Part shown: piece after piece, positions 1 to 64,000 of the stretch
Position numbering within the stretch: the first letter of the stretch is position 1
Layout of the letters: every line of letters begins with the position of its first letter
Origin: an uncultured Pseudomonadota bacterium
Lineage (GTDB): Bacteria > Pseudomonadota > Gammaproteobacteria > Burkholderiales > SG8-39
Direction of reading: 5' to 3'
Assembly (NCBI GenBank): GCA_903829815.1
Contig: CAIKRR010000014.1
Span: forward strand, 145,024 to 209,023
Length of the DNA: 64,000 bases
Program-made: the position numbers and the translations under genes
The notes under the pieces: generated by a model
What the model was told of the DNA's origin: nothing
What the model saw: the letters and a program-made list of their open reading frames with translations, nothing else
Database searches by the model: none

Positions 1-242
1 ACGAACCCTTTGCCGGGGTCGATCCGATCGCCGTCGTCGAGATCCAGCGCATCATCGGTTTCCTGCGCGAGCGCTCGATCGGCGTACTGATCACCGACCA
101 CAATGTCCGCGAAACCCTCGGCATCTGCGATCGGGCCTATATCATCAATGACGGCAGTGTGTTGCGAAGCGGTCATCCCGATGAAATCGTGGCCGACGAA
201 TCCGTGAGGCGCATCTACCTGGGCGAGAACTTCCGACTCTGA
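1..242 (+). CDS. lptB: LptB, LPS export ABC transporter ATPase (3' end only)
   Basis: This is the last 79 codons of the cytoplasmic ATPase of the LptB2FGC transporter, which extracts lipopolysaccharide from the inner membrane. The fragment opens inside the Walker B/D-loop stretch ([11 protein letters not shown], preceded by the last two bases of an Asp codon) and contains the H-loop histidine in LITDHNV. It then shows the family's usual C-terminus (YLGENFRL) and stops with TGA. The 5' part lies outside the window. Lying directly upstream of rpoN is the standard proteobacterial arrangement and supports LptB over other ABC ATPases. Confidence 0.93.
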
Positions 243-392
243 GCGAGGGCAGCACCGTCACGGGCCGCCTTTGCGTGGCAAAATTCATACCAGCATGAAT
301 TGTCTGCGGTTCGACACCTTTCCGATGGCGTTGTCCGCTCCCGACGAGCCTGTCGCCGAAACCACTCCTTCCACCCCGAGCACGCCCCCGTC

Positions 393-1820
393 ATGAGACA
401 GAGCCTGCAGATTCGCGTGTCGCAGCAACTCGCGCTCACCCCGCAGTTGCAGCAGTCGCTGAAGATTCTGCAACTCTCGGCGCAGGAACTCGACCAGGAA
501 ATCGACCGGGCGCTCGGCGACAACCCATTGCTCGAGCGCGAGGACATACCTGAACCAGCCCGCGATACGGTCTTCGTGGCCGGGGCTGCGCAGCCGGTCA
601 GCGTCGAGATGCCGCGGGAAACAACGCCCGATCAAGGCACGATCATGCAAGACTGGGCCGATGCCGCGTGGATGCCCGGGCCGCGTCGTGACGATGATGA
701 CGAGCGCGATCGCGACGGTGCCCAGATCGCCGGCGACGGGCCGGACCTGCGCGAGCACCTCTTGTCGCAACTGGTGCTGTTGCGGCTCGAACGGCGGGCA
801 CAGGCTCTGCTTGAACTGCTGATCGACGATCTGAATGAAGACGGCTTCATGACTCAGGGCCTGGACGAAATACAGGCCATGCTGCCCGAGGAACTGGGCA
901 TCACCGCCGCTGAAGTGGAACTCGCACTGGCCAGACTCCAGGGACTCGACCCCTGCGGGGTAGGCGCTCGTACCCTGCCCGAATGCCTCGAGTTGCAATT
1001 GCTTGCGCTGCCAGAATCGACCCCGTCGCGCAGTTTCGCGCTGGCGGCGGTGCGCGATCACCTCGAGCTGATCGCGGCACGCGACTTCCCGCGCTTGCGC
1101 AAGCTCCTCGCTTGCGACGATGAAGACCTGCGCGGGCTGCAGCAACTGATCCGCACGCTGAACCCGCGGCCCGGCGCCCAGTTTGCCCGCAGCGAAACGC
1201 GCTATGTCGTTGCCGATATCGTGGTTCGAAAGTCGCGTGGCGAGTGGACCGCGCAACTGAACCCGGCAGCGATGCCCAAATTGCGCGTCAGTCCGGTCTA
1301 CGCCGCCCTGCTGAGCGGCATGCGCGCCGCTGCGAGAGGAGGTCTGTCAACCCAGATGCAGGAAGCCCGCACGCTGATCAAGAACGTTCAGCAGCGCTAC
1401 GAGACGATCCAGCGCATTGCTCAGGCCATCGTCGATCGGCAGCGTCACTTTCTCGACCATGGCGAGGTCGGCATGCGCCCCTTGGTGCTGCGCGAGATCG
1501 CCGATGCGCTCGGTTGTGTCGAGTCGACCGTGTCGCGGGGCACCAACGGCAAGTACATGGCAACGCCGCGCGGTATCTTCGAGCTGAAGTACTTCTTCAG
1601 CAGCCACGTCTCGACAGACTCCGGTGGCGCCTGCTCGGCAACCGCCATTCGCGCACTGATCAGGCAGATGGTGTCCGATGAAGACACGCGACAGCCGCTG
1701 TCCGACAGCCAGATTGCCGACACGTTGGGCAAGCAGGGCATTGTCGTTGCGCGGCGCACCATCGCCAAGTACCGCGAGTCATTGCAGATTCCGCCTGTGA
1801 CTCTTCGCAAATCGCTTTGA
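393..1820 (+). CDS. rpoN: RNA polymerase sigma-54 factor RpoN
   Basis: Sigma-54 directs RNA polymerase to -24/-12 promoters that need an AAA+ activator. The 475-residue product has the Gln/Leu-rich activator-interacting region I at the N-terminus (LQIRVSQQLALTPQLQQS), an acidic region II (DDDDERDRD, about residue 93-101), the core-binding and helix-turn-helix regions, and the RpoN box ARRTIAKYRE at residues 453-462. The open frame extends upstream to 300, but the ATG at 393 gives the conserved MRQSLQIR start and the usual family length, so I chose it. The gene follows lptB and precedes hpf and ptsN, the classic rpoN cluster. Confidence 0.96.
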   Translation: MRQSLQIRVSQQLALTPQLQQSLKILQLSAQELDQEIDRALGDNPLLEREDIPEPARDTVFVAGAAQPVSVEMPRETTPDQGTIMQDWADAAWMPGPRRDDDDERDRDGAQIAGDGPDLREHLLSQLVLLRLERRAQALLELLIDDLNEDGFMTQGLDEIQAMLPEELGITAAEVELALARLQGLDPCGVGARTLPECLELQLLALPESTPSRSFALAAVRDHLELIAARDFPRLRKLLACDDEDLRGLQQLIRTLNPRPGAQFARSETRYVVADIVVRKSRGEWTAQLNPAAMPKLRVSPVYAALLSGMRAAARGGLSTQMQEARTLIKNVQQRYETIQRIAQAIVDRQRHFLDHGEVGMRPLVLREIADALGCVESTVSRGTNGKYMATPRGIFELKYFFSSHVSTDSGGACSATAIRALIRQMVSDEDTRQPLSDSQIADTLGKQGIVVARRTIAKYRESLQIPPVTLRKSL

Positions 1821-1930
1821 GCCCGCGCGAACAAAAAGCGTTTGACAGGGGCATACTGGACATCAGGTTGGTGGCGATGCACTCGTCATCGATCCCGGGA
1901 TGTTCATACCACCCAGCGGAGGAACAGAGC

Positions 1931-2260
1931 ATGAACCTGAGTGTCAGCGGTCATCATCTGAGTGTCACACCGGCCATCCGAACCTATGTCGAGAGCAAGC
2001 TCGAGCGTGTATTGCGTCACTTCGACCACATCATCGACGTGCACGTGATCCTCTCGGTGCAGAAACTGCGTCAATGTGCCGAGGTCACCCTGCATGCGAG
2101 CGGCAAGGACATCTTCGCGCAGGCTGAGCACGAAAACCTCTATGCGGCCATCGACGAATTGATCGACAAGCTTGACCGTGCAGTCATGAAGCACAAGGAT
2201 CGGGCCTACGGACATCCGCACGAATCACTGAAGCACCACGAACCGGACGAAGCTGTCTGA
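1931..2260 (+). CDS. hpf: Ribosome hibernation promoting factor (short HPF/YfiA family)
   Basis: Small ribosome-binding protein (109 aa) that helps form inactive 100S ribosomes in slow growth. It begins MNLSVSGHHLSVTPAIRTYV, the family's N-terminal beta strand and helix, and ends with a charged tail. It is the short form without the C-terminal dimerisation domain. The ATG at 1931 follows a GGAGGA ribosome-binding site at about 1917-1922. The frame is open from 1817, but that extension has no family similarity. It sits between rpoN and ptsN, as in many proteobacteria, and a 110-base spacer after rpoN leaves room for its own promoter. Confidence 0.94.
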   Translation: MNLSVSGHHLSVTPAIRTYVESKLERVLRHFDHIIDVHVILSVQKLRQCAEVTLHASGKDIFAQAEHENLYAAIDELIDKLDRAVMKHKDRAYGHPHESLKHHEPDEAV

Positions 2261-2278
2261 GCGGACACCCGTTCATCC

Positions 2279-2764
2279 ATGCAGACCCTGGCAAATCTCC
2301 TTTCGCCCCAGCGCATCGTTCTCGACCTCGAGGCCAGCAGCAAGAAGCGGCTGTTCGAGCAAGCCGGCCTGCTGTTCGAGAACACGCACGATCTGCCGCG
2401 GGTTCGAGTCTATGACAGCCTGTTTGCCCGCGAACGGCTGGGCTCCACCGGCCTGGGCCAGGGCGTTGCCATCCCGCATGGCCGCATCAAGGGGCTGCGC
2501 GGCACCGCCGGCGCACTGCTGCGGTTGCGCACACCAATCCCCTTCGAGGCACCCGACGGTGCACCGGTCGGGCTGGCCTTCGTGCTGATGGTGCCCGAGC
2601 GGGCAAGCAGTCGGCACCTTGCCATCCTTTCACAACTGGCCGAACTACTGTCCGACCGACCGCTGCGCGAGCAACTGCAGTCGGCGCCCGATACGGCCAC
2701 CATCCACCAGATACTCTCGACCTGGCAACCCCATGTTACAGACCAGCGTAGCGCGACTCGTTGA
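2279..2764 (+). CDS. ptsN: PTS IIA-Ntr nitrogen-regulatory phosphocarrier
   Basis: EIIA-Ntr, the terminal phosphoacceptor of the regulatory PTS-Ntr relay (PtsP-PtsO-PtsN), which links carbon, nitrogen and potassium status to gene control rather than moving sugar. The 161-residue protein has the PTS_EIIA type 2 fold with the phosphorylated histidine in VAIPHGRIKG (His67). It starts 18 bases after hpf stops, and its last 32 bases overlap the start of hprK in another frame, so the two are probably translated together. Confidence 0.95.
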   Translation: MQTLANLLSPQRIVLDLEASSKKRLFEQAGLLFENTHDLPRVRVYDSLFARERLGSTGLGQGVAIPHGRIKGLRGTAGALLRLRTPIPFEAPDGAPVGLAFVLMVPERASSRHLAILSQLAELLSDRPLREQLQSAPDTATIHQILSTWQPHVTDQRSATR

Positions 2765-3716
2765 AGACAATGGCGGCAAGCTCGGCTTGCAATGGCGCTG
2801 CGGCAACGGCCGTGGGCTGATCGCGCGTGACCCGTCGGAGTCGGCCGCCACAGTCGGCCACCTGAACCTCATACACCCCAACCGCATTCAGGTTCTCGGC
2901 CCGCACGAGGATGCACACCTGCAAGCCCTGTCCGCCACTGCACTGGCAGAGCTTCTGGGCACGCTCATGGCAGCACGGCCTGCCGCGCTGATCGTGGCCG
3001 ATGGCCTCACCGTGCCGGCCGACCTCCTGGCTGCCGCCCAGAGCGCCCGCATCGACCTCCTGTCCACTGCTCAACCCGCTCACTGGATCATCGACAAACT
3101 GCGGCGCTATCTGGCACGCGCCCTGGCAGAATCCACCGAACGTCACGGCGTGTTCGTCGACGTGCTGGGTGTCGGCGTCCTGATCACCGGTGATTCAGGC
3201 TCGGGCAAGAGCGAACTGGGTCTCGAACTGATCAGTCGCGGCCACGGCCTGGTGGCCGATGACGTCGTCGACATCTCGCGCATCTCTGCCAGCACCCTCG
3301 AAGGTCACTGCCCTGCCCTGCTCAAGGACTTTCTGGAAGTTCGTGGCCTGGGCGTACTCAACATCAGGACGGTATTCGGTGAAACGGCGGTTCGCCCACG
3401 CATGATCCTGCGCTTGATCGTTCACCTCGATCGGCCCTCGCAACAGGTAGTGGCCGAACGTCTGCCGCTGCACGCTCTGTCGGAAGAAGTGCTGGGGGTC
3501 ACGATACCCAAGGTCGTGATACCCGTGGCCGCCGGACGAAACCTTGCGGTACTGCTCGAAGCAGCCGTGCGCAACTGGGTGTTGCGCAATCGAGGGCTCG
3601 ACAGCACCGCCGAATTCATTCAGCGACAACAGGCCGCGATGCTGGCCGACTCATCCGACCCATCCGACTCATCCGAAACCGCGGACACCCGCGCCGAATC
3701 AGGCAAACCACGCTGA
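2733..3716 (+). CDS. hprK: HPr kinase/phosphorylase
   Basis: Bifunctional enzyme that phosphorylates and dephosphorylates a serine on HPr-type proteins. In betaproteobacteria it belongs to the regulatory PTS. The 327-residue product has an N-terminal domain, the P-loop GDSGSGKS at residues 153-160, and the family signature around LEVRGLGVLNIRTVFG. The ATG at 2733 inside the ptsN 3' end matches the family start; the frame is open from 2619 but that stretch is non-homologous. The C-terminal tail is Ser/Asp-rich and encoded by a 9-base tandem repeat. rapZ follows, as usual, but a PsiF-like gene lies in between. Confidence 0.94.
   Translation: MLQTSVARLVEDNGGKLGLQWRCGNGRGLIARDPSESAATVGHLNLIHPNRIQVLGPHEDAHLQALSATALAELLGTLMAARPAALIVADGLTVPADLLAAAQSARIDLLSTAQPAHWIIDKLRRYLARALAESTERHGVFVDVLGVGVLITGDSGSGKSELGLELISRGHGLVADDVVDISRISASTLEGHCPALLKDFLEVRGLGVLNIRTVFGETAVRPRMILRLIVHLDRPSQQVVAERLPLHALSEEVLGVTIPKVVIPVAAGRNLAVLLEAAVRNWVLRNRGLDSTAEFIQRQQAAMLADSSDPSDSSETADTRAESGKPR
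3651..3677 (+). repeat. Three 9-base tandem repeats in the hprK 3' end
   Basis: TCATCCGAC is repeated three times (second copy starts with C, third ends with A) in frame with hprK, giving the Ser-Asp/Pro-rich tail SSDPSDSSE. The tail lies beyond the conserved kinase domain, so copy-number change would probably be tolerated. Confidence 0.8.
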
Positions 3717-3760
3717 CCAGACGCTGCCAGGCCCCCATCGGCCTGAAGCGCCCCCACGCA

Positions 3761-3786
3761 TTGAAACGCAACAAAGTCCCTATAAT
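3761..3786 (+). promoter_or_regulatory. Probable sigma-70 promoter for the PsiF-like gene
   Basis: A perfect TATAAT -10 box lies at 3781-3786, with TTGAAA at 3761-3766. The 14-base spacer is shorter than ideal, so the -35 assignment is weak. It sits in the 150-base gap between hprK and the PsiF-like gene, about 80 bases before its start codon, and suggests separate transcription of that gene and rapZ. Confidence 0.5.
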
Positions 3787-3866
3787 CGTACGCACATGCC
3801 TGCCGAACGCCGATCCGGCGCGGATCAGGGCGGCTTCTGGCGTGTTACCTCAACCGGGAGATTCGA

Positions 3867-4145
3867 ATGCGCAGACTACTGACCACGCTCGCGATCGTCG
3901 GCCTCGTTGCAGCATCGACAGCACACGCAGCCACACCGCAACAGGAGAAAATGGGGGCCTGCAACAAGGAGGCTACCGGCATGAAGGGCGATGATCGCAA
4001 GGACTTCATGAAGAAGTGTCTGAGCGCAGAGGCGCCGCCGGCCAAGATGACCCAGCAGGAGAAGATGACAGCGTGCAACAAGGAAGCCAGCGGCAAGAAG
4101 GGCGATGAGCGCAAGGACTTCATGAGCACCTGTCTCAAGGGCTGA
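3867..4145 (+). CDS. PsiF-like secreted protein with two PsiF repeats
   Basis: A 92-residue exported protein of unknown molecular function. A signal peptide (MRRLLTTLAIVGLVAASTAHA) is followed by two copies of the PsiF repeat, each with the pattern QQEKM-ACNKEA-G-KGD-RKDFM--CL, so each carries two cysteines that could form a disulfide. The two copies are also direct DNA repeats offset by 114 bases (about 3942-4028 and 4056-4142), showing internal duplication. PsiF was named for phosphate-starvation induction in E. coli; whether that holds here is unknown. A GGGAG ribosome-binding site precedes the ATG. It stops 9 bases before rapZ. Confidence 0.85.
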   Translation: MRRLLTTLAIVGLVAASTAHAATPQQEKMGACNKEATGMKGDDRKDFMKKCLSAEAPPAKMTQQEKMTACNKEASGKKGDERKDFMSTCLKG

Positions 4146-4154
4146 GCGGACGGC

Positions 4155-5018
4155 ATGCTCCTCGTGGTCATCACCGGGCTCTCGGGCTCGGGCAAGAGCG
4201 TCGCCATCAACGTGCTCGAGGATGCTGATTTCTACTGTGTCGACAATCTGCCGGCGCCTCTGGTACCCGAGACGGTTCGGTTTCTGCGTGACAATCAGCA
4301 CGAGCGGGTCGCCATCACCGTCGACGCCCGTTCGGGCGGCAGTCTTGCCGGCATTCCCGAGAGCCTTGCCGCGCTGCGCAGTCAGGGCGTGGATGTACGG
4401 CTGATCTTTCTGAACGCACGCATCGGGTCGCTGGTCCGTCGCTTCAAGGAAACACGTCGCAAGCATCCCTTGAGCGACGGCACCCGCACGCTTGAAGAAT
4501 GTCTTGCTCATGAAGCGGCGCTGGTCGCACCGCTTGCCGAGTCGGCACATGTGATCGACACCAGCGATCTCGCACCCAATGCGCTCAGAGCCTGGATCAA
4601 GGATCTGGTCGAAGTGGGGCAGGACAACCTCACACTCATCTTCGAATCGTTCGGCTACAAGAACGGGCTGCCCCTCAACGCCGACCTGGTGTTCGACGTG
4701 CGCCACTTGCCCAACCCGTTCTACGACCCGACCTTGCGACCGTTCAGCGGCCTTGACCGGCCGGTGACCGAATTTCTGGAAGCGCAGCCCGATGTTCCGG
4801 TGCTGCTCTCGCAGATCGGCGACTTCATCGAGCGGTGGCTTCCGGCCTACCGGCGCGATAATCGATCCTACCTGTGTGTTGCCATTGGCTGCACCGGCGG
4901 ACAGCACCGCTCGGTCTACCTGGCCGAACAACTGGCAGTGCGCTTCCGTCCGTCGACGCCGGTACTCATTCGCCATCGTCAACTCGACACCGTGGCCAGA
5001 GCGCAGGCCGGGCGTTAA
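4155..5018 (+). CDS. rapZ: RapZ, RNase adaptor / nucleotide-binding protein
   Basis: RapZ (YvcJ family, 287 aa) is known in enterobacteria as an RNA-binding adaptor that brings small RNAs controlling glucosamine-6-phosphate synthase to RNase E. It has the N-terminal P-loop GLSGSGKS at residues 8-15 and the conserved C-terminal GCTGGQHRSVYLAEQLA. The length is normal for the family. It follows hprK in most betaproteobacteria; here the PsiF-like gene intervenes. The role in this organism is inferred from family and context. Confidence 0.94.
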   Translation: MLLVVITGLSGSGKSVAINVLEDADFYCVDNLPAPLVPETVRFLRDNQHERVAITVDARSGGSLAGIPESLAALRSQGVDVRLIFLNARIGSLVRRFKETRRKHPLSDGTRTLEECLAHEAALVAPLAESAHVIDTSDLAPNALRAWIKDLVEVGQDNLTLIFESFGYKNGLPLNADLVFDVRHLPNPFYDPTLRPFSGLDRPVTEFLEAQPDVPVLLSQIGDFIERWLPAYRRDNRSYLCVAIGCTGGQHRSVYLAEQLAVRFRPSTPVLIRHRQLDTVARAQAGR

Positions 5019-5061
5019 GCTCTCGGTCCGATTCTCGATCAAGCTACAGGATGTACTCGCC

Positions 5062-5691
5062 ATGACCCCAGCACGCAGCGTTACCGTCGCCCTTACGGGC
5101 GCTTCCGGCATGGCCTACGGTCTGCGCCTGCTCGAGTGCCTGGTGAAAAGTGGCGTTCGCGTTTCGCTCCTCTACACCCAGGCAGCTCACGTGGTCGCCA
5201 AGCAGGAACTGGACCTCGTCCTGCCACCCCGTGCCACCGACGCCGAGCGATACTTTGGCGAACGCTACGGTGCCCAGCCCGGGCAGTTGCGCGCCTACGG
5301 TCGAGAAGACTGGTTCTCGCCGGTTGCATCCGGATCAAACCCCAATGACGCGATGGTGATCTGCCCGTGCACGATGGGTACGCTCGCATCGCTCGCAGCC
5401 GGCATGTCCGACAACCTGATCGAGCGGGCAGCCGACGTCACGATGAAGGAGCGTCGAACCCTCGTGATCGTGCCCCGTGAAGCGCCGTTCTCGGTCGTTC
5501 ACCTCGAGAACATGCTGCGTCTGGCCCGTGCCGGCGTCGTCATCCTGCCAGCCAATCCGGGCTTCTATCACCGCCCCACGCAGGTGGAGGCGATCATCGA
5601 CTTCATCGTGGCACGCATCCTCGATCACATCGGCGTGCCGCACGAACTGATGGCCCGCTGGGGGCGTGGCGAGGCGGGTGCCGCCTCGTGA
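5062..5691 (+). CDS. ubiX: UbiX flavin prenyltransferase
   Basis: Makes prenylated FMN from FMN and dimethylallyl phosphate, the cofactor of UbiD-type decarboxylases in ubiquinone synthesis. The 209-residue protein shows the N-terminal FMN motif TGASGMAYG, the GSNPNDAMVICPCTMGTLA segment and the conserved PREAPFSVVHLENM. The ATG at 5062 was chosen because the longer frame (from 4792) overlaps rapZ. The stop overlaps the GTG start of the next gene. No ubiD lies in the window. Confidence 0.94.
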   Translation: MTPARSVTVALTGASGMAYGLRLLECLVKSGVRVSLLYTQAAHVVAKQELDLVLPPRATDAERYFGERYGAQPGQLRAYGREDWFSPVASGSNPNDAMVICPCTMGTLASLAAGMSDNLIERAADVTMKERRTLVIVPREAPFSVVHLENMLRLARAGVVILPANPGFYHRPTQVEAIIDFIVARILDHIGVPHELMARWGRGEAGAAS

Positions 5692-6290
5692 GCGACATGA
5701 CGATCGGTGATCTGCCGATCTTTCCACTCAACACGGTGCTGTTTCCCGACGGGCTTCTGCCGCTGCGCATCTTCGAGGCGCGCTACATGGACATGGCGCG
5801 CAATGCGCTGAGAACCGGTACGCCGTTCGGGGTCTGTCGCATCCGTGCAGGCGCCGAGGTGGGCGCACCTGCCGAGCCTGAATCGGTGGGGACGCTGGCC
5901 CACATCATCGACTGTGACATGGAGCAACTGGGACTCCTCCTGGTGCGAACCCGGGGTGGCGATCGCTTCCGGGTCCTGGAGAGCCGTGTCACCAGCCAGG
6001 GGCTGATACTGGCCCGGGTGCAGCGTCTGCCGCTGGCCGAAGACTCACCCCTGCCCGAAGCCTATCGAGCATGCGTCCGACTGCTCAACGCGGTGGCCAC
6101 TCAGCAGAAGGAAGCGCCCTTTCTCGATCCGCAGCGTCCCGACTCAGCGCACTGGGTCGGACATCGACTGAGCGAGATACTGCCCTTGCCCGGCTCGATC
6201 AGGCAGCAGTTGCTCGAACTCGATGACAGCCTGGCACGCCTGCAGGTACTGATGCAGTTTCTCGAAAAACACGGTCTGGTGATCCGCTGA
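5688..6290 (+). CDS. LON substrate-binding-domain protein (peptidase S16 N-terminal-like)
   Basis: A 200-residue stand-alone LON N-terminal domain, the part that binds substrates in Lon protease, without the ATPase or protease parts. The conserved start (LPIFPLNTVLFPDGLLPLRI) followed by FEARYMDM is clear. The start is GTG at 5688, overlapping the ubiX stop (GTGA), or ATG at 5697. Stand-alone members are common in proteobacteria and their role is not established. It ends convergently with mutY. Confidence 0.88.
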   Translation: MSDMTIGDLPIFPLNTVLFPDGLLPLRIFEARYMDMARNALRTGTPFGVCRIRAGAEVGAPAEPESVGTLAHIIDCDMEQLGLLLVRTRGGDRFRVLESRVTSQGLILARVQRLPLAEDSPLPEAYRACVRLLNAVATQQKEAPFLDPQRPDSAHWVGHRLSEILPLPGSIRQQLLELDDSLARLQVLMQFLEKHGLVIR

Positions 6291-6346
6291 AATCGAACGC
6301 TGAACCGGGCCCTGAAAAGATCTCCGCCGCGTCGCTGAAGGGCGTC

Positions 6347-7507
6347 TCACGCAGGCAGATCGAGAGCTCCCTGCGGGGATTGCCCAGCGCAGAGGCTGGC
6401 CAGAATACGGCGCACCGGTACCGGTACTGCCGCCGATCCTGCCTCGGCAAGCGGCAGCCAGAGTGCACCGGGCTCGCCAAGGCTTGCCTGCCTGCCCAGA
6501 ACCCGCACGGCCAGAGGATCGATATCGAGCGAAAAGTGGGTAAACCCGTGGCGCAGACGCGGCAGCGGGCGTAGCTCGATCACTTCAAGCCCGAATCGTT
6601 GGCGGGCCACGAGCACTGGATCGTCGCCCGCCTGCAACTCAGGCAGACTCCAGAGCCCGCCCCAGATGCCGGTCGACGGACGGCGCTCGAGGAGCACGTC
6701 ATCGCCTTGCAAGAGCACGAGCATCGAGGTGGCGCGAAGCGGTTGCACCCGGCGTGCCCTGGGCGTGGGCAATTCGTGAACCCTGTTCTGCAGACGGGCC
6801 TCACAATCGACGGCGACCGGGCAGCGCTCACAGGCAGGACGGGCGCGCGTGCACACCGTTGCTCCAAGGTCCATCAGCCCCTGACAGTAGGCAATGAGGT
6901 CTTCTGACGCGGATACCGGGGATGCTGGGGATACCTCGGAAGACCGGGACACACCCGGCAGGAAGGTCTCGGCAACGGCCCAGAGCCGCGCAAGCACTGC
7001 GCTCGAGGCTGGCAGACCCTCAATCGCCTGATGGCGCGCCAGTACCCGCTTGACGTTGCCATCGAGAATGGCCTCACGCGCGCCGAACGCAAAAGTGGCG
7101 ATGGCTGCTGCGGTGGAGCGCCCTATGCCGGGCAGTTGCTCGATGGCCTCGCGGCTGGCCGGCATCTGCCCTGCGTGCCGCTCGACCATCAGTGCGGCCG
7201 CACGATGCAGATTGCGCGCCCGCGAGTAGTAGCCAAGCCCGCTCCACAATTGCATGACCGCATCGATGGGAGCAGCCGCCAGCGACGATATGTCAGGGAA
7301 ACGCGCAAGGAAACGCTCGTAGTAGGGCATCACGGTGCCTACCTGGGTCTGTTGCAGCATGATCTCCGAGAGCCAGATGCGGTAAGCGTCTCGCGTGTTC
7401 TGCCAGGGCAGATCGTGGCGCCCCTGACGCCGCTGCCAGTCGATCAGGCGTGCCGAAAATGACGCTGCCCCATCGGGGCGAGGCGCCGCATCCTGCCGCT
7501 CAGGCAT
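6347..7507 (-). CDS. mutY: MutY adenine DNA glycosylase
   Basis: Removes adenine mispaired with 8-oxoguanine. The protein (about 386 aa) has the catalytic glutamate in LSEIMLQQTQV, the helix-hairpin-helix LPGIGRSTAAAI, the catalytic aspartate in LDGNVKRV, the [4Fe-4S] ligand pattern C-x6-C-x2-C-x5-C (CTRARPACERCPVAVDC), and a C-terminal Nudix-like domain that recognises 8-oxoG. The ATG at 7507 overlaps the upstream 5'-nucleotidase stop by 8 bases (ATGCCTGA), which suggests coupling and decides the start. A Ser/Pro-rich insert (RSSEVSPASPVSAS) between the glycosylase lobes is unusual but looks harmless. Confidence 0.95.
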   Translation of the reverse strand: MPERQDAAPRPDGAASFSARLIDWQRRQGRHDLPWQNTRDAYRIWLSEIMLQQTQVGTVMPYYERFLARFPDISSLAAAPIDAVMQLWSGLGYYSRARNLHRAAALMVERHAGQMPASREAIEQLPGIGRSTAAAIATFAFGAREAILDGNVKRVLARHQAIEGLPASSAVLARLWAVAETFLPGVSRSSEVSPASPVSASEDLIAYCQGLMDLGATVCTRARPACERCPVAVDCEARLQNRVHELPTPRARRVQPLRATSMLVLLQGDDVLLERRPSTGIWGGLWSLPELQAGDDPVLVARQRFGLEVIELRPLPRLRHGFTHFSLDIDPLAVRVLGRQASLGEPGALWLPLAEAGSAAVPVPVRRILASLCAGQSPQGALDLPA

Positions 7508-8405
7508 TGGATACGCCAAACGGCACATGACCCGCTGCAACGTGCTGCCGCGCCGAGTCCACGTGCGAGGTCTGGTCGTCAAAGTAGATATCGGCGCCGA
7601 AGGTCTTCAGGAACTCGCCCTTGTCGAGCCCACCCAGGAAGAGCGCTTCGTCGATACGGATCTCCCAGGCGCGCAGCGTGCGGATAACGCGCTCATGCGC
7701 CGGTGCCCCGCGCGCGGTTACGAGCGCGGTACGAATCGGCGACTGCTCCATCGGGTACTCCGACTGGATCCGGTGCAGCGCAGACAAAAAGGTCTTGAAA
7801 GGCCCACCCGAGAGCGGTTCACGCGCCGCGCTCGATTCGCTCGAGTGAAAGGCATCAAGCCCGTCGCGCTTGAACACCCGCTCGGCCTCATCGGAAAAAA
7901 GGACTGCATCACCATCGAAGGCGATACGTAACTGTGCCGTGCGGTCAGCGGCATGATCGACGTTGGAGGGCACGATCGTTGCAGCGGCAAACCCGTCGGC
8001 CAGTGCGCGGCGCACATCGAGCGGGTTGGTCGACAAAAAGAGGTGTGTGCCAAAACTCGGCACATAGGGGTAGGTACTCTCGCCACCGGTGAAGACCGCA
8101 CGCGTGATGTCCAGACCATAGTGGCGTATCGAATGAAAGACCCGCAGTCCGGTATCGGCGGTGTTGCGCGACAGAAGCACCACTTCGACCCGGTGTCGTG
8201 CCGGTTCGCGGGCATTGAGCGCGAGGAGCTTCTGCACCAGCATGAAAGCCACGCCTGGCTCGAGCACTTCCTCTTCGCGCGCCAGCTGATAGGCATGATA
8301 GGCCTGGACGCCGCGCTCTTCGAATACCCGATTCGATTCCTCGAGATCAAACAGGGCCCGCGAAGATATCGCCACTACCAGAACATCATCGAGATTGGCC
8401 GGCAT
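7500..8405 (-). CDS. 5'-nucleotidase (cytosolic 5'-nucleotidase family)
   Basis: A 301-residue member of the bacterial 5'-nucleotidase family related to eukaryotic cytosolic 5'-nucleotidase I, predicted to dephosphorylate nucleoside monophosphates. Recognisable segments are the N-terminal VVAISSRALFDLEESN, the VVLLSRN motif, FDGDAVLFSDEAE with the catalytic-type aspartates, and the C-terminal FFDDQ-like IYFDDQTSHVDSA. There is no signal peptide, so it acts in the cytoplasm. It follows tRNA-Gly on the same strand and overlaps mutY. Confidence 0.86.
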   Translation of the reverse strand: MPANLDDVLVVAISSRALFDLEESNRVFEERGVQAYHAYQLAREEEVLEPGVAFMLVQKLLALNAREPARHRVEVVLLSRNTADTGLRVFHSIRHYGLDITRAVFTGGESTYPYVPSFGTHLFLSTNPLDVRRALADGFAAATIVPSNVDHAADRTAQLRIAFDGDAVLFSDEAERVFKRDGLDAFHSSESSAAREPLSGGPFKTFLSALHRIQSEYPMEQSPIRTALVTARGAPAHERVIRTLRAWEIRIDEALFLGGLDKGEFLKTFGADIYFDDQTSHVDSARQHVAAGHVPFGVSNA

Positions 8406-8462
8406 GCGGTTTGGGGCAACACCCAGGAGGCAGTGCGAAGATGAGGCAACTCAGCGGCGGGC

Positions 8463-8536
8463 TGGAGCGGGTGAAGGGAATCGAACCCTCGTATGCAGCT
8501 TGGGAAGCTGCCGTTCTGCCATTGAACTACACCCGC
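8463..8536 (-). tRNA. tRNA-Gly (anticodon CCC)
   Basis: On the minus strand the 74 bases fold as a full cloverleaf: acceptor GCGGGTG/CACCCGC, D stem GTTC/GAAC, anticodon stem GCAGC/GCTGC with loop TTCCCAA (anticodon CCC), T arm around GGTTCGATTCC, discriminator T and an encoded CCA end. It lies 57 bases before the 5'-nucleotidase gene. Confidence 0.97.
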
Positions 8537-8548
8537 GGCAGGGCCCTG

Positions 8549-8554
8549 ATTGTA
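8549..8554 (-). promoter_or_regulatory. Candidate -10 box for tRNA-Gly
   Basis: TACAAT on the minus strand lies 12 bases before the mature 5' end of tRNA-Gly, a sensible place for its promoter. I see no convincing -35 hexamer, so this stays a candidate. Confidence 0.4.
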
Positions 8555-8803
8555 CTGCAAGCGACGCCCGGGGCAGGTCTGATCGGTTCACGGGTCCTGG
8601 CGGACACTTCTCGGCGCTACCGGCATGGCGTGCGCGCATTGGCGATTGAAGCAGGCCCTGCAGGGGTCTTGAAAGGGCGACGAGCGACTGAAGAAAGCAT
8701 CGGATCCGACCAGCACCTGACGGGTGATACGTTTTGTTTCTGCAAGGAGCGCGGGCAAGGGTGTCGCAGCACGAGATTGTTATGATCACTTGTGGGGTTG
8801 CCT

Positions 8804-8827
8804 CACCCGGCCACCCGGCCACCCGGC
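8804..8827 (+). repeat. Three perfect 8-base tandem repeats
   Basis: CACCCGGC occurs three times head to tail. The period of 8 would shift a reading frame with each copy, which argues that translation of the glycosyltransferase begins downstream of it. Confidence 0.85.
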
Positions 8828-8883
8828 CATTCAGCTGCGTCGTCGACGCCTCTTTGGCCAAGCGCGAGATCACGGAGAATGCG

Positions 8884-9837
8884 TTGCCGAATCAGACCAC
8901 CCGCGCCGATGTGACTGTCGTCATCCAGACCGTCGGCCGATCGACGCTGCTGCGCGCGATCCAGTCGGTTGCCGACCAGACCCTCCTCAAAGGGGCAACG
9001 CCGCGCCGGGTCGATATCTGGATAGGCATCGATCAGGACCGCTATGGCCAGATGGCCCAGTTGCGCGAAGAGGTGACGCGCAAGACCGATCTCGTCGAGA
9101 ACCTGTCCGTGCACTGGCTCGACATCGGCTACAGCACCAGCCTGCGCGGTGCCGGCGTGCACACCAATATGTTTGGCGGGTCGATGCGCACCGTGCTGTC
9201 CTTCCTCGCACGCTCGGAGCGCATCGCCTATCTTGACGACGACGACTGGTGGCATCCGCGGCACCTCGAACTGATGCTCAAGGCGATCCAGGACAAGACC
9301 TGGGCCTACAGCGCCTGCTGGTACGCCGACAGTGAGGCGGGCAAGGCAATCACATTGGACCGCTACGAAAGTGCGGGCCCCGATCGCGGCTGGTACTGGA
9401 AGAGCTTTGGTGGATTCATACGCCCCTCGGCAATGATGATCGACAAGATCAGGGGGATCGACCTCCTCGCGCTGTGGTCAAGTGCGACCACCGCCACCGG
9501 CGGTGGTGAAGACCGCCTGGTGTTCTCGGCACTACGGCAACGTGCCGACCATGGCTACACCGGACAGGCCACGGTGTACTACTCGCTCGACGAAACCGAT
9601 GGCATGCACAAGCTCAGGATGAAGTACATCCGGATGCAAGCCGGTCTCGAGCAATTCGAACTCACGCCGCGTACCGATTCACTGCGCAACCAGATTCGCC
9701 AGGACGCCGTGCGCAGCAAGCTCACCGACACCACGGCAAAGGTACGCATCGATGGCGGCGGCAAAGGGCGCGAGCGGGCACCCGAAGCAGGGATCGATGT
9801 CAGCGCCCAGGCGAGCGAGCACGTACGAGACACTTGA
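8884..9837 (+). CDS. Family 2-like glycosyltransferase
   Basis: A 317-residue GT-A-fold glycosyltransferase with no membrane segment. The first strand (DVTVVIQTVGRSTLLRAIQS) starts ten residues in, and the metal/nucleotide-sugar binding site is the strongly acidic YLDDDDWWHPRHLE. A later GGGEDRLVFSAL segment resembles the usual ED catalytic-base region. I chose the TTG at 8884, which follows GGAG at a normal distance; ATG at 8782 or the frame start at 8734 are alternatives. It is not beside other cell-surface sugar genes, so acceptor and donor are unknown. Confidence 0.75.
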   Translation: MPNQTTRADVTVVIQTVGRSTLLRAIQSVADQTLLKGATPRRVDIWIGIDQDRYGQMAQLREEVTRKTDLVENLSVHWLDIGYSTSLRGAGVHTNMFGGSMRTVLSFLARSERIAYLDDDDWWHPRHLELMLKAIQDKTWAYSACWYADSEAGKAITLDRYESAGPDRGWYWKSFGGFIRPSAMMIDKIRGIDLLALWSSATTATGGGEDRLVFSALRQRADHGYTGQATVYYSLDETDGMHKLRMKYIRMQAGLEQFELTPRTDSLRNQIRQDAVRSKLTDTTAKVRIDGGGKGRERAPEAGIDVSAQASEHVRDT

Positions 9838-9943
9838 AACGTCGGCCTGGCCAGTCCTCATGCCCACCTGTCCCCGGGAGGGACTGAACCTCACGATGCT
9901 ATGATTCTGGCTTACGTTACCGCCCGAGCTTGCGCACGCCGCG

Positions 9944-10162
9944 ATGCCTTCAATCGAGACCATCACCATTGTCGTGAACGGCATCGCCCGGGACAGCATT
10001 GCCGGGGCAACCCTCGCGACGCTCCTGGCCGATCTTGCGCTCACCGGTCGCAAGGTGGCCGTAGAGCGCAATGGCGAGATCGTGCCGCGCGGCCTGCATG
10101 CGGCTACTTGCCTTGCCCAGGGTGATCGGCTGGAAATCGTCGTGGCCGTGGGTGGCGGCTGA
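9944..10162 (+). CDS. thiS: ThiS sulfur carrier protein
   Basis: A 72-residue ubiquitin-like protein that carries sulfur as a C-terminal thiocarboxylate for the thiazole half of thiamine. It starts with the beta-grasp strand [12 protein letters not shown] and ends in the required Gly-Gly (VAVGGG). thiG follows 40 bases downstream, as expected. I looked for a TPP riboswitch in the leader and did not find the conserved CTGAGA-type elements. Confidence 0.93.
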
Positions 10163-10202
10163 TACACTCGAAAATTCTTTTTCTGCACGCACTCCGTCGC
10201 CC

Positions 10203-10994
10203 ATGGATCCTTTGATCATTGCTGGTCGTACCTTCGACTCCCGACTGCTCATCGGCACCGGCAAGTACCGCGATTTCGCCGAGACCCGGGCAGCCATCGA
10301 CGCCAGTGGTGCCCAGATCGTGACCGTGGCGATACGCCGCACCAATATCGGCCAGAACGCCGGCGAGCCGTCTCTGCTCGACGCGCTTCCGCCATCGCAG
10401 TTCACCTATCTGCCCAATACCGCCGGGTGTTACAACGCCGAAGACGCCGTGCGCACGTTGCGCCTTGCGCGTGAACTGCTCGACGGTCACGATCTGGTGA
10501 AGCTCGAAGTCCTGGGTGACCCACAGACACTCTTCCCCAACATGATCGAGACCCTCGCCGCCGCCCGCACACTGGTGGCCGATGGATTCAAGGTCATGGT
10601 GTACTGCAGCGATGATCCGATCATGGCGCAGGAACTGGAGCGTATCGGCTGCGTTGCCATCATGCCGCTTGCCTCGCTGATCGGCTCGGGCATGGGCATT
10701 CTCAACCCCTGGAACCTGCAACTCATCATCGAGAAGGCCACAGTACCGGTGGTGGTCGACGCGGGAGTCGGCACAGCCTCCGACGCGGCAATCGCGATGG
10801 AACTGGGCTGCGATGCGGTGCTGATGAATACGGCCGTTGCCAAGGCGCGCGATCCGATCCGGATGGCCGGTGCGATGCGCAAAGCCGTCGAGGCCGGACG
10901 CGAAGCGTTCCTGGCGGGTCGGATGCCCAAGAAGCTGTACTCGGCCAGCCCGAGTTCGCCGGTCGGCGGTCTCATCGAGCCTCGCGCACGTTGA
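10203..10994 (+). CDS. thiG: ThiG thiazole synthase
   Basis: Forms the thiamine thiazole ring from deoxyxylulose phosphate, dehydroglycine and ThiS-thiocarboxylate. The 263-residue TIM-barrel protein starts [11 protein letters not shown] and contains [11 protein letters not shown], the Schiff-base lysine in [10 protein letters not shown] and the phosphate-binding [19 protein letters not shown]. The frame is open from 10071, but the ATG at 10203 gives the family start and avoids overlap with thiS. No thiO, thiH or thiE is nearby. Confidence 0.96.
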
Positions 10995-11046
10995 GCGCCA
11001 TCCCCCTGCCCGCGGGCAGGGCTTGCCACCTCACCGCAAGCTCACG

Positions 11047-11769
11047 ATGAACGAACCTGTCACCGCGCGACCGATCCGCAGCTTCGTTCTGCGTCAGGGA
11101 CGATTTTCCGATGCCCAGGAACGCGCCTGTGCCGAACTGCTGCCGCGCCTGGGCATCCCCGCCTCGCCCTCGATCGTCGACTTCGATGTGCTTTTCGGGC
11201 GACGGGCACCGCGGATACTCGAGATCGGCTTCGGCATGGGTGACTCGCTCGCCGCCACTGCGGCGGTTTACCCAGACAACGATTTCATCGGTATCGAAGT
11301 GCATTTGCCCGGCGTGGGGAGCCTGCTGCGCCAGCTCGACGAAGCGCAACTTGCCAACGTGCGGGTGATCCGACATGACGCGGTCGAGGTGCTCGAACGG
11401 ATGATTGCGCCGGACAGCCTCGCCCAGATCAATCTCTTCTTCCCTGATCCGTGGCCCAAGAAACGTCATCACAAGCGCCGTATCGTGCAGCCTGACCTCG
11501 TACGGCTGATGGCAAGCCGCCTGCAGGCAGGTGGTGTGCTGCACATGGCGACCGACTGGGCGGACTATGCCGACCACATGCTCGAGGTGGTGAACGCCGA
11601 GCCCATGCTCGAGAACACGGCCGGAGGGTTTGCCGAACGACCGGCAACACGCCCGCTGACTCGCTTCGAGCGCCGCGGCATCGCCCTTGGGCATGCGGTG
11701 CACGACCTCATTCTAAGACGCCGCGCGCCTGCGGCTAAGCAGCCAGAAACATCGCCAGCAAGTCATTGA
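11047..11769 (+). CDS. trmB: TrmB tRNA (guanine-N7-)-methyltransferase
   Basis: Methylates G46 in the variable loop of tRNAs using SAM. The 240-residue protein has the SAM motif ILEIGFGMGDSL, the IGIEVHLPGVGSLL segment and the TrmB signature INLFFPDPWPKKRHHKRRIV. The ATG at 11047 is 52 bases after thiG. Its last 35 bases overlap, tail to tail, the end of hemW on the other strand. Confidence 0.95.
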   Translation: MNEPVTARPIRSFVLRQGRFSDAQERACAELLPRLGIPASPSIVDFDVLFGRRAPRILEIGFGMGDSLAATAAVYPDNDFIGIEVHLPGVGSLLRQLDEAQLANVRVIRHDAVEVLERMIAPDSLAQINLFFPDPWPKKRHHKRRIVQPDLVRLMASRLQAGGVLHMATDWADYADHMLEVVNAEPMLENTAGGFAERPATRPLTRFERRGIALGHAVHDLILRRRAPAAKQPETSPASH

Positions 11770-12943
11770 GGAAACGCCGGCCGAGTTCGGTGGGCCTCAC
11801 CCGCACCACATCGTGCGTGATCAAGCCGCGCCGCGCCGCCTGATCAAGCACCGCGCCGATCGAAGTCGCTGCCAGCCCGGTTCGCTCAGTGAAGCGCGCC
11901 ATCTCGAACCCATCGGCAAGGCGCAGCGCATTCATCATGTACTCGCCAGCCAGATCGGCACGTGCCACCGCCTGCGACGATTGCAGGGCTCGCCCCTCGA
12001 TGGCGCGCTGCATGTAGTCGCGTGGCAGGCGAACCCTTGCCTCTCGCACGATACGATCTGGAAATGAAATCTTCGAGTGTGCCCCTGCACCAATGCCCAG
12101 GTAATCACCGAACTGCCAGTAGTTGAGATTGTGGCCGCAGCGGGCGCCAGGCCTGGCATGGGCCGAGGTCTCGTAGTGTTCGAAGCCGGCCACCGACAGC
12201 GTCTGATCGACCAGATCCTGGATGTCGGAGGCAAGGTCCTCGTCGGGCAACGGTGGCGGATGGCGCGCAAACAAGGTGTTGGGCTCGAGCGTGAGGTGAT
12301 AGGCCGACAGATGCGGCACGCCCGTTGCAATGGCCATTTCGATGTCCTCGCGCGCCTGCTCGAGCGTCTGCTCGGGCAGCGCGTACATGATGTCGAGGTT
12401 GACGTTGCCGATCGCCCGCAAGGCAGCCTCGACCGCCCGCCGCGCATCATCGGCACCGTGAATGCGCCCCAGTCTTCTCAGGTGGGCATCGTTGAAGCTC
12501 TGCACACCCACCGAGAGCCGCGTGATGCCGGCATCGTGAAACTGCCCAAAACGGGCTGCCTCGACCGTACCGGGGTTGGCCTCGAGGGTGATTTCGGCAC
12601 CGGGGGCCAGTGACACGCGCGCACGGATCGCCGACAGGATGCGATCGAGCGCAGCCCCCGAGAGCAGACTGGGCGTACCGCCACCGAAGAAAATCGTCTC
12701 GATGCGGCGTCCCCAGATGGACGGCAATGCCGACTCGAGGTCGGCGATCAGCGCCTGCGCGTAGGCCTCTTCAGGGATGGCCGCGGCAGCCTCACCGGGC
12801 TCGCGCCACTCGTGCGAGTTGAAGTCGCAGTAAGGACACTTGCGCACGCACCAGGGCACATGCACATAGAGCGACAAAGGCGGGAGCGTGGCCAGACGTA
12901 TGCCGGTGAGGCTGGCTGCGTCGATGCGCGTCTCATTGACCAT
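11735..12943 (-). CDS. hemW: HemW-like radical SAM haem chaperone
   Basis: A 402-residue radical SAM protein of the HemN/HemW family. The [4Fe-4S] motif CVRKCPYC (C-x3-C-x2-C) is near the N-terminus, followed by FFGGGTPSLL, TLEANPGT and RLSVGVQSF. The short N-terminus, and the absence of the extra residues associated with coproporphyrinogen dehydrogenase, favour HemW (haem binding and delivery) over HemN. The rdgB stop codon abuts its ATG directly, so it is the last gene of a rph-rdgB-hemW operon. Confidence 0.92.
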   Translation of the reverse strand: MVNETRIDAASLTGIRLATLPPLSLYVHVPWCVRKCPYCDFNSHEWREPGEAAAAIPEEAYAQALIADLESALPSIWGRRIETIFFGGGTPSLLSGAALDRILSAIRARVSLAPGAEITLEANPGTVEAARFGQFHDAGITRLSVGVQSFNDAHLRRLGRIHGADDARRAVEAALRAIGNVNLDIMYALPEQTLEQAREDIEMAIATGVPHLSAYHLTLEPNTLFARHPPPLPDEDLASDIQDLVDQTLSVAGFEHYETSAHARPGARCGHNLNYWQFGDYLGIGAGAHSKISFPDRIVREARVRLPRDYMQRAIEGRALQSSQAVARADLAGEYMMNALRLADGFEMARFTERTGLAATSIGAVLDQAARRGLITHDVVRVRPTELGRRFLNDLLAMFLAA

Positions 12944-13528
12944 CTAGCGCTGCAGCATGTCGAGCAGACGCGCCAGCGCGAGGGCACGATGACTGACACG
13001 GTTCTTCTCCGCGGCAGGCAACTGGGCTGCCGTGCATGCGTGCGAAGGCAGAAAGAACCAGGGGTCGTAGCCAAAGCCGCCATTGCCCGCAGGGGCCTGG
13101 GCAAGCGTGCCATGCCAGCGCCCGTCGGCAATCAGCGGTTCGGGATCGTCACCACTGCGCGCCAGAACAATGACGCAGTAGTAATGCGCGCGACGATCGC
13201 TGTGACCGGCCATGAGTTCGACCAGACGCGCATTGTTGCGCTCGTCAGATCGGGGGGCTCCGGCAAATCGTGCCGAATGCACACCCGGAGCACCGCCCAG
13301 AGCGGGCACGCAGATACCCGAATCGTCAGCCAGCGCGGGCATGCCGCCAGCGCGGGCGGCATGACGAGCCTTGGCCAGCGCATTTTCGACAAAGGTCTGA
13401 TGAGGCTCTTCAGCATCCTCGATGCCCAGTTCGCGCTGGGGCACGAGTTCGATCGACAAAGGCTCGAGAATCTGCCTGAACTCGCGCAGTTTGCCTGCGT
13501 TGGACGATGCAAGGATGACCCGCTTCAT
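12944..13528 (-). CDS. rdgB: XTP/dITP pyrophosphatase (RdgB/HAM1)
   Basis: House-cleaning enzyme (194 aa) that hydrolyses dITP and XTP so deaminated purines are not put into DNA or RNA. It has the N-terminal ILASSNAGKLREF, the central LADDSGICVPALGGAPGVHSAR and the C-terminal GGFGYDPWFF and KNRVSHRALAL signatures. It lies 15 bases after rph and directly before hemW. Confidence 0.95.
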   Translation of the reverse strand: MKRVILASSNAGKLREFRQILEPLSIELVPQRELGIEDAEEPHQTFVENALAKARHAARAGGMPALADDSGICVPALGGAPGVHSARFAGAPRSDERNNARLVELMAGHSDRRAHYYCVIVLARSGDDPEPLIADGRWHGTLAQAPAGNGGFGYDPWFFLPSHACTAAQLPAAEKNRVSHRALALARLLDMLQR

Positions 13529-13543
13529 GAGGCTACCGGATGC

Positions 13544-14257
13544 TCAGGCGATGGCGGCGCGCTGCGCCACCAGCAACTGGCCGATGCCGGCACGGGCGAG
13601 GGCAAGCAGTTTCGACAACTCGACCTCGGAGAACGCTGCGCCTTCGGCCGTGCCCTGAATTTCAACGAAACCCCCGGCACCGGTCATCACGACATTCATG
13701 TCGGTTTCGCAACCCGAGTCTTCGGTGTAGTCAAGATCGAGCATCGGCTCGCCCTGGACAATCCCGACCGAAATGGCAGCCACCTGCAGGTGCAGGGGCG
13801 AGTGCTCGAGGGTGCCCGCCGCGAGCATGCCTTGAATCGCATCATGCAAGGCGACCCAGGCGCCACTGATCGCAGCGGTGCGCGTGCCGCCATCGGCCTG
13901 GAGCACATCGCAGTCGATCGTGATGGTGCGCGGGCCCAGCGCGTCAAGGTCGACGACCGCGCGCAGCGATCGACCGATGAGGCGCTGAATCTCCTGGGTA
14001 CGCCCCGACTGCTTGCCACGGGCCGCCTCACGATCGGAACGGGTGTGCGTTGCCCGCGGCAGCATGCCGTACTCGGCGGTGACCCAGCCCCGACCGGTAC
14101 CTCGCAGGTGCCCGGGCTGTCGCTCTTCGACCGAAGCAGTCACCAGCACACGGGTGTCACCAAACTCGACCAGTACCGAGCCCTCGGCATGGCGCGTGAA
14201 GCCGCGAGTGAAACGCACGGGGCGCAACTGGTCGGGGCGGCGATCATTGTTTCTCAT
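13544..14257 (-). CDS. rph: RNase PH
   Basis: Phosphorolytic 3'-to-5' exoribonuclease that trims tRNA precursors. The 237-residue length is exactly typical, with [39 protein letters not shown] and the phosphate-binding [19 protein letters not shown]. The frame continues upstream to 14401, but the ATG at 14257 ([14 protein letters not shown]) is the family start. That ATG lies inside the 3' end of the upstream membrane-protein gene (14-base overlap), so rph is translationally tied to the Fur-controlled module before it. Confidence 0.96.
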
Positions 14258-14813
14258 GGATCTCTTCAGTCGTGAGGGCGGGAGGATTGCGGCGGGTGCG
14301 GCGACCACGCGCAAGATGCAAGAAGAAGATGGGTACGACGGCAGCGCCCAGAACCCAGTGCAGGACACTGGTGGCTGCGCGCAGCCAATCGCCACCCACA
14401 TAATAAAGCCCCCAGCCGCTCACCACGAGCAGACTCGCACCGCCCAGGAGCAAGGCACCCGCCAGGCGGTTGCGACCGGCACGCCAGGCGCGCGGCACGT
14501 GGCCTTGAATCAGTCCGCCGATCACGATGAGCGAGGCCATCGCCATTGCACCATGGACTCTCAGCGTCGCCGGGATCCAGCGCGCCAGGCACGCTTCAGG
14601 CTCGCAATCGGCGGCATCGGCAAAGTGCAGAAAGAGCCATGCCAGACCGCTTGCCGCCAACAGGACGAGGGTCGCTTCGCACACGCGACGATGCCTGGGG
14701 CTCAGACGAATGCCGCCGGGCTCGGCCCATCGATGACGGTGCCGTTCGTCGGCCGATCGGGTGGGTCGGGGGCCTCGATCGACGCGCGCCGGTGCAGAAC
14801 GACCAATGCGCAT
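14244..14813 (-). CDS. Four-helix membrane protein with five helix-associated histidines (putative b-type cytochrome)
   Basis: I do not recognise a named family with certainty; it resembles small DUF4405/ferric-reductase-like membrane proteins. The 189 residues comprise an Arg-rich N-terminal region (1-43) and four predicted membrane helices (about 46-64, 86-106, 117-140 and 148-168). His63, His87, His105, His152 and His166 lie in or at the ends of the helices. His152 and His166 are 14 residues apart, the spacing with which one helix can ligate two stacked haems. Cys70 and Cys75 lie in the first loop. The start overlaps the apbE stop (TGATG). A role in passing electrons across the membrane is inferred from context and the histidines. 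Confidence 0.72.
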
Positions 14814-15598
14814 CAGTGAATGATCCAGGCCTGGGCCCCGAACCGTGCAAGCAGCGGATGATGAGCATCGTCACTCACCGCCACCACCTTGGTGAGGGCG
14901 TCGGCGAGCGCACAGCGTGGAGCCATGACGGTGACGCCGTGACGCATCAGCACCGGCTGACCGTTGCGCGGATCGACGATCGCCGATCGGCCCGGCGCGT
15001 TGGCGTAACACGCACTTGAACTGGCCAGTGCTGCGTCATTCAGGCAGAGCGCAGCCGCGCGACGTGCCGGATCGTGCGGATCGCGCAACACGACCCGAAA
15101 CTCGCCGCGCCCGAAAGCGCGAAGATCACCGCCTGCGTTGACCAGCGCACGCCGCACCCCGGCGCGACGCAAGGCACCGACCGCCTGGTCAACTGCCTCA
15201 CCCTTGGCGATACCGCCCAGATCGATGGCAAGCGGCTCGCGTTTTGTCACGCGACCATCGCCACCGATGGCCAGGTGGGCGAGCGTGCCTGCGATCGCGC
15301 AATCGAACAAGCCGGCCGATGCGCGATGCAGTCGCAGCGCGAGGCGCAGTACACGGCGGGTCAGCGGCGCCACGACGACGGGCTCTCCGGGCAGCGCTCG
15401 ATTCAGGCGGGTCACATCACTGTGCTCGCGCCACCGGCTCATCGTGGCCTCCACCGCCTCGATCGCGGCAAAAGCGGCATCGAACGCCTGCGCATGGCAA
15501 ACCCCATCGACGCTGATTTCCACCAGCGTGCCGAGCATCGGTCGCGCCCGACGCCCGATGGTGGCATCGCGGCGGTGATCAGACGATGCCTCAAGCAT
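14813..15598 (-). CDS. apbE: ApbE-type FAD:protein FMN transferase, apparently leaderless
   Basis: Transfers FMN from FAD onto a Thr/Ser of target proteins. Family motifs are LGTLVEISV near the N-terminus, IDLGGIAKGEAVD, RALVNAGGDLRAFG and the C-terminal APRCALADALTKVV. I chose ATG 15598, which overlaps the upstream stop as ATGCTTGA (261 aa); ATG 15610 is possible. With either start the catalytic domain begins almost at once, with no signal peptide or lipobox, although most bacterial ApbE proteins that modify secreted targets are exported. It sits between its likely substrate, the FMN-binding protein, and a membrane redox protein. Confidence 0.9.
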   Translation of the reverse strand: MLEASSDHRRDATIGRRARPMLGTLVEISVDGVCHAQAFDAAFAAIEAVEATMSRWREHSDVTRLNRALPGEPVVVAPLTRRVLRLALRLHRASAGLFDCAIAGTLAHLAIGGDGRVTKREPLAIDLGGIAKGEAVDQAVGALRRAGVRRALVNAGGDLRAFGRGEFRVVLRDPHDPARRAAALCLNDAALASSSACYANAPGRSAIVDPRNGQPVLMRHGVTVMAPRCALADALTKVVAVSDDAHHPLLARFGAQAWIIH

Positions 15599-16157
15599 GA
15601 GGCAGCGCATCGGAGGCCGGGCCTGCTGTCTTTTTCGACAGCGGCCTCAAGGCGATATCCCAGGTCGCGAGCAGGCGCCGCACCCCTTCGGTCACATGGC
15701 GGCATGAGAGGGTCGCACCACCGATGTTGCGAATGTCCTCATCAACGCGAAGCTGCGCACCGACCGCCTTGCCGATGAATTGTCCGCGCCAGGCAGCGCC
15801 CCGTACTTCGTGACCATAACTTTCACGATAGTCCATGATTTCGATGCCCTTGACGGTACCGTCAGGATTCAGACCCAGGGCGTAGGTGATGCGGTCGTGC
15901 TTGCCGATCACCTCATCGACCAGAACCAGCTCGCCACCGGCACCACGCCAGAGGCGCAACTGGCGTACTCGCACCGGCAGGCCGGCCTGCGCGGCGATGG
16001 CAGCCGCCTGTGCAGGATTGAGCCCGAACGGCAACTGCTCGAAGGTCACGCCGGGAAAGAGCACCTGGCGGGCCTGCTCGGCATCGAGATAACTCGTTGC
16101 ATAGGCAGACACAGCAAGCACCGCCAGAGGCAAAGGCAACCACCGCAAGGAGGGCAT
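15591..16157 (-). CDS. Secreted FMN-binding-domain protein, likely ApbE substrate
   Basis: A 188-residue protein with a signal peptide (MPSLRWLPLPLAVLAVSAYA) and a C-terminal FMN-binding domain like that of RnfG/NqrC. The flavinylation site reads NIGGATLS (GGAT at 146-149, acceptor probably Thr149), so the usual first Ser/Thr of the S-G-A-T motif is Gly here. The region before it (TYALGLNPDGTVKGIEIMDYRESYG) is typical of the domain. The start overlaps the porin stop as TGATG and the 3' end overlaps apbE. I infer a periplasmic flavin electron carrier. Confidence 0.87.
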   Translation of the reverse strand: MPSLRWLPLPLAVLAVSAYATSYLDAEQARQVLFPGVTFEQLPFGLNPAQAAAIAAQAGLPVRVRQLRLWRGAGGELVLVDEVIGKHDRITYALGLNPDGTVKGIEIMDYRESYGHEVRGAAWRGQFIGKAVGAQLRVDEDIRNIGGATLSCRHVTEGVRRLLATWDIALRPLSKKTAGPASDALPHA

Positions 16158-17599
16158 CAGAACAGGTATCCCATGCCCAGGTTCACTCGGCTGCTGCCCG
16201 CATTGTCCAGATAGCGCTGGTAGTCGGCCTTGAACACCACCTGTGGATGGGGCCGAAACGACAGGCCCAGTGTGGCCACTCGATCGGCATTGACGCCCGA
16301 GCGATCGAAACCGGCCGGCATGGAAGCCTGGGTGTCGAAACGCTCGTAGCGTACAAACGGACTGACGCTTGCCTCACCCGAGGACCAGGCACGCCAGGCC
16401 CCCTGCACGAACCAGCCGTAGAAGGCTGAAGGCACATAGGCCCTGCTCGCGCTGTTGGCGGTATTCCAGGCAGCAAGGGTCGCGTCGATCTGCCCCGCAT
16501 CACCGATCGTTCCGCGGGCGTACAGCGCCTGCAGATCCAACCGCCCCGATTGCCAGCGGGCATGTGTCTCCCAGAGCGTGACCGGCGCGTGCACGCCGCT
16601 CAGGTCGGGCTGGGTTCGGTCAGCCAGGTAGGTGGCATTGCCCTGCCCTGCATTGCCGCGGAAGATCGCACCGCCGATCTGCAATCCGGGAACACCGCGA
16701 TAATTCAACGCCCCATAAGTGGCCAGATCGTGCGCATTGGCCAGTTGCATCTCCTGATGCGTCGATGCCAGAGGCGCCGAGGCATCACTGAACCGGGCGA
16801 TGCTGAAGCCGGTGGTGACGCCGGCGTCCCACGACCAGCCCTGGACCGTGGTTCCCGAAAGCCCGACTCCGCCTTCTCGCCAGGTGCTCGGAATGATGCG
16901 GGTTTCGACCGCGTTGCGCTCGACGCCGTAATAGGCAGGCGGCTCATGCGCCTGGTTGATGAACCCGAAGGGCATCAGGTACAAACCCGTCTTGACTGAC
17001 AGCGAAGGCGCGATGGCATAGTCGATGTAGGCCTGCTCGATGGCGCTCTCGCCTGCGTCGCTGGCACTGGTAACAGCGTGCTCCCACTCGATCTCGCCGA
17101 CAAACGACAGGCGCTCATCAAAGCGGTGGTTCAGGCCAATGACGAACCGACGCAGATCGGCCCGACTGCGACTCGAGTCGCGCAGGTACCGGTTGTAGTT
17201 CAGTTCGCCATAGCCGCTGACCACGGTTGCCGGTTCTGCGGCGAAGACAGGGTCTGCAGCGCTTGCAGGTTCTGCAGCGATGGGTCGTTTTTCAAGGGTC
17301 GCCGGCTTCGCAGCGCTTGCGGCCTGTGCACCCAGGCTCGAGGCGCCAGACGGATCGCCCACCCGATCGGGTTGCGGTAGTCGAGTGCTGTCTCTGCCAC
17401 CGGTGGCGACATGACTCTCCAGATCGGCAATCCGGCGTTGCAATGATTCGATCAGGGCGCTCATGCGCTCGATCTGAGTCAGCATGGCTGCTTCGTCAGC
17501 CCGGGTGGTCGTAATCGGCAAGAACCACAGGGCGACAGCGACGACTCGGCAGGTCATGCTGCACCGCGGCGCAGGCCGTTGACGAGATTGAGGGGGCAT
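16157..17599 (-). CDS. Outer-membrane beta-barrel porin with coiled-coil N-terminus
   Basis: A 480-residue predicted porin, first gene of the Fur-controlled unit. A signal peptide (core MTCRVVAVALWFLPITTTRA) is followed by a short coiled coil (LTQIERMSALIESLQRRIAD), an Ala/Pro-rich linker and a barrel that ends in YLF, with the terminal Phe used by the outer-membrane assembly machinery. It resembles phosphate-selective porin O/P-like proteins. ATG 17599 was chosen because AAGGA precedes it at the right distance; 17557 is the alternative. The substrate is unknown; Fur control and the flavin genes downstream suggest an iron-related role. Confidence 0.8.
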   Translation of the reverse strand: MPPQSRQRPAPRCSMTCRVVAVALWFLPITTTRADEAAMLTQIERMSALIESLQRRIADLESHVATGGRDSTRLPQPDRVGDPSGASSLGAQAASAAKPATLEKRPIAAEPASAADPVFAAEPATVVSGYGELNYNRYLRDSSRSRADLRRFVIGLNHRFDERLSFVGEIEWEHAVTSASDAGESAIEQAYIDYAIAPSLSVKTGLYLMPFGFINQAHEPPAYYGVERNAVETRIIPSTWREGGVGLSGTTVQGWSWDAGVTTGFSIARFSDASAPLASTHQEMQLANAHDLATYGALNYRGVPGLQIGGAIFRGNAGQGNATYLADRTQPDLSGVHAPVTLWETHARWQSGRLDLQALYARGTIGDAGQIDATLAAWNTANSASRAYVPSAFYGWFVQGAWRAWSSGEASVSPFVRYERFDTQASMPAGFDRSGVNADRVATLGLSFRPHPQVVFKADYQRYLDNAGSSRVNLGMGYLF

Positions 17600-17629
17600 T
17601 GCAGGTCCTTGGGGTCTGACCAGTCGCTC

Positions 17630-17654
17630 CAGGCCCTGCTGCTGACAGGGCCTG
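17630..17654 (-). promoter_or_regulatory. Perfect stem-loop in the porin operon leader
   Basis: CAGGCCCTG and its exact complement are separated by 7 bases, giving a 9-bp GC-rich stem. It lies between the promoter at 17676-17704 and the porin start at 17599, in the transcript leader. No T-run follows, so it is not an obvious terminator; it may stabilise the message or hold a regulator site. Confidence 0.6.
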
Positions 17655-17673
17655 CGACGCAAGTCGACCGTCC

Positions 17674-17702
17674 GTAATATAAATGAGAATCATTTACATT
17701 AC
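17674..17702. promoter_or_regulatory. Fur box
   Basis: A 29-base near-perfect palindrome: GTAATATAAATGA, then GAA, then TCATTTACATTAC, with 12 of 13 arm positions matching. Its core AAATGAGAATCATTT matches the Fur consensus GATAATGATAATCATTATC at 13 of 19 positions, including the whole AATGA/AATCATT centre. It lies across the core promoter reading into the porin gene, so iron-loaded Fur would block RNA polymerase. Confidence 0.88.
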
Positions 17703-17704
17703 AA
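17676..17704 (-). promoter_or_regulatory. Sigma-70 promoter of the porin/flavin operon
   Basis: On the minus strand TTGTAA (17699-17704) and TATATT (17676-17681) are separated by exactly 17 bases. The Fur palindrome fills the spacer and overlaps both hexamers. Transcription would start near 17668, giving a leader of about 70 bases. Confidence 0.75.
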
Positions 17705-17714
17705 GATCCGTCGT

Positions 17715-18641
17715 TCAGAGCTTGCCGCTCGTCCCCGCATCGCTGATCGCGCCCCGGATCTCCCGGATTGCGCGTTCAATCTCGTCATCACTCAGAAAGT
17801 CTGCCGCACCATCCTTGCCAAAGCCGGCGGTCTGGGTCGCGACGTCGCTCATCTGCATCGTCTTGGTGGAAATGGATCGCGGCACCTCCGGGTCCAGCGC
17901 CTCCTCACCCAGCCATGCGAGGCCGATTGCGCTCAGATTGTCGCCATCGCTCCCAGCCCGTGCTTCGGCCGTATTCATCATCGCTGGCATGGCCTTGAGC
18001 ACCTCATCCTTGAGGACAGCCTCGACAATGGTTCGCGTGCTCAGAGGGCCCCACAGCCCATCGGTGCACAAGAGGATCGTATCGCCGCGCCGCAGAGGCG
18101 TGCGGCGCGAGGTTTCGATGCGTGGCAGGTGGCTCTGCCCGAGACAGTTGTAGACCTTGTTGCGATCGGGGTGGTTGGCAACCGCCTCCTCGCGCACCCG
18201 ACCGATATCGACCAGCTGTTGAACCCGCGAGTGGTCCTTGGTCACCGCATGGACTTGACCATCTCGAATCAGGTACAGGCGCGAGTCGCCCACATGAGCC
18301 CAGAAGGCCACTCCCCCCTGGATCACGCAGGCGACGAAAGTCGTTCGAGGCGTCTCGGGCATGTTGCGCCCTTCGGCGTAACCGAGGATGGCCAGGTGGG
18401 CATTGGTGATGGAATCGAGCAGAAAACGCAGTGGATCCTCCAGGCGCGGCCGCGCCTGGCTCTGGAATGCTTCGATCAGGAACTTGACCGCGATATGCGC
18501 GGCGATCTCGCCATGCAGGTGCCCTCCCATTCCGTCGGCCACAGCCATGATCAGCGACTCGCGGCTGTAGCTGTAGGCGATCCTGTCCTGGTTGCTCTTT
18601 CGGCTGCCCTGACGGCTTTCCTGGTGAATGAGAAAACGCAT
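17715..18641 (-). CDS. PP2C/PPM-family Ser/Thr protein phosphatase
   Basis: A 308-residue metal-dependent phosphatase. Motifs in order are SNQDRIAYS, VADGMGGHLHGEIAA, AHVGDSRLYLIRDGQ, LLCTDGLWGPLS and DGDNLSAI, which supply the conserved metal-binding aspartates. A tail of about 60 residues follows the domain. The ATG at 18641 overlaps the kinase stop as TGATG, so kinase and phosphatase are made together and probably act on the same substrates. The Fur-controlled promoter of the next operon begins 13 bases after its stop. Confidence 0.92.
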   Translation of the reverse strand: MRFLIHQESRQGSRKSNQDRIAYSYSRESLIMAVADGMGGHLHGEIAAHIAVKFLIEAFQSQARPRLEDPLRFLLDSITNAHLAILGYAEGRNMPETPRTTFVACVIQGGVAFWAHVGDSRLYLIRDGQVHAVTKDHSRVQQLVDIGRVREEAVANHPDRNKVYNCLGQSHLPRIETSRRTPLRRGDTILLCTDGLWGPLSTRTIVEAVLKDEVLKAMPAMMNTAEARAGSDGDNLSAIGLAWLGEEALDPEVPRSISTKTMQMSDVATQTAGFGKDGAADFLSDDEIERAIREIRGAISDAGTSGKL

Positions 18642-19600
18642 CAAAGCTCCCGCGAACGACCGGCAAGAAGACCCAGTGAACTACGCAATCCGGCCACGAA
18701 GGTGCGCCGACCTGCGACGGCAGGGTCACGCTCGCGCAGCAGTACTTTCTGCAAGGCGAGCGCACTCTGCGGGCGACGCAGATGGTCGATCTGCAGACAC
18801 CAGTCGATGGTCTCGAGCAGTTGCACCGTATACCGGTCGGAAAACTGCTCGACCGCAGGCACGTAGCGATCCTGCTGGACACGCTGATCAGCCGGGGGCG
18901 GCGCCTGTCCGGACAGACAGGCGTACATGGCTGCGCCTACGCTGTAGAGATCACTCCAGGGCCCCATCAGCTCACGCTGGCGATACTGCTCGGGTGGCGC
19001 ATAGCCGGGCGTGTACATCGGGCTGAGCGAGTACTCCGATTCGGTCAGCATCTGACGAGCTGCACCAAAGTCGATGAGCACCGGCGTGTCATCTTCGCGC
19101 ACGTAGATGTTGGCGGGCTTCAGGTCAAGGTGAAGCAGCTTGTTGGTGTGGACCTCGCGCAGACCATTGAGCATGAGCGTCATGACGCGCCGGATGTAGT
19201 TTTCGCGCAGCGCGCCTCGATTGCGTGCGATGTCCTCCTGCAAGGTGCGCCCCTGCTCGTAACGCATCACCAGATAAACCGTCTGGTTGGCGCGAAAGAA
19301 GTTGAGCACCCGAATCACATTGGGGTGAGACAGCCGCGCCAGCGAACGCCCTTCCTCGAAGAAACATTTCATGCCGTAGCGGAACACGGCCAGGTTTTCC
19401 TCGGGCACGGCGGGCACCACATCACCCTCCTGGCGCAGGGCGAGCGAGGCCGGCAGATACTCCTTGATGGCAACCTGCCCACCCTGTTCGTCGGCGCCCA
19501 GATAGACGAGCGAAAACCCGCCCGAGGAGAGCAGCCGCTCGATGCGGTAGCCCTGCAGCTGATAACCGTCAGGCAATGGCTGGTTGTTGTGTGATGGCAT
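18641..19600 (-). CDS. Bacterial Ser/Thr protein kinase (Hanks type)
   Basis: A 319-residue soluble kinase with no membrane segment. It has a Gly-rich loop (SSGGFSLVYLG), catalytic lysine in VAIKEYLP, catalytic loop HLDLKPANI, the metal-binding DFGAARQ and APPEQY at the end of the activation segment. The paired PP2C phosphatase overlaps its stop. The pair lies divergent to yicC in many Burkholderiales; substrates are not evident from the sequence. Confidence 0.92.
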   Translation of the reverse strand: MPSHNNQPLPDGYQLQGYRIERLLSSGGFSLVYLGADEQGGQVAIKEYLPASLALRQEGDVVPAVPEENLAVFRYGMKCFFEEGRSLARLSHPNVIRVLNFFRANQTVYLVMRYEQGRTLQEDIARNRGALRENYIRRVMTLMLNGLREVHTNKLLHLDLKPANIYVREDDTPVLIDFGAARQMLTESEYSLSPMYTPGYAPPEQYRQRELMGPWSDLYSVGAAMYACLSGQAPPPADQRVQQDRYVPAVEQFSDRYTVQLLETIDWCLQIDHLRRPQSALALQKVLLRERDPAVAGRRTFVAGLRSSLGLLAGRSREL

Positions 19601-19782
19601 GGCCCTGCGACTGACCTCAGTGAAAACCCGCTATGATCGAGCGCGTCGCTTGCGAGGTGATCTCGCCAGCGTTGCAGAGCGGCGAACTGCGGGTCGCCCG
19701 TGCATTGTAAAGTTTTATTGCGCATCGGTGGCGCAGAAGATGGGACCGTGCCGCCGTCATCGCCAACATCACAGGGCAATCG

Positions 19783-20685
19783 ATGCTGCAGAGCATGACG
19801 GGGTTCGCCAGTGCGAGCCGGGAACTCCATGGCGCCTCGCTCACGATCGAACTGCGCAGCGTCAACAGTCGCTTTCTCGATATTGCCTTGCGCGTGCCTG
19901 AGGACCTGAGGGCGGTGGAACCCCTGTTGCGCGACCAGATTGCCGGTGCGATTTCCCGTGGCAAGATCGACTGCAGGGTTCAATACGCCTTCGATACGGC
20001 TCAAACGGTATCCGCAACGCTCGATCGGCAGATGCTCGAGCGCCTGCAGGCGCTGTCGACTCAAGTCACCGAGGCGCTACCCGGCGCGCGCCCGCTCTCG
20101 GTTGCCGAGGTGCTGGGCTGGCCCGGCGTCATGGCCGGGCGCAGCGATGCATTCGAACCCCTGCGCGCCGCCGCCGGCGCACTGATGGACCAGTCGCTAC
20201 GCGACCTGGTGGCCTCGCGGGCTCGCGAGGGCTCGCGCCTGGGCGCCATGATTCGCGAACGAACCGCGCAGATCCGAGACGGACTCCGGGATATCGCGCC
20301 GCTCATTCCGCAATCGGTCGCCGCATGGCAGGCTCGTCTGGGCGAGCGCCTGCGCGAAGCCCTTGCCGGAGCCGACGAAGATCGCATCCGCCAGGAGGTC
20401 GCTCTGTTCGGCGTGAAGATCGACGTGGCCGAAGAATTCAGCCGGCTGGCCGTACACCTGGACGAAGTCGACCGCCTGTGTCGAACTGAACCAGAACCGG
20501 CCTCCGGCGTGGCCCCCATTGCGGCCAGACCGGTCGGCAAACGACTCGACTTCCTGATGCAGGAATTGAACCGGGAGACCAATACGCTCGGTTCCAAGGC
20601 GGTCTCGCGCGAGATCTCGAGCGTGGTCATCGACTTCAAGGTACTCATCGAACAGATGCGCGAACAGGTACAAAACCTGGAATAG
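19783..20685 (+). CDS. yicC: YicC family endoribonuclease/RNA-binding protein
   Basis: A 300-residue YicC protein, starting MLQSMTGFASASREL and ending with the family's NRETNTLGSKAVSREISS segment. Members have been linked to RNA decay and survival in stationary phase. It is followed 5 bases later by gmk, as in most proteobacteria. The 182-base gap to the divergent kinase must hold both promoters; a TATGAT at 19632-19637 is the only hexamer that stands out. Confidence 0.93.
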   Translation: MLQSMTGFASASRELHGASLTIELRSVNSRFLDIALRVPEDLRAVEPLLRDQIAGAISRGKIDCRVQYAFDTAQTVSATLDRQMLERLQALSTQVTEALPGARPLSVAEVLGWPGVMAGRSDAFEPLRAAAGALMDQSLRDLVASRAREGSRLGAMIRERTAQIRDGLRDIAPLIPQSVAAWQARLGERLREALAGADEDRIRQEVALFGVKIDVAEEFSRLAVHLDEVDRLCRTEPEPASGVAPIAARPVGKRLDFLMQELNRETNTLGSKAVSREISSVVIDFKVLIEQMREQVQNLE

Positions 20686-20690
20686 ACAGC

Positions 20691-21296
20691 GTGACGACTC
20701 CGACCGGCATCCTCTTCATCGTGGCCGCTCCTTCAGGGGCGGGCAAATCCTCCCTGGTCAACGCACTGTTGCGTGCCGATCGTCGCATCGAACTCTCGGT
20801 CTCCTTCACCACGCGCGCGCCGCGGCCCTCGGAGCTCGACGGACGGGAATATCATTTCACCGACCGGCAGACATTCGAGACCATGATAGCAACGGGCGAC
20901 TTTCTCGAACACGCCGAGGTTTATGGCAACCTCTACGGCACCTCGAAACGACAGATCGAGGGCTCGCTGCAAGCCGGACGCGATGTACTGCTCGAGATCG
21001 ACTGGCAGGGAGCGGCACAGATACGAACGCTGTTCCCGGAAGTGGTCGCCCTCTTCATCCTGCCCCCCTCGCTCGATGAACTCGGACGCCGGTTACGCAA
21101 CCGGGGCGAGGACGCACCCGAGGTGATCGAACGCAGGATGGCAGTGGCCGAGGATGAAATCCGCCATGCAATCGAGTTCGACTATGCGATAATAAACAAG
21201 GACTTTGGCGAAGCCCTTGCAGACCTGACTGCGGTCATACGAGCGGCCCGACTGCGATCGCATCGTCAGCACGCTCGATACCCGAGCCTGTTCTGA
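20691..21296 (+). CDS. gmk: Guanylate kinase
   Basis: Phosphorylates GMP to GDP. The 201-residue protein has the P-loop [10 protein letters not shown], the GMP-binding [19 protein letters not shown] and the [13 protein letters not shown] segment. It starts with GTG at 20691, five bases after yicC. Its place before rpoZ and spoT links GTP supply with the (p)ppGpp enzyme downstream. Confidence 0.96.
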
Positions 21297-21369
21297 ACGA
21301 CGGGCAAGCCTCCATGGCATTGGCCGACCGAACAGAAACCCCCTGCCCTGCACAATTCCGAGGTTCATC

Positions 21370-21582
21370 ATGGCTCGCATCACCGTTGAAGACTGCCTGC
21401 AGCGCATCCCCAATCGCTTCCAGCTCACGCTGGTGGCCACCTATCGTGCACGACAACTCGCCCAGGGTTCCGAGCCACGTGTCGATGCCGGCCGCGACAA
21501 GGTGACGGTGATTGCCCTGCGCGAGATGGCTGCAGGTCACATCGGGCTCGAAATGCTCTCGAAAGTACACTCTCAGGGCTGA
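21370..21582 (+). CDS. rpoZ: RNA polymerase omega subunit
   Basis: The smallest RNA polymerase subunit (70 aa), which helps fold beta-prime and forms part of a ppGpp site in E. coli. The start [19 protein letters not shown] and VIALREMA are family hallmarks. It lies between gmk and spoT, the standard order. Confidence 0.96.
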
Positions 21583-21611
21583 CGAGCCAGCACCTTCCAG
21601 GCGGCCACCGC

Positions 21612-23720
21612 ATGGGTTACCTCGGCGACCTGACCCGCTCGCTGGGCTACCTCAAGCCTGCAGATCTCAATCGGGTAGAGGCCGCCTACCACCTCGCCGA
21701 CGAAGCCCACGCCGGGCAACTGCGTTCGAGCGGAGACCCCTACATCTCTCACCCGGTTGCGGTCGCCGAGATACTCTCTCACTGGCACCTCGACTCGCAG
21801 ACAGTTGCGGCAGCGCTGCTGCACGACGTGGTCGAGGACACCGAGATCTCCAGCGCGGAGATCTGCGATCGCTTCGGGCGCCCCGTTGCTGATCTGGTCG
21901 ATGGCGTATCCAAGCTCGACCGCCTCGAATTCCAGACGGCGGCCGACGCCCAGGCTGAAAACTTCCGCAAGATGCTGCTGGCCATGGCCCGCGATGTGCG
22001 GGTGATGCTGATCAAGCTGGCCGATCGCTTGCACAACATGCGCACGCTGGATGCAGTGCCGCAGGCCAAGCGTCGCCGCATCGCGCGCGAGACGATGGAA
22101 ATCTATGCCCCGATCGCGAACCGACTGGGGCTTGATTCACTTTTTCACGAACTCCAGGAACTGGCCTTCAAGTATCTCTACCCGCTGCGCCATGCCGTGT
22201 TGGGAAAGGCCATCAAGGCAGCACGAGGCAATCGTCGCGAGGTGGTCGGGCGAGTGACCGAGGCGGTGCGCACCCAACTCGCATCCGCCGGTGTCGACGC
22301 GCAGATCAGCGGCCGCGAAAAACACCTCTACAGCATCTACCGCAAGATGCGCGGCAAGCGGCTGAGCTTTTCGCAAGTCCTCGACATCTACGGCATTCGC
22401 GTCGTGGTAGAGACCATTCCGCACTGCTACCTCGCGCTGGGCGCATTGCACGGCCTCTACAAGCCAGTGCCGGGCAAGTTCAAGGACTACATTGCGATTC
22501 CGAAATCCAATGGCTATCAGTCGCTGCACTCCACGCTGATCGGCCCTTTTGGCATGCCTGTGGAGATGCAGATCCGCACCCGCGACATGAACCGGATTGC
22601 CGAAACCGGCGTTGCCTCGCACTGGTTGTACAAGGATGACTTCAACGAACTGACCGAAGTTCAGGCGCGTACCGCCAAGTGGCTGCAATCACTGCTCGAG
22701 ATCCAGAGCGCCACGGGCGACTCTGCCGAATTTCTCGAGCATGTGAAGGTCGACCTGTTTCCGGACGACATCTACCTGTTCACACCCAAGGGACGCATCC
22801 TCTCGCTGCCACGCGGCGCCAGCCCGGTGGACTTTGCCTATGCCGTGCACACCGACATCGGCAACCGCTGCGTTGCGGCGCGCGTCAACCACGAACTGGT
22901 ACCACTGCGCAGCGAACTGAAGAACGGTGATCGAGTCGAGATCGTGACCGCTGCCCATGCCCACCCCAATCCAATCTGGCTTTCGTATGTCAAGACCGGC
23001 AAGGCGCGATCGCAGATTCGCCATGCCCTGAAGTCGATGCACAACGATGAATCAGCGGCACTCGGTCAACGACTGCTGAGTCAGGCACTGCGCGCGCACA
23101 AGGCCTCGATCGACGCCATACCGGAAGAGTACTGGGAACGCGTGCTGCGCACGACCGGCATGCATTCACGCACCGAACTGTTCTGCGACATCGGGCTCGG
23201 TACCCGCCTCCCGGCCATCGTGGCGCGCGACCTGATGCTCTCGAACCCGGCACGACGCGCCGACGGAGGCACGGCAGACGTGATCACCGTTCGCGGGTCG
23301 GACGGCATGGCGGTGCAATTCGCGCACTGTTGCGGGCCGATACCGGGTGATCCCATCATCGGTTTCATCCAGAAGGGGCAGGGGCTCGTCGTTCACACCC
23401 ACGATTGCCCAACGGCGCGCCGCACTCGCACCGCCCCCGATCGGTGGATCGATGTCGACTGGGGCCCTGATGACGATCGACTCTACGAGGTGGACCTGCG
23501 CGTGGTCGCCACCAATCAACGCGGCGTACTTGCCCGAATTGCCGCCGCGATCGCTGACTCGGGCACCAATATCGTGAACGTCAACATGGCCGAGGAAGGC
23601 AGCATCTACACGACGATGCTGTTCCGGTTGCAGGTCAGTCACAGGATGCAGTTGGCCCGAGTCATGAAAGGCCTGCGCCGCATCCAGGATGTGATCCGCA
23701 TCGCACGCTCGCGTGACTGA
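21612..23720 (+). CDS. spoT: SpoT/Rel bifunctional (p)ppGpp synthetase/hydrolase
   Basis: A 702-residue stringent-response enzyme. Domains in order: HD hydrolase (HPVAVAEIL and LLHDVVEDTE, about 45-80, intact His-Asp), synthetase (GREKHLYSIYRKM near 233, KFKDYIAIPKSNGYQSLHST), TGS (DIYLFTPKGRILSLPRG, about 386-402), helical/zinc-finger-like part (AHCCGPIPGDPI) and a C-terminal ACT domain (about 624-702). Hydrolase and synthetase motifs both look intact, so it should make and degrade (p)ppGpp. It ends the yicC-gmk-rpoZ-spoT run. Confidence 0.95.
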   Translation: MGYLGDLTRSLGYLKPADLNRVEAAYHLADEAHAGQLRSSGDPYISHPVAVAEILSHWHLDSQTVAAALLHDVVEDTEISSAEICDRFGRPVADLVDGVSKLDRLEFQTAADAQAENFRKMLLAMARDVRVMLIKLADRLHNMRTLDAVPQAKRRRIARETMEIYAPIANRLGLDSLFHELQELAFKYLYPLRHAVLGKAIKAARGNRREVVGRVTEAVRTQLASAGVDAQISGREKHLYSIYRKMRGKRLSFSQVLDIYGIRVVVETIPHCYLALGALHGLYKPVPGKFKDYIAIPKSNGYQSLHSTLIGPFGMPVEMQIRTRDMNRIAETGVASHWLYKDDFNELTEVQARTAKWLQSLLEIQSATGDSAEFLEHVKVDLFPDDIYLFTPKGRILSLPRGASPVDFAYAVHTDIGNRCVAARVNHELVPLRSELKNGDRVEIVTAAHAHPNPIWLSYVKTGKARSQIRHALKSMHNDESAALGQRLLSQALRAHKASIDAIPEEYWERVLRTTGMHSRTELFCDIGLGTRLPAIVARDLMLSNPARRADGGTADVITVRGSDGMAVQFAHCCGPIPGDPIIGFIQKGQGLVVHTHDCPTARRTRTAPDRWIDVDWGPDDDRLYEVDLRVVATNQRGVLARIAAAIADSGTNIVNVNMAEEGSIYTTMLFRLQVSHRMQLARVMKGLRRIQDVIRIARSRD

Positions 23721-23786
23721 GACCGCGCAGCCCGAGGCTGTACACTGGCGTTCGAGGCAGACCACTGCACAGCATCAGGATCCACA

Positions 23787-24581
23787 ATGATCGCGCAAAG
23801 CAACGGCATCGACATCCACTACGAGACCACGGGCACCCAGGGCCCGTGGCTCACCTTCAGCCATTCACTGGGCGCCGACGTATCGATGTGGCGCCCGCAG
23901 ATCGAATACTTCGCGCGCAACTTCAGGGTGCTGGCACTGGACACCCGCGGTCACGGCAAGACCAGCGCCCCGGCAGGGGCCTATTCGCTCGACACCCTGG
24001 CCGATGACCTGCATGGACTCCTTGCCAGCCTCGAGATCCGTACAACGCACTTTGTCGGCCTTTCGATGGGGGGCATGATCGGCCAGACCTTTGCCCTGCG
24101 GCATCCCGGTGTCTTTTCATCGATCACCCTGGCCGATACCACCAGCCAGTATGGCGCCGAGGCGCAGGCACTTTGGGCCAGCCGGGTGAAGACCGCAAAC
24201 ACCGAAGGCATGGAGCCTCTGGTCGAAGGCAGCATCGGTCGCTGGTTTACTGCGCCCTTCAGGGCGGACCCTGCCAATGCCGGCCTGCTGGCGGCAGTGG
24301 CCGATATGATTCGCACAACACCTGGCGCAGGCTATGCCGGGTGCGCCGCGGCGATTGCCGCGATCAACCTCACCGAGCGCCTCGGCGATATCGACGCCCC
24401 CATGCTCGTTCTGTGTGGAGCCGACGACATGGCGACACCGCCGGCGATGTCCGAAGTCATCGCGGCGCGAGCTCGCAAGGCCCAACTGGTGTTGATTCCC
24501 GAGGCAGCGCATATCTCGAACCTCGAACAGCCGGCCGCGTTCAATCGTGCGCTCGATGCCTTCCTTGCTCGCCATGCCTGA
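23787..24581 (+). CDS. Alpha/beta hydrolase, 3-oxoadipate enol-lactonase-like
   Basis: A 264-residue alpha/beta hydrolase resembling PcaD. Visible features are the nucleophile elbow GLSMGG (Ser93), the acid in LCGADDMATPP and the histidine in EAAHISNLEQP. It is the first gene of a catabolic run and its stop overlaps the next gene by 8 bases (ATGCCTGA). No other protocatechuate genes are present, so a true enol-lactone substrate is uncertain; it may act on another ring-cleavage or CoA-linked product of the local pathway. Confidence 0.82.
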   Translation: MIAQSNGIDIHYETTGTQGPWLTFSHSLGADVSMWRPQIEYFARNFRVLALDTRGHGKTSAPAGAYSLDTLADDLHGLLASLEIRTTHFVGLSMGGMIGQTFALRHPGVFSSITLADTTSQYGAEAQALWASRVKTANTEGMEPLVEGSIGRWFTAPFRADPANAGLLAAVADMIRTTPGAGYAGCAAAIAAINLTERLGDIDAPMLVLCGADDMATPPAMSEVIAARARKAQLVLIPEAAHISNLEQPAAFNRALDAFLARHA

Positions 24582-25386
24582 GCCGATCGCGAACGCAGAC
24601 CAGAGCCTGGCCGGTCGCGTCGCGCTGGTAACCGGCGGCTCGCGCGGCATCGGGCGGGCGATCGCCGAAGTGCTGGTGCAAGCCGGCGCAACGGTCGTCA
24701 TCACCGGCCGCGACACCGGGCGCCTTGCGGCCAGCGTAGAGGCCATCCATGCGCTTGCGCCCTCAGGGGCCGTCCACGCCATCGCGCTCGACGTGACCGA
24801 TACCGCGTCGGTGACGCGCGAATTCGCCGACGTGCGCGAACGCATCGGGCGCATCGACATCCTGGTCAACAATGCGGGCGAAGCCGCCAGCGCCCCCTTC
24901 CATCGCACCGACGAAGCCTTGTGGGAGCGCATGCTCCAGGTGAACCTCACCGGCGCATGGCGCTGTACCCGCGAAGTGCTGCCCCCTCTCATGAAGGCCG
25001 AGTATGGTCGGGTGATCAACATCGCCAGTACCGCAGGCCTGGTGGGCTATGCCTATGTCAGCGCCTATGTCGCAGCCAAGCACGGCCTGGTAGGGCTCAC
25101 CCGCTCGCTTGCACTGGAGACGGCTCGCACTGGCATCACGGTGAATGCGGTGTGCCCCGGCTATACCGACACTGACCTGGTGCGAGACGCGGTCAACACG
25201 ATCGCGACGAAAACCGGCAAGACCGAAGACGAGGCACGCGCCAGTCTTGCCGCAGTGAACCCGCAGGGACGACTGGTGCAACCGGCCGAAGTAGCACGCT
25301 GCGTGCTCTGGCTCTGTGCGCCCGACGCTCGCTCGATCACCGGCCAGTCGATCGCCATCTCCGGTGGCGAAGTCATGACACGCTGA
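24574..25386 (+). CDS. SDR-family oxidoreductase
   Basis: A 270-residue short-chain dehydrogenase with the cofactor motif TGGSRGIG, structural NNAGE, catalytic serine in NIASTAG and YVAAK (Tyr-x3-Lys), plus the C-terminal ITGQSIAISGGE. The motif set is that of a classical SDR such as a 3-hydroxyacyl or hydroxyacyl-CoA dehydrogenase. Start 24574 was chosen for the coupled ATGCCTGA junction with the hydrolase; the frame is open from 24547. A role in oxidising a hydroxyacyl-CoA in the same pathway is inferred. Confidence 0.85.
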   Translation: MPEPIANADQSLAGRVALVTGGSRGIGRAIAEVLVQAGATVVITGRDTGRLAASVEAIHALAPSGAVHAIALDVTDTASVTREFADVRERIGRIDILVNNAGEAASAPFHRTDEALWERMLQVNLTGAWRCTREVLPPLMKAEYGRVINIASTAGLVGYAYVSAYVAAKHGLVGLTRSLALETARTGITVNAVCPGYTDTDLVRDAVNTIATKTGKTEDEARASLAAVNPQGRLVQPAEVARCVLWLCAPDARSITGQSIAISGGEVMTR

Positions 25387-25434
25387 AAGACCCGCGAGAC
25401 GCGGCACAGGATCCAAGGCAAGAGGAACTTGACG

Positions 25435-26271
25435 ATGACAACCCCACTGGTGGCACAGCAACGCGCTTTCGCCTCACACCGCTGCGCGCATGTGCGCTTC
25501 GAACTTGCCGAGCGGGTCGCCACGATCACTCTCGACCGTCCCGAGCGCAAGAACCCGCTCACCTTCGACTCCTACGCCGAACTGCGCGATCTGTTTCGCG
25601 CCCTGCAATACGCCACCGATGTCGATGTGGTGGTGATCGCAGGTGCCGGCGGCAACTTCTGTTCTGGTGGCGACGTGCACGAGATCATCGGGCCGCTCAC
25701 CCGCATGACCATGCCCGAACTGCTCGAATTCACCTCGATGACCGGTGATCTGGTGAAGGCCATGCGTGCCTGTCCGCAACCGCTCATCGCTGCGGTGGAC
25801 GGGGTCTGCGCCGGCGCTGGCGCCATCATCGCGATGGCCTGCGACATGCGCCTGGCGACCGCAGAGGCGAAGACAGCCTTCCTGTTCACCCGAGTCGGGC
25901 TTGCCGGTTGCGACATGGGCGCCTGCGCGATCCTGCCGCGCATCATCGGTCAGGGTCGGGCTTCCGATCTGCTCTACACCGGGCGCTCGATGAGTGCCGA
26001 AGAAGGACTCGCCTGGGGCTTCTTCAATCGACTGGTCGATGGCCCGGTGCTGCTCGCCGAAGCCCGGGCACTGGCCACCCAGATCGCTGCCGGACCAACC
26101 TTTGCCCATGGCATCACCAAGAAGATGCTGCATCAGGAGTGGTCGATGTCGGTCGATGAAGCCATCGATGCCGAGGCACAGGCACAGGCCATCTGCATGC
26201 AGACCCGTGACTTCACTCGCGCCTACGAAGCCTTTGCGGCCAAGCGCAAACCGGTCTTCGAAGGCAACTGA
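25435..26271 (+). CDS. Enoyl-CoA hydratase/isomerase family protein
   Basis: A 278-residue crotonase-fold enzyme. It has [18 protein letters not shown], the oxyanion-hole segment [13 protein letters not shown] and a second one at [16 protein letters not shown]. It probably hydrates or opens a CoA-bound intermediate of the neighbouring pathway. The ATG at 25435 follows AGAGGA; a TTG two codons earlier is possible. Similar crotonase-family genes occur in characterised 2-aminobenzoyl-CoA clusters. Confidence 0.86.
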
Positions 26272-26356
26272 ACGTCGCCACGCCAACACCCGGCAAAATC
26301 CCGAACACCCGGCAGCCCCCTGACACCAAGCGCAAGAAAATCAAGGCCCCACACCG

Positions 26357-27517
26357 TTGAGCGACACCCATTATCTCGACCTGCCTTTCTTCGACGCACG
26401 ACACCGACAATTGGCCCGCGATCTCGACCAGTGGGCGAGCGAGACCTTGCCCGGCCTGCACGGCAGCGATACCGATACCCATTGCAAGGCCCTGGTCAGG
26501 GCGCTCGGCCGCGCAGGCTGGCTGCGCCATGCGGTACCCGATAGCCACGGCGGAGCGCTCCCTGTACTGGACTCCCGCTCGATTTGCCTGATCAGGGAGA
26601 CCCTGGCCCGGCACGACGGGCTCGCAGACTTTGCCTTCGCGATGCAGGGACTCGGTTCTGGCGCCATCTCGCTCGCCGGCAATGAAGATCAGCGCGCCCG
26701 CTACCTGCCCCGCGTTGCCAGCGGCCAGGCGATTGCCGCCTTTGCACTCTCCGAACCCGAAGCGGGGTCCGATGTCGCTGCCATGAGCCTCGCGGCTACG
26801 CCCGAGGGCGACGGGTATCGACTGGACGGCACCAAGACCTGGATATCCAACGGTGGTATCGCCGATTACTACACGGTCTTCGCGCGCACTGGCGAGGCAC
26901 CCGGCGCAAGGGGCATCAGCGCATTTCTCGTTGATGCCGACACCCCGGGGCTCACGATCGCCGAGCGGATCGATGTCATTGCGCCGCATCCGCTCGCCAC
27001 GCTGCGCTTCACTGACTGCAAGGTAAGTGCTGCCCAACGCCTGGGCGATCCGGGCCAGGGCTTCAAGATCGCCATGATGACGCTGGACATCTTCCGTGCT
27101 TCGGTGGCCGCAGCGGCCCTTGGCTTTGCACGTCGTGCGCTCGATGAAGCGCTGGCTCATGCCCGCTCGCGCGGCATGTTCGGCCAGGTACTGGCCGACT
27201 TTCAACTCACCCAGGCAGCGCTCGCGGAGATGGATACTGCCATCGACGCCGCAGCGCTCCTGACCTATCGCGCAGCATGGCTGCGTGATGTGCGTGGCGA
27301 ACGGGCGACGCGCGAGGCCGCCATGGCCAAGATGGTTGCCACCGAAGAAGCTCAGAAAGTGATCGACCGCGCGGTCCAGATGTTCGGTGGCCGCGGCGTC
27401 GTGAGCGGTGCACCGGTGGAACGGCTCTACCGCGAAATCAGGGCACTGCGCATCTACGAGGGTGCAACCGAAGTGCAGAAACTCATCATTGCTCGGGAAT
27501 TGCTGAGGTCAGCATGA
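26357..27517 (+). CDS. Acyl-CoA dehydrogenase
   Basis: A 386-residue FAD-dependent acyl-CoA dehydrogenase. Signatures: [57 protein letters not shown], and the catalytic glutamate in [10 protein letters not shown]. The start is TTG at 26357 by family length; there is no nearby ATG that fits. It overlaps the ligase gene by ATGA, so the two are coupled. It would dehydrogenate a CoA thioester made by the ligase pathway. Confidence 0.88.
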
Positions 27518-29175
27518 AATCACAGCCCCCTGCTTCTTCGACGACGGCCCATGTGGATACCTTTGCGCGCGACAACCTGCCGCCGCTCGACCAATGGCCT
27601 GACATCACGCTCGATCTGCCCGAACTGGCCTACCCGGCCCGGCTCAACTGCGCGGTCGAACTGCTCGATCGCAATGTGATCGAAGGCCGCGGCGAGCAAG
27701 CAGCCATTCACGCAACCGGTCCTGATGGCACGGTGATCACGGCCAGCTACCGGCAGGTGCTGGCGCGTGCCAACCAGATCGCACGCGTACTGCGCGATGA
27801 TCTTGGCCTGGTACCGGGCACGCGCATTCTGCTGCGCGGCCCCAACAACCCGATGATGGCAACCTGCTGGTTCGCCGTGATCAAGGCCGGGTGCATTGCC
27901 GTCGCCACGATGCCGCTGCTGCGAGCCAAGGAACTGCAGCCGGTCATCGACAGGGCCGCGGTCACGATTGCCCTGTGCGACAGCAATCTGCGCGACGAAA
28001 TGGAACGCGTCCAGGCGGTTTGTCCGTCGCTGCAGCGGGTGCTCTACTTCAACGGCAACGGACCCGACTCGCTCGAAGCCGCCATCGAAGACAAACCGGT
28101 CGACTTCGAAAACATTGATACTGCCCTGGATGATGTCGCCCTGATTGCCTTCACCTCGGGCACGACCGGGCAACCCAAGGGGACCCTGCACTTCCATCGC
28201 GACGTGATGGCCATGTGCGACCTGTTCCCGCGGTCCTGCCTGAAACCCACCGCTGACGACATCTTCTGCGGCACGCCCCCGCTGGCGTTCACCTTCGGAC
28301 TCGGGGGCATGCTCTGCTTCCCCTTCCGCTTTGGCGCATCGACCGTGCTGTCGGAAAGACTCACACCCCAGAGCCTGCTCGAGACCATCGCCCGACACAG
28401 GGCCAGCATCGTATTTACGGCCCCGACCTTCTATCGCATGATGGCGCCCCTGGTGTCAGGTCACGACCTGTCAAGTCTGCGCAAGGCAGTCTCCGCGGGT
28501 GAGGCGCTGCCCGATGCGACGAGGCAACTGTTCAAGGATGCCACCGGCATCGAGATCCTCGACGGCCTGGGTGCCACCGAGATGATCCACATCTTCGTGT
28601 CGCACACCGAACAAAGCGTTCGACGCGGGGCAACCGGCCACGCCATCCGCGGCTACCAGGTGGCCGTGCTCGATGATGACGGTCGGCCCTGCCCACCCGG
28701 AACCGTGGGGCGGCTTGCCGTCAGGGGCGCCACGGGGTGTCGCTACCTGGCCGACCCGCGTCAGGCCGACTATGTGCAGAACGGCTGGAACATCACGGGC
28801 GACGCCTACCGGATGGACGAGGATGGCTACCTCTACTACGAGGCACGTATCGATGACATGATCATCTCGGCCGGGTACAACATCGCCGGCCCAGAAGTCG
28901 AGGGGGCCCTGTTGATGCATCCGGCGGTTGCCGAGTGTGGGGTGGTCGGCAAGCCGGATGTCGAGCGCGGGCAGATCGTGATGGCCTTTGTCGTGCTCAA
29001 GGACGGGCACATCGCCGATGCCGCCATGGCACGCAGCCTGCAAGACCATGTAAAAGCCACCGTGGCACCCTACAAGTATCCGCGCGAAGTGGCATTCGTG
29101 GCTGCGCTGCCACGAACCGAAACCGGCAAGGTGCAGCGCTTCAGGCTGCGTCAGATGGCAGCGGGTGGGGCCTGA
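27514..29175 (+). CDS. AMP-forming aromatic acid-CoA ligase (2-aminobenzoate/benzoate-CoA ligase family)
   Basis: A 553-residue adenylating enzyme that activates an acid as the CoA thioester. Core motifs are [22 protein letters not shown], the [20 protein letters not shown] hinge region and [10 protein letters not shown] with the catalytic lysine. The N-terminal [12 protein letters not shown] and the overall pattern match benzoate/2-aminobenzoate-CoA ligases rather than fatty-acid ligases. It caps the hydrolase-SDR-crotonase-dehydrogenase run and is the best clue that the pathway degrades an aromatic acid as its CoA ester. The exact substrate cannot be read from sequence. Confidence 0.85.
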
Positions 29176-29223
29176 GCCTGTATTGAAAGCAGGGCAGGAG
29201 GCGGGTCGAGCGAAGGGGCGAGC

Positions 29224-29244
29224 GCAGGGTAGGGGAAACCCTGC
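29224..29244. terminator. Hairpin between convergent ligase and DUF3891 genes
   Basis: GCAGGGT and ACCCTGC form a perfect 7-bp stem with a 7-base loop in the 83-base gap between two convergent genes. There is no T-run on either side, so it would be an imperfect or Rho-aided terminator. Confidence 0.42.
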
Positions 29245-29258
29245 CGGTGGGCGAGCCT

Positions 29259-30089
29259 TCAGTCGGCAAGCAGGGTGAATGCCTGGCGCGCAACCGGCGC
29301 CCGGGCGACCCGCGCAACCCAGTCGGCCACGCCGGCATCGCTGACCGGTTCGACCCAGCGGCCCTCGAATTCGAACTGCAGCCCCGACTGCTCGAAAGGA
29401 AACGGGCTCAAGGCGTAGGTGGCCTCGGCAACCGGACGTACGACGATGGTGGCATCACGGTCACGTGCCATCGGCACATGGGGGAAGACGGCCTCGGCCC
29501 GATCGCCCTCGGGCGCCCGGTTGAAGTACAGTGCCAGCGTATCGAAGAACTGCAATTGTTTGTAGTTCTGCAGGATGGTTGCCTCGTCAACCCAGTGAGC
29601 GGTGGCCGGGTCGGCGAGCAATCGGGTGCGCAGCCGCGCCTGGCGCTCCAGTTCGGCCGCCAGCATGCGATCGGCCAGAGGACGATCCTGCGGGCCGATG
29701 GTGTCGATGAGGACCATGTCCGACAGCCCGTAGCGCCCGTTGTAGAGGCCCCAACTGTGCATGCTCGAGAGCAGTCCGGCATAGGGGTGATGGCGCTCGT
29801 TGAAATCGGGCGAACCGGCGCTGGTGCCGACGATGCGCTCAGCGGGCGTTTCGATCAGGTTCCAGGGCAAGCCAGTGGCCGGATCGATGTCGGGTGAGGC
29901 ATCAAAGTCCATCCAGCCCCGATCGTGATTGTCGATCATGTAGAGCATGACTTCACGCGGCTGCACCGGCTCGAACTGGCTGTTGCCGAAGACCCGTGCG
30001 AAGCGGCCGGCGAGCGTGGTGTGTTCTATCATGCGCATCATGAAGCGCGCCTGGGCTGCGCCTTGCTTCGCCGGAGCCTGGATGATCAT
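29259..30089 (-). CDS. DUF3891-family protein
   Basis: A 276-residue soluble protein that I assign to the DUF3891 family; its function is unknown. It is rich in His/Asp patches such as YMIDNHDRGWMDFD, DFNERHHPYAGLLSSMHSWG and a long ELERQARLRTRLL helix, suggestive of an HD-like metal-binding helical fold, but I cannot confirm that. The ATG at 30089 (MIIQAPAKQG) follows GAGGGCG; the frame is open to 30161. It lies on the opposite strand inside the catabolic island and shares a 70-base divergent promoter region with the opine-dehydrogenase-like gene. Confidence 0.72.
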   Translation of the reverse strand: MIIQAPAKQGAAQARFMMRMIEHTTLAGRFARVFGNSQFEPVQPREVMLYMIDNHDRGWMDFDASPDIDPATGLPWNLIETPAERIVGTSAGSPDFNERHHPYAGLLSSMHSWGLYNGRYGLSDMVLIDTIGPQDRPLADRMLAAELERQARLRTRLLADPATAHWVDEATILQNYKQLQFFDTLALYFNRAPEGDRAEAVFPHVPMARDRDATIVVRPVAEATYALSPFPFEQSGLQFEFEGRWVEPVSDAGVADWVARVARAPVARQAFTLLAD

Positions 30090-30159
30090 GGTGTCGCCCT
30101 CAGACGGATCGTGACCCCATGATATCGTGCAGCGCAACGCCACGGTGGAGATCACGCGC

Positions 30160-31242
30160 ATGAAGATTGCAGTCCTCGGGGGTGGCCATGGCTGCTACGC
30201 GGCGGCGGCCGATATGGCAGAACGCGGGCATGAGGTCTGGTTGTGGCGGCGCGATGGCGCTGCGCTGGCACCGCTTGTGGCAGACCCGACGATCACCCTG
30301 GTTGATGCCGCTGGAAAACGTGCGGTGCCCATTGCGGGCGCCACCCACGACATCGGCCAGGCGGTGACCGGCGCCGCACTGCTGTTCATTCCGGGTCCGG
30401 CGTTCGCCCAATGCGATATTGCCCGTCTGGCAGGGCCCTTCATGCACGACGGACAGGTGGCTTTTCTCGCCCCAGGCACCCTGGGCAGCATCGCCATGAC
30501 CCGCGTGCTGCGCGCGATGGGCGTGCGTGCCCGCGTTGCCTTTGCCGAGACCGGCACCCTGCCCTGGCTATGCCGCAAGCACGGCCCGGTCCAGGTCGCG
30601 ATCACCATGCGGGCGACGCGCCTGCCGACCGGGGTGTTTCCGGCCCGCGATGCGCCTGCCGCCCTGGCAGTGCTGCGCATGGCGTTCGACTCGATCGAGC
30701 CGATCGAAGATGCGCTCTCCGGCGCCCTGATGAACGCGGGCCCCATCATCCATCCGCCGCTCATCCTGATGAATGCGGGGCCGCTCGAATACAACGAGCG
30801 CTACGACATCCACAATGAGGGCACGCAGGCATCGGTACGCCGCGTCACCGATGCCCTGGACGCAGAACGTATCGCCATCCGCCAGGCCTTCGGCTACGGC
30901 CCCGAGCACTTTCCCTTGCGCGATCACTACGACAATGATCGCTGGATGTATGGCGATTCGCATCAACGGCTGGTCGAATCGGGCGACTGGCGTGAGCATA
31001 TCGATCTGTTGCATCACCGCTACATGCGCGAAGATGTCGAGTACGGACTGGCGCTGCTGGCGTCACTCGCACGGTACGCCGGCACGGCAGCACCTCTTGC
31101 GCACGGGCTGCTCGCCATCGCGAGCGCCATCTGCAGCACCGACTTCTCCCGAACAAGTCCTCGCACACTCACCCATCTGGGCCTCGAAGCCCTGTCCCGA
31201 CAGGCGCTGTCGGACCTGCTGCACGAGGGGCTTGCGCAGTGA
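30160..31242 (+). CDS. Opine/octopine dehydrogenase-family NAD(P)-dependent oxidoreductase
   Basis: A 360-residue two-domain dehydrogenase: N-terminal Rossmann domain (MKIAVLGGGHGCYAAAADMA) with FIPGPAFAQCDIA, then the helical octopine-dehydrogenase domain containing NAGPIIHPPLILMNAG and YNERYDIHNEGTQ. Such enzymes reductively join, or oxidatively split, amino acids and keto acids. The frame is open from 30127; the ATG at 30160 gives the clean Rossmann start. Its stop overlaps the next gene as GTGA. An amino/keto-acid step inside an aromatic CoA pathway would be unusual; substrates are unknown. Confidence 0.82.
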   Translation: MKIAVLGGGHGCYAAAADMAERGHEVWLWRRDGAALAPLVADPTITLVDAAGKRAVPIAGATHDIGQAVTGAALLFIPGPAFAQCDIARLAGPFMHDGQVAFLAPGTLGSIAMTRVLRAMGVRARVAFAETGTLPWLCRKHGPVQVAITMRATRLPTGVFPARDAPAALAVLRMAFDSIEPIEDALSGALMNAGPIIHPPLILMNAGPLEYNERYDIHNEGTQASVRRVTDALDAERIAIRQAFGYGPEHFPLRDHYDNDRWMYGDSHQRLVESGDWREHIDLLHHRYMREDVEYGLALLASLARYAGTAAPLAHGLLAIASAICSTDFSRTSPRTLTHLGLEALSRQALSDLLHEGLAQ

Positions 31243-32246
31243 CCCCCGAGCAGTCACCGGCGGTCATCGCCACGCTTGGTGCCGGACGCATGGGGCGTGG
31301 CATCGCGCACGCCTTTGCCTACGCCGGGCACGACGTATGGATGATCGACCTCAAGGATCGCGACGATACGGCGCTCGAGGGACTGCGCACCGAAGCCCTT
31401 GCCGAGATCGACGCAAGCCTTGCCGCGCTGGTCGAACTGGGCTTGTTCGATGCGGCCCACTGCCCCGCAATCCTCGCGCGCATCCACGTTGTCGGACGCA
31501 TCGAGGGCGCACAAGCCCTCGAGCGGGCCGCCATCGTCTTCGAGGGTGTACCCGAAATCCTCGAGGTCAAGCGCGAGGCGCTGCTGTGGGCTAGCGAACA
31601 TCTGCAACCAGATGCCATCCTCGCCTCGACCACATCGACGTTTCTGGTGGACACGCTCGCCGCCATGGTGCGGCACCCGGCACGCTTTCTGAACGCCCAC
31701 TGGCTGAACCCGGCCTATGTCATTCCGCTGGTAGAACTCTCGGCACACGCCGCCACGGCACCCGAGTGCATCGCCACGCTGCGCGCCATGCTCGAGCGCA
31801 TCGGCAAGGTACCCGTCCTGTGTTCGGCGGCCCCCGGATACATCGTGCCGCGCCTGCAATCGCTCATCATGAACGAGGCAGCGCGCATGATCGAAGAGGG
31901 GGTGGCGAGCGCCCAGGACATCGACCGGGCTACACGCTACGGACTGGGCTTTCGTTACGCAGCGATGGGCGTCGTTGAATTCATCGACTATGGCGGCAAC
32001 GATATCCTCTACTACGCGAGCCGCTACCTCGAGAGCGAACTGGGGCCTCGTTACGCAGCGCCCGACATCGTGCGCCGCTACATGGAAGAGGGACGCATCG
32101 GCTTGCGCAGCGGTTCGGGCTTCTACGATTACAGCGGCATCGATCAGGCCGCCTATCGCAAGGACGCGCTTGCCCGCATCCTGGCGATGCTCAAGCATCA
32201 GGGGCTTGCTCGCCCCCCGGGCTCTGCCCTTTCAAAGGAGGAATGA
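31239..32246 (+). CDS. 3-hydroxyacyl-CoA dehydrogenase (HbdA/AbmB-like)
   Basis: A 335-residue NAD-dependent dehydrogenase with the Rossmann loop LGAGRMGRGIAHAFA, the catalytic-region STTSTFLVD, the catalytic histidine in FLNAHWLNPAYVIPLVEL (usually H-F-F-N-P), and the C-terminal helical domain ending GIGLRSGSGFYDYS. The altered HWLNPAYVIP motif is seen in homologues near aromatic-CoA genes, as I recall. GTG start overlaps the preceding stop; the following gene overlaps its end, so the three are one unit. Confidence 0.85.
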   Translation: MTPEQSPAVIATLGAGRMGRGIAHAFAYAGHDVWMIDLKDRDDTALEGLRTEALAEIDASLAALVELGLFDAAHCPAILARIHVVGRIEGAQALERAAIVFEGVPEILEVKREALLWASEHLQPDAILASTTSTFLVDTLAAMVRHPARFLNAHWLNPAYVIPLVELSAHAATAPECIATLRAMLERIGKVPVLCSAAPGYIVPRLQSLIMNEAARMIEEGVASAQDIDRATRYGLGFRYAAMGVVEFIDYGGNDILYYASRYLESELGPRYAAPDIVRRYMEEGRIGLRSGSGFYDYSGIDQAAYRKDALARILAMLKHQGLARPPGSALSKEE

Positions 32247-32248
32247 CG

Positions 32249-33097
32249 ATGTCGATGTGGCTCGAAATGCTCGGCTGCGAATACCGCATGGGTTACGTGA
32301 ATGCTGGCGGCGTTCGCACCCGCTATCTCGAGGCAGGCACTGGCAAGCGCGAGACCCTGGTCTTCCTGCACGGCAGCGGTGGTTATCTGGAAGCGTACCT
32401 GCGCAACATACCGGCTCACGCCGAGCACTACCGGGTCTTTGCCATCGACATGATCGGTCATGGCTTCACCGACAAACCCGATCATCCCTACGAACCACGG
32501 CACTATGCGCAGCATCTGACCGATTTCCTCGACGCGATGGGCGTCGAGCGTGCCCACCTGTCGGGCGAGTCACTCGGTGGCTGGGTCGCCGAATACATGG
32601 CGGCCACACGTCCGGAACGCGTCGGGCGCATCATTCTGAATACTGCCGCCGGTGTCCACTACGACCCGGCCGTGAGCGAGCGGATCCGGTCGCTGTCGAT
32701 CGCAGCGGCTGCCACGCCATCGCGTGAAAACATCCGCAAACGGCTCGAATGGCTGATGCTGGACCCCTCGGTCGTCACCGATGAGATGGTCGACATGCGT
32801 TATCGGGTCTACACCCAGCCGGGCTTTGCCCGGTCGATGGAAAACATCATGTGCCTGCACACACCGGAATTCAGGCTCCCCAACCTGATGACCGACGAGG
32901 AACTGGCCCGCATCGAAGCCCCTGCGCTGGTGATGTGGACCACCCACGACCCGGGCAGCACCATCGAGGTAGGACAACGCCTCGCACGCGGTATCCGTGG
33001 TGCACAATTCCAGGTCATGGCGAACTGCGGACACTGGCCGCAGTTCGAGGATGCCGCCACCTTCAATCGGCTGCAACTGGCGTTTCTTGCGGGCTGA
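32249..33097 (+). CDS. Alpha/beta hydrolase, C-C bond hydrolase-like (MhpC family)
   Basis: A 282-residue alpha/beta hydrolase. It shows FLHGSGGYLEAYLRN (oxyanion), the nucleophile elbow GESLGGW, an acid in TTHDPGSTIEVG and the histidine in NCGHWPQFEDA. The order and the N-terminal NAGGVRTRYLEAG resemble meta-cleavage product hydrolases such as MhpC. A strong AAAGGAGGA lies just before ATG 32249, which I prefer to the overlapping ATG at 32243 because the spacing is right. Its substrate is presumably a late intermediate of the pathway. Confidence 0.82.
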   Translation: MSMWLEMLGCEYRMGYVNAGGVRTRYLEAGTGKRETLVFLHGSGGYLEAYLRNIPAHAEHYRVFAIDMIGHGFTDKPDHPYEPRHYAQHLTDFLDAMGVERAHLSGESLGGWVAEYMAATRPERVGRIILNTAAGVHYDPAVSERIRSLSIAAAATPSRENIRKRLEWLMLDPSVVTDEMVDMRYRVYTQPGFARSMENIMCLHTPEFRLPNLMTDEELARIEAPALVMWTTHDPGSTIEVGQRLARGIRGAQFQVMANCGHWPQFEDAATFNRLQLAFLAG

Positions 33098-33140
33098 GTC
33101 TTCTCGGCTCTGACTGGCCAATGCGTGAATCAATGATGGC

Positions 33141-34157
33141 ATGCTGACCGATTGCTCAAGTTCATGCCGGTTGCGTCTGCGGGTCGCAAGCCTGCTGGGC
33201 AGCGCCGCCCTGGCGGCGGCCTCTGCCAGTTGGGCGCAGCCCCAGACCTCGACAGCAAACGCCTGGCCGGTGCGTCCGGTGCGGGTCGTGGTGCCCTTCC
33301 CGCCCGGCGGACCGGCTGATATCCTGGCGCGCACGGTCACCAGTCGGCTGGCCGACGCACTGGGTCAGCAGGTGTTCACCGAAAACCGCGGTGGCGGCAA
33401 CGGCAACATCGGTACCGAACTGGTCGTGCATGCGAGCGCCGACGGCTACACATTGCTGCTGCTGCCATCGGCTGTCATCGCCAACCAGACGCTCTACGCA
33501 CGACTGCCCTTCAACGTGCAGCGTGATCTCGCACCCGTTTCACCCATTGCCGCCTTTCCCTTGATGCTGGTCACCCACCCTTCGGTGCCGGTGACCACGG
33601 TCTCCGAGCTCATTGCCCTGGCGCGTTCGCGACCCGGCGCACTCAATTACGGCTCGGCGGGGTCTGGTGGCGGGGCGCATCTGGCTGCCGAATCGTTTCG
33701 GGTAGCGGCCGGCATCCAGCTCGTGCACATCCCCTACAAGGGCACCGGGCCTGCGGTACTCGATCTGCTCGGGGGCCAGGTCTCGCTCATGTTTGCCAGC
33801 ATTCCCTCGGTCATCCAGCAGGTGCGCGCGGGCAAGCTGCGTGCACTGGCCGTTACGAGTACGCAGCGAAGCGCGGTGGCGCCCAGCGTGCCAACGCTTG
33901 CCGAGGCGGGCATCCCGGGCTATGAGCTGGTGTCCTGGTTCGGGGTAGTGGCACCCGCAGGTCTGCCCGCCGAGATCGCGCGCCGACTCAATGGCGAAAT
34001 CAGCCGCATCGTTCGAAACGCCGAGTTTCGCGAGCAGTTGCAGGCAGAAGGCGGGGAAGCACTGGCCCTGTCAGTCGACGGTTTCGGCGAATTCATCCGC
34101 ACCGAATCGCTGCGCTGGGCACGGGTGGTTCGCGACGCGGGCGCGCGGCTGGATTGA
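33141..34157 (+). CDS. Bug-family tripartite tricarboxylate transporter substrate-binding protein
   Basis: A 338-residue periplasmic receptor with a signal peptide ending near ASASWAQ. It has the Bug signatures WPVRPVRVVVPFPPGGPADILAR, ENRGGGNGNIGTELV, VHIPYKGTGPAVLDLLGGQV and WFGVVAPAGLP. Bug proteins bind organic acids and are greatly expanded in Burkholderiales. No TctA/TctB membrane partner is encoded here, which is common for orphan Bug receptors. Placement after the hydrolase suggests it binds the acid degraded by this island. Confidence 0.9.
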   Translation: MLTDCSSSCRLRLRVASLLGSAALAAASASWAQPQTSTANAWPVRPVRVVVPFPPGGPADILARTVTSRLADALGQQVFTENRGGGNGNIGTELVVHASADGYTLLLLPSAVIANQTLYARLPFNVQRDLAPVSPIAAFPLMLVTHPSVPVTTVSELIALARSRPGALNYGSAGSGGGAHLAAESFRVAAGIQLVHIPYKGTGPAVLDLLGGQVSLMFASIPSVIQQVRAGKLRALAVTSTQRSAVAPSVPTLAEAGIPGYELVSWFGVVAPAGLPAEIARRLNGEISRIVRNAEFREQLQAEGGEALALSVDGFGEFIRTESLRWARVVRDAGARLD

Positions 34158-34419
34158 TCGGTTGAACCTCAGACTCGCAAGGCATGCGCTGACCCTGCGC
34201 AAGCGTCTGTCAGAAATGTCCTCGCGCACGCTCTTTCCAGCACCCTCGAGCGGCAAGTCGGGATCATCATCAAGGTTCGCGGCATCCGGTATCCCTGAAA
34301 GGGCCTTGCCGGTGTCGCCATGCGATGTGCGCTTCGATCGCTGCATCTCCGACCATGACGCCCGTCACGGCTGCACGAACGATGAAAAAAAACCCCTGGA
34401 CAGGGAACCCGACGACATA
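34158..34419. other. Gene-free region upstream of the rpoH promoter
   Basis: About 260 bases after the Bug receptor stop with no gene I can support and no clear terminator. A GGACAGGG-type small palindrome (34393-34405, with an A-run before it) is present but has only a 2-base loop. The rpoH control elements begin at 34420. Confidence 0.5.
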
Positions 34420-34446
34420 TTGGCACTCTAATACTTCGAGTGCTAA
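34420..34446. promoter_or_regulatory. CIRCE element (HrcA operator) at rpoH
   Basis: TTGGCACTC, nine bases, GAGTGCTAA. This differs from the CIRCE consensus TTAGCACTC-N9-GAGTGCTAA at one position. It overlaps both hexamers of the rpoH promoter, so the HrcA repressor would shut off rpoH until heat or misfolded protein inactivates HrcA. hrcA itself is not in the window. Confidence 0.9.
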
Positions 34447-34449
34447 AAT
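34420..34449 (+). promoter_or_regulatory. rpoH promoter
   Basis: TTGGCA (34420-34425) and TAAAAT (34444-34449) with an 18-base spacer, each 4-5 of 6 matches to the sigma-70 consensus. Transcription would begin near 34456, leaving a leader of about 73 bases before the rpoH ATG. Confidence 0.7.
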
Positions 34450-34484
34450 CGGGTCAGCGGGTGTTGCTGCCAGTTGATGGCTGG

Positions 34485-34505
34485 AAGCCGCCCGGTGGCG
34501 GTTTT
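34485..34505 (+). promoter_or_regulatory. GC hairpin with T-run in the rpoH leader
   Basis: AAGCCGCC and GGCGGTTT pair (8 bp with one G-T) around a CGGT tetraloop, followed at once by T at 34505, making a TTTT run at 34502-34505. It ends about 11 bases before the GGAGG ribosome-binding site. It could be an attenuator or a structure that affects translation start. Confidence 0.55.
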
Positions 34506-34528
34506 CGACAGACTTGGAGGTAAGGACA

Positions 34529-35373
<845 letters not shown>

Positions 35374-35377
<4 letters not shown>

Positions 35378-35406
35378 GGGCAGACGCTACCGGCCGTTGC
35401 CCTCAG
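35374..35406. terminator. Bidirectional terminator-like inverted repeat spanning both stop codons
   Basis: CTGAGGGCA and TGCCCTCAG are exact complements (9 bp) around a 15-base loop. The rpoH stop codon (35375-35377) is in the left arm and the sco stop codon (35403-35405) in the right arm, so the shared stem serves both convergent genes. No long T-run is present. Confidence 0.6.
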
Positions 35407-36005
35407 CGCCCGGCAAGCAACTGCCGGATATCGCCGATGAGCGGTTCCAGCCCCTGCCCATGCCGCACGAACAGGCGCACGCGCCCCTGAGGGTCGAAGA
35501 CATAGCTGCCCGCCGTGTGGTTCATGGTGTAACTGTCGGGCGTGCTCCCGGGCACTTTCTCGTAAACGACCTTGAACGCCTTTGCAGTTGCGGCGATCTC
35601 GGCCGGGCTACCCCGGAGCGCCACGAACGAGGGGTCGAAGGCGGCGGCGTAGGGCCCCAGCACCTGGGCTGAATCGCGCTCGGGATCGACGGTGATGAAA
35701 ACAACCTGCAGTCTATCGCCGTCGGCGCCCAGAGCGGTCTTGAGTTCTCGCATCTCGGCCAGCGTGATCGGACACACATCCGGGCAACTGGTGTACCCGA
35801 AGAAGACACTCACCACCTTGCCCCGAAAATCAGCGAGCGTGCGCGCCTTGCCGGCCGCATCGGTCAGACTGAAGTCGCTGGCGTAACTCGCGCCGGTGAT
35901 GTCGGTATTGCGAAACGCCACCCGATCGGGCGAACAGGCCGCGAGCACAAGCGCTAGCCCGAACGCAATCAGGCTGCGCCTGACGTGCCCGCTAGAACCG
36001 GACAT
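35403..36005 (-). CDS. SCO1/SenC copper chaperone for cytochrome oxidase
   Basis: A 200-residue lipoprotein of the SCO family that delivers copper or electrons to the CuA site of CoxB. A signal with lipobox LAAC precedes the thioredoxin-like domain with [17 protein letters not shown] (Cys-x3-Cys), a conserved FITVDPERD, and the copper-ligand histidine in MNHTAGSYV. The frame is open to 36146; ATG 36005 overlaps the ctaB stop by 14 bases. It is the last gene of the oxidase assembly block. Confidence 0.92.
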
Positions 36006-36894
36006 AGTGATCGAGCAGCAAGGCTGCAAAGAGCAGCGCCAGGTAGAGGATCGAGTACCGGAAGGTTTTTCGAGCCAGTGCATCGCTGTAGTTCCGGTAG
36101 AGCTCGATGGCGTAATACAGGAACAGTCCACCCAGAGCACTCGCACTCACCAGGTAGATCCAGCCGCTCATGCCATAGGCGAACGGCATCAGCGACGATG
36201 CCAGCATGACCACGGTGTAGAGCAGCACCTGCAACTGGGTGAACCGAGCGCCATGCGTGACCGGCAGCATCGGCAGGCCGGCCCGTGCGTACTCTTCGGT
36301 CCGGTAGAGGGCAAGCGCCCAGAAATGCGGCGGCGTCCAGGCGAAGATGATCAGAAAGAGGAGCAATGCTTCAGGGCCTACCTCGCCGGTCACTGCGGCC
36401 CAACCGAGTACCGGCGGCATCGCACCGGAGGCACCGCCGATGACGATGTTCTGCGGGGTAAGCGGCTTGAGCACGACCGTGTAGATCACGGCATAACCGA
36501 CAAATGTCGCCAGGGTGAGCCACATGGTCAGTGCGTTCACCTGGGTCAGCAGCAACCAGATGCCGGCCCCCCCGACTACGGTGGCGAACACAAGGGCCTG
36601 CGGCGCATTGAGATCGCCACGCGCCAGTGGACGGCGCCGTGTACGCGCCATGACGGCATCGATTCGGCGCTCGACCAGACAATTGATCACGGCGGCAGCA
36701 CCGGAGACGAGCCCAATGCCGATCGTTGCGCAGAGAACGATCCAGGCCGGCGGCCAGGTGCCGGCAGGCGCAGCCAGAAACATCCCTATCACCGCGCAGA
36801 ACACGATGAGCATGATGACCCGCGGCTTGGCCAGTTCGTAGTACTGACGCAATCGCTGCGTCAAGCCCGGTTCGACCATCGCCTGCTGGAGCAT
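35992..36894 (-). CDS. ctaB: Protohaem IX farnesyltransferase (haem O synthase)
   Basis: Integral-membrane UbiA-family prenyltransferase (about 300 aa) that attaches a farnesyl group to haem B. Both Asp-rich motifs are visible: [20 protein letters not shown] and the second region around [22 protein letters not shown], with [20 protein letters not shown] between. The start could be 36894 or 36879; the open frame extends to 36987 without family similarity. It follows ctaA, so haem O is passed to haem A synthase. Confidence 0.94.
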
Positions 36895-37021
36895 GAAGGA
36901 GATTCTGCCAGGTGAATCTGGAGGGACGCGGAGAAGCGTAGAGGCCGCAGCCTGGTGGTCGGCTACCTGCCGATGGCGCACCCGCATCGTGCGCGGCAGT
37001 CAACCTGCCGGGCAGGCCCGA

Positions 37022-38101
37022 TCAACTGTTGCCTGACCGACTTAATGCATAGTTTATCACGACCATCGTGACCAGCACGCCAGCCGCGCCGGCATTGTGA
37101 GCGGCGGCAAGCCAGAGCGGCAGACTGAAGAGGACATTGCCCATACCGAGGGCGAGTTGCAGGCAAACCAGCACCACGAGAAGCACACCCAGCGACTTGA
37201 GCGACCCGATGCGCACCAGGCGCAATCCAAGCCACAAGGCCACAACGAAGACCCCGATTGCGCCAAGCCGATGCACCCAGTGGATGGCGGTCAGCGCCTC
37301 GAGCGGCAGCAAGCCACCGTCACCGGTACGTCCCAATTCGCGCAGAACATCGAACGCGTGCGCGAAGCTCATCGGCGGCACCCATTGGCCCTGGCAACCG
37401 GGCAGATCCGGGCAGGCCAGCGCCGCATAGTTGGTACTCACCCAACCACCAAGGACGATCTGCAGGCAGACCGCGAGGAGCCCAAGCAGTGCAAGTCCGC
37501 GCACCCGTGCTGCCGCGTCGATCCGGATCGGGATTTCGAACCGTCTCGAAGCACCAAGCGTGATCCAGACCAGCAGCGCGAGCGTGGTCATGCCCCCGAT
37601 GAGATGCAAGGTGACGATGGCAGGCTTGAGCAGCAGTGTCACGGTCCAGCGCCCGAGGGCTGCCTGTGCGATGACGACCAGGACCAGCAGTAGCGGGAGA
37701 ATCGGCGATCGCCCGAGCGAGCGCCGCGCACGCAAGGCAGCCAGCGCAAGCGCAGCAATCAGCATGCCGACAAAGGACGCCAGATAACGGTGGCCCATTT
37801 CCTTCCACCCCTTGGCCGCATCGAAGCCGCCCGCCGGGACCCCTTCGCCGTGCGATGCCGGCAGCACCTCGGGCACATGCGGCTCGCCATAGCAGCCAGG
37901 CCAGTCGGGGCACCCCAGGCCCGCATCCGACAATCGGACATAGGCACCCACCACGATCAGGATGAAGGTGAGTACCGTCGTGAGCAGCGCGAGTCGGGCA
38001 AAGCGCGCCTGCGAACGCATGGCCCAGCGGGACAGGCCGAAGATGACTGCAAGCGCCAGCAGCAGCACAGCGCCCAGGCCCAGCATCAGATTGAGCGTCA
38101 T
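37022..38101 (-). CDS. ctaA: Haem A synthase (COX15/CtaA)
   Basis: A 359-residue eight-helix membrane enzyme that oxidises haem O to haem A. It has GAYVRLSDAGLGCPDWPGC, the haem-ligand histidines in MGHRYLASFVGM, TLHLIGGMTT and IHWVHRLGA, and the repeated half with GWVSTNYAALACPDLPGC. The two Cys pairs (CPDWPGC, CPDLPGC) at matching places in each half are typical of this class. It lies upstream of ctaB on the same transcript. Confidence 0.94.
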   Translation of the reverse strand: MTLNLMLGLGAVLLLALAVIFGLSRWAMRSQARFARLALLTTVLTFILIVVGAYVRLSDAGLGCPDWPGCYGEPHVPEVLPASHGEGVPAGGFDAAKGWKEMGHRYLASFVGMLIAALALAALRARRSLGRSPILPLLLVLVVIAQAALGRWTVTLLLKPAIVTLHLIGGMTTLALLVWITLGASRRFEIPIRIDAAARVRGLALLGLLAVCLQIVLGGWVSTNYAALACPDLPGCQGQWVPPMSFAHAFDVLRELGRTGDGGLLPLEALTAIHWVHRLGAIGVFVVALWLGLRLVRIGSLKSLGVLLVVLVCLQLALGMGNVLFSLPLWLAAAHNAGAAGVLVTMVVINYALSRSGNS

Positions 38102-38144
38102 TCCATGATCCTCATCAGGTCTGTCATCTCGGGATGGTCTCCGC

Positions 38145-38756
38145 TCAACCCTTCTGCCACGAATTCACGCGCAGCAGTTTCTCGATGTCACGCAGCATGC
38201 GCTTTTCCTCAGGCGGCCATGGGAAGCTCATCATCAGGTTGCCCAGCGGATCGATCAGGTACAGATGCTTCACCGGGTCCTCATCGGCAAAGGCAGTGCC
38301 AAGCGCTGCACCTGCAGCCAGATGTGCCACACGCACGCCGGCAAGCACCGCCTCTGGCGCAACGGGGACGTGATCATCGGTTACCAGCCAGAGCCGCTCG
38401 ATGCGCGTCTGAGCCTTGCCTTGCGCCAGGCGCATCTGGCGCATGAGGAGGAGCTTGCGCGCACAGGCCTCATCGCACTCACCTGAGTCGACGTTGACCA
38501 GCCACCAGGGGCCGCTGAGGCTATCGGCCGTGACAGTCGTGCCATCAACGAACTGCGCAGCCACCTTCAAGGGAGCAGGTGCAAGCAGACGACCATAATT
38601 GGTACGCCCGGTTGGCGGCGAGCCAAAGTAGGCGATCGTACCCAGGACAACCGGCGCCGCACAGACCAGAAAGATCAACAGTGCCTGTACGCGCCCACGG
38701 CGCTGCCGGGCTGGATCGATGGGCCCCGGCGGTGACTGCGAGACGGCAAGGTTCAT
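38145..38756 (-). CDS. Membrane-anchored thioredoxin-like protein of the cox cluster
   Basis: A 203-residue protein with one N-terminal membrane anchor (LLIFLVCAAPVVLGTIAYF) and a periplasmic SCO/thioredoxin-like domain. It contains WWLVNVDSGECDEACARKLL (Cys-x3-Cys) and a late HLYLIDPLGNLMMSF strand. Such proteins are regularly found between surf1 and ctaA in betaproteobacteria and may help maturation of the CuA site, but no activity is established. ATG 38756 overlaps the surf1 stop by ATGA; the longer frame to 38855 is inside surf1. Confidence 0.8.
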   Translation of the reverse strand: MNLAVSQSPPGPIDPARQRRGRVQALLIFLVCAAPVVLGTIAYFGSPPTGRTNYGRLLAPAPLKVAAQFVDGTTVTADSLSGPWWLVNVDSGECDEACARKLLLMRQMRLAQGKAQTRIERLWLVTDDHVPVAPEAVLAGVRVAHLAAGAALGTAFADEDPVKHLYLIDPLGNLMMSFPWPPEEKRMLRDIEKLLRVNSWQKG

Positions 38757-39541
38757 GACAGGAGTCGCTCCGATCGAAGGCGTCGCACACGCCGCCAGCG
38801 GCGCAGGCCAAGCGTGATGTAGATCCCCGCAGCAATGAGTGCAAAGCTGTACCACTGCAAGGCGTAGGCCCGGTGCCGATCAGCATCCTCAGGGGGGCCG
38901 GGCCAATTGCGATCGAGTGCATCGTCGGCGCTGCTGGTCTGCTGCAGAACCCAGGGCGCGAGCTTCACACCGGCAAGCTGCTCGTACTGAATGATGCTCA
39001 AGGACGGCCAGACCGTGACCGGTGCAACCGGTGCATCGTACGCAGGCGAACCCAACGAGAATCGGTGCTCGTCGGGCACCACCAGCGTACCTTCGAGAAC
39101 CGTCGGGCCGGCACCGGGGGGGGCGACCGCGACAGGGCCGCGATCGGCACGCGCAGCTGTCCAGCCCCGATTGACCAGAACCTGCGTGCCGTCGGCATCG
39201 AGCTCGAAAACCTGCACGACCTCATACCCTGGCCGATGGGCCCGAATGCGGTTGTCGATCAGCAGGACGCCGCCCGGGTGCCAGTGACCACGCAGCAGCA
39301 CATGCCGCCACTCGAGTGCCGCCCCGTCAATCGGCGCCTGGCTCAGATCGATGGGCACTGCGTGTGATCGCTCCAGTGCCAGTGCCAGCCGATCGGCCTT
39401 CTCGACGGCGCGCCGTGTCTGCCACTGTCCAAGACTCACGGTGAGCACAACAAACCCGATCGTCACGAGGGCCAGCGCCACCGAACGCAGGAGCGAGCGC
39501 CGCGAGGCTTCAGAGGGCATGGCAGGAGGGGCAGAGGACAT
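38753..39541 (-). CDS. SURF1-family cytochrome oxidase assembly protein
   Basis: About 262 residues with two membrane helices, one at each end (SVALALVTIGFVVLTVSLG and YSFALIAAGIYITLGL), and a periplasmic middle, the SURF1 layout. Conserved pieces are LGQWQTRRAVEK, LLIDNRIRAHRPGYEVV, VLVNRGW and YALQWYSFA. SURF1 helps insert haem A into CoxA. Start 39541 was chosen because the upstream frame is encoded by a tandem repeat; 39520 is also possible. Confidence 0.9.
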   Translation of the reverse strand: MSSAPPAMPSEASRRSLLRSVALALVTIGFVVLTVSLGQWQTRRAVEKADRLALALERSHAVPIDLSQAPIDGAALEWRHVLLRGHWHPGGVLLIDNRIRAHRPGYEVVQVFELDADGTQVLVNRGWTAARADRGPVAVAPPGAGPTVLEGTLVVPDEHRFSLGSPAYDAPVAPVTVWPSLSIIQYEQLAGVKLAPWVLQQTSSADDALDRNWPGPPEDADRHRAYALQWYSFALIAAGIYITLGLRRWRRVRRLRSERLLS

Positions 39542-39580
39542 CGGCAGGCAAGAGGAGTAGCAGGACCGCGGCAGGCATCT

Positions 39581-39607
39581 CGCATCTGGGCGCATCTGGG
39601 CGCATCG
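39581..39607 (+). repeat. 10-base tandem repeat upstream of surf1
   Basis: CGCATCTGGG occurs twice exactly (39581-39600), followed by a partial third copy CGCATCG. It lies between the surf1 start and the divergent small membrane gene. Confidence 0.75.
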
Positions 39608-39697
39608 GCCACATCGCCGACGATGAGACTGGTGTGCAGGACACGTTGCGAATCTGTGGAGGATGATACGCTTGCCCGCACAGACAAGGTTCTCGCC

Positions 39698-39892
39698 ATG
39701 CGCTACGTTGTGATTGCCGTTCTAATCCTCATCCTGGCCGCGCTCGGCTCGGCGCTCTATTTCATGATGAGCGATCGTAGCGGCACGAGCCGCAGTGTCA
39801 ACGCGCTGACCGTACGCGTTGCGCTGTCGGTGCTGCTCTTTTTGTTCCTGATCGCAGGCAGGCACTGGGGCTGGCTGCCTGCCCAACTCTGA
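39698..39892 (+). CDS. Twin transmembrane protein, DUF2909-like
   Basis: A 64-residue protein that is almost only two membrane helices (VVIAVLILILAALGSALYFMM and VRVALSVLLFLFLIAG) joined by a short polar loop. It matches the small DUF2909 proteins typically found by cox genes in betaproteobacteria. It is the only plus-strand gene inside the oxidase block. ATG 39698 was chosen; the frame is open from 39623 with no similarity. Function unknown. Confidence 0.8.
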   Translation: MRYVVIAVLILILAALGSALYFMMSDRSGTSRSVNALTVRVALSVLLFLFLIAGRHWGWLPAQL

Positions 39893-39934
39893 GCCTCGCG
39901 GTACCGGCGCGCCGCAACACCGCCTGAAACGACA

Positions 39935-39958
39935 GCGCCCCTGTCAGGGCAGGGGCGC
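39935..39958. terminator. Strong hairpin between convergent DUF2909-like gene and coxC
   Basis: GCGCCCCTG and CAGGGGCGC form a perfect 9-bp stem with a 6-base loop, in the 85-base gap between convergent genes. No T-run follows in either direction, so termination efficiency is uncertain. Confidence 0.55.
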
Positions 39959-39977
39959 CTCGATCAGAGTACGCAGG

Positions 39978-40823
39978 TCAGAGGAAATAGACGAGGATAA
40001 AGAGCAGAAGCCAGACCACATCCACGAAGTGCCAGTACCAGGCCACGGCCTCGAAGCCAAAGTGGTGATCCGGGCTGAAATGCCCCTTGGCACAACGGAA
40101 CCAGATCGTGAGCAGCATGATCGTTCCGATCGTCACATGGAAGCCGTGAAAGCCAGTCAGCATGAAGAACGTCGTGCCATAGATGCCGGTCGTGAGCTTC
40201 AGGTTCAGCGTATGGTAGGCATGCATGTACTCATCGGCCTGCAGAAACAGGAACAACGCACCGAGGAGCACCGTGGCACCGAGCCAGACGAGCAACGCCT
40301 TGCGGTGGTCGGCTCGCAGCGCGTGGTGCGCCAGGGTCAGCGTGACCCCCGAGGTGAGCAGGATGGCCGTATTCCATGCTGGAAGCCCGCTGGCGCCCAT
40401 GGCGGTGAACTTCTCGCCCGTCGGCCCGCTGGTAGGCCAGGTGGAGGAGAAGTTGGGCCAGAGTATCTTGTGATCGATGTCGCCGAGCCACGGCACAGCC
40501 AGATTGCGCGCATAGAAGAGCGCACCGAAGAAGGCTGCAAAGAACATGACTTCGGAGAAGATGAACCAGCTCATGCTCCAGCGGAACGCCACATCGACCT
40601 GGCGGTTGTACTGCCCGCTCTCCGATTCACCAATCACATCGGAGAACCAGCCAAACAGCATCACCAGCAACAAGGCGAAGCCGACAAGCACCACCCACCG
40701 ACCTGACGATGCGCCATTCATCCAGCTGGCAGCGCCCAGCGCCATGAACAACAGCGCGAAGGAGCCCCAGATCATCCGCTTTGAAGGATCGGGGACGAAG
40801 TATTTTGCGCTTTGACCGAGCAT
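39978..40823 (-). CDS. ctaE: Cytochrome c oxidase subunit III
   Basis: A 281-residue seven-helix subunit of the haem-copper oxidase. It has the characteristic WFIFSEVMFFAAFFGALFYARN, LLTSGVTLTLAHHALR, LQADEYMHAYH, FFMLTGFHGFHVTIGTIMLL and the C-terminal WYWHFVDVVWLLLFILVYF. It lies downstream of ctaG and the DUF2970 gene on the same strand. Confidence 0.96.
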   Translation of the reverse strand: MLGQSAKYFVPDPSKRMIWGSFALLFMALGAASWMNGASSGRWVVLVGFALLLVMLFGWFSDVIGESESGQYNRQVDVAFRWSMSWFIFSEVMFFAAFFGALFYARNLAVPWLGDIDHKILWPNFSSTWPTSGPTGEKFTAMGASGLPAWNTAILLTSGVTLTLAHHALRADHRKALLVWLGATVLLGALFLFLQADEYMHAYHTLNLKLTTGIYGTTFFMLTGFHGFHVTIGTIMLLTIWFRCAKGHFSPDHHFGFEAVAWYWHFVDVVWLLLFILVYFL

Positions 40824-40899
40824 GGTGATCAGACTCCCTGGTTACAAACAGCAGTTGCGGCAAATGGGGCAGCAGGCCTGTCGATGGACGGCGTGCACG

Positions 40900-41115
40900 T
40901 CAGTGGGTAGCACTCGAGATGACAAGATGAACGACAAACAGAATGACAAGGACAAAGAGCGCAGCCCCGATGGTGCCAGCAACGATCACGTGAACCGGAT
41001 TGAGCCGGACTGCGTCAGCCTCATGTGCAGAACGCTTGCGCACGCCCAGAAACGACCAGAACACCGCGCCGACCACTTGCATGAAACCGGGAGGCTTTGA
41101 TCCAGGTGCGCTCAT
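40900..41115 (-). CDS. DUF2970 small membrane protein
   Basis: A 71-residue protein with one hydrophobic helix (VIVAGTIGAALFVLVILFVVHLV) and the family start GFMQVVGAVFWSFLGVRK. It overlaps the ctaG stop by ATGA and is a constant neighbour of ctaG in betaproteobacteria. Function unknown; an accessory role in oxidase assembly is inferred from position only. Confidence 0.85.
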   Translation of the reverse strand: MSAPGSKPPGFMQVVGAVFWSFLGVRKRSAHEADAVRLNPVHVIVAGTIGAALFVLVILFVVHLVISSATH

Positions 41116-41717
41116 GACCGCACCGCGCCAGCCTTGACTGAAACCGGTGTGCTCACGCCGGCGGGTGCCTGCGCGCCATTGACCTCGAAAAAGGTAAACG
41201 ACAGCGTGATGGTCGCGATGCTCGATGGCAGCGCTGAATCTACGACGAAGACCACCGGCACCTGGCGCGTCTCACCGGGCTGCAGCGTCTGCTGGGTGAA
41301 GCAGAAACATTCGACTTTGCGAAAGTACTCGGCGGCCAGGGCCGGCCCGTAACTCGGGATAGCCTGTCCGGTCAGCGGTCGGTTCGAGCCGTTGTGAATC
41401 TCGAAAACGGCCTGCTGCATCTCGCCCGGATGCACCGACACATGCCCCTCGAGCGAGCGAAAGGTCCAGGGCAAGCCTCGCATATTGGTGTCGAACTCGA
41501 TCGCTATCGAGCGCGCATAGTCGATCTGGCTGTTGATCGACCCGACGTGATCCGGCTGCAGGAGGCTGCGCAACCCTGTCACCTGGCAGATCTTCTCGTA
41601 GAAAGGCACCAGCGCAAAGCCGAAACCGAACATGACTGCCGTTACCACCAGCAAGCGGACCAGGAGTTGCCGATTGCCGGCCGCACGGGCAAGCCTCACC
41701 GAAGCGACAGTGCTCAT
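41112..41717 (-). CDS. ctaG: CtaG/Cox11 copper chaperone for CoxA
   Basis: Inserts copper B into subunit I. The 201-residue protein has one N-terminal membrane helix (LLVRLLVVTAVMFGFGFALV), the PFYEKICQVTG segment, and the copper-binding pair in KVECFCFTQQTL within a periplasmic immunoglobulin-like domain. Its start overlaps the stop of the small upstream gene by ATGA. Confidence 0.95.
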   Translation of the reverse strand: MSTVASVRLARAAGNRQLLVRLLVVTAVMFGFGFALVPFYEKICQVTGLRSLLQPDHVGSINSQIDYARSIAIEFDTNMRGLPWTFRSLEGHVSVHPGEMQQAVFEIHNGSNRPLTGQAIPSYGPALAAEYFRKVECFCFTQQTLQPGETRQVPVVFVVDSALPSSIATITLSFTFFEVNGAQAPAGVSTPVSVKAGAVRS

Positions 41718-41854
41718 CCGAGAAGCCAGTACTTCATGACGATGCCCAGAAAGAACACCCCGGCCACCGACATCAGCGCAAGGCCGGTGCGGCGATTGGC
41801 CGCACGGAGAGCGTCCGTGCGGGCCTGCATGTTCGAGGAATCGGCGGCGTTCAT
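41714..41854 (-). CDS. Cytochrome oxidase small assembly protein
   Basis: A 46-residue protein with one C-terminal membrane helix (GLALMSVAGVFFLGIVMKYW) and a polar N-terminus. It matches the tiny proteins encoded between ctaD and ctaG in betaproteobacteria. ATG 41854 starts 31 bases after the ctaD stop. The molecular role is unknown. Confidence 0.8.
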   Translation of the reverse strand: MNAADSSNMQARTDALRAANRRTGLALMSVAGVFFLGIVMKYWLLG

Positions 41855-41885
41855 GGTGTCGGCGTGTCGAAGGCGCAGAAGGTGA

Positions 41886-43499
41886 TCACTTGACCTGCGG
41901 GGGAACTTCAAAGCTGTGGTACGGCGCGGGGCTGGGCAGCGTCCACTCGAGACCCTCGGCACCTTCCCAGACCTGCGCTGTCGCCTTCTCGCCGCCTCGG
42001 ATGCACTTCACCACACCGGCGAGGAAGATGAGTTGCGAGAACCCGAAACCGAACGCGCCAATGGAGGCAATCATGTTGAAGTCGGCGAACTGCGTGGCGT
42101 AGTCAGGAATCCGCCTCGGCATCCCCGCGAGCCCGAGAAAATGCATCGGGAAAAAGGTGATGTTGAAGAAAATGAGAGAGAGCCAGAAGTGGGTCTTGCC
42201 CATTGCCTCGTTGTACATGTGGCCAGTCCACTTGGGCAGCCAGAAATACGTCCCGGAGAAGAGCGCGAACAGCGATCCGGCGACCAGCACGTAGTGGAAG
42301 TGCGCCACCACATAGTAGGTATCCTGGATCTGCAGATCGATCGGGGCGATCGCGCAGACCAACCCGGTGAATCCGCCCATCGTGAACACGAAGAGGAAAC
42401 CCACGGCAAACAGCATCGGCGTCTCGAAGGTCATCGAGCCGCGCCACATGGTCGCCAGCCAGTTGAACACCTTGACCCCGGTCGGGACCGCGATCAGCAC
42501 GGTGGCATACATGAAGAAGAGGACGCCGGCTGCAGGCATTCCGACCACGAACATGTGATGGGCCCAGACGATGAACGAGAGGATCGCGATCGACGAGGTG
42601 GCGTACACCATCGAGGAATAGCCAAACAGCGGCTTGCGCGCAAAGGCCGGAATGACATGCGAGACGATCCCGAACGCGGGCAGGATCATGATGTAGACCT
42701 CGGGGTGCCCGAAGAACCAGAACACGTGCTGGTACATCACCGGGTCACCGCCGCCAGCGGCGTTGAAGAACGAGGTGCCAAAGTGCCGATCGGTGAGGGT
42801 CATCGTGATGGCGCCGGCAAGCACCGGCATCACCGCAATGAGCAGATAGGCGGTGATGAGCCAGGTCCAGACGAACATCGGCATCTTCATCATCGTCATG
42901 CCAGGTGCGCGCATGTTGAGGATGGTGACCACGATGTTGATCGAGCCCATGATCGACGAGGCGCCCAGAATGTGCAGCGCGAAGATCGCGAGGTCCATGC
43001 CCGGCCCCATCTGCGAAGTGAGCGGCGCATACAGGGTCCAGCCCCCGGCGGTGGCACCACCGGGCACGAAGAACGAGATGACCAGCAGCAACGCAGCAGG
43101 CGGCAGCAGCCAGAAGCTCCAGTTGTTCATGCGCGCAAAGGCCATGTCGGGCGCACCAATCTGGATGGGTACGAGCCAGTTTGCGAATCCCACGAAGGCC
43201 GGCATGATCGCGCCAAACACCATGATGATGCCGTGCATGGTGGTCAACTGGTTGAAGAACTCCGGATGCCACAACTGCAGTCCGGGCTTGAACAGTTCGG
43301 CCCGGATCCCCAAGGCCAGCACCCCACCCATGAGAAACATGGTAAAGCTGAACCACAGATACATCGTACCGATGTCCTTGTGGTTGGTGGTCGTGAGCCA
43401 GCGCATCAATCCGGTGGGGTGATGGCCGTGTGCATGATCGCCGTGATCAAGTGCGTGATCGTTGGCGTGGGCCACCGTGGCTGCCGTCGTTTGTGACAT
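41886..43499 (-). CDS. ctaD: Cytochrome c oxidase subunit I
   Basis: A 537-residue twelve-helix catalytic subunit of an aa3/caa3-type oxidase. Haem and copper ligands are visible: low-spin haem His in TTMHGIIMVFGA, the CuB His-Tyr site in FWFFGHPEVYIMILP, the HHMFVVG pair, and YYVVAHFHYVL. The YIMILPAFG and K/D-channel segments mark a type A enzyme. The N-terminus is unusually His-rich (HANDHALDHGDHAHGHH, about 11-27), a possible metal-binding tail. It follows ctaC. Confidence 0.97.
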   Translation of the reverse strand: MSQTTAATVAHANDHALDHGDHAHGHHPTGLMRWLTTTNHKDIGTMYLWFSFTMFLMGGVLALGIRAELFKPGLQLWHPEFFNQLTTMHGIIMVFGAIMPAFVGFANWLVPIQIGAPDMAFARMNNWSFWLLPPAALLLVISFFVPGGATAGGWTLYAPLTSQMGPGMDLAIFALHILGASSIMGSINIVVTILNMRAPGMTMMKMPMFVWTWLITAYLLIAVMPVLAGAITMTLTDRHFGTSFFNAAGGGDPVMYQHVFWFFGHPEVYIMILPAFGIVSHVIPAFARKPLFGYSSMVYATSSIAILSFIVWAHHMFVVGMPAAGVLFFMYATVLIAVPTGVKVFNWLATMWRGSMTFETPMLFAVGFLFVFTMGGFTGLVCAIAPIDLQIQDTYYVVAHFHYVLVAGSLFALFSGTYFWLPKWTGHMYNEAMGKTHFWLSLIFFNITFFPMHFLGLAGMPRRIPDYATQFADFNMIASIGAFGFGFSQLIFLAGVVKCIRGGEKATAQVWEGAEGLEWTLPSPAPYHSFEVPPQVK

Positions 43500-43529
43500 G
43501 GCTTGAAGCCTCCAGAAAGGGGGTGTGAC

Positions 43530-44669
43530 TTAGCGGGCGGCCTTGACCGCCGAGGGCTGTACGATCGCCGGGTCAGCATGGTTGCCCCATGCATTCCGGG
43601 TGTAGGTGACTGCCGCGGCAATATCGGTATCGGAGAGCATCGACTGCGCCGGCATCTGTGAGTTGGGCATGAATACGCCCTTGCGACCGCCAAGTACGAG
43701 CTTGATCTGATCAATGGCAGGACCTGCCACCACCTTGGAGCCTGCCAGGGCCGGAAAGGCGTTGGCAAGGCCCTGACCGGTGGGCTGATGGCAGGCGGCA
43801 CACACCGACGCGTAGGCCTTTTCGCCGCGGGCCATCAGTTCTTCCTTGGTCCATTCGCGGGCTGCGTCGTCAGCCGCGCCGACCGAAGCGGTCTTCTGCG
43901 AAGCCACCCAGGCCGTGTACTTGTCGGCCGAGAGCACATTGACCACGATGGGCATGAAACCATGATTCTTGCCGCACAGTTCAACGCACTGCCCGCGGTA
44001 GATGCCTTCCTTTTCGGCGCGGAACCAGGTGTCACGGACGAAGCCCGGAATCGCATCCTGCTTGACCCCGAACTCGGGCACCCAGAACGAGTGGATCACG
44101 TCATCGGCCGTGGTGAGGATACGCACCTTCTTGCCCACCGGAACGGTCAGCATGTTGTCGACTTCGCGCAGGTAATTCTCGCCTTTGGGCGCATCACCTT
44201 CGATCTGATCGAGCGGGGTGGTGAGCGTGGAGAGCATGCTGATGCCCTCGCCTTCGCCCTTGATGTAGTCGTAGCCCCACTTCCACTGATAGCCGGTGGC
44301 CTTCACCGTCAGATCGGGGTTGGAGGTGTCCTTGTACTCGAGCACGACGCGCGTGGCCGGAAAAGCCATCCCGATCAGGATGATCATCGGCACGATGGTC
44401 CAGGCGATTTCCACGGTGGTGCTTTCGTGAAATTGCGCGGCCTTGTGGCCTACCGACTTGCGATGCTTCCAGATCGAATAGAACATCACGCCGAACACGG
44501 CCACGAAGATGACCGTGATGATCCACATCATCGACGTGTGCAGGTCGAAGATGTCCCGTGCAACCGAGGTGACTGGGGGCTGGAACAGGTATTTCGCCGG
44601 TTCGGCCAGCACGACACTCGACATGAGCGCAACCGCGCCACCGAAGAGCGATCTGGAGAGGTATTTCAT
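43530..44669 (-). CDS. ctaC: Cytochrome c oxidase subunit II with fused cytochrome c domain
   Basis: A 379-residue subunit II: signal peptide, two membrane helices (about 46-65 and 88-105), the CuA domain with His193, Cys228, Glu230, Cys232, His236 and Met239 (CVELCGKNHGFM), then a C-terminal class I cytochrome c with CAACH at 290-294 and a likely haem-ligand Met339. The fused haem makes this a caa3-type oxidase subunit, so electrons can enter from periplasmic cytochrome c. GGAG precedes the ATG. It is the first gene of the oxidase block. Confidence 0.96.
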   Translation of the reverse strand: MKYLSRSLFGGAVALMSSVVLAEPAKYLFQPPVTSVARDIFDLHTSMMWIITVIFVAVFGVMFYSIWKHRKSVGHKAAQFHESTTVEIAWTIVPMIILIGMAFPATRVVLEYKDTSNPDLTVKATGYQWKWGYDYIKGEGEGISMLSTLTTPLDQIEGDAPKGENYLREVDNMLTVPVGKKVRILTTADDVIHSFWVPEFGVKQDAIPGFVRDTWFRAEKEGIYRGQCVELCGKNHGFMPIVVNVLSADKYTAWVASQKTASVGAADDAAREWTKEELMARGEKAYASVCAACHQPTGQGLANAFPALAGSKVVAGPAIDQIKLVLGGRKGVFMPNSQMPAQSMLSDTDIAAAVTYTRNAWGNHADPAIVQPSAVKAAR

Positions 44670-44804
44670 CGAAGCTCCGTTCAGGTTTGCAGCCGGCGAC
44701 GCACTTCAGCCACCCGAACGTCCCCTGAACAGGGTTCTGTGTGATGCATGTACGCGCGCGTGACTGGTCTTTTTGTGCGATGCGAGGCTATCACGGCGGG
44801 CCTC

Positions 44805-45827
44805 TCAGGGCAAGACAGGCGTGCACCGTCCAGGGTCTTTTGACGCACCGAAAAAGGCGTGTCCAGACAGCGCACTTCCTGGTCTGCCAGCACTGGGGCG
44901 CGGCCTGAACTGCACCACCGACCGCCCGTCAGACCGCGCCGCGGGGCCGAGCTTCCAGGCGTGGCCCTGCACCACCTCGAAGGTGAGGGACAATCGACCC
45001 TGGTGGCGTCCTTGCTCCATCGCAGCCAGCACCTGCTGCCAGCGACGGGGGCCGAGCAGGCCACGCGGTCGGTCCAACCGTGCATTGGTCTGCGCTCCGG
45101 CGCGCAGATCAGACACCATGCCGAGGACATCGGCGTAGGTCAGGGTGATGCGCTCCATGTCGATGACCGGATCAGCAAACCCTGCACCGGACAGCATGTC
45201 GCCCAGGTCATGCATGTCGATGAAGGGATGCACGCGGGTACGCTCGCCGATCGACTCGAAGGCCTCGCGCAATTCGCGCACGGTGTCAGGCCCCCACGTC
45301 GAGAACATCAGCAACCCACCCTGCGCCAGCACGCGTTTCCACTCGGCAAACGTGGTCATCGGGTCGCTCGACCATGCCAGCGCCAGATTCGACCAGAGCA
45401 GATCGACGCTCGAATCGGCCAACGGCAATCGATCGAAATCGGCCTGTACCGTCCATCTGCCGGCCCGCGCCCTGCGCACAAACCCGAGGCGCTGCGCAAG
45501 ATCGCCGGCCAACCCGCGCACGCGATCGGCCACACCACGGCGCAGCGTGATCGGGGACACAGGGATCAGCGCGCTTGCATCCAGGCCGACGACCCGCGCG
45601 CGCGGGTAACGCGTGGCAAGGGATGCCAGATCGTCTCCACGCCCGCAACCCGCGTCGACGATGAGCGCCGGATCGACCCGGATGTAATCGAGTCGTGCAT
45701 CCATGCGCGCAGCCACCTCGCGCGCCAGCACGTCCGGTCCGGTAGCCTTGCGATGCAGGTGCAGGCGCCGCACGGCACGCGCATCGATGGCCACCGGCGC
45801 TCGATGCGCCGGGTCGGGCGAGGTCAA
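44805..45827 (-). CDS. BioC-like SAM-dependent methyltransferase
   Basis: A 340-residue class I methyltransferase with motif I VDAGCGRGDDL, acidic VVGLDAS, and VDLLWSNLALAW, FSTWGPDTVRELREAF. It resembles BioC malonyl-ACP methyltransferase and the mitochondrial NDUFAF5 group; homologues next to comF are common in Burkholderiales. No other biotin genes are near, so BioC function is not certain. The start is a TTG overlapping the amidase stop (TTGA). The last 60 residues are poorly conserved-looking. Confidence 0.78.
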   Translation of the reverse strand: MTSPDPAHRAPVAIDARAVRRLHLHRKATGPDVLAREVAARMDARLDYIRVDPALIVDAGCGRGDDLASLATRYPRARVVGLDASALIPVSPITLRRGVADRVRGLAGDLAQRLGFVRRARAGRWTVQADFDRLPLADSSVDLLWSNLALAWSSDPMTTFAEWKRVLAQGGLLMFSTWGPDTVRELREAFESIGERTRVHPFIDMHDLGDMLSGAGFADPVIDMERITLTYADVLGMVSDLRAGAQTNARLDRPRGLLGPRRWQQVLAAMEQGRHQGRLSLTFEVVQGHAWKLGPAARSDGRSVVQFRPRPSAGRPGSALSGHAFFGASKDPGRCTPVLP

Positions 45828-47224
45828 GCCGCGCGCACCCCGGTGAGCACCGCTTCGAGGGCGGCACCGATGCCCAGCAACCGGGCATCGGAGAGCGCCT
45901 GTGCCGCGACCATGAGACCCACCGGTGCTTCCCCGGCACGGTGGCAGGGCAGACTGAGCGCACAGGCATCGAGAAAGTTGAACGCTGCGGTGTTGCGCAA
46001 GATCAGCCCGTTGGCAGCGAGAAACCGATCGTCGTCGTATTCGATCTCGGCGATCGGGGGCGCCACCCGGGCAACGGTCGGCGCGAGCAGCGCATCAAGG
46101 CTGCCCGCCAGTTGCTCGAAGCGCTCGATCATCGCGGCGCGCTCGGCCATCATGTCGACATAGTCGGCGGCGTTCATCGCACCGGCTGCAAGAATGCGTC
46201 GCGCTACGCGCTGGTCGTAGCGCCCGGCATCGGTTGCCAGCCGGGCACGGTGCAGTGCAAGCGCCTCGGCGCCTGAAAACCCGCCATGACGATTGATCTG
46301 TGGCAGCCGACGCAAGTCCTCGAAGGGCACCACCTGGACCAGAGCGCCGGCGGCCGAGAGTGCGCTGAGGGCACGCTCGAACGCAACGGTGGTCGGCTCG
46401 TCGAGGTTGTCGGTGAGCAGATCGCGCACCACACCCAGACGCAAGCCACGCACGCTCCTGGATGCCAGGGGTCGAATGGGCTCACCGGCCAGAATGGCAT
46501 CGACGATGGCACAGCACTGCACGCTCGCAGCCAGCGGCCCAATGGAATCCAGCGTTCCCGAAAGCGGATAGACCCCCTCGCGCGACACGCGCCGAGCCGT
46601 GGGCTTGAATCCGGTGATGCCGCAGAGCGAAGCAGGAATGCGCACCGACCCCCCGGTATCGGTGCCAATGCCCACCACCGCCATGCCATCGGTCACCGAC
46701 ACAGCCGCGCCGGAGGACGAACCACCCGGAATGCGGCCGCGCGCGCGGTTCTCGCCATGCGTAAATTCGACATCGCGCTGCCAGGGATTGCGCGGTGTTC
46801 CGTAGTGCGGGTTGTAGCCGATGCCGGAATAGGCAAACTCGGTCATGCCGGTGCGTCCGACGATGATGGCGCCCGCAGCACGCAGGCGCGCCACGACAAC
46901 CGAGTCGAGCGCAGCGGGTGGCGTCTGCTCGAGCACCTTCGACCCGGCTCGTGTCACGTCACCGGCGATATCGAACAGATCCTTCACCGAAACGGGCACC
47001 CCGGCCAAGGGCGAGGCAACCACACCGTGCGCACGCGCCAGGTCGCTCGCGCGCGCGAGCGCACGCGCCGAATCGCCATGGAGCGCCATGAATACCCGGG
47101 CACCCTCGCCTGCCGGGTTGGTGGCTCGCTCGAGCGCCTCGTCAACCAGCGCCGCGCTGGTGGTTTCTCCGCTCGCCAGACGACGCGCGACCTGCATTAC
47201 CGTGCTGATCATGGGGATGTTCAC
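45824..47224 (-). CDS. Amidase (amidase signature family)
   Basis: A 466-residue amidase-signature enzyme. The Ser-cisSer-Lys triad is visible: Lys in VSVKDLFDIAG, the cis-Ser in GGSSSGAAVS and the nucleophile Ser in GTDTGGSVRIPAS. It hydrolyses an unidentified amide; the missing GatB neighbour argues against GatA. The gene is inserted between the methyltransferase and comF, which are usually adjacent, and overlaps the methyltransferase start by four bases. Confidence 0.88.
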   Translation of the reverse strand: MNIPMISTVMQVARRLASGETTSAALVDEALERATNPAGEGARVFMALHGDSARALARASDLARAHGVVASPLAGVPVSVKDLFDIAGDVTRAGSKVLEQTPPAALDSVVVARLRAAGAIIVGRTGMTEFAYSGIGYNPHYGTPRNPWQRDVEFTHGENRARGRIPGGSSSGAAVSVTDGMAVVGIGTDTGGSVRIPASLCGITGFKPTARRVSREGVYPLSGTLDSIGPLAASVQCCAIVDAILAGEPIRPLASRSVRGLRLGVVRDLLTDNLDEPTTVAFERALSALSAAGALVQVVPFEDLRRLPQINRHGGFSGAEALALHRARLATDAGRYDQRVARRILAAGAMNAADYVDMMAERAAMIERFEQLAGSLDALLAPTVARVAPPIAEIEYDDDRFLAANGLILRNTAAFNFLDACALSLPCHRAGEAPVGLMVAAQALSDARLLGIGAALEAVLTGVRAA

Positions 47225-47301
47225 TGTCCTTCAGGACGCAGGGTGTGCAGGTCGTGCCGCCGCACGATGAGCCCTCGCACCGCATGCGCAGGAGTTGCCG
47301 G

Positions 47302-48120
47302 ATGAATCTCATCGACGAGTTTAGCACCGCACTTGCAAGGCTCCGGGCGGGCGCGCGCCGACTGGCGGGCAGCCATTGCCTGCTGTGCAATGCCGGGCAT
47401 CCGCGGCGAGCCCTCTGCGAGAACTGCGAGGAGACCTTGCCGTGCATCCTGCGGCCCTGCGTGGTCTGCGCACTGTCCACGGGCGGCACAGGCGTTTGCG
47501 CGGTCTGCCTCGAGGGTCCCAGACCCTACGACCGCACGATTGCCGCCTGGCGTTACGGCGCCCCTGTCGATCGGCTGATTCGCGACCTCAAGTTCAAGGC
47601 ACGCCTGCCGCTTGCCGACTATTTCGGGCTGCGACTGAGCGAGGCAGTCGAATCGATGCAAGGCACCGACCACGATCCACCCGACCTCATCGTGGCGGTT
47701 CCACTCTCGACTGCCCGCCTTCGCCAGCGCGGTTTCAATCAGGCCCATGAAGTTGCACGGCGCCTGCGAGTTGCAAGGCACGCAGAGTATCGGACAGACC
47801 TGCTGCAACGCGTCCGTGACACACCGGCGCAGGTGGGTCTGAGCGCCGCCGCGCGGCAGGCCAATCTGCGCGATGCGTTCAAGGTGGCACGGCCGGTAAG
47901 CGGACGCCGACTGGCGCTGGTCGATGACGTGATGACCACCGGCGCGACGCTGTCCGAGATCGCGCGGATGCTCAAGCACGCCGGCGCCATCTCGGTGGAC
48001 AATTGGGTGGTGGCGCGCGCAGAGCGCCCGGCCGATCGGTCACGCGCAGGGACCGTGAGCCGGCAAGGCCCCAACCCCTCGTCCCGACAACAGGAGGACC
48101 GTGCAGCGTGTTCGAAGTGA
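47302..48120 (+). CDS. ComF family phosphoribosyltransferase-like protein
   Basis: A 272-residue ComF/GntX protein. The N-terminus carries four Cys pairs (CLLC, CENC, CVVC, CAVC) for zinc, followed by a phosphoribosyltransferase domain with the PRPP motif LALVDDVMTTGATL. ComF acts in DNA uptake in naturally competent bacteria; in others its role is unclear. The ATG at 47302 was chosen; the frame is open from 47245. Its end overlaps the trmL start by 13 bases. Confidence 0.88.
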   Translation: MNLIDEFSTALARLRAGARRLAGSHCLLCNAGHPRRALCENCEETLPCILRPCVVCALSTGGTGVCAVCLEGPRPYDRTIAAWRYGAPVDRLIRDLKFKARLPLADYFGLRLSEAVESMQGTDHDPPDLIVAVPLSTARLRQRGFNQAHEVARRLRVARHAEYRTDLLQRVRDTPAQVGLSAAARQANLRDAFKVARPVSGRRLALVDDVMTTGATLSEIARMLKHAGAISVDNWVVARAERPADRSRAGTVSRQGPNPSSRQQEDRAACSK

Positions 48121-48572
48121 TCCTCTACCAACCCGAGATCCCCCCCAACAGCGGAAACGTCATCCGGATGACGGCCAATACCGGCGCTCGGCTGCACTTG
48201 ATCGAGCCGCTTGGCTACACGCTCAACGACCGCACACTCGCGCGCGCTGGCCTTGACTACATTCGCCTGGCCGACATCCGCATTCACCCCGACTGGGCGA
48301 GTTGCCGCACCGAGCTCGGCACCCGACGCATTTTTGCCATGACGACCCGGGGCACCCGACGCCATGCCGATGTCGCGTTCAAGTCCGGCGACGCCTTCGT
48401 GTTTGGTCCCGAGTCGCGCGGACTGCCACAAGACATCGTCAACGAGTTCGACCCGGCAGATTGCCTGCGCATTCCGATGCGTCCGGACAATCGCAGCATC
48501 AACCTGTCCAACGCGGTTGCCGTGGTGCTCTACGAAGCCTGGCGACAACTGGATTTTGCGGGCGGCAGCTGA
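48108..48572 (+). CDS. trmL: TrmL tRNA (cytidine/uridine-2'-O-)-methyltransferase
   Basis: A 154-residue SPOUT methyltransferase that modifies the wobble base of tRNA-Leu. It has the family start VILYQPEIPPNSGNVIRM, IEPLGYTLNDRTLARAGLDY, the SAM-binding FGPESRGLP and the knot region IPMRPDNRSINLSNAVAVVLYE. The start is GTG 48108, preceded by AGGAGG; this matches the family length exactly, while the longer frame from 48003 lies in comF. Confidence 0.94.
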   Translation: MFEVILYQPEIPPNSGNVIRMTANTGARLHLIEPLGYTLNDRTLARAGLDYIRLADIRIHPDWASCRTELGTRRIFAMTTRGTRRHADVAFKSGDAFVFGPESRGLPQDIVNEFDPADCLRIPMRPDNRSINLSNAVAVVLYEAWRQLDFAGGS

Positions 48573-48586
48573 CTGCGCCAGGAGGA

Positions 48587-49648
48587 TCAGGTCGAGCCGA
48601 TCGTGCTCGCCGCCGGCATCGACTGCGCCGCAGCCGGCACCCCGCCAGGCTCGCCCGAGGCAGCGCTCTCGGCACCCGGATCACGCTCGAGCAGCATCTG
48701 CGCAGCGGCCGACGCCGAGAGGCTGCCATCCAGCACACGGCAGACGGCCATGGTGATGGGCATGTCGACCCGGTGCAGACAGGCAATACGCTCGACGCTG
48801 CGTGCAGCAGCCACACCCTCGGCCACATGCCCGAGCGAGGCCAGAATCTGCGCCAGTGGTTCACCGGCGCCCAGCGCAAGACCGACCCGCCGATTGCGTG
48901 ACAGATCGCCCGTGCAGGTCAGGATGAGATCACCGGCGCCAGCAAGACCCATGCAGGTCTGCGCGTCACCGCCAAGGGCGAGCGCAAGACGGGTCATCTC
49001 GGCCAGACCTCGGGTGATGAGGGCAGCGCGCGCGTTGTTGCCCAGGGCGAGCGCATCGCAGATGCCAGTGGCGATGGCAAGCACGTTCTTCACCGCGCCG
49101 CCCACCTCGACGCCGATGAGATCGGTGCTGAAATACACCCGCAGGGTTCGCTGATGCAGACGACGCGCCCAGTCGCGCGCGAAAGCCTCGTTGTCAGAGG
49201 CCAGTGTCAAGGCAGTGGGCAAGCCGCGTGCAACCTCCAGGGCAAAGCTCGGCCCCGACAGCGCACCACAGGCAGTGCCAGGCGCCAGCACTTGGGCAGC
49301 AATGGCGTGGGCAAAAAGGGCATCGCGCTGTTCCAGCCCCTTGCAGGCCCACAGCACCGGCAGATCGGGGCGCACGTTGCGGATCGATTCGAGCGCCTCA
49401 CGCAGGCCCGCCACAGGCGTGACGACGATGGCAAGATCGGCGCCGGCAATCAGGCCGTGCAGGTCATCGACCAGGTTGACCGCGGCCGGCAAGGCCACTT
49501 CGGCCAGGTAGGGGCTGCGACGCGTCGAGCGCATGGCCTCGCGCTGGTCGGGGCGCCGGGCCCACAACCCGACCTCGTGCGCGCGCGAAAAGGCGATGGC
49601 GAGCGCAGTGCCCCAGGCACCCGCACCGATGAGGGCTAGCCGCCCCAA
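48587..49648 (-). CDS. gpsA: Glycerol-3-phosphate dehydrogenase [NAD(P)+]
   Basis: Makes sn-glycerol-3-phosphate for phospholipid synthesis. The 353-residue enzyme has the Rossmann GAGAWGTALA, LWACKGLE, LSGPSFALEVARGLPT, the catalytic lysine in GGAVKNVLAIATG, and AGAGDLILTCTGDLSRNR. A C-terminal Ala/Ser-rich tail of about 30 residues is extra. The start is TTG at 49648, inside the 3' end of the SH3 gene. secB-SH3-gpsA form a close run. Confidence 0.94.
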   Translation of the reverse strand: MGRLALIGAGAWGTALAIAFSRAHEVGLWARRPDQREAMRSTRRSPYLAEVALPAAVNLVDDLHGLIAGADLAIVVTPVAGLREALESIRNVRPDLPVLWACKGLEQRDALFAHAIAAQVLAPGTACGALSGPSFALEVARGLPTALTLASDNEAFARDWARRLHQRTLRVYFSTDLIGVEVGGAVKNVLAIATGICDALALGNNARAALITRGLAEMTRLALALGGDAQTCMGLAGAGDLILTCTGDLSRNRRVGLALGAGEPLAQILASLGHVAEGVAAARSVERIACLHRVDMPITMAVCRVLDGSLSASAAAQMLLERDPGAESAASGEPGGVPAAAQSMPAASTIGST

Positions 49649-50160
49649 ACCTGCGATATCCGGACAAAACCTGCGGCCCCATCGCGATGCCGCACCTGCA
49701 ACCAGCCGGGGCGGGTTTCGGCCTGCTCCAACAGATCGAGCAGAACGCCTTCGCCCATCCGCGCCACCACGCCCGACTGCTCATCGGCGCGCTCACGCAC
49801 TTCGAGCACCCGCACCGTGACGACCAGTGTGCGCCGCTTGCTGAGCGCCCGAGCCTCGATCCAGGCGAGGTCGCCCGCCGGATCACGAACCTTGACCCAG
49901 GTACCGTCGCTCGCAATGACCTCGACCGGCAGCCCCCGACTGGCCACGAACAGCGGTCGCGCCTTGGCCGAAGGCGCATCGTAGAGGGTGCCACCGGCCT
50001 CGGCCACCGATCGAAAATCGGCGGCGTTGGCCAGGTCGGGATCGAGGCCGATCGCCGCAATCGCGACAACACTGAAAGCCACAAGGGTCCGCGCAGCCGA
50101 CCGCGACAGGCCCGGAGAACCGGTCCCGGCGCGCGGCGACACCGTAGCGAGCGGTGCCAT
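49636..50160 (-). CDS. Secreted SH3-domain protein
   Basis: A 174-residue exported protein with a signal-type helix (LVAFSVVAIAAIGLDPDLANA) and two bacterial SH3-like halves: residues about 48-105 (GGTLYDAPSAKARPLFVASRG) and 112-174 (VVTVRVLEVRERADEQSG to GFVRISQVWGG). Such domains often bind peptidoglycan peptides. It lies three bases after secB and overlaps gpsA by 13 bases. No enzymatic motif is seen. Confidence 0.78.
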   Translation of the reverse strand: MAPLATVSPRAGTGSPGLSRSAARTLVAFSVVAIAAIGLDPDLANAADFRSVAEAGGTLYDAPSAKARPLFVASRGLPVEVIASDGTWVKVRDPAGDLAWIEARALSKRRTLVVTVRVLEVRERADEQSGVVARMGEGVLLDLLEQAETRPGWLQVRHRDGAAGFVRISQVWGG

Positions 50161-50162
50161 CC

Positions 50163-50669
50163 TCAGTGCGCGATCTCGATACGCGGGCCGCCCACGGCCC
50201 CCTGAGCCTGAGCCTGAGCCGCCTGCTGCTGGTAGAGCTGCTCGAAGCTGATCGGGGCAAGATTGATCGGCGGGAAACCGGCGCGATTCACCATGCTCGC
50301 AATGGTCTCGCGCGCATAGGGAAAAATCGACGTGGGGCAGCCGATACCGAGAATGGCGCTGAGCTCTTCGGTGCCAAAGCCGGCAATCTGGAATATGCCG
50401 GCCTGCGCAGCCTCGACCAGAAACACGGTTCGATCACCGGCTCGTGCGGTCACGGTGATCGTCAGCACGCTCTCGTAGAGGCTATCGGTGAGATGAGCCG
50501 AGCGCGTGTTCATCTGCACCTCGATTTCCGGTTGCACCGCTTCCAGAAAGATCTGGGGTGCATTGGGCACTTCGAGCGAAGCATCCTTCAGATAGATCTT
50601 TTCGATGGAGAGAACCGGTCCGGTTGCGCCCTGCGTGGCCACGCCCGAAGGGTCGTTGGCTTGATCCAT
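50163..50669 (-). CDS. secB: SecB protein-export chaperone
   Basis: Cytosolic tetrameric chaperone that keeps preproteins unfolded and hands them to SecA. The 168-residue protein has SIEKIYLKDASLEVPNAPQIF, YESVLTITVTA, FLVEAAQAGIFQIAGF and CPTSIFPYARETIASMVNRAGFPPINLAPI. AAGGAG precedes the ATG. The C-terminal QAQAQ stretch is encoded by a short CCTGAG-type repeat (50201-50218 on the plus strand). Confidence 0.97.
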   Translation of the reverse strand: MDQANDPSGVATQGATGPVLSIEKIYLKDASLEVPNAPQIFLEAVQPEIEVQMNTRSAHLTDSLYESVLTITVTARAGDRTVFLVEAAQAGIFQIAGFGTEELSAILGIGCPTSIFPYARETIASMVNRAGFPPINLAPISFEQLYQQQAAQAQAQGAVGGPRIEIAH

Positions 50670-50708
50670 GGTGAAGCTCCTTGGTAGCGGCGCGCAGCCG
50701 CAGTCGTT

Positions 50709-50966
50709 TCAGTCCTTCAGAAGCGGATCGAGACCACCGGCGCGGTCAAGGGCTGCCAGATCGTCGAAACCGCCAACATGCCGTTCACCGATGAAGATCT
50801 GCGGCACCGTGCGCCGCCCCGAACGAGCGATCATCTCCTCGCGCAGTCCGGCTCCGGCATCGACCATGATCTTGTCAATCTGCATCACACCCTTCGCCTT
50901 GAGCAAGGACTCTGCTCTCTGGCAGTAGGGGCACCAGTCAGTTGCATACATCGTGATCCGTGGCAT
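50709..50966 (-). CDS. grxC: Glutaredoxin 3
   Basis: An 85-residue dithiol glutaredoxin with the active site TDWCPYCQRAE, the cis-proline RTVPQIFIG and HVGGFDDL. The ATG at 50966 fits the family length; the long frame to 51122 is spurious. It is placed between the rhodanese gene and secB, the usual arrangement. Confidence 0.95.
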   Translation of the reverse strand: MPRITMYATDWCPYCQRAESLLKAKGVMQIDKIMVDAGAGLREEMIARSGRRTVPQIFIGERHVGGFDDLAALDRAGGLDPLLKD

Positions 50967-50992
50967 GAAAACCCCTTGCTCCTGTCGATGCC

Positions 50993-51415
50993 CTATTTCG
51001 AAATCGGCAATCCGGCGGCACGCCAGCCGGCCAGGCCACCTTGCAGAACAACGACCCGCTCGAATCCGAGCTTGCGCAAAGGTGCGACCGCAGCCTGCGC
51101 GCGCAGACCGGAGTCGCAGCACAGGATCAGGGGCCGCTCCTTGTAGCGCGACAGTTCGCCGGCGCGCGTCTCGATTTCGGCCGCTGGCAGGCTGCGTGCG
51201 CTGAGCACCCGGCCGCTGGCGAACTGCTGGGCGTCACGGACGTCGATGACCAGCGCATTTTCGCGATTGATCAGTTGGGTCGCCTGCGCCGTGGAGACCT
51301 CGTTGCCCCCGTTGCCGGCCATCCCGCGGCGCAACAGGGGCCATAGCAGCATGCCGCCACTGGCGAGCGCGAGCGCGACGTACATGATGTTGTCGGTGAT
51401 GAACTTCAGTGACAT
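50993..51415 (-). CDS. Membrane-anchored rhodanese-like protein (YibN type)
   Basis: A 140-residue protein with an N-terminal membrane anchor (IMYVALALASGGMLLWPLL) and a single rhodanese domain. The active-site cysteine is in LILCCDSGLRA, and ALVIDVRDAQQFASG and LQGGLAGW are typical. Homologues precede grxC and secB in many gamma- and betaproteobacteria; a link to membrane insertion or export has been suggested for YibN. It is the first gene of the minus-strand run towards gpsA. Confidence 0.9.
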   Translation of the reverse strand: MSLKFITDNIMYVALALASGGMLLWPLLRRGMAGNGGNEVSTAQATQLINRENALVIDVRDAQQFASGRVLSARSLPAAEIETRAGELSRYKERPLILCCDSGLRAQAAVAPLRKLGFERVVVLQGGLAGWRAAGLPISK

Positions 51416-51452
51416 GACGATCCTCGCAGGCAGGCCCGGCCTGCAAACGATT

Positions 51453-51458
51453 ATTATA
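51453..51458 (-). promoter_or_regulatory. Candidate -10 box for the rhodanese-grxC-secB run
   Basis: A perfect TATAAT on the minus strand, about 38 bases before the rhodanese start. I see no good -35 hexamer at the right distance. The 155-base region also separates the divergent gpmA gene. Confidence 0.45.
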
Positions 51459-51570
51459 GGCCGCTTTGGCGTCAGGCCCGTGACGGTCAGGCACCGACCG
51501 CGCGAGACGATGGCAATCGAGATCGCACGGCCTCACCCCAGCCTGCAATCGACACCCGGAAATCCTCGAG

Positions 51571-52335
51571 ATGATTCGAAAACTGGTCCTCATGCGGCAC
51601 GGCGAATCCGTGTGGAACAAGGAAAACCGCTTCACCGGCTGGGTCGATGTCGACCTCTCGGAAAAGGGTTTGACCGAAGCACGCGCGGCCGGCGTGCGTT
51701 TGCGCGAAGCAGGCCTTGAATTCGACCTGGCCTTGACCTCGATGCTGCGGCGGGCGATACGCACGCTCTGGATCGCGCTCGACGAACTCGACCGGATGTG
51801 GCTGCCGGTGCAACACGCCTGGCAATTGAACGAGCGCCACTATGGCTCTTTGCAAGGTCTGAACAAGGCCGAAATGGCCGCACGCTTCGGCGACGCCCAG
51901 GTGCTCCTCTGGCGTCGCAGCTTCGATACCCCGCCACCGCCGCTGGCGAGTGCCGACTTCCAGCGCGACAGCGCAGACCCGCGCTACGGCGCCATGCCGG
52001 CAGGCAGTTTCCCGGCCACCGAATGCCTGAAGGACACCGTGGCTCGCGTCGTGCCGTACTGGAACGAGGTGATCGCCCCGGCAGTGCGCTCGGGACAACG
52101 CGTGCTCGTGGCCGCCCATGGCAACTCGCTGCGCGCGCTGGTGAAGCACCTGGATGGCATCTCCGACGACGACATTGTGGGGCTCAACATCCCGACCGCC
52201 CAGCCGCTGGTCTACGAATTCGAAGAAACGCCAACCGGCGAACTGCGCCCGCTGCGTCATTACTACCTGGCGAGCGGCGAAGAAATCGCTGCCGCCCAGC
52301 AGGCGGTTGCCAATCAGGGCCGTGCACGCACCTGA
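51571..52335 (+). CDS. gpmA: 2,3-bisphosphoglycerate-dependent phosphoglycerate mutase
   Basis: Glycolytic enzyme interconverting 3- and 2-phosphoglycerate. The 254-residue protein has the catalytic histidine in [19 protein letters not shown], the [14 protein letters not shown] segment and the second histidine in [17 protein letters not shown] Phe-Asp-Thr-Pro-rich loop ([13 protein letters not shown]) is typical. ctpA and moeB follow on the same strand as in other Burkholderiales. Confidence 0.96.
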
Positions 52336-52449
52336 ATCCGGAACAATCCGGCGCAAGGACAAGGCGGTTTGCAGGCCCTCGGGCCGCTATACTTGTGGTA
52401 GTGCGCCAAGGGTGATGCAAGCAGCATGACCTGCGCTGCGGAGGACGTG

Positions 52450-53931
52450 ATGGCTGGTACCTTGAAAGGGCTGAGTCTTGTTGCTGGCGGAGTCGTCGCG
52501 GGCGTACTGCTCTCGTTGAACTTCTCGGCCAGTGCGCAGCGCGATGCGGCGCGGACGATTCCTTTCGAGGATTTGCGCGCCTTCTCTCAGGTGTTCGAGG
52601 CGATCAAGCAAAGCTACGTCGAACCGGTTGATGACAAGAAACTCATCAGCGAGGCCATCAACGGCATGCTCACCGGACTTGATCCGCACTCGGCTTATCT
52701 TGACCAGGACAGCTTCCGTGATCTGCGGGTGAGTACCGAGGGCAAGTTCGGCGGTCTGGGCATCGAAGTCAACATGGAAGATGGCCTCGTGAAGGTCGTC
52801 ACACCTTACGAGGACACGCCAGCCGACCGCGCTGGCATCAAGCCTGGCGACTTCATCGTGCGTATCGACGATACGCCGGTCAAGGGCATGACGCTTGATG
52901 ACGCGGTGAAGCGCATGCGCGGCAAGCCCAAGACCAGCGTGACGCTCACGCTGTCCCGCAAGGGCGCAGATCAACTCATCGTGGTGAAACTCGTTCGCGA
53001 GGAAATCCGCGTCCAGAGCGTGCGCTCGAAACTGGTCGAGCCTGGCTACGGCTGGCTCCGCATTGCCCAGTTCCAGCGCCCCACCGTTCAGGATCTCGTA
53101 AAGCATGTGAACACCCTGTACAAGGATGGTCCGCTCAAGGGTCTGGTGATCGACCTGCGCAACGATCCGGGCGGTGTTCTCGATGGCGCAATTGGCGTAT
53201 CTGCCGCCTTCCTCCCGCCAGGCACTCTGGTGGTATCCACCGACGGGCGCACACCCGGGGCCAAGCAGAAGTACACCGGTTCCCCGGAGTACTACGCATC
53301 GGATGCCGGCGCCGACCCCTTGCGCGCACTGCCGCCCGGCATCAAGACCGTGCCGATCGTCGTGCTGGTCAATGGCGGCTCGGCGTCTGCGTCGGAGATC
53401 GTTGCCGGGGCACTGCAAGACCACAAACGCGCTACCGTGATGGGCACGCAGACTTTCGGCAAAGGCTCGGTGCAGACGGTCATTCCACTCGACGAATCGC
53501 GTGCTACGGGCATCAAGCTCACCACGGCACGCTACTACACGCCCTCGGGACGTTCGATCCAGGCCAAGGGCATCGTGCCCGACATCCTGATCGACGACCC
53601 CGACCAGCCGCGAGTACGACTGCGGGAAGCCGACCTCGCCAAGCACCTGGACAACCCGCAGGACAAGACCGCCAGGCCTGCGGCGACCGATGCACCGTCG
53701 GTCGACAAGACTGACAGCACGCCAGCGGGCGGGCCTGGTACCCCGCCTGCGCGCAAACCGGTTGAATTCGGCAGCGCCAACGACGTTCAACTGCAACAGG
53801 CCCTGCGACAACTCAAGGGCCTGCCGGTTGCGGTCGCGGCGAAGGCCGACACCTCGATCAGCGCGGCCAACGGTACCGCAAGTACCCTCGGGTCAACCGC
53901 GGCTGAGGGCAGCACGGACACCGGCAAGTAA
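52450..53931 (+). CDS. S41 C-terminal processing peptidase (CtpA-like)
   Basis: A 493-residue periplasmic protease: signal-anchor (LSLVAGGVVAGVLLSLNF), PDZ domain (GLGIEVNMEDGLVKVVTPYEDT), and the S41 catalytic domain with the nucleophile Ser in GGSASASEIVAGALQDH and the Lys in TFGKGSVQTVI. A low-complexity Thr/Pro/Ala tail of about 80 residues follows. The ATG at 52450 is preceded by GGAGG; 52426 is an alternative. A TATACT at 52388-52393 may be its -10 box. CtpA-type proteases cut cell-wall hydrolases and other envelope proteins. Confidence 0.93.
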   Translation: MAGTLKGLSLVAGGVVAGVLLSLNFSASAQRDAARTIPFEDLRAFSQVFEAIKQSYVEPVDDKKLISEAINGMLTGLDPHSAYLDQDSFRDLRVSTEGKFGGLGIEVNMEDGLVKVVTPYEDTPADRAGIKPGDFIVRIDDTPVKGMTLDDAVKRMRGKPKTSVTLTLSRKGADQLIVVKLVREEIRVQSVRSKLVEPGYGWLRIAQFQRPTVQDLVKHVNTLYKDGPLKGLVIDLRNDPGGVLDGAIGVSAAFLPPGTLVVSTDGRTPGAKQKYTGSPEYYASDAGADPLRALPPGIKTVPIVVLVNGGSASASEIVAGALQDHKRATVMGTQTFGKGSVQTVIPLDESRATGIKLTTARYYTPSGRSIQAKGIVPDILIDDPDQPRVRLREADLAKHLDNPQDKTARPAATDAPSVDKTDSTPAGGPGTPPARKPVEFGSANDVQLQQALRQLKGLPVAVAAKADTSISAANGTASTLGSTAAEGSTDTGK

Positions 53932-53963
53932 TCACGCCCGGAACACGCGCTGTCCTCTCCGCG

Positions 53964-54719
53964 ATGACCGACGACGAGCTGATTCGCTACTCCCGGCATA
54001 TCCTGCTGCCCGAAGTGGACATCGAGGGCCAGGAGCGGATCAGGGCGGCTCGCGTGCTCATGGTAGGCGCGGGCGGGTTGGGGTCGCCGGCCGGGTTCTA
54101 TCTGGCAGCAGCCGGGGTAGGTACACTGGCCATTGCCGATGGCGACACGGTTGACCTGACCAATCTGCAACGGCAGATCCTGCACGACGCCGATGCCATT
54201 GGCCACCCCAAGGTCGAGTCGGCACGCCGCACCCTCGCGCGCATCAACCCGCAAACCCGGGTGATTGCTCTGGCCGAACGGCTCGAGGGCGCGCGACTCG
54301 ACGAGGAAATCGCAGCAGCCGACATCGTTCTGGACTGCTCCGACAACTTTCCGACGCGGCACGCGATCAACCGGAGTTGCGTTCGCCTGAGAAAGCCCCT
54401 GGTATCCGGGGCAGGTGTGCGCTTCGACGGGCAGGTATCGGTCTTCGACCCGCGCCGTGCCGACAGCCCCTGTTATGAATGTGTCTTTCCTGAAGATGCA
54501 ACACCTGAAGAGATGCGCTGTGCGGTCATGGGCGTGTTTGCGCCCTTGACCGGCATCGTCGGCACGATACAGGCCGGCGAGGCACTCAAGGTCATCGCGG
54601 GCATCGGCGAATCGCTCACCGGCCGGCTACTGATCATCGATGCACTGGGAGCCCAATTTCGCACCGTCCGCCTCCGCCCAGATCCGTCGTGTCGGGTCTG
54701 CGGCAGTCGCAAAGGATAG
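53964..54719 (+). CDS. moeB: MoeB/ThiF/HesA-type adenylyltransferase
   Basis: A 251-residue E1-like enzyme that adenylates the C-terminus of a ubiquitin-like sulfur carrier (MoaD or ThiS). It has RYSRHILLPEVDIEGQE, the nucleotide loop VGAGGLGSP (34-42), DLTNLQRQILH, DCSDNFPTR and two zinc Cys pairs (CYEC, CRVC). ThiS is encoded at 9944 and no thiF is seen, so it may serve ThiS as well as MoaD. Confidence 0.92.
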   Translation: MTDDELIRYSRHILLPEVDIEGQERIRAARVLMVGAGGLGSPAGFYLAAAGVGTLAIADGDTVDLTNLQRQILHDADAIGHPKVESARRTLARINPQTRVIALAERLEGARLDEEIAAADIVLDCSDNFPTRHAINRSCVRLRKPLVSGAGVRFDGQVSVFDPRRADSPCYECVFPEDATPEEMRCAVMGVFAPLTGIVGTIQAGEALKVIAGIGESLTGRLLIIDALGAQFRTVRLRPDPSCRVCGSRKG

Positions 54720-54725
54720 CCAGTC

Positions 54726-55340
54726 TCAGGCGAGCAAGGGCCATTGCGCATTGAAGTGCTCGGTCGGTGCTCGCTTGAACCCGCTGCGGGCATACTGCTG
54801 CCAGCGGCCGATCACGTAGCACAGCAGCAGATTGGCGTGTGCACCGATCGCCTCGGTCGACACCTCAGCCGCAGTCGCATCGCCAACGGCGGCAACGCGC
54901 AAGGACTGACGCAGCGTCGACTCGAGCCGATCGAGCAGTTGATTGATACGGGTCTGCAGACGCTCGTCCTCGTTGATCAGGGCATCTCCGATCAGTACCC
55001 GCACCATGCCGGGATTCTTTTCAGCAAACGAGAGCAGCAAGGCAACAATGGCGTGCACCTGCCGATGGCCATCGGGTTCATCGGCACTGATGCGATTGGC
55101 CAGCGAGAAAATGCTGCTCTCGATGAACTCGATCAGCCCCTCGAACATCTGCGCCTTGCTCGCGAAGTGCCGGTAGAGCGCCGCCTCCGACACGGACAGT
55201 CGGGCTGCCAGCGCAGCGGTCGTCACCCGCTCTCCGCGTGGATGCTCGAGCATCGCGGCGAGCGTCTGGAGTATCTGCAGCTTGCGTTCACCGGTACGGG
55301 GAGCCACGGCCTGCCTCGATGCTGTTGATTGATCACGCAC
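54726..55340 (-). CDS. slmA: TetR-family nucleoid occlusion factor SlmA
   Basis: A 204-residue TetR-fold DNA-binding protein that blocks FtsZ rings over the chromosome in gammaproteobacteria. The N-terminal helix-turn-helix (VTTAALAARLSVSEAALYRHFASKAQMFEGLIEFIE) and C-terminal YARSGFKRAPTEHF match the SlmA/Ttk family closely. The start is uncertain: GTG at 55340 or the frame start at 55397. It is convergent with moeB, six bases apart. Whether it regulates division in betaproteobacteria is inferred from the family. Confidence 0.86.
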   Translation of the reverse strand: MRDQSTASRQAVAPRTGERKLQILQTLAAMLEHPRGERVTTAALAARLSVSEAALYRHFASKAQMFEGLIEFIESSIFSLANRISADEPDGHRQVHAIVALLLSFAEKNPGMVRVLIGDALINEDERLQTRINQLLDRLESTLRQSLRVAAVGDATAAEVSTEAIGAHANLLLCYVIGRWQQYARSGFKRAPTEHFNAQWPLLA

Positions 55341-55413
55341 GGCGCCAGAACGGCACGCGCGCCGCGCCTTGATTCTACCGTAGGCGCACTGCCTCAAGGG
55401 CGCCGCCGGCGCG

Positions 55414-55453
55414 GTCGGGCGCCTGTCGTCGGGCGCCTGGCGTCGGGCGTATG
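55414..55453 (+). repeat. Three 14-base tandem repeats
   Basis: GTCGGGCGCCTG plus two bases recurs at 55414, 55428 and 55442, the third copy degenerate after GTCGGGCG. It lies in the divergent region between slmA and the M15 peptidase; a TATGAT overlaps its end at 55450-55455. Confidence 0.75.
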
Positions 55454-55551
55454 ATCCCGGGCGAGTTTCCCCGATAGCGTACTGACGGGTCTACGTTCAT
55501 GCCGGCAGACAGCGTGGTCCGGTGCCCACTGAACCTGATGGCCGCTCGTTC

Positions 55552-56070
55552 ATGATCCACTGGCGTTCCATGCCCCACCCATCGCCTGTTGTCTGCCTGC
55601 TTGCCCCGGCGACGCGCCTGTCCCGGCACTTCACGGTGGCCGACCTGATGCACTCGGACACTGCAGTGCGCGAGCACATCGACAACCGCCCTGGCATCCA
55701 TCTGCAGCAGAACCTGCATCGACTGGCCAGCGGGCTGGACACCATCATCGAGCTTCTCGGCTACCCGCTGGAGATCTCGAGCGCCTACCGGTGCGCACAG
55801 CTCAACGCACGCGTGGGCGGGGTGCCCGACTCTCAGCATACTCGGGGCGAAGCAGCCGACTTCACCTGCCCGAACTTCGGCAGCGCCATCGAGGTATCGC
55901 TGGCGCTGGCCCGATCCTCACTCGCCTTCGACCAATGCATTCTCGAGTTCGGGCGCTGGGTGCATGTTTCCTTCACCGAGCAGCCTCGCCGTACCACACT
56001 CACGATACGCTCGGCTGCCGAAGGCTATCTGGCAGGCATTCACGGAAACGAGGGTCTGCCGTTCGCCTGA
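55552..56070 (+). CDS. M15-family D-Ala-D-Ala carboxypeptidase-like protein
   Basis: A roughly 172-residue zinc peptidase of the M15_3 type. Conserved parts are LSRHFTVADLMHSDTA (start of the domain), EISSAYRCAQLNARVGGV, the zinc ligands in DSQHTRGEAADF (His and Asp) and the third ligand in WVHVSF. It has no signal peptide, as in many phage endolysin-like or cytosolic family members. The start is unclear: GTG 55522, ATG 55552 or ATG 55570. It could cleave peptidoglycan stem peptides, but an isolated copy like this may be a domesticated phage gene. Confidence 0.78.
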   Translation: MIHWRSMPHPSPVVCLLAPATRLSRHFTVADLMHSDTAVREHIDNRPGIHLQQNLHRLASGLDTIIELLGYPLEISSAYRCAQLNARVGGVPDSQHTRGEAADFTCPNFGSAIEVSLALARSSLAFDQCILEFGRWVHVSFTEQPRRTTLTIRSAAEGYLAGIHGNEGLPFA

Positions 56071-56076
56071 GGGCAC

Positions 56077-56093
56077 GGCCTTGGTCGAAGGCC
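56077..56093. terminator. Short hairpin between M15 peptidase and argB
   Basis: GGCCTT and AAGGCC pair perfectly around a 5-base loop, in the 80-base gap between convergent genes. No T-run follows. Confidence 0.35.
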
Positions 56094-56150
56094 GGGCAAT
56101 CATGCCAGCTCTGCCAGGCGCGGATCGCGGCGGGACAGAGCCGCGCACAT

Positions 56151-57670
<1,520 letters not shown>

Positions 57671-57824
57671 CGTCACTCTCCTCTGGACAGGCGCCTGGCA
57701 GCAACCCGTGTTTGTCATTGCAATCGAGGTCAGCAAGCCTCGGGGCCTGCCTGTCCGGGGACACCCGGCCCAAGGTCAGCTATCTTGACCTCAAGGCCGC
57801 ATGCAGGCAACCGGTTCGGCACCA

Positions 57825-59138
57825 CTAACGGGGAACGATACGGGCGATCTGGGCCATGCCCATCTGCCTGAAGAGGCCACCCACGAGTTCCCCTGCGCCA
57901 CGCACCTCGACGCTGCGCCCTGCCTCATCAGCCCGCGACAGAATCGTGATCACCTGGCTGCAGGCCATGAAGTCGATGCGCGTGAGGCCGGTCACATCGA
58001 TGCGAACAGTGGTCTGCTTGCTCACCCAGGCATCGAGTTCAGCGATGAGAGCCGTCTGATCACGCGTAATCACCCCCTGGAGACGGAATAGTGGTTCCTC
58101 CTGGGCAGGGCCGAGTGCCTTGCGCTTCAGCGTGTCGCTGGCCTGACGGGTATACAGCGGCGCAGGCACCGAGAAGACGGCGGCATAGCGACTTGCCAGC
58201 GCAAGAAAATCATCCCGCCTGCGGCTCACCTCGAGCACTTCGAGGCAGAGCAACCAGAGCACGGGGTCACCCGGGTTCTCTTGTACACCCAGAGCCGGCT
58301 GCACGAGATCGAGCAGGCGCGCCTCATTGACCACCCGCACGTCGAGTCCGAGACGCTGCAGCGACTGCAGCGTGACCAGCAACGCGCTCGCCCCTTCACG
58401 GTCGACACCGGCAAGTCGATCGAAATCGAGCCGCACGCCGGCATACGGACGGATCGATTTGCGCAACGCCGAGAGCGGCCTCTGACTCTCGCGAGAAAGA
58501 AATCCGCTGATGCCCACCCGCGGCCTTGAATCGCCACCCGCGCGCGAGTCGGCTTGCCATTCGAGCGCAGGACCGCCAAAGCGCTCCTGATATGCTTTGG
58601 CATCGCGCGCAAACTCTCCGCGCAGACCCAATTCACGATAAAGCTCCTGGCGCATCAACCAGGCAACGCGGGCGCAGCTCTCGGGTAGTGGCAACCCGAT
58701 GGCCACCTCGATGCAACGCAAGGCATCCTCGGTCTGTCCTGCTGCGTAGCTGAGGACGGTGTCCTCGAGCGGACCGGGCAAGCCGCGACCGGTCCGCGCT
58801 TCACCTTCGAGCCGCTCAGGCGAGACGTCCAGTACCGAGGGCAGGGCCTGAAATGCATCGGCGGTGATCGGCCCGCGATTGCTGTCCTGGGTATCGGCAA
58901 GCGCAATACCCTTTGCCGAGGCCGGCCCGGCGCGCAGTTCGCGCCAGCGGGTCAGACCGAAGAAGGCGCGTAGACGCGAGGTCGCCGGCGCGGCAGGCCT
59001 GGAATGAGATCCCTCGTCGCTCTGGATCGCGCCACGAAAATAGTCGGTGATGCCGCGAACCGGCTGGGCCGCCCGTGGGCGATCGGTCTTGAGCGCGGCG
59101 TCAGTCTCTTCGGGCCTGTCGGGCTTGGAACCAGTCAT
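57825..59138 (-). CDS. Hypothetical protein with STAS-like domains
   Basis: A 437-residue cytosolic protein of unknown function. The N-terminal 90 residues are polar; a helical TPR-like stretch (ALRCIEVAIGLPLPESCARVAWL) follows, and the C-terminal half shows two STAS-like sections, one near IRPYAGVRLDFDRLAGVDREGASALL and one near TVRIDVTGLTRIDFMACSQVITIL ending LVGGLFRQMGM. Such domains bind partners or nucleotides. It overlaps the upstream ChaN-like gene by ATGA. Confidence 0.68.
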   Translation of the reverse strand: MTGSKPDRPEETDAALKTDRPRAAQPVRGITDYFRGAIQSDEGSHSRPAAPATSRLRAFFGLTRWRELRAGPASAKGIALADTQDSNRGPITADAFQALPSVLDVSPERLEGEARTGRGLPGPLEDTVLSYAAGQTEDALRCIEVAIGLPLPESCARVAWLMRQELYRELGLRGEFARDAKAYQERFGGPALEWQADSRAGGDSRPRVGISGFLSRESQRPLSALRKSIRPYAGVRLDFDRLAGVDREGASALLVTLQSLQRLGLDVRVVNEARLLDLVQPALGVQENPGDPVLWLLCLEVLEVSRRRDDFLALASRYAAVFSVPAPLYTRQASDTLKRKALGPAQEEPLFRLQGVITRDQTALIAELDAWVSKQTTVRIDVTGLTRIDFMACSQVITILSRADEAGRSVEVRGAGELVGGLFRQMGMAQIARIVPR

Positions 59139-60289
59139 CGGGATCGGTTGGACTGCGTCCGGTCGTGGGTGAGAGCAACACAGGGGTCTTCGCGATCAAT
59201 CCCCGGAGTAAACCACAGGTAATCGAACGCGAACCTTCCCGAGCCGCCTGCCGATGTGTCATTCTGCCCATCCGCCTGGGCAAAGGCACGGGCCTGGCGC
59301 TCGCCGGCGGCCTGTCCTTCCCCTGGCGCCACGCTCGGGTCGAATTCGACCAGACCGATGCTGATCATGGCCAGGCTCGGCGCACGTGCAGCCATGTGCA
59401 TGCCCACACCACGATCGAGACGAGCATGCGCACGCCCGAGCACTGCAATGGTGACCGGTGCATGACCCGAGCCAGATCCGCGATCACCCTGCCCGGTCAC
59501 GGCAAGCAGCAGCCGCTCAGCCATCACCGCATCGCGTGCACGCTGCGCATCGACCATGGCGCCCACCATCTGCGCAGGTAGCAGGCCGCAGTGCCCGACT
59601 TCGATATCGTTTCGCAGCGCGAGGAGCACATCGGGGGGCAGCGGGGTGCGCAACGCAAGACGCGAAACTTCTTCGGGCGCAAGTGCCTCAACCCCCTTGC
59701 GCACGATCTGGACGGCCTGCGTGCGCGACAGATTGATGCCGACAACGGGCCAGCCCCGGTCCAGAGCGCGCTCGATGATCGGGCTGTAGAGCGGCCACGA
59801 CCAGCCCGCGAAATCAAACCCCGCCGCCGCGGCGACGCCACGCGCATCGGGTACCGAGCCACCAGGGCTGTGCTCACGCGCACGATCCAGATCAGCCTGG
59901 CGCTCGCGATCAAACTGCTCCATGGCAACCAGGGGCTCACGATTGCGCGCAGCAAGCGCATCGATCAGTTGCAGTTGTACCCGATGGTGATTCGGGTTGT
60001 CATGGGTCTCGCCGATGAGCACCAGAGCGGTACCAGCCAGCCGGGACAGCACCTCTTGGCGACTGACCGTGCGCGCTTCGCGCACCGACCAGATGAGTTC
60101 TGCAAAGCGCTGATCGACAGCAGCGGGTTGTGCGGCAGAGGCCGCCGTTTCTCCCGCGGCCACTGACGAGACGGCCACTGACGAGACGACCACCAGCAAC
60201 CCGAAGACGGCAGTGGCGAGATGTCTGCTCGAGCGCGCCGGAGGTCTGCTGCGCGCGCGATCCAGCACGGGTCGAGGGGCGTGAGACAC
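59135..60289 (-). CDS. ChaN-family haem-binding protein
   Basis: A 384-residue protein with a signal-type segment (LATAVFGLLVVVSSVAVSSVA) and the ChaN/Cofac_haem_bdg domain: LVLIGETHDNPNHHRVQ, VAMEQFDRERQADLD, WPVVGINLSR and the C-terminal HMAARAPSLAMISIGLVEF. ChaN-like proteins bind haem at the cell surface and can aid iron uptake. I chose GTG 60289; the frame extends to 60433 inside dksA. The signal region contains a 15-base DNA repeat. No iron-box was seen nearby. Confidence 0.84.
   Translation of the reverse strand: MSHAPRPVLDRARSRPPARSSRHLATAVFGLLVVVSSVAVSSVAAGETAASAAQPAAVDQRFAELIWSVREARTVSRQEVLSRLAGTALVLIGETHDNPNHHRVQLQLIDALAARNREPLVAMEQFDRERQADLDRAREHSPGGSVPDARGVAAAAGFDFAGWSWPLYSPIIERALDRGWPVVGINLSRTQAVQIVRKGVEALAPEEVSRLALRTPLPPDVLLALRNDIEVGHCGLLPAQMVGAMVDAQRARDAVMAERLLLAVTGQGDRGSGSGHAPVTIAVLGRAHARLDRGVGMHMAARAPSLAMISIGLVEFDPSVAPGEGQAAGERQARAFAQADGQNDTSAGGSGRFAFDYLWFTPGIDREDPCVALTHDRTQSNRSR
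60158..60187 (+). repeat. Two perfect 15-base tandem repeats in the ChaN-like signal region
   Basis: GGCCACTGACGAGAC occurs twice head to tail. It is in frame and encodes VSSVA twice on the minus strand, lengthening the signal segment by five residues. Confidence 0.85.
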
Positions 60290-60299
60290 CCCGGCCAGG

Positions 60300-60866
60300 C
60301 TACTCGCCAAACATCTTCTGCTTGAGTTCACGGCGCTGCTGCGCCTCGACGGACAAAGTGGCCGTAGGACGAGCGAGCAGACGCTGCAAGCCGATCGGGT
60401 CACCGGTCTCCTCGCAATAGCCGTAGCTGCCATCGTCGATCCGGGCGAGCGACTGGTCGATCTTCTTCATCAGCTTGCGCTCGCGATCACGAGTGCGCAA
60501 CTCGAGCGCATGCTCCTCCTCGATCGTTGCACGATCGGCAGGGTCGGGAACCATGTCGTTTTCGCGCAGATGCTCGGAGGTCACACCAGCGTTCTCGAGC
60601 AACTGACGTTTCATGTCGGTCAGCATGTCGCGAAAGAACTTGAGCTGGGCATCGTTCATGTAATCGGCGACAGGCATCCGCAGCAGTGCTGCGGCTTCGA
60701 GCGCAGGCTTGGACATTGCCGGCGCACTGGCTGGCGCCTTGGTCGCGCGTGCAGCCTTGGCCGGCTTGACCAGGTCGTCAGCTTTGGCGGCAAGTGCTGC
60801 CTTGACACTACCGGTCTTGCCATCCTTGACCGGCTTGTCAGCTTTCACTGTGCTTTCGAGAGGCAT
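60300..60866 (-). CDS. dksA: DksA transcription factor, single-Cys form
   Basis: A 188-residue DksA that binds the RNA polymerase secondary channel and works with ppGpp. It has an Ala/Lys-rich N-terminal extension (about 1-55), the coiled coil with tip aspartates in DPADRATIEEEHALELR, and the C-terminal zinc-finger region. Only the first zinc Cys remains (GYCEETGDPIG); positions of the other three read Thr/Ser/Ala (RPTATLSVEAQQRRE), so it should not bind zinc in the classical way. It overlaps the CobW GTPase stop by 22 bases. Confidence 0.94.
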   Translation of the reverse strand: MPLESTVKADKPVKDGKTGSVKAALAAKADDLVKPAKAARATKAPASAPAMSKPALEAAALLRMPVADYMNDAQLKFFRDMLTDMKRQLLENAGVTSEHLRENDMVPDPADRATIEEEHALELRTRDRERKLMKKIDQSLARIDDGSYGYCEETGDPIGLQRLLARPTATLSVEAQQRRELKQKMFGE

Positions 60867-61834
60867 TGTTCCAACCCTTGAATGATGATGTCCTGCGGCA
60901 GATCGCGACCAATGAACACCATGACACTTTCGCGCTTCTCGTCCTTGGCCCAAGCCTTGCCCATGTCACCACCCATGAGCATGTGGACACCCTGGAACAC
61001 GACGCGATTGGCATTCCCCTTCAGGTAGAGCACCCCCTTGTAACGCAACAACTCGGTGCCGTACACCTGGATGATAGAGCCAAGAAATTCTTCCAGCTTG
61101 ACGCCGTCGAAAGGTCTCGCCGAACGATAGACAAACGAGGACACATGCTCATCGTGCTCATGCTCCGACTCGGCGAGAAACTCCGGGTCGATCTCGAGGA
61201 TGGCATTGAGGTTGAAGCCCCGAATATCGAGGATCTCGCCGATGGGCGTTTCGCCAAAATGCACCTTGGTGATGGGTGCCCGCGGGTTCATCTTCACCAG
61301 ACGGCTGCGCAGGTGTTCCACCTCGGTCTCACCGACCAGGTCAGTCTTGGACAGCAAAATACGGTCGGCAAAGCCGACCTGCTCCTGCGCTTCACGAAAA
61401 TCGTCAAGTGTCGATTCGGCGTGCTTGGCATCGACCAGGGTAATGATGCTGTCCAGCAGGTAGTACTCGCCGATCGAGTCGTCCATGAAGAAGGTCTGGG
61501 CAACCGGGCCCGGATCGGCCATGCCGGTGGTCTCGATGATGACGCGCTCGAACCCCAGGGCACCGTCGGTCCGCTTCTGCCTGAGATCAGCGAGGATACG
61601 AACCAGATCCCCCCGTACCGTGCAGCAGATGCACCCGTTGTTCATCTCGATGATCTGCTCGTCGGCGTTCTGCAGCAGGATCTCGTTGTCGATGCCTGCC
61701 TCGCCGAACTCGTTTTCGATGACGGCGATGCGGTGCCCGTGCTGCTCCTGGAGGATCCGGTTGAGCAGCGTTGTCTTGCCGGCACCAAGAAATCCGGTGA
61801 GTATGGTCACCGGGACCAGATTGTCCGTGGCCAT
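60845..61834 (-). CDS. CobW/COG0523-family metal-chaperone GTPase
   Basis: A 329-residue G3E GTPase. It shows the P-loop TGFLGAGKTTLLN, the metal-binding CxCC in NNGCICCTVRGDL, SKTDL for guanine, and a His/Glu-rich ESEHEHDEH in the middle. Family members deliver zinc or other metals to partner proteins. The start ATG 61834 (MATDNLVPVTI) was chosen; the frame is open to 62086. It is directly upstream of, and overlapping, a zinc-site-degenerate dksA, which makes zinc homeostasis a fair guess; no Zur box is visible. Confidence 0.9.
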   Translation of the reverse strand: MATDNLVPVTILTGFLGAGKTTLLNRILQEQHGHRIAVIENEFGEAGIDNEILLQNADEQIIEMNNGCICCTVRGDLVRILADLRQKRTDGALGFERVIIETTGMADPGPVAQTFFMDDSIGEYYLLDSIITLVDAKHAESTLDDFREAQEQVGFADRILLSKTDLVGETEVEHLRSRLVKMNPRAPITKVHFGETPIGEILDIRGFNLNAILEIDPEFLAESEHEHDEHVSSFVYRSARPFDGVKLEEFLGSIIQVYGTELLRYKGVLYLKGNANRVVFQGVHMLMGGDMGKAWAKDEKRESVMVFIGRDLPQDIIIQGLEQCLSKAQ

Positions 61835-61946
61835 GTGCGGTTCTTCCCTGAGAGAGACGGCGCGATCGCCGGAAGGCGGGCCTGACAGCCGGCACGACAG
61901 CCAACCGGAACGCCGGGCACACCGCCCGGCCAGCGCAAGGGCGCCG

Positions 61947-61976
61947 ATTCTACACGCGCGTTGCCACCGGCCGCAA
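61947..61976 (-). promoter_or_regulatory. Candidate promoter of the cobW-dksA operon
   Basis: On the minus strand TTGCGG (61971-61976) and TAGAAT (61947-61952) are 18 bases apart, 4 and 5 of 6 matches to consensus. It sits about 115 bases before the CobW GTPase start, in a 211-base gene-free spacer. Confidence 0.5.
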
Positions 61977-62045
61977 TCGACATCGCGAGAGTCGTTGACA
62001 AGGGCTCTGCCAGACCCCGATGACCCGGGCCCTCGTCGGTTGGCC

Positions 62046-63269
62046 TCAGGCCAGGCGTTCGAGCAGCAGACCCTTGAGGTAATCACCCTCCGGGAAGGCC
62101 AGCCTCACCGGATGGTCGGGTGCTGCCGTGAGCGCTGCGCGCAAGCGGACATCAACGCCAGCGTCTTCGGCCGCACCTGCCACGATCTGGCGAAACAGAC
62201 CGGGCTCGATCGCCCCCGAGCAGGAAAAGGTGGCCAGCAGACCACCCGGAGCGAGCAGCTTGAAGGCCAGGAGATTGATGTCCTTGTAGGCGCGTGAGGC
62301 CCGTTCGGCATGGGCCTGGGTCGGCGCAAACTTGGGCGGATCGAGGATGATGAGATCAAACCGCTTCGCCGCATCGCGAAAACGACGCAATTGCTCGAAC
62401 ACATCCCCTTCGATCCAGTCAAGCGCGGTGGCGGGAATACGATTGCGTTCGGCCATCTCGCGAGCAAGGAGCAGCGCATCAGCCGAACTCTCGATCGATG
62501 TCACGTGCCGCGCGCCACCTGCCATGCAAGAGAAGGCAAAGGCACCGCTGAAGGCAAAGCAGTTGAGTACGGTGCGCCCCGCTGCCAGCGCGCCCACCCG
62601 TGCCCTGTTGACCGACTGATCAAGGTAAAACCCGGTCTTGTGACCACCACGAACATCGGCGAGCAGTTCAATCGGGTGCTCGCCCACCCACTCTTGAACC
62701 GCCACCGGGCCGCTCGGCTCGGCGCCATGCACGACGCCGCTGCGCGGGGCAAGCCCTTCGAGTTCGCGCACATCGGCATCCGAGCGCTCGTAGACCCCGT
62801 CGACACCGGGCAACTGCGCGAGCAGTTCCCCGATCTCGCCACGCCAGGCCTCGGCGCCCGCCGAGAGCAACTGCATGACGATCGTATTGCCGTAGCGATC
62901 GACCACGATGCCGGGCAGGCCATCGCCCTCGGCGTTGACCAAACGCCGTGCAGCACCCACCGCCAGCGGACCCGATAACGACTCACGCCAGGCAATGGCC
63001 TCGCGCAGGCGACGATCGAAAAATGCCCGATCTATGGGCTCGGCTTCATCATGATTCCAGACCCGCGCACAGATCTGCGACTGCGCGCTCCAGGCGGCAT
63101 GCGCAAGAAAGCGTCCGCCCGCCGAATGTACGCGGACCGTCTGACCCGCCTGCGGGTCGCCACGCACCTGAGCCACCGCACCGCTGAACACCCAGGGGTG
63201 GCGACGCAGCAGGGACTTTTCCCGACCCGGTTTCACCTCGACAACCGGCAGTCCGTGATGAGTCTTCAC
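62046..63269 (-). CDS. RlmI-type 23S rRNA (cytosine-C5)-methyltransferase
   Basis: A 407-residue SAM-dependent RNA methyltransferase of the RlmI family (m5C1962 in E. coli 23S rRNA). It has an N-terminal PUA domain (PGREKSLLRRHPWVFSGAV), the RNA-binding middle, then the Rossmann domain with VLNCFAFSGAFAFSCMAGG, LIILDPPKFA and the catalytic cysteine in ATFSCSGA. It overlaps the xerC stop by ATGA and is followed by a 211-base gap before cobW. Confidence 0.92.
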   Translation of the reverse strand: MKTHHGLPVVEVKPGREKSLLRRHPWVFSGAVAQVRGDPQAGQTVRVHSAGGRFLAHAAWSAQSQICARVWNHDEAEPIDRAFFDRRLREAIAWRESLSGPLAVGAARRLVNAEGDGLPGIVVDRYGNTIVMQLLSAGAEAWRGEIGELLAQLPGVDGVYERSDADVRELEGLAPRSGVVHGAEPSGPVAVQEWVGEHPIELLADVRGGHKTGFYLDQSVNRARVGALAAGRTVLNCFAFSGAFAFSCMAGGARHVTSIESSADALLLAREMAERNRIPATALDWIEGDVFEQLRRFRDAAKRFDLIILDPPKFAPTQAHAERASRAYKDINLLAFKLLAPGGLLATFSCSGAIEPGLFRQIVAGAAEDAGVDVRLRAALTAAPDHPVRLAFPEGDYLKGLLLERLA

Positions 63270-64000
63270 TTGCGGCGTGCCCTCGGGTGGGCCTGGTCAT
63301 AGACCTTGGCCAGATGCTGGAAGTCGAGCGAGGTGTAGATCTGGGTTGTCGAGATGCTCGCGTGCCCGAGCATCTCCTGCACGGCACGCAAATCACCCGA
63401 GGACTGCAGCAGGTGGGTCGCGAAAGAATGCCGCAGCGCATGCGGATGGACATGCACGCCAAGGCCACCCACCTTCGCCCAGCGCGCCAGACGTACCTGA
63501 ACACTGCGCGGCGACAGACGATGACCCCCCTGCCCGACAAAGAGCGCCACCTCGAGAGGGGCGGCAAGCGCAGTTCGGGCCTCCAGCCACGCAGCGACCG
63601 CTGCGCGCGCCTTGCTGCCTACCGGCACGGTGCGCTGCTTGCCTCCTTTGCCCAGCACGCTCACTTCGCCCTCACGCAACAAGCTGCCGGCCGCGCGCAG
63701 ATCGAGCGCACACAGCTCGGCCAGCCGCAGACCCGAGGAGTAGAGCAACTCGGCCATGGCCAGATCGCGCCGTTCGAGCGGCCCTTGCGGAGAAGGCTGA
63801 AAGAGTGCCCCGGCGTCCTCCGGTGACAGTGCCTTGGGCAGACCACGAGGGGCCTTGGGCGGACGCACGCCCGCGCACGGGTTGGTACGCGCATCATCGG
63901 CACGCGCCCACCAGCCGAAAAAGGTGCGCCAGGCTGACAGCGCACGAGCCAGGGAGCGGGGTGACAAGCCACGCGCATGCAGACGTCCGATGGCACCGCG
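63266..64000 (-). CDS. xerC: Site-specific tyrosine recombinase XerC (5' end outside window)
   Basis: Resolves chromosome dimers at dif with XerD. The frame runs off the window end; 245 codons are present. Catalytic residues in order: Arg in LLYSSGLRLAELCAL, Lys in VLGKGGKQRTVPV, His-x-x-Arg in HPHALRHSFATHLL, His in LGHASISTTQIY with the nucleophilic Tyr. The N-terminal SAM-like part (LHARGLSPRSLARALSAWRTFFG) fits XerC more than XerD. It is upstream of, and coupled to, rlmI. Confidence 0.92.
   Translation of the reverse strand, partial: RGAIGRLHARGLSPRSLARALSAWRTFFGWWARADDARTNPCAGVRPPKAPRGLPKALSPEDAGALFQPSPQGPLERRDLAMAELLYSSGLRLAELCALDLRAAGSLLREGEVSVLGKGGKQRTVPVGSKARAAVAAWLEARTALAAPLEVALFVGQGGHRLSPRSVQVRLARWAKVGGLGVHVHPHALRHSFATHLLQSSGDLRAVQEMLGHASISTTQIYTSLDFQHLAKVYDQAHPRARRK

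Follow-up and report, generated by a model that had tools for sequence, protein, structure and literature searches.

A 29-bp palindrome that we read with strong confidence as a putative Fur operator, on the evidence of sequence, overlaps the -35/-10 promoter upstream of a porin-led operon of four genes. With a probability of roughly 70%, this operon is a Fur-repressed reductive iron-uptake module, which would be switched on when iron is short and would feed Fe(II) to FeoB. Four genes of unclear role would thus share a likely function, the reduction of iron ahead of its import, and the operon would give cells access to weak ferric chelates with no need for a siderophore receptor.

The palindrome occupies positions 17674-17702 of the window, by which we mean the whole 64-kb stretch of DNA analyzed; it is centered at 17688, has a 19-bp core at 17682-17700, and is complementary at 12 of 14 arm positions. 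A first-pass annotation of this DNA had given the length correctly, but it had counted 12 of 13 arm positions and placed the end at 17704, which is the end of the -35 hexamer. It had also stated that the center matches the Fur box, and AATGAGAATNATTCTCATT does match there with two mismatches. The promoter TTGTAA-N17-TATATT, which the same annotation had placed under the palindrome, is read on the minus strand from 17704 to 17676 (-35 at 17704-17699, -10 at 17681-17676) and is of the sigma-70 type. Its hexamers match at 9 of 12 positions, and it is the sole promoter-like site in 14000-18000; by itself it is not beyond chance, since 0.6 such sites are expected in shuffled sequences. Operator and promoter form a conserved island in a leader that is otherwise poorly conserved between the species and its sister (G001). 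Within the 64-kb window, AAATGAGAATCATTT at up to three mismatches was found at the operator site alone, once per strand, and 7 of 100 shuffles likewise gave two matches. A 19-bp Fur consensus was matched in the window at 13/19 positions, a weak score equaled by 3 of 100 shuffles, and a matrix was therefore fitted on operon leaders. Just upstream of the operator, the minus strand carries genes for a PP2C-type phosphatase and a Ser/Thr kinase (17715-19600), and the sister genome (L016) likewise has a related kinase ORF close to its operon.

In the host genome (4.2 Mb, 98 contigs, 98% complete), AATGAGAATNATTCTCATT at up to three mismatches occurs in two places, the operon promoter with two mismatches and feoA with none, where the box is a perfect palindrome ahead of feoA-feoB on contig 94. 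Assuming independent bases at the 64% GC of the window, about 0.004 such sites would be expected in 4.2 Mb at up to two mismatches and 0.09 at up to three, and a reversed control pattern of AATGAGAATNATTCTCATT had no match in the 4.2-Mb genome at up to three mismatches. A canonical Fur (NF006999, 182.3 bits against a cut-off of 146) and FeoB (470 bits) are encoded, and FTR1 was not found in this 98% complete genome. A chance palindrome was rejected on the rarity of the pattern in the genome and the presence of the box in the leaders of relatives. A site for another Fur-family regulator was also rejected, given that the box matches Fur, is found at feoA as well, and coexists with a canonical Fur. 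The host has a second Fur-family protein (L002:1132-1773), which is Irr/PerR-like and falls below every NCBIfam cut-off.

From a genome scan, the best 80 of 258 loci encoding a relative were kept; adding the window itself and six stretches taken from related genomes brought the profiled set to 87 loci. Seven of the 87 were dropped: L010, L011, and L012 (the same as L016, L056, and L059), L076 and L077 (Ralstonia pickettii, as L074), L089 (like L088), and L015, a second locus of G039 that carries a box. A diheme MauG/CCP-type gene stands ahead of the porin in 21 of the remaining 80 (four of them Pfam-checked), namely L034, L039, L041, L052, L057, L059, L065, L069-L071, L078, L081, L083, L084, L088, and L090-L095.

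We searched 500-base leaders for palindromic motifs, without an input sequence and with the window left out. This search returned tAATGAGAATcATTCTCATTT from the 58 non-MauG leaders (log-likelihood ratio of 337 versus 51 and 53 in shuffles; site share 0.66) and, run separately, a near-identical motif from the 21 MauG-led ones (229 versus 41 and 41; share 0.91), with half as many restarts for the shuffled controls as for the actual data. Leaders were then scored with the matrix derived from the 58 non-MauG leaders, for which the window and the MauG-led group alone are out of sample, and were compared with a background of 1878 tiles drawn from the same loci. Scores above the 99% background level were obtained for 57/80 leaders, 58 of these 80 having been used in fitting. 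By type, these comprised 4/4 FTR1-led, 24/30 DUF6662-type-led, 7/12 porin-led (window included), 19/21 MauG-led, and 3/13 other leaders; the window leader scored 25.2, a value reached by 0.1% of tiles. The possibility that MauG-led loci have no box, which came from placing the leader at the porin, was rejected, as the 19 boxes lie upstream of MauG. At least 10 of 14 positions of a general Fur consensus were matched in 49 of 75 leaders (5 of the 80, under 400 bases, were also dropped from this count) versus 142 of 1847 tiles (7.7%).

Seven later loci from five genera, all outside the fitting, had the best site of their stretch in the operon leader (7/7), with scores of 19.8 to 27.4 versus 13.7 for the 99% level. 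Their leaders were placed by longest frames and profile matches, and blastn against the earlier set gave nothing beyond short matches, at 71-79% identity, which occurred in two of these seven loci. The two plasmid copies of the operon (L144 and L145, from Sphingomonas parapaucimobilis and Ideonella dechloratans) each have a Fur-like box in the leader and were counted irrespective of kinship to the 80 loci. With 9/9 of the later leaders added to the counts above, the expectation that homologous operons commonly carry a Fur box is borne out, and the proposal of a Fur-controlled operon gains support from the boxes of relatives, the encoded Fur, and the feoA box, all of which is sequence evidence. 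In two later loci, both from a single genus, the barrel gene starts only after an interval of about 600 bases that contains small ORFs; the Fur-like box is followed there (L137:3709-4240 and L139:2534-3068) by two small ORFs, one of them Cys-rich, and then by the barrel gene.

A strict pattern was found at 15 places in six related genomes, 12 of them at iron genes or at the operon or its variants. These sites lie at feoA (G001, G002, G027, and G039), at the operon or variants (G001, G006, G009, G027, and G039), at a cupredoxin-FTR1 pair (G002), and at a Bfd-type gene and hemP (G039); no recognized iron gene was found at the sites L117, L119, and L125. G002, a same-genus genome, lacks the FMN gene and has its second strong Fur-like box at cupredoxin-FTR1 (L121, G002:C1:276855), as if one iron system had replaced the other.

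The four operon genes, located on the minus strand at 14244-17599, overlap or abut by a few bases. As the first-pass annotation had proposed, the promoter reads into a porin gene (16157-17599, ATG at 17599), followed by genes for an FMN-binding protein (15591-16157), whose start overlaps the porin stop, an ApbE (14813-15610), and a multi-His membrane protein (14244-14813). RNase PH, Ham1-type, and HemN/HemW-type genes follow closely downstream on the same strand (11735-14260). Iron control may extend to these genes, since the only terminator-like site on the minus strand in 14000-18000 lies inside the porin gene. The order barrel, FMN_bind, ApbE, membrane protein is found in 63/87 loci, or 58/80 after duplicates were dropped. 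By the depositors' labels, the records carrying these loci include Pseudomonadota, Verrucomicrobiota, and Omnitrophota among others. The distribution is patchy, with the family present in 8/274 genomes drawn from the class (the host genome included) and in 6/41 of the relatives set.

Iron importers of three kinds lie in or beside the operon in 7/87 loci. FTR1 leads the operon in L013, L014, L047, and L051; FeoA-FeoB lies downstream of it in the Omnitrophota records L023 and L049, and P19, a cupredoxin, and FTR1 do so in L086. No box above the 99% level is present in the leaders of L023, L049, and L086. A PepSY_TM protein scoring over the cut-off adjoins the FMN carrier in L014, L015, and L143, and the four-helix protein was not found at these three loci, of which L143 ends soon after. 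For the PepSY-like protein VciB, extracytosolic iron reductase activity is reported (PMC8238504). The box is common to most of the relatives examined and is shared by the host feoA; therefore, the operon likely reduces iron for import.

The membrane protein has 189 residues, is predicted to form four helices, and resembles cytochrome b561 and DUF4405 proteins, although it scored 18.7 bits for Pfam cytochrome b561, below the cut-off of 30.1, and had no DUF4405 match listed. Among 45 relatives, 20 matched b561 and 11 DUF4405 at an E value of 0.01 or better. Its conserved histidines are retained almost throughout, His87 and His105 in 71/71 and His152 and His166 in 69/71 sequences. The structural model shows four long helices (mean pLDDT of 86.5). 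Its fold matches, which include cytochromes b of hydrogenase-1, b6f, superoxide oxidase, and formate dehydrogenase-N, are within the noise of helical bundles, and no Foldseek match reached an E value of 0.001, leaving similarity at the level of the bundle alone. We take the protein to be a putative quinol-dependent b561-like cytochrome.

Taken as a reductive uptake module, the operon would work as follows. Under iron sufficiency, Fe(II)-Fur would sit over both promoter hexamers, -35 and -10, and prevent transcription. Under iron shortage, repression of the operon and of feoAB would be lifted jointly, no strong box other than these two having been found in the genome. ApbE would attach FMN to the carrier, and small, perhaps anionic, ferric chelates may diffuse in through the porin. 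The putative membrane cytochrome b would draw electrons from the quinol pool and hand them to the FMN that is covalently attached to the exported carrier. The carrier would in turn reduce Fe(III) in the periplasm, and FeoB would import the resulting Fe(II).

Fur control alone does not name the substrate, and the operon might instead serve a Fur-controlled iron-sparing swap, in which a flavin-based periplasmic carrier replaces heme or Fe-S carriers as flavodoxin replaces ferredoxin. A possible benefit of flavinylation where iron is scarce has been suggested (PMC8238504), and the diheme MauG/CCP-type lead gene could provide another redox partner. However, hemes are predicted for the membrane partner from its four conserved histidines, and MauG would bring further ones, so that no iron would be spared; moreover, the genes linked to the operon encode iron permeases, and feoA carries the other strong box of the genome. 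We therefore regard such a swap as improbable.

The reductive module as proposed here places the reduction in the periplasm. The porin passes Porin_O_P narrowly (21.9 bits against a cut-off of 20.9) and carries a likely signal peptide. Its AlphaFold2 model (mean pLDDT of 82.1) begins with an N-terminal helix, which is followed by 16 long strands, and its Foldseek matches are porins of the OmpT/OmpC/OmpF/OprP type, OprP (2o4v) being among them; OprP prefers anions. The first-pass annotation had suggested, as one option, reduction of ferric iron at the cell surface. Iron reduction agrees with the FTR1, FeoAB, and P19-FTR1 neighbors, but a periplasmic site is likelier than the surface since the barrel models as an ordinary 16-strand porin. 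It is conceivable, and in our estimate very improbable, that porin and FMN carrier together conduct electrons through the outer membrane, with iron reduced at the surface or outside the cell. The barrel gene does immediately precede the FMN gene in 68/80 loci, and a helix predicted at residues 37-68 of the porin lies outside the barrel, as might suit a conduit; yet a pore of the OmpC/OprP kind is probably too narrow for an FMN_bind domain. Furthermore, the 68 barrels comprise 34 porin-like ones and 34 of a different, shorter type, which better suits a solute pore than a fitted conduit. Three members of the shorter type were Pfam-checked and all matched DUF6662, a term for which the literature search returned no match.

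An equally slim chance attaches to reduction of another metal or chelate, for example copper, or to removal of iron from siderophores entering via TonB receptors: in R. pickettii (L074:3666-5984), a heavy-metal P-type ATPase gene is the immediate upstream neighbor of the operon, the host genome has seven TonB-type barrel matches, and siderophore use requires HiuB, a PepSY protein similar to the ferri-siderophore reductase FoxB (PMC13001220), but none of the seven barrels lies at a strict-pattern Fur-like site, and the feoA box together with the iron permeases in relatives points to iron and to Fe(II) import.

Within the reductive module, the way in which the carrier would acquire its flavin raises a question of protein export, namely, the source of flavin for an exported carrier when the sole ApbE found has no export signal. 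The FMN_bind protein (40.7 bits) has a likely signal peptide, and its predicted FMN acceptor is Thr149 in the sequence GGAT. This threonine is kept in 80/80 sequences, and the first position of the [S/T]GA[S/T] acceptor site is Ser/Thr in 75/80 and Gly in the window protein. The ApbE, an FAD:protein FMN transferase (147.3 bits), is without a signal peptide, a trait on which the first-pass annotation had not remarked, and is the only ApbE gene found in the host genome. A hydrophobic leader is absent from 67 of 69 aligned ApbEs, the window protein included, the exceptions being L014 and L053. Among 79 FMN_bind proteins of relatives, 61 have a leader above the threshold, and the 18 below it, most within 0.3 units, read by eye as short signal peptides. 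These calls rest on hydropathy and no signal-peptide predictor, and L010, L011, L012, L076, L077, and sequences with gaps in the anchor columns were left out of the 69 ApbEs and 79 FMN proteins. In six genomes (G000, G001, G006, G027, G190, and G302), the operon accounts for the single ApbE gene and the single FMN_bind gene found in each; these are the six counted for FMN_bind, the flavinylation substrates DUF2271 and DUF3570 being outside this search. Among the 12 genomes searched for ApbE, G009 has a single gene, with a leader, and five others have two or three matches.

According to PMC12052999, ApbE is typically exported or lipidated, and a signal-less Klebsiella ApbE acts on a soluble fumarate reductase. 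Three options arise for the operon: its ApbE may modify the carrier ahead of export, the enzyme may itself reach the periplasm despite having no signal, or the usual mode of flavinylation may not apply to the carrier. It is tempting to speculate, though we hold this to be doubtful, that the operon represents a widespread undescribed iron-uptake module in which a leaderless cytosolic ApbE, using cytosolic FAD, flavinylates the unfolded carrier, which is then exported by Sec. The carrier would cross Sec with FMN already bound, and therefore no export of FAD would be needed. If true, flavinylation before export would violate the rule by which ApbE works on the periplasmic side, on proteins already exported. 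At L086:6869-8416, a single open frame of 515 residues, with a signal-like leader in front, encodes both the FMN_bind carrier and ApbE, and the two would therefore share a compartment there. A sequence error is possible at this locus, since its porin is split over two frames. Taken as it stands, the fusion counts against a purely cytosolic ApbE there and thereby lowers the probability of flavinylation before export.

The four-gene set had been noted at first pass as not known from a described system, and we too found no description in the literature searched, which covered few subscription journals. The closest counterparts are the PepSY-like and MsrQ-like flavinylation systems. They combine a flavinylation substrate, usually an ApbE, and a His-bearing membrane protein; Fur repression has been reported for them in Shewanella and Caulobacter (PMC8238504; CCNA_03155-03159, PMC12004947), and a role in ferric reduction has been proposed or supported (PMC8238504, PMC12004947). 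In contrast, the operon described here has a short four-helix b561-like protein rather than PepSY or MsrQ, a porin or DUF6662-type barrel, and an ApbE without a signal peptide. DUF4405 cytochromes encoded near apbE are likewise membrane cytochromes with four conserved histidines, but they are described as having six helices, versus four here, and often occur with a flavin transporter and with flavodoxin as the substrate; the text on them makes no use of the term porin (PMC10979944).

P19-FTR1 uptake with FMN_bind (PMC8238504) resembles the loci L013, L014, L047, L051, and L086 in placing FMN_bind beside FTR1 or P19, whereas the host, with no FTR1 found in its genome, appears to use FeoAB. The Caulobacter hiuABC operon, as described in PMC13001220, is also Fur regulated, includes a candidate inner-membrane reductase, and has FeoAB proposed for Fe(II) import. 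It differs in having a TonB receptor and a PepSY protein, and the terms ApbE, FMN, and porin are absent from that text. No PepSY domain was matched in the window proteins at an E value of 0.1. We propose the operon as a new variant of flavinylation-based electron transfer, similar to the PepSY and MsrQ types but without a PepSY match.
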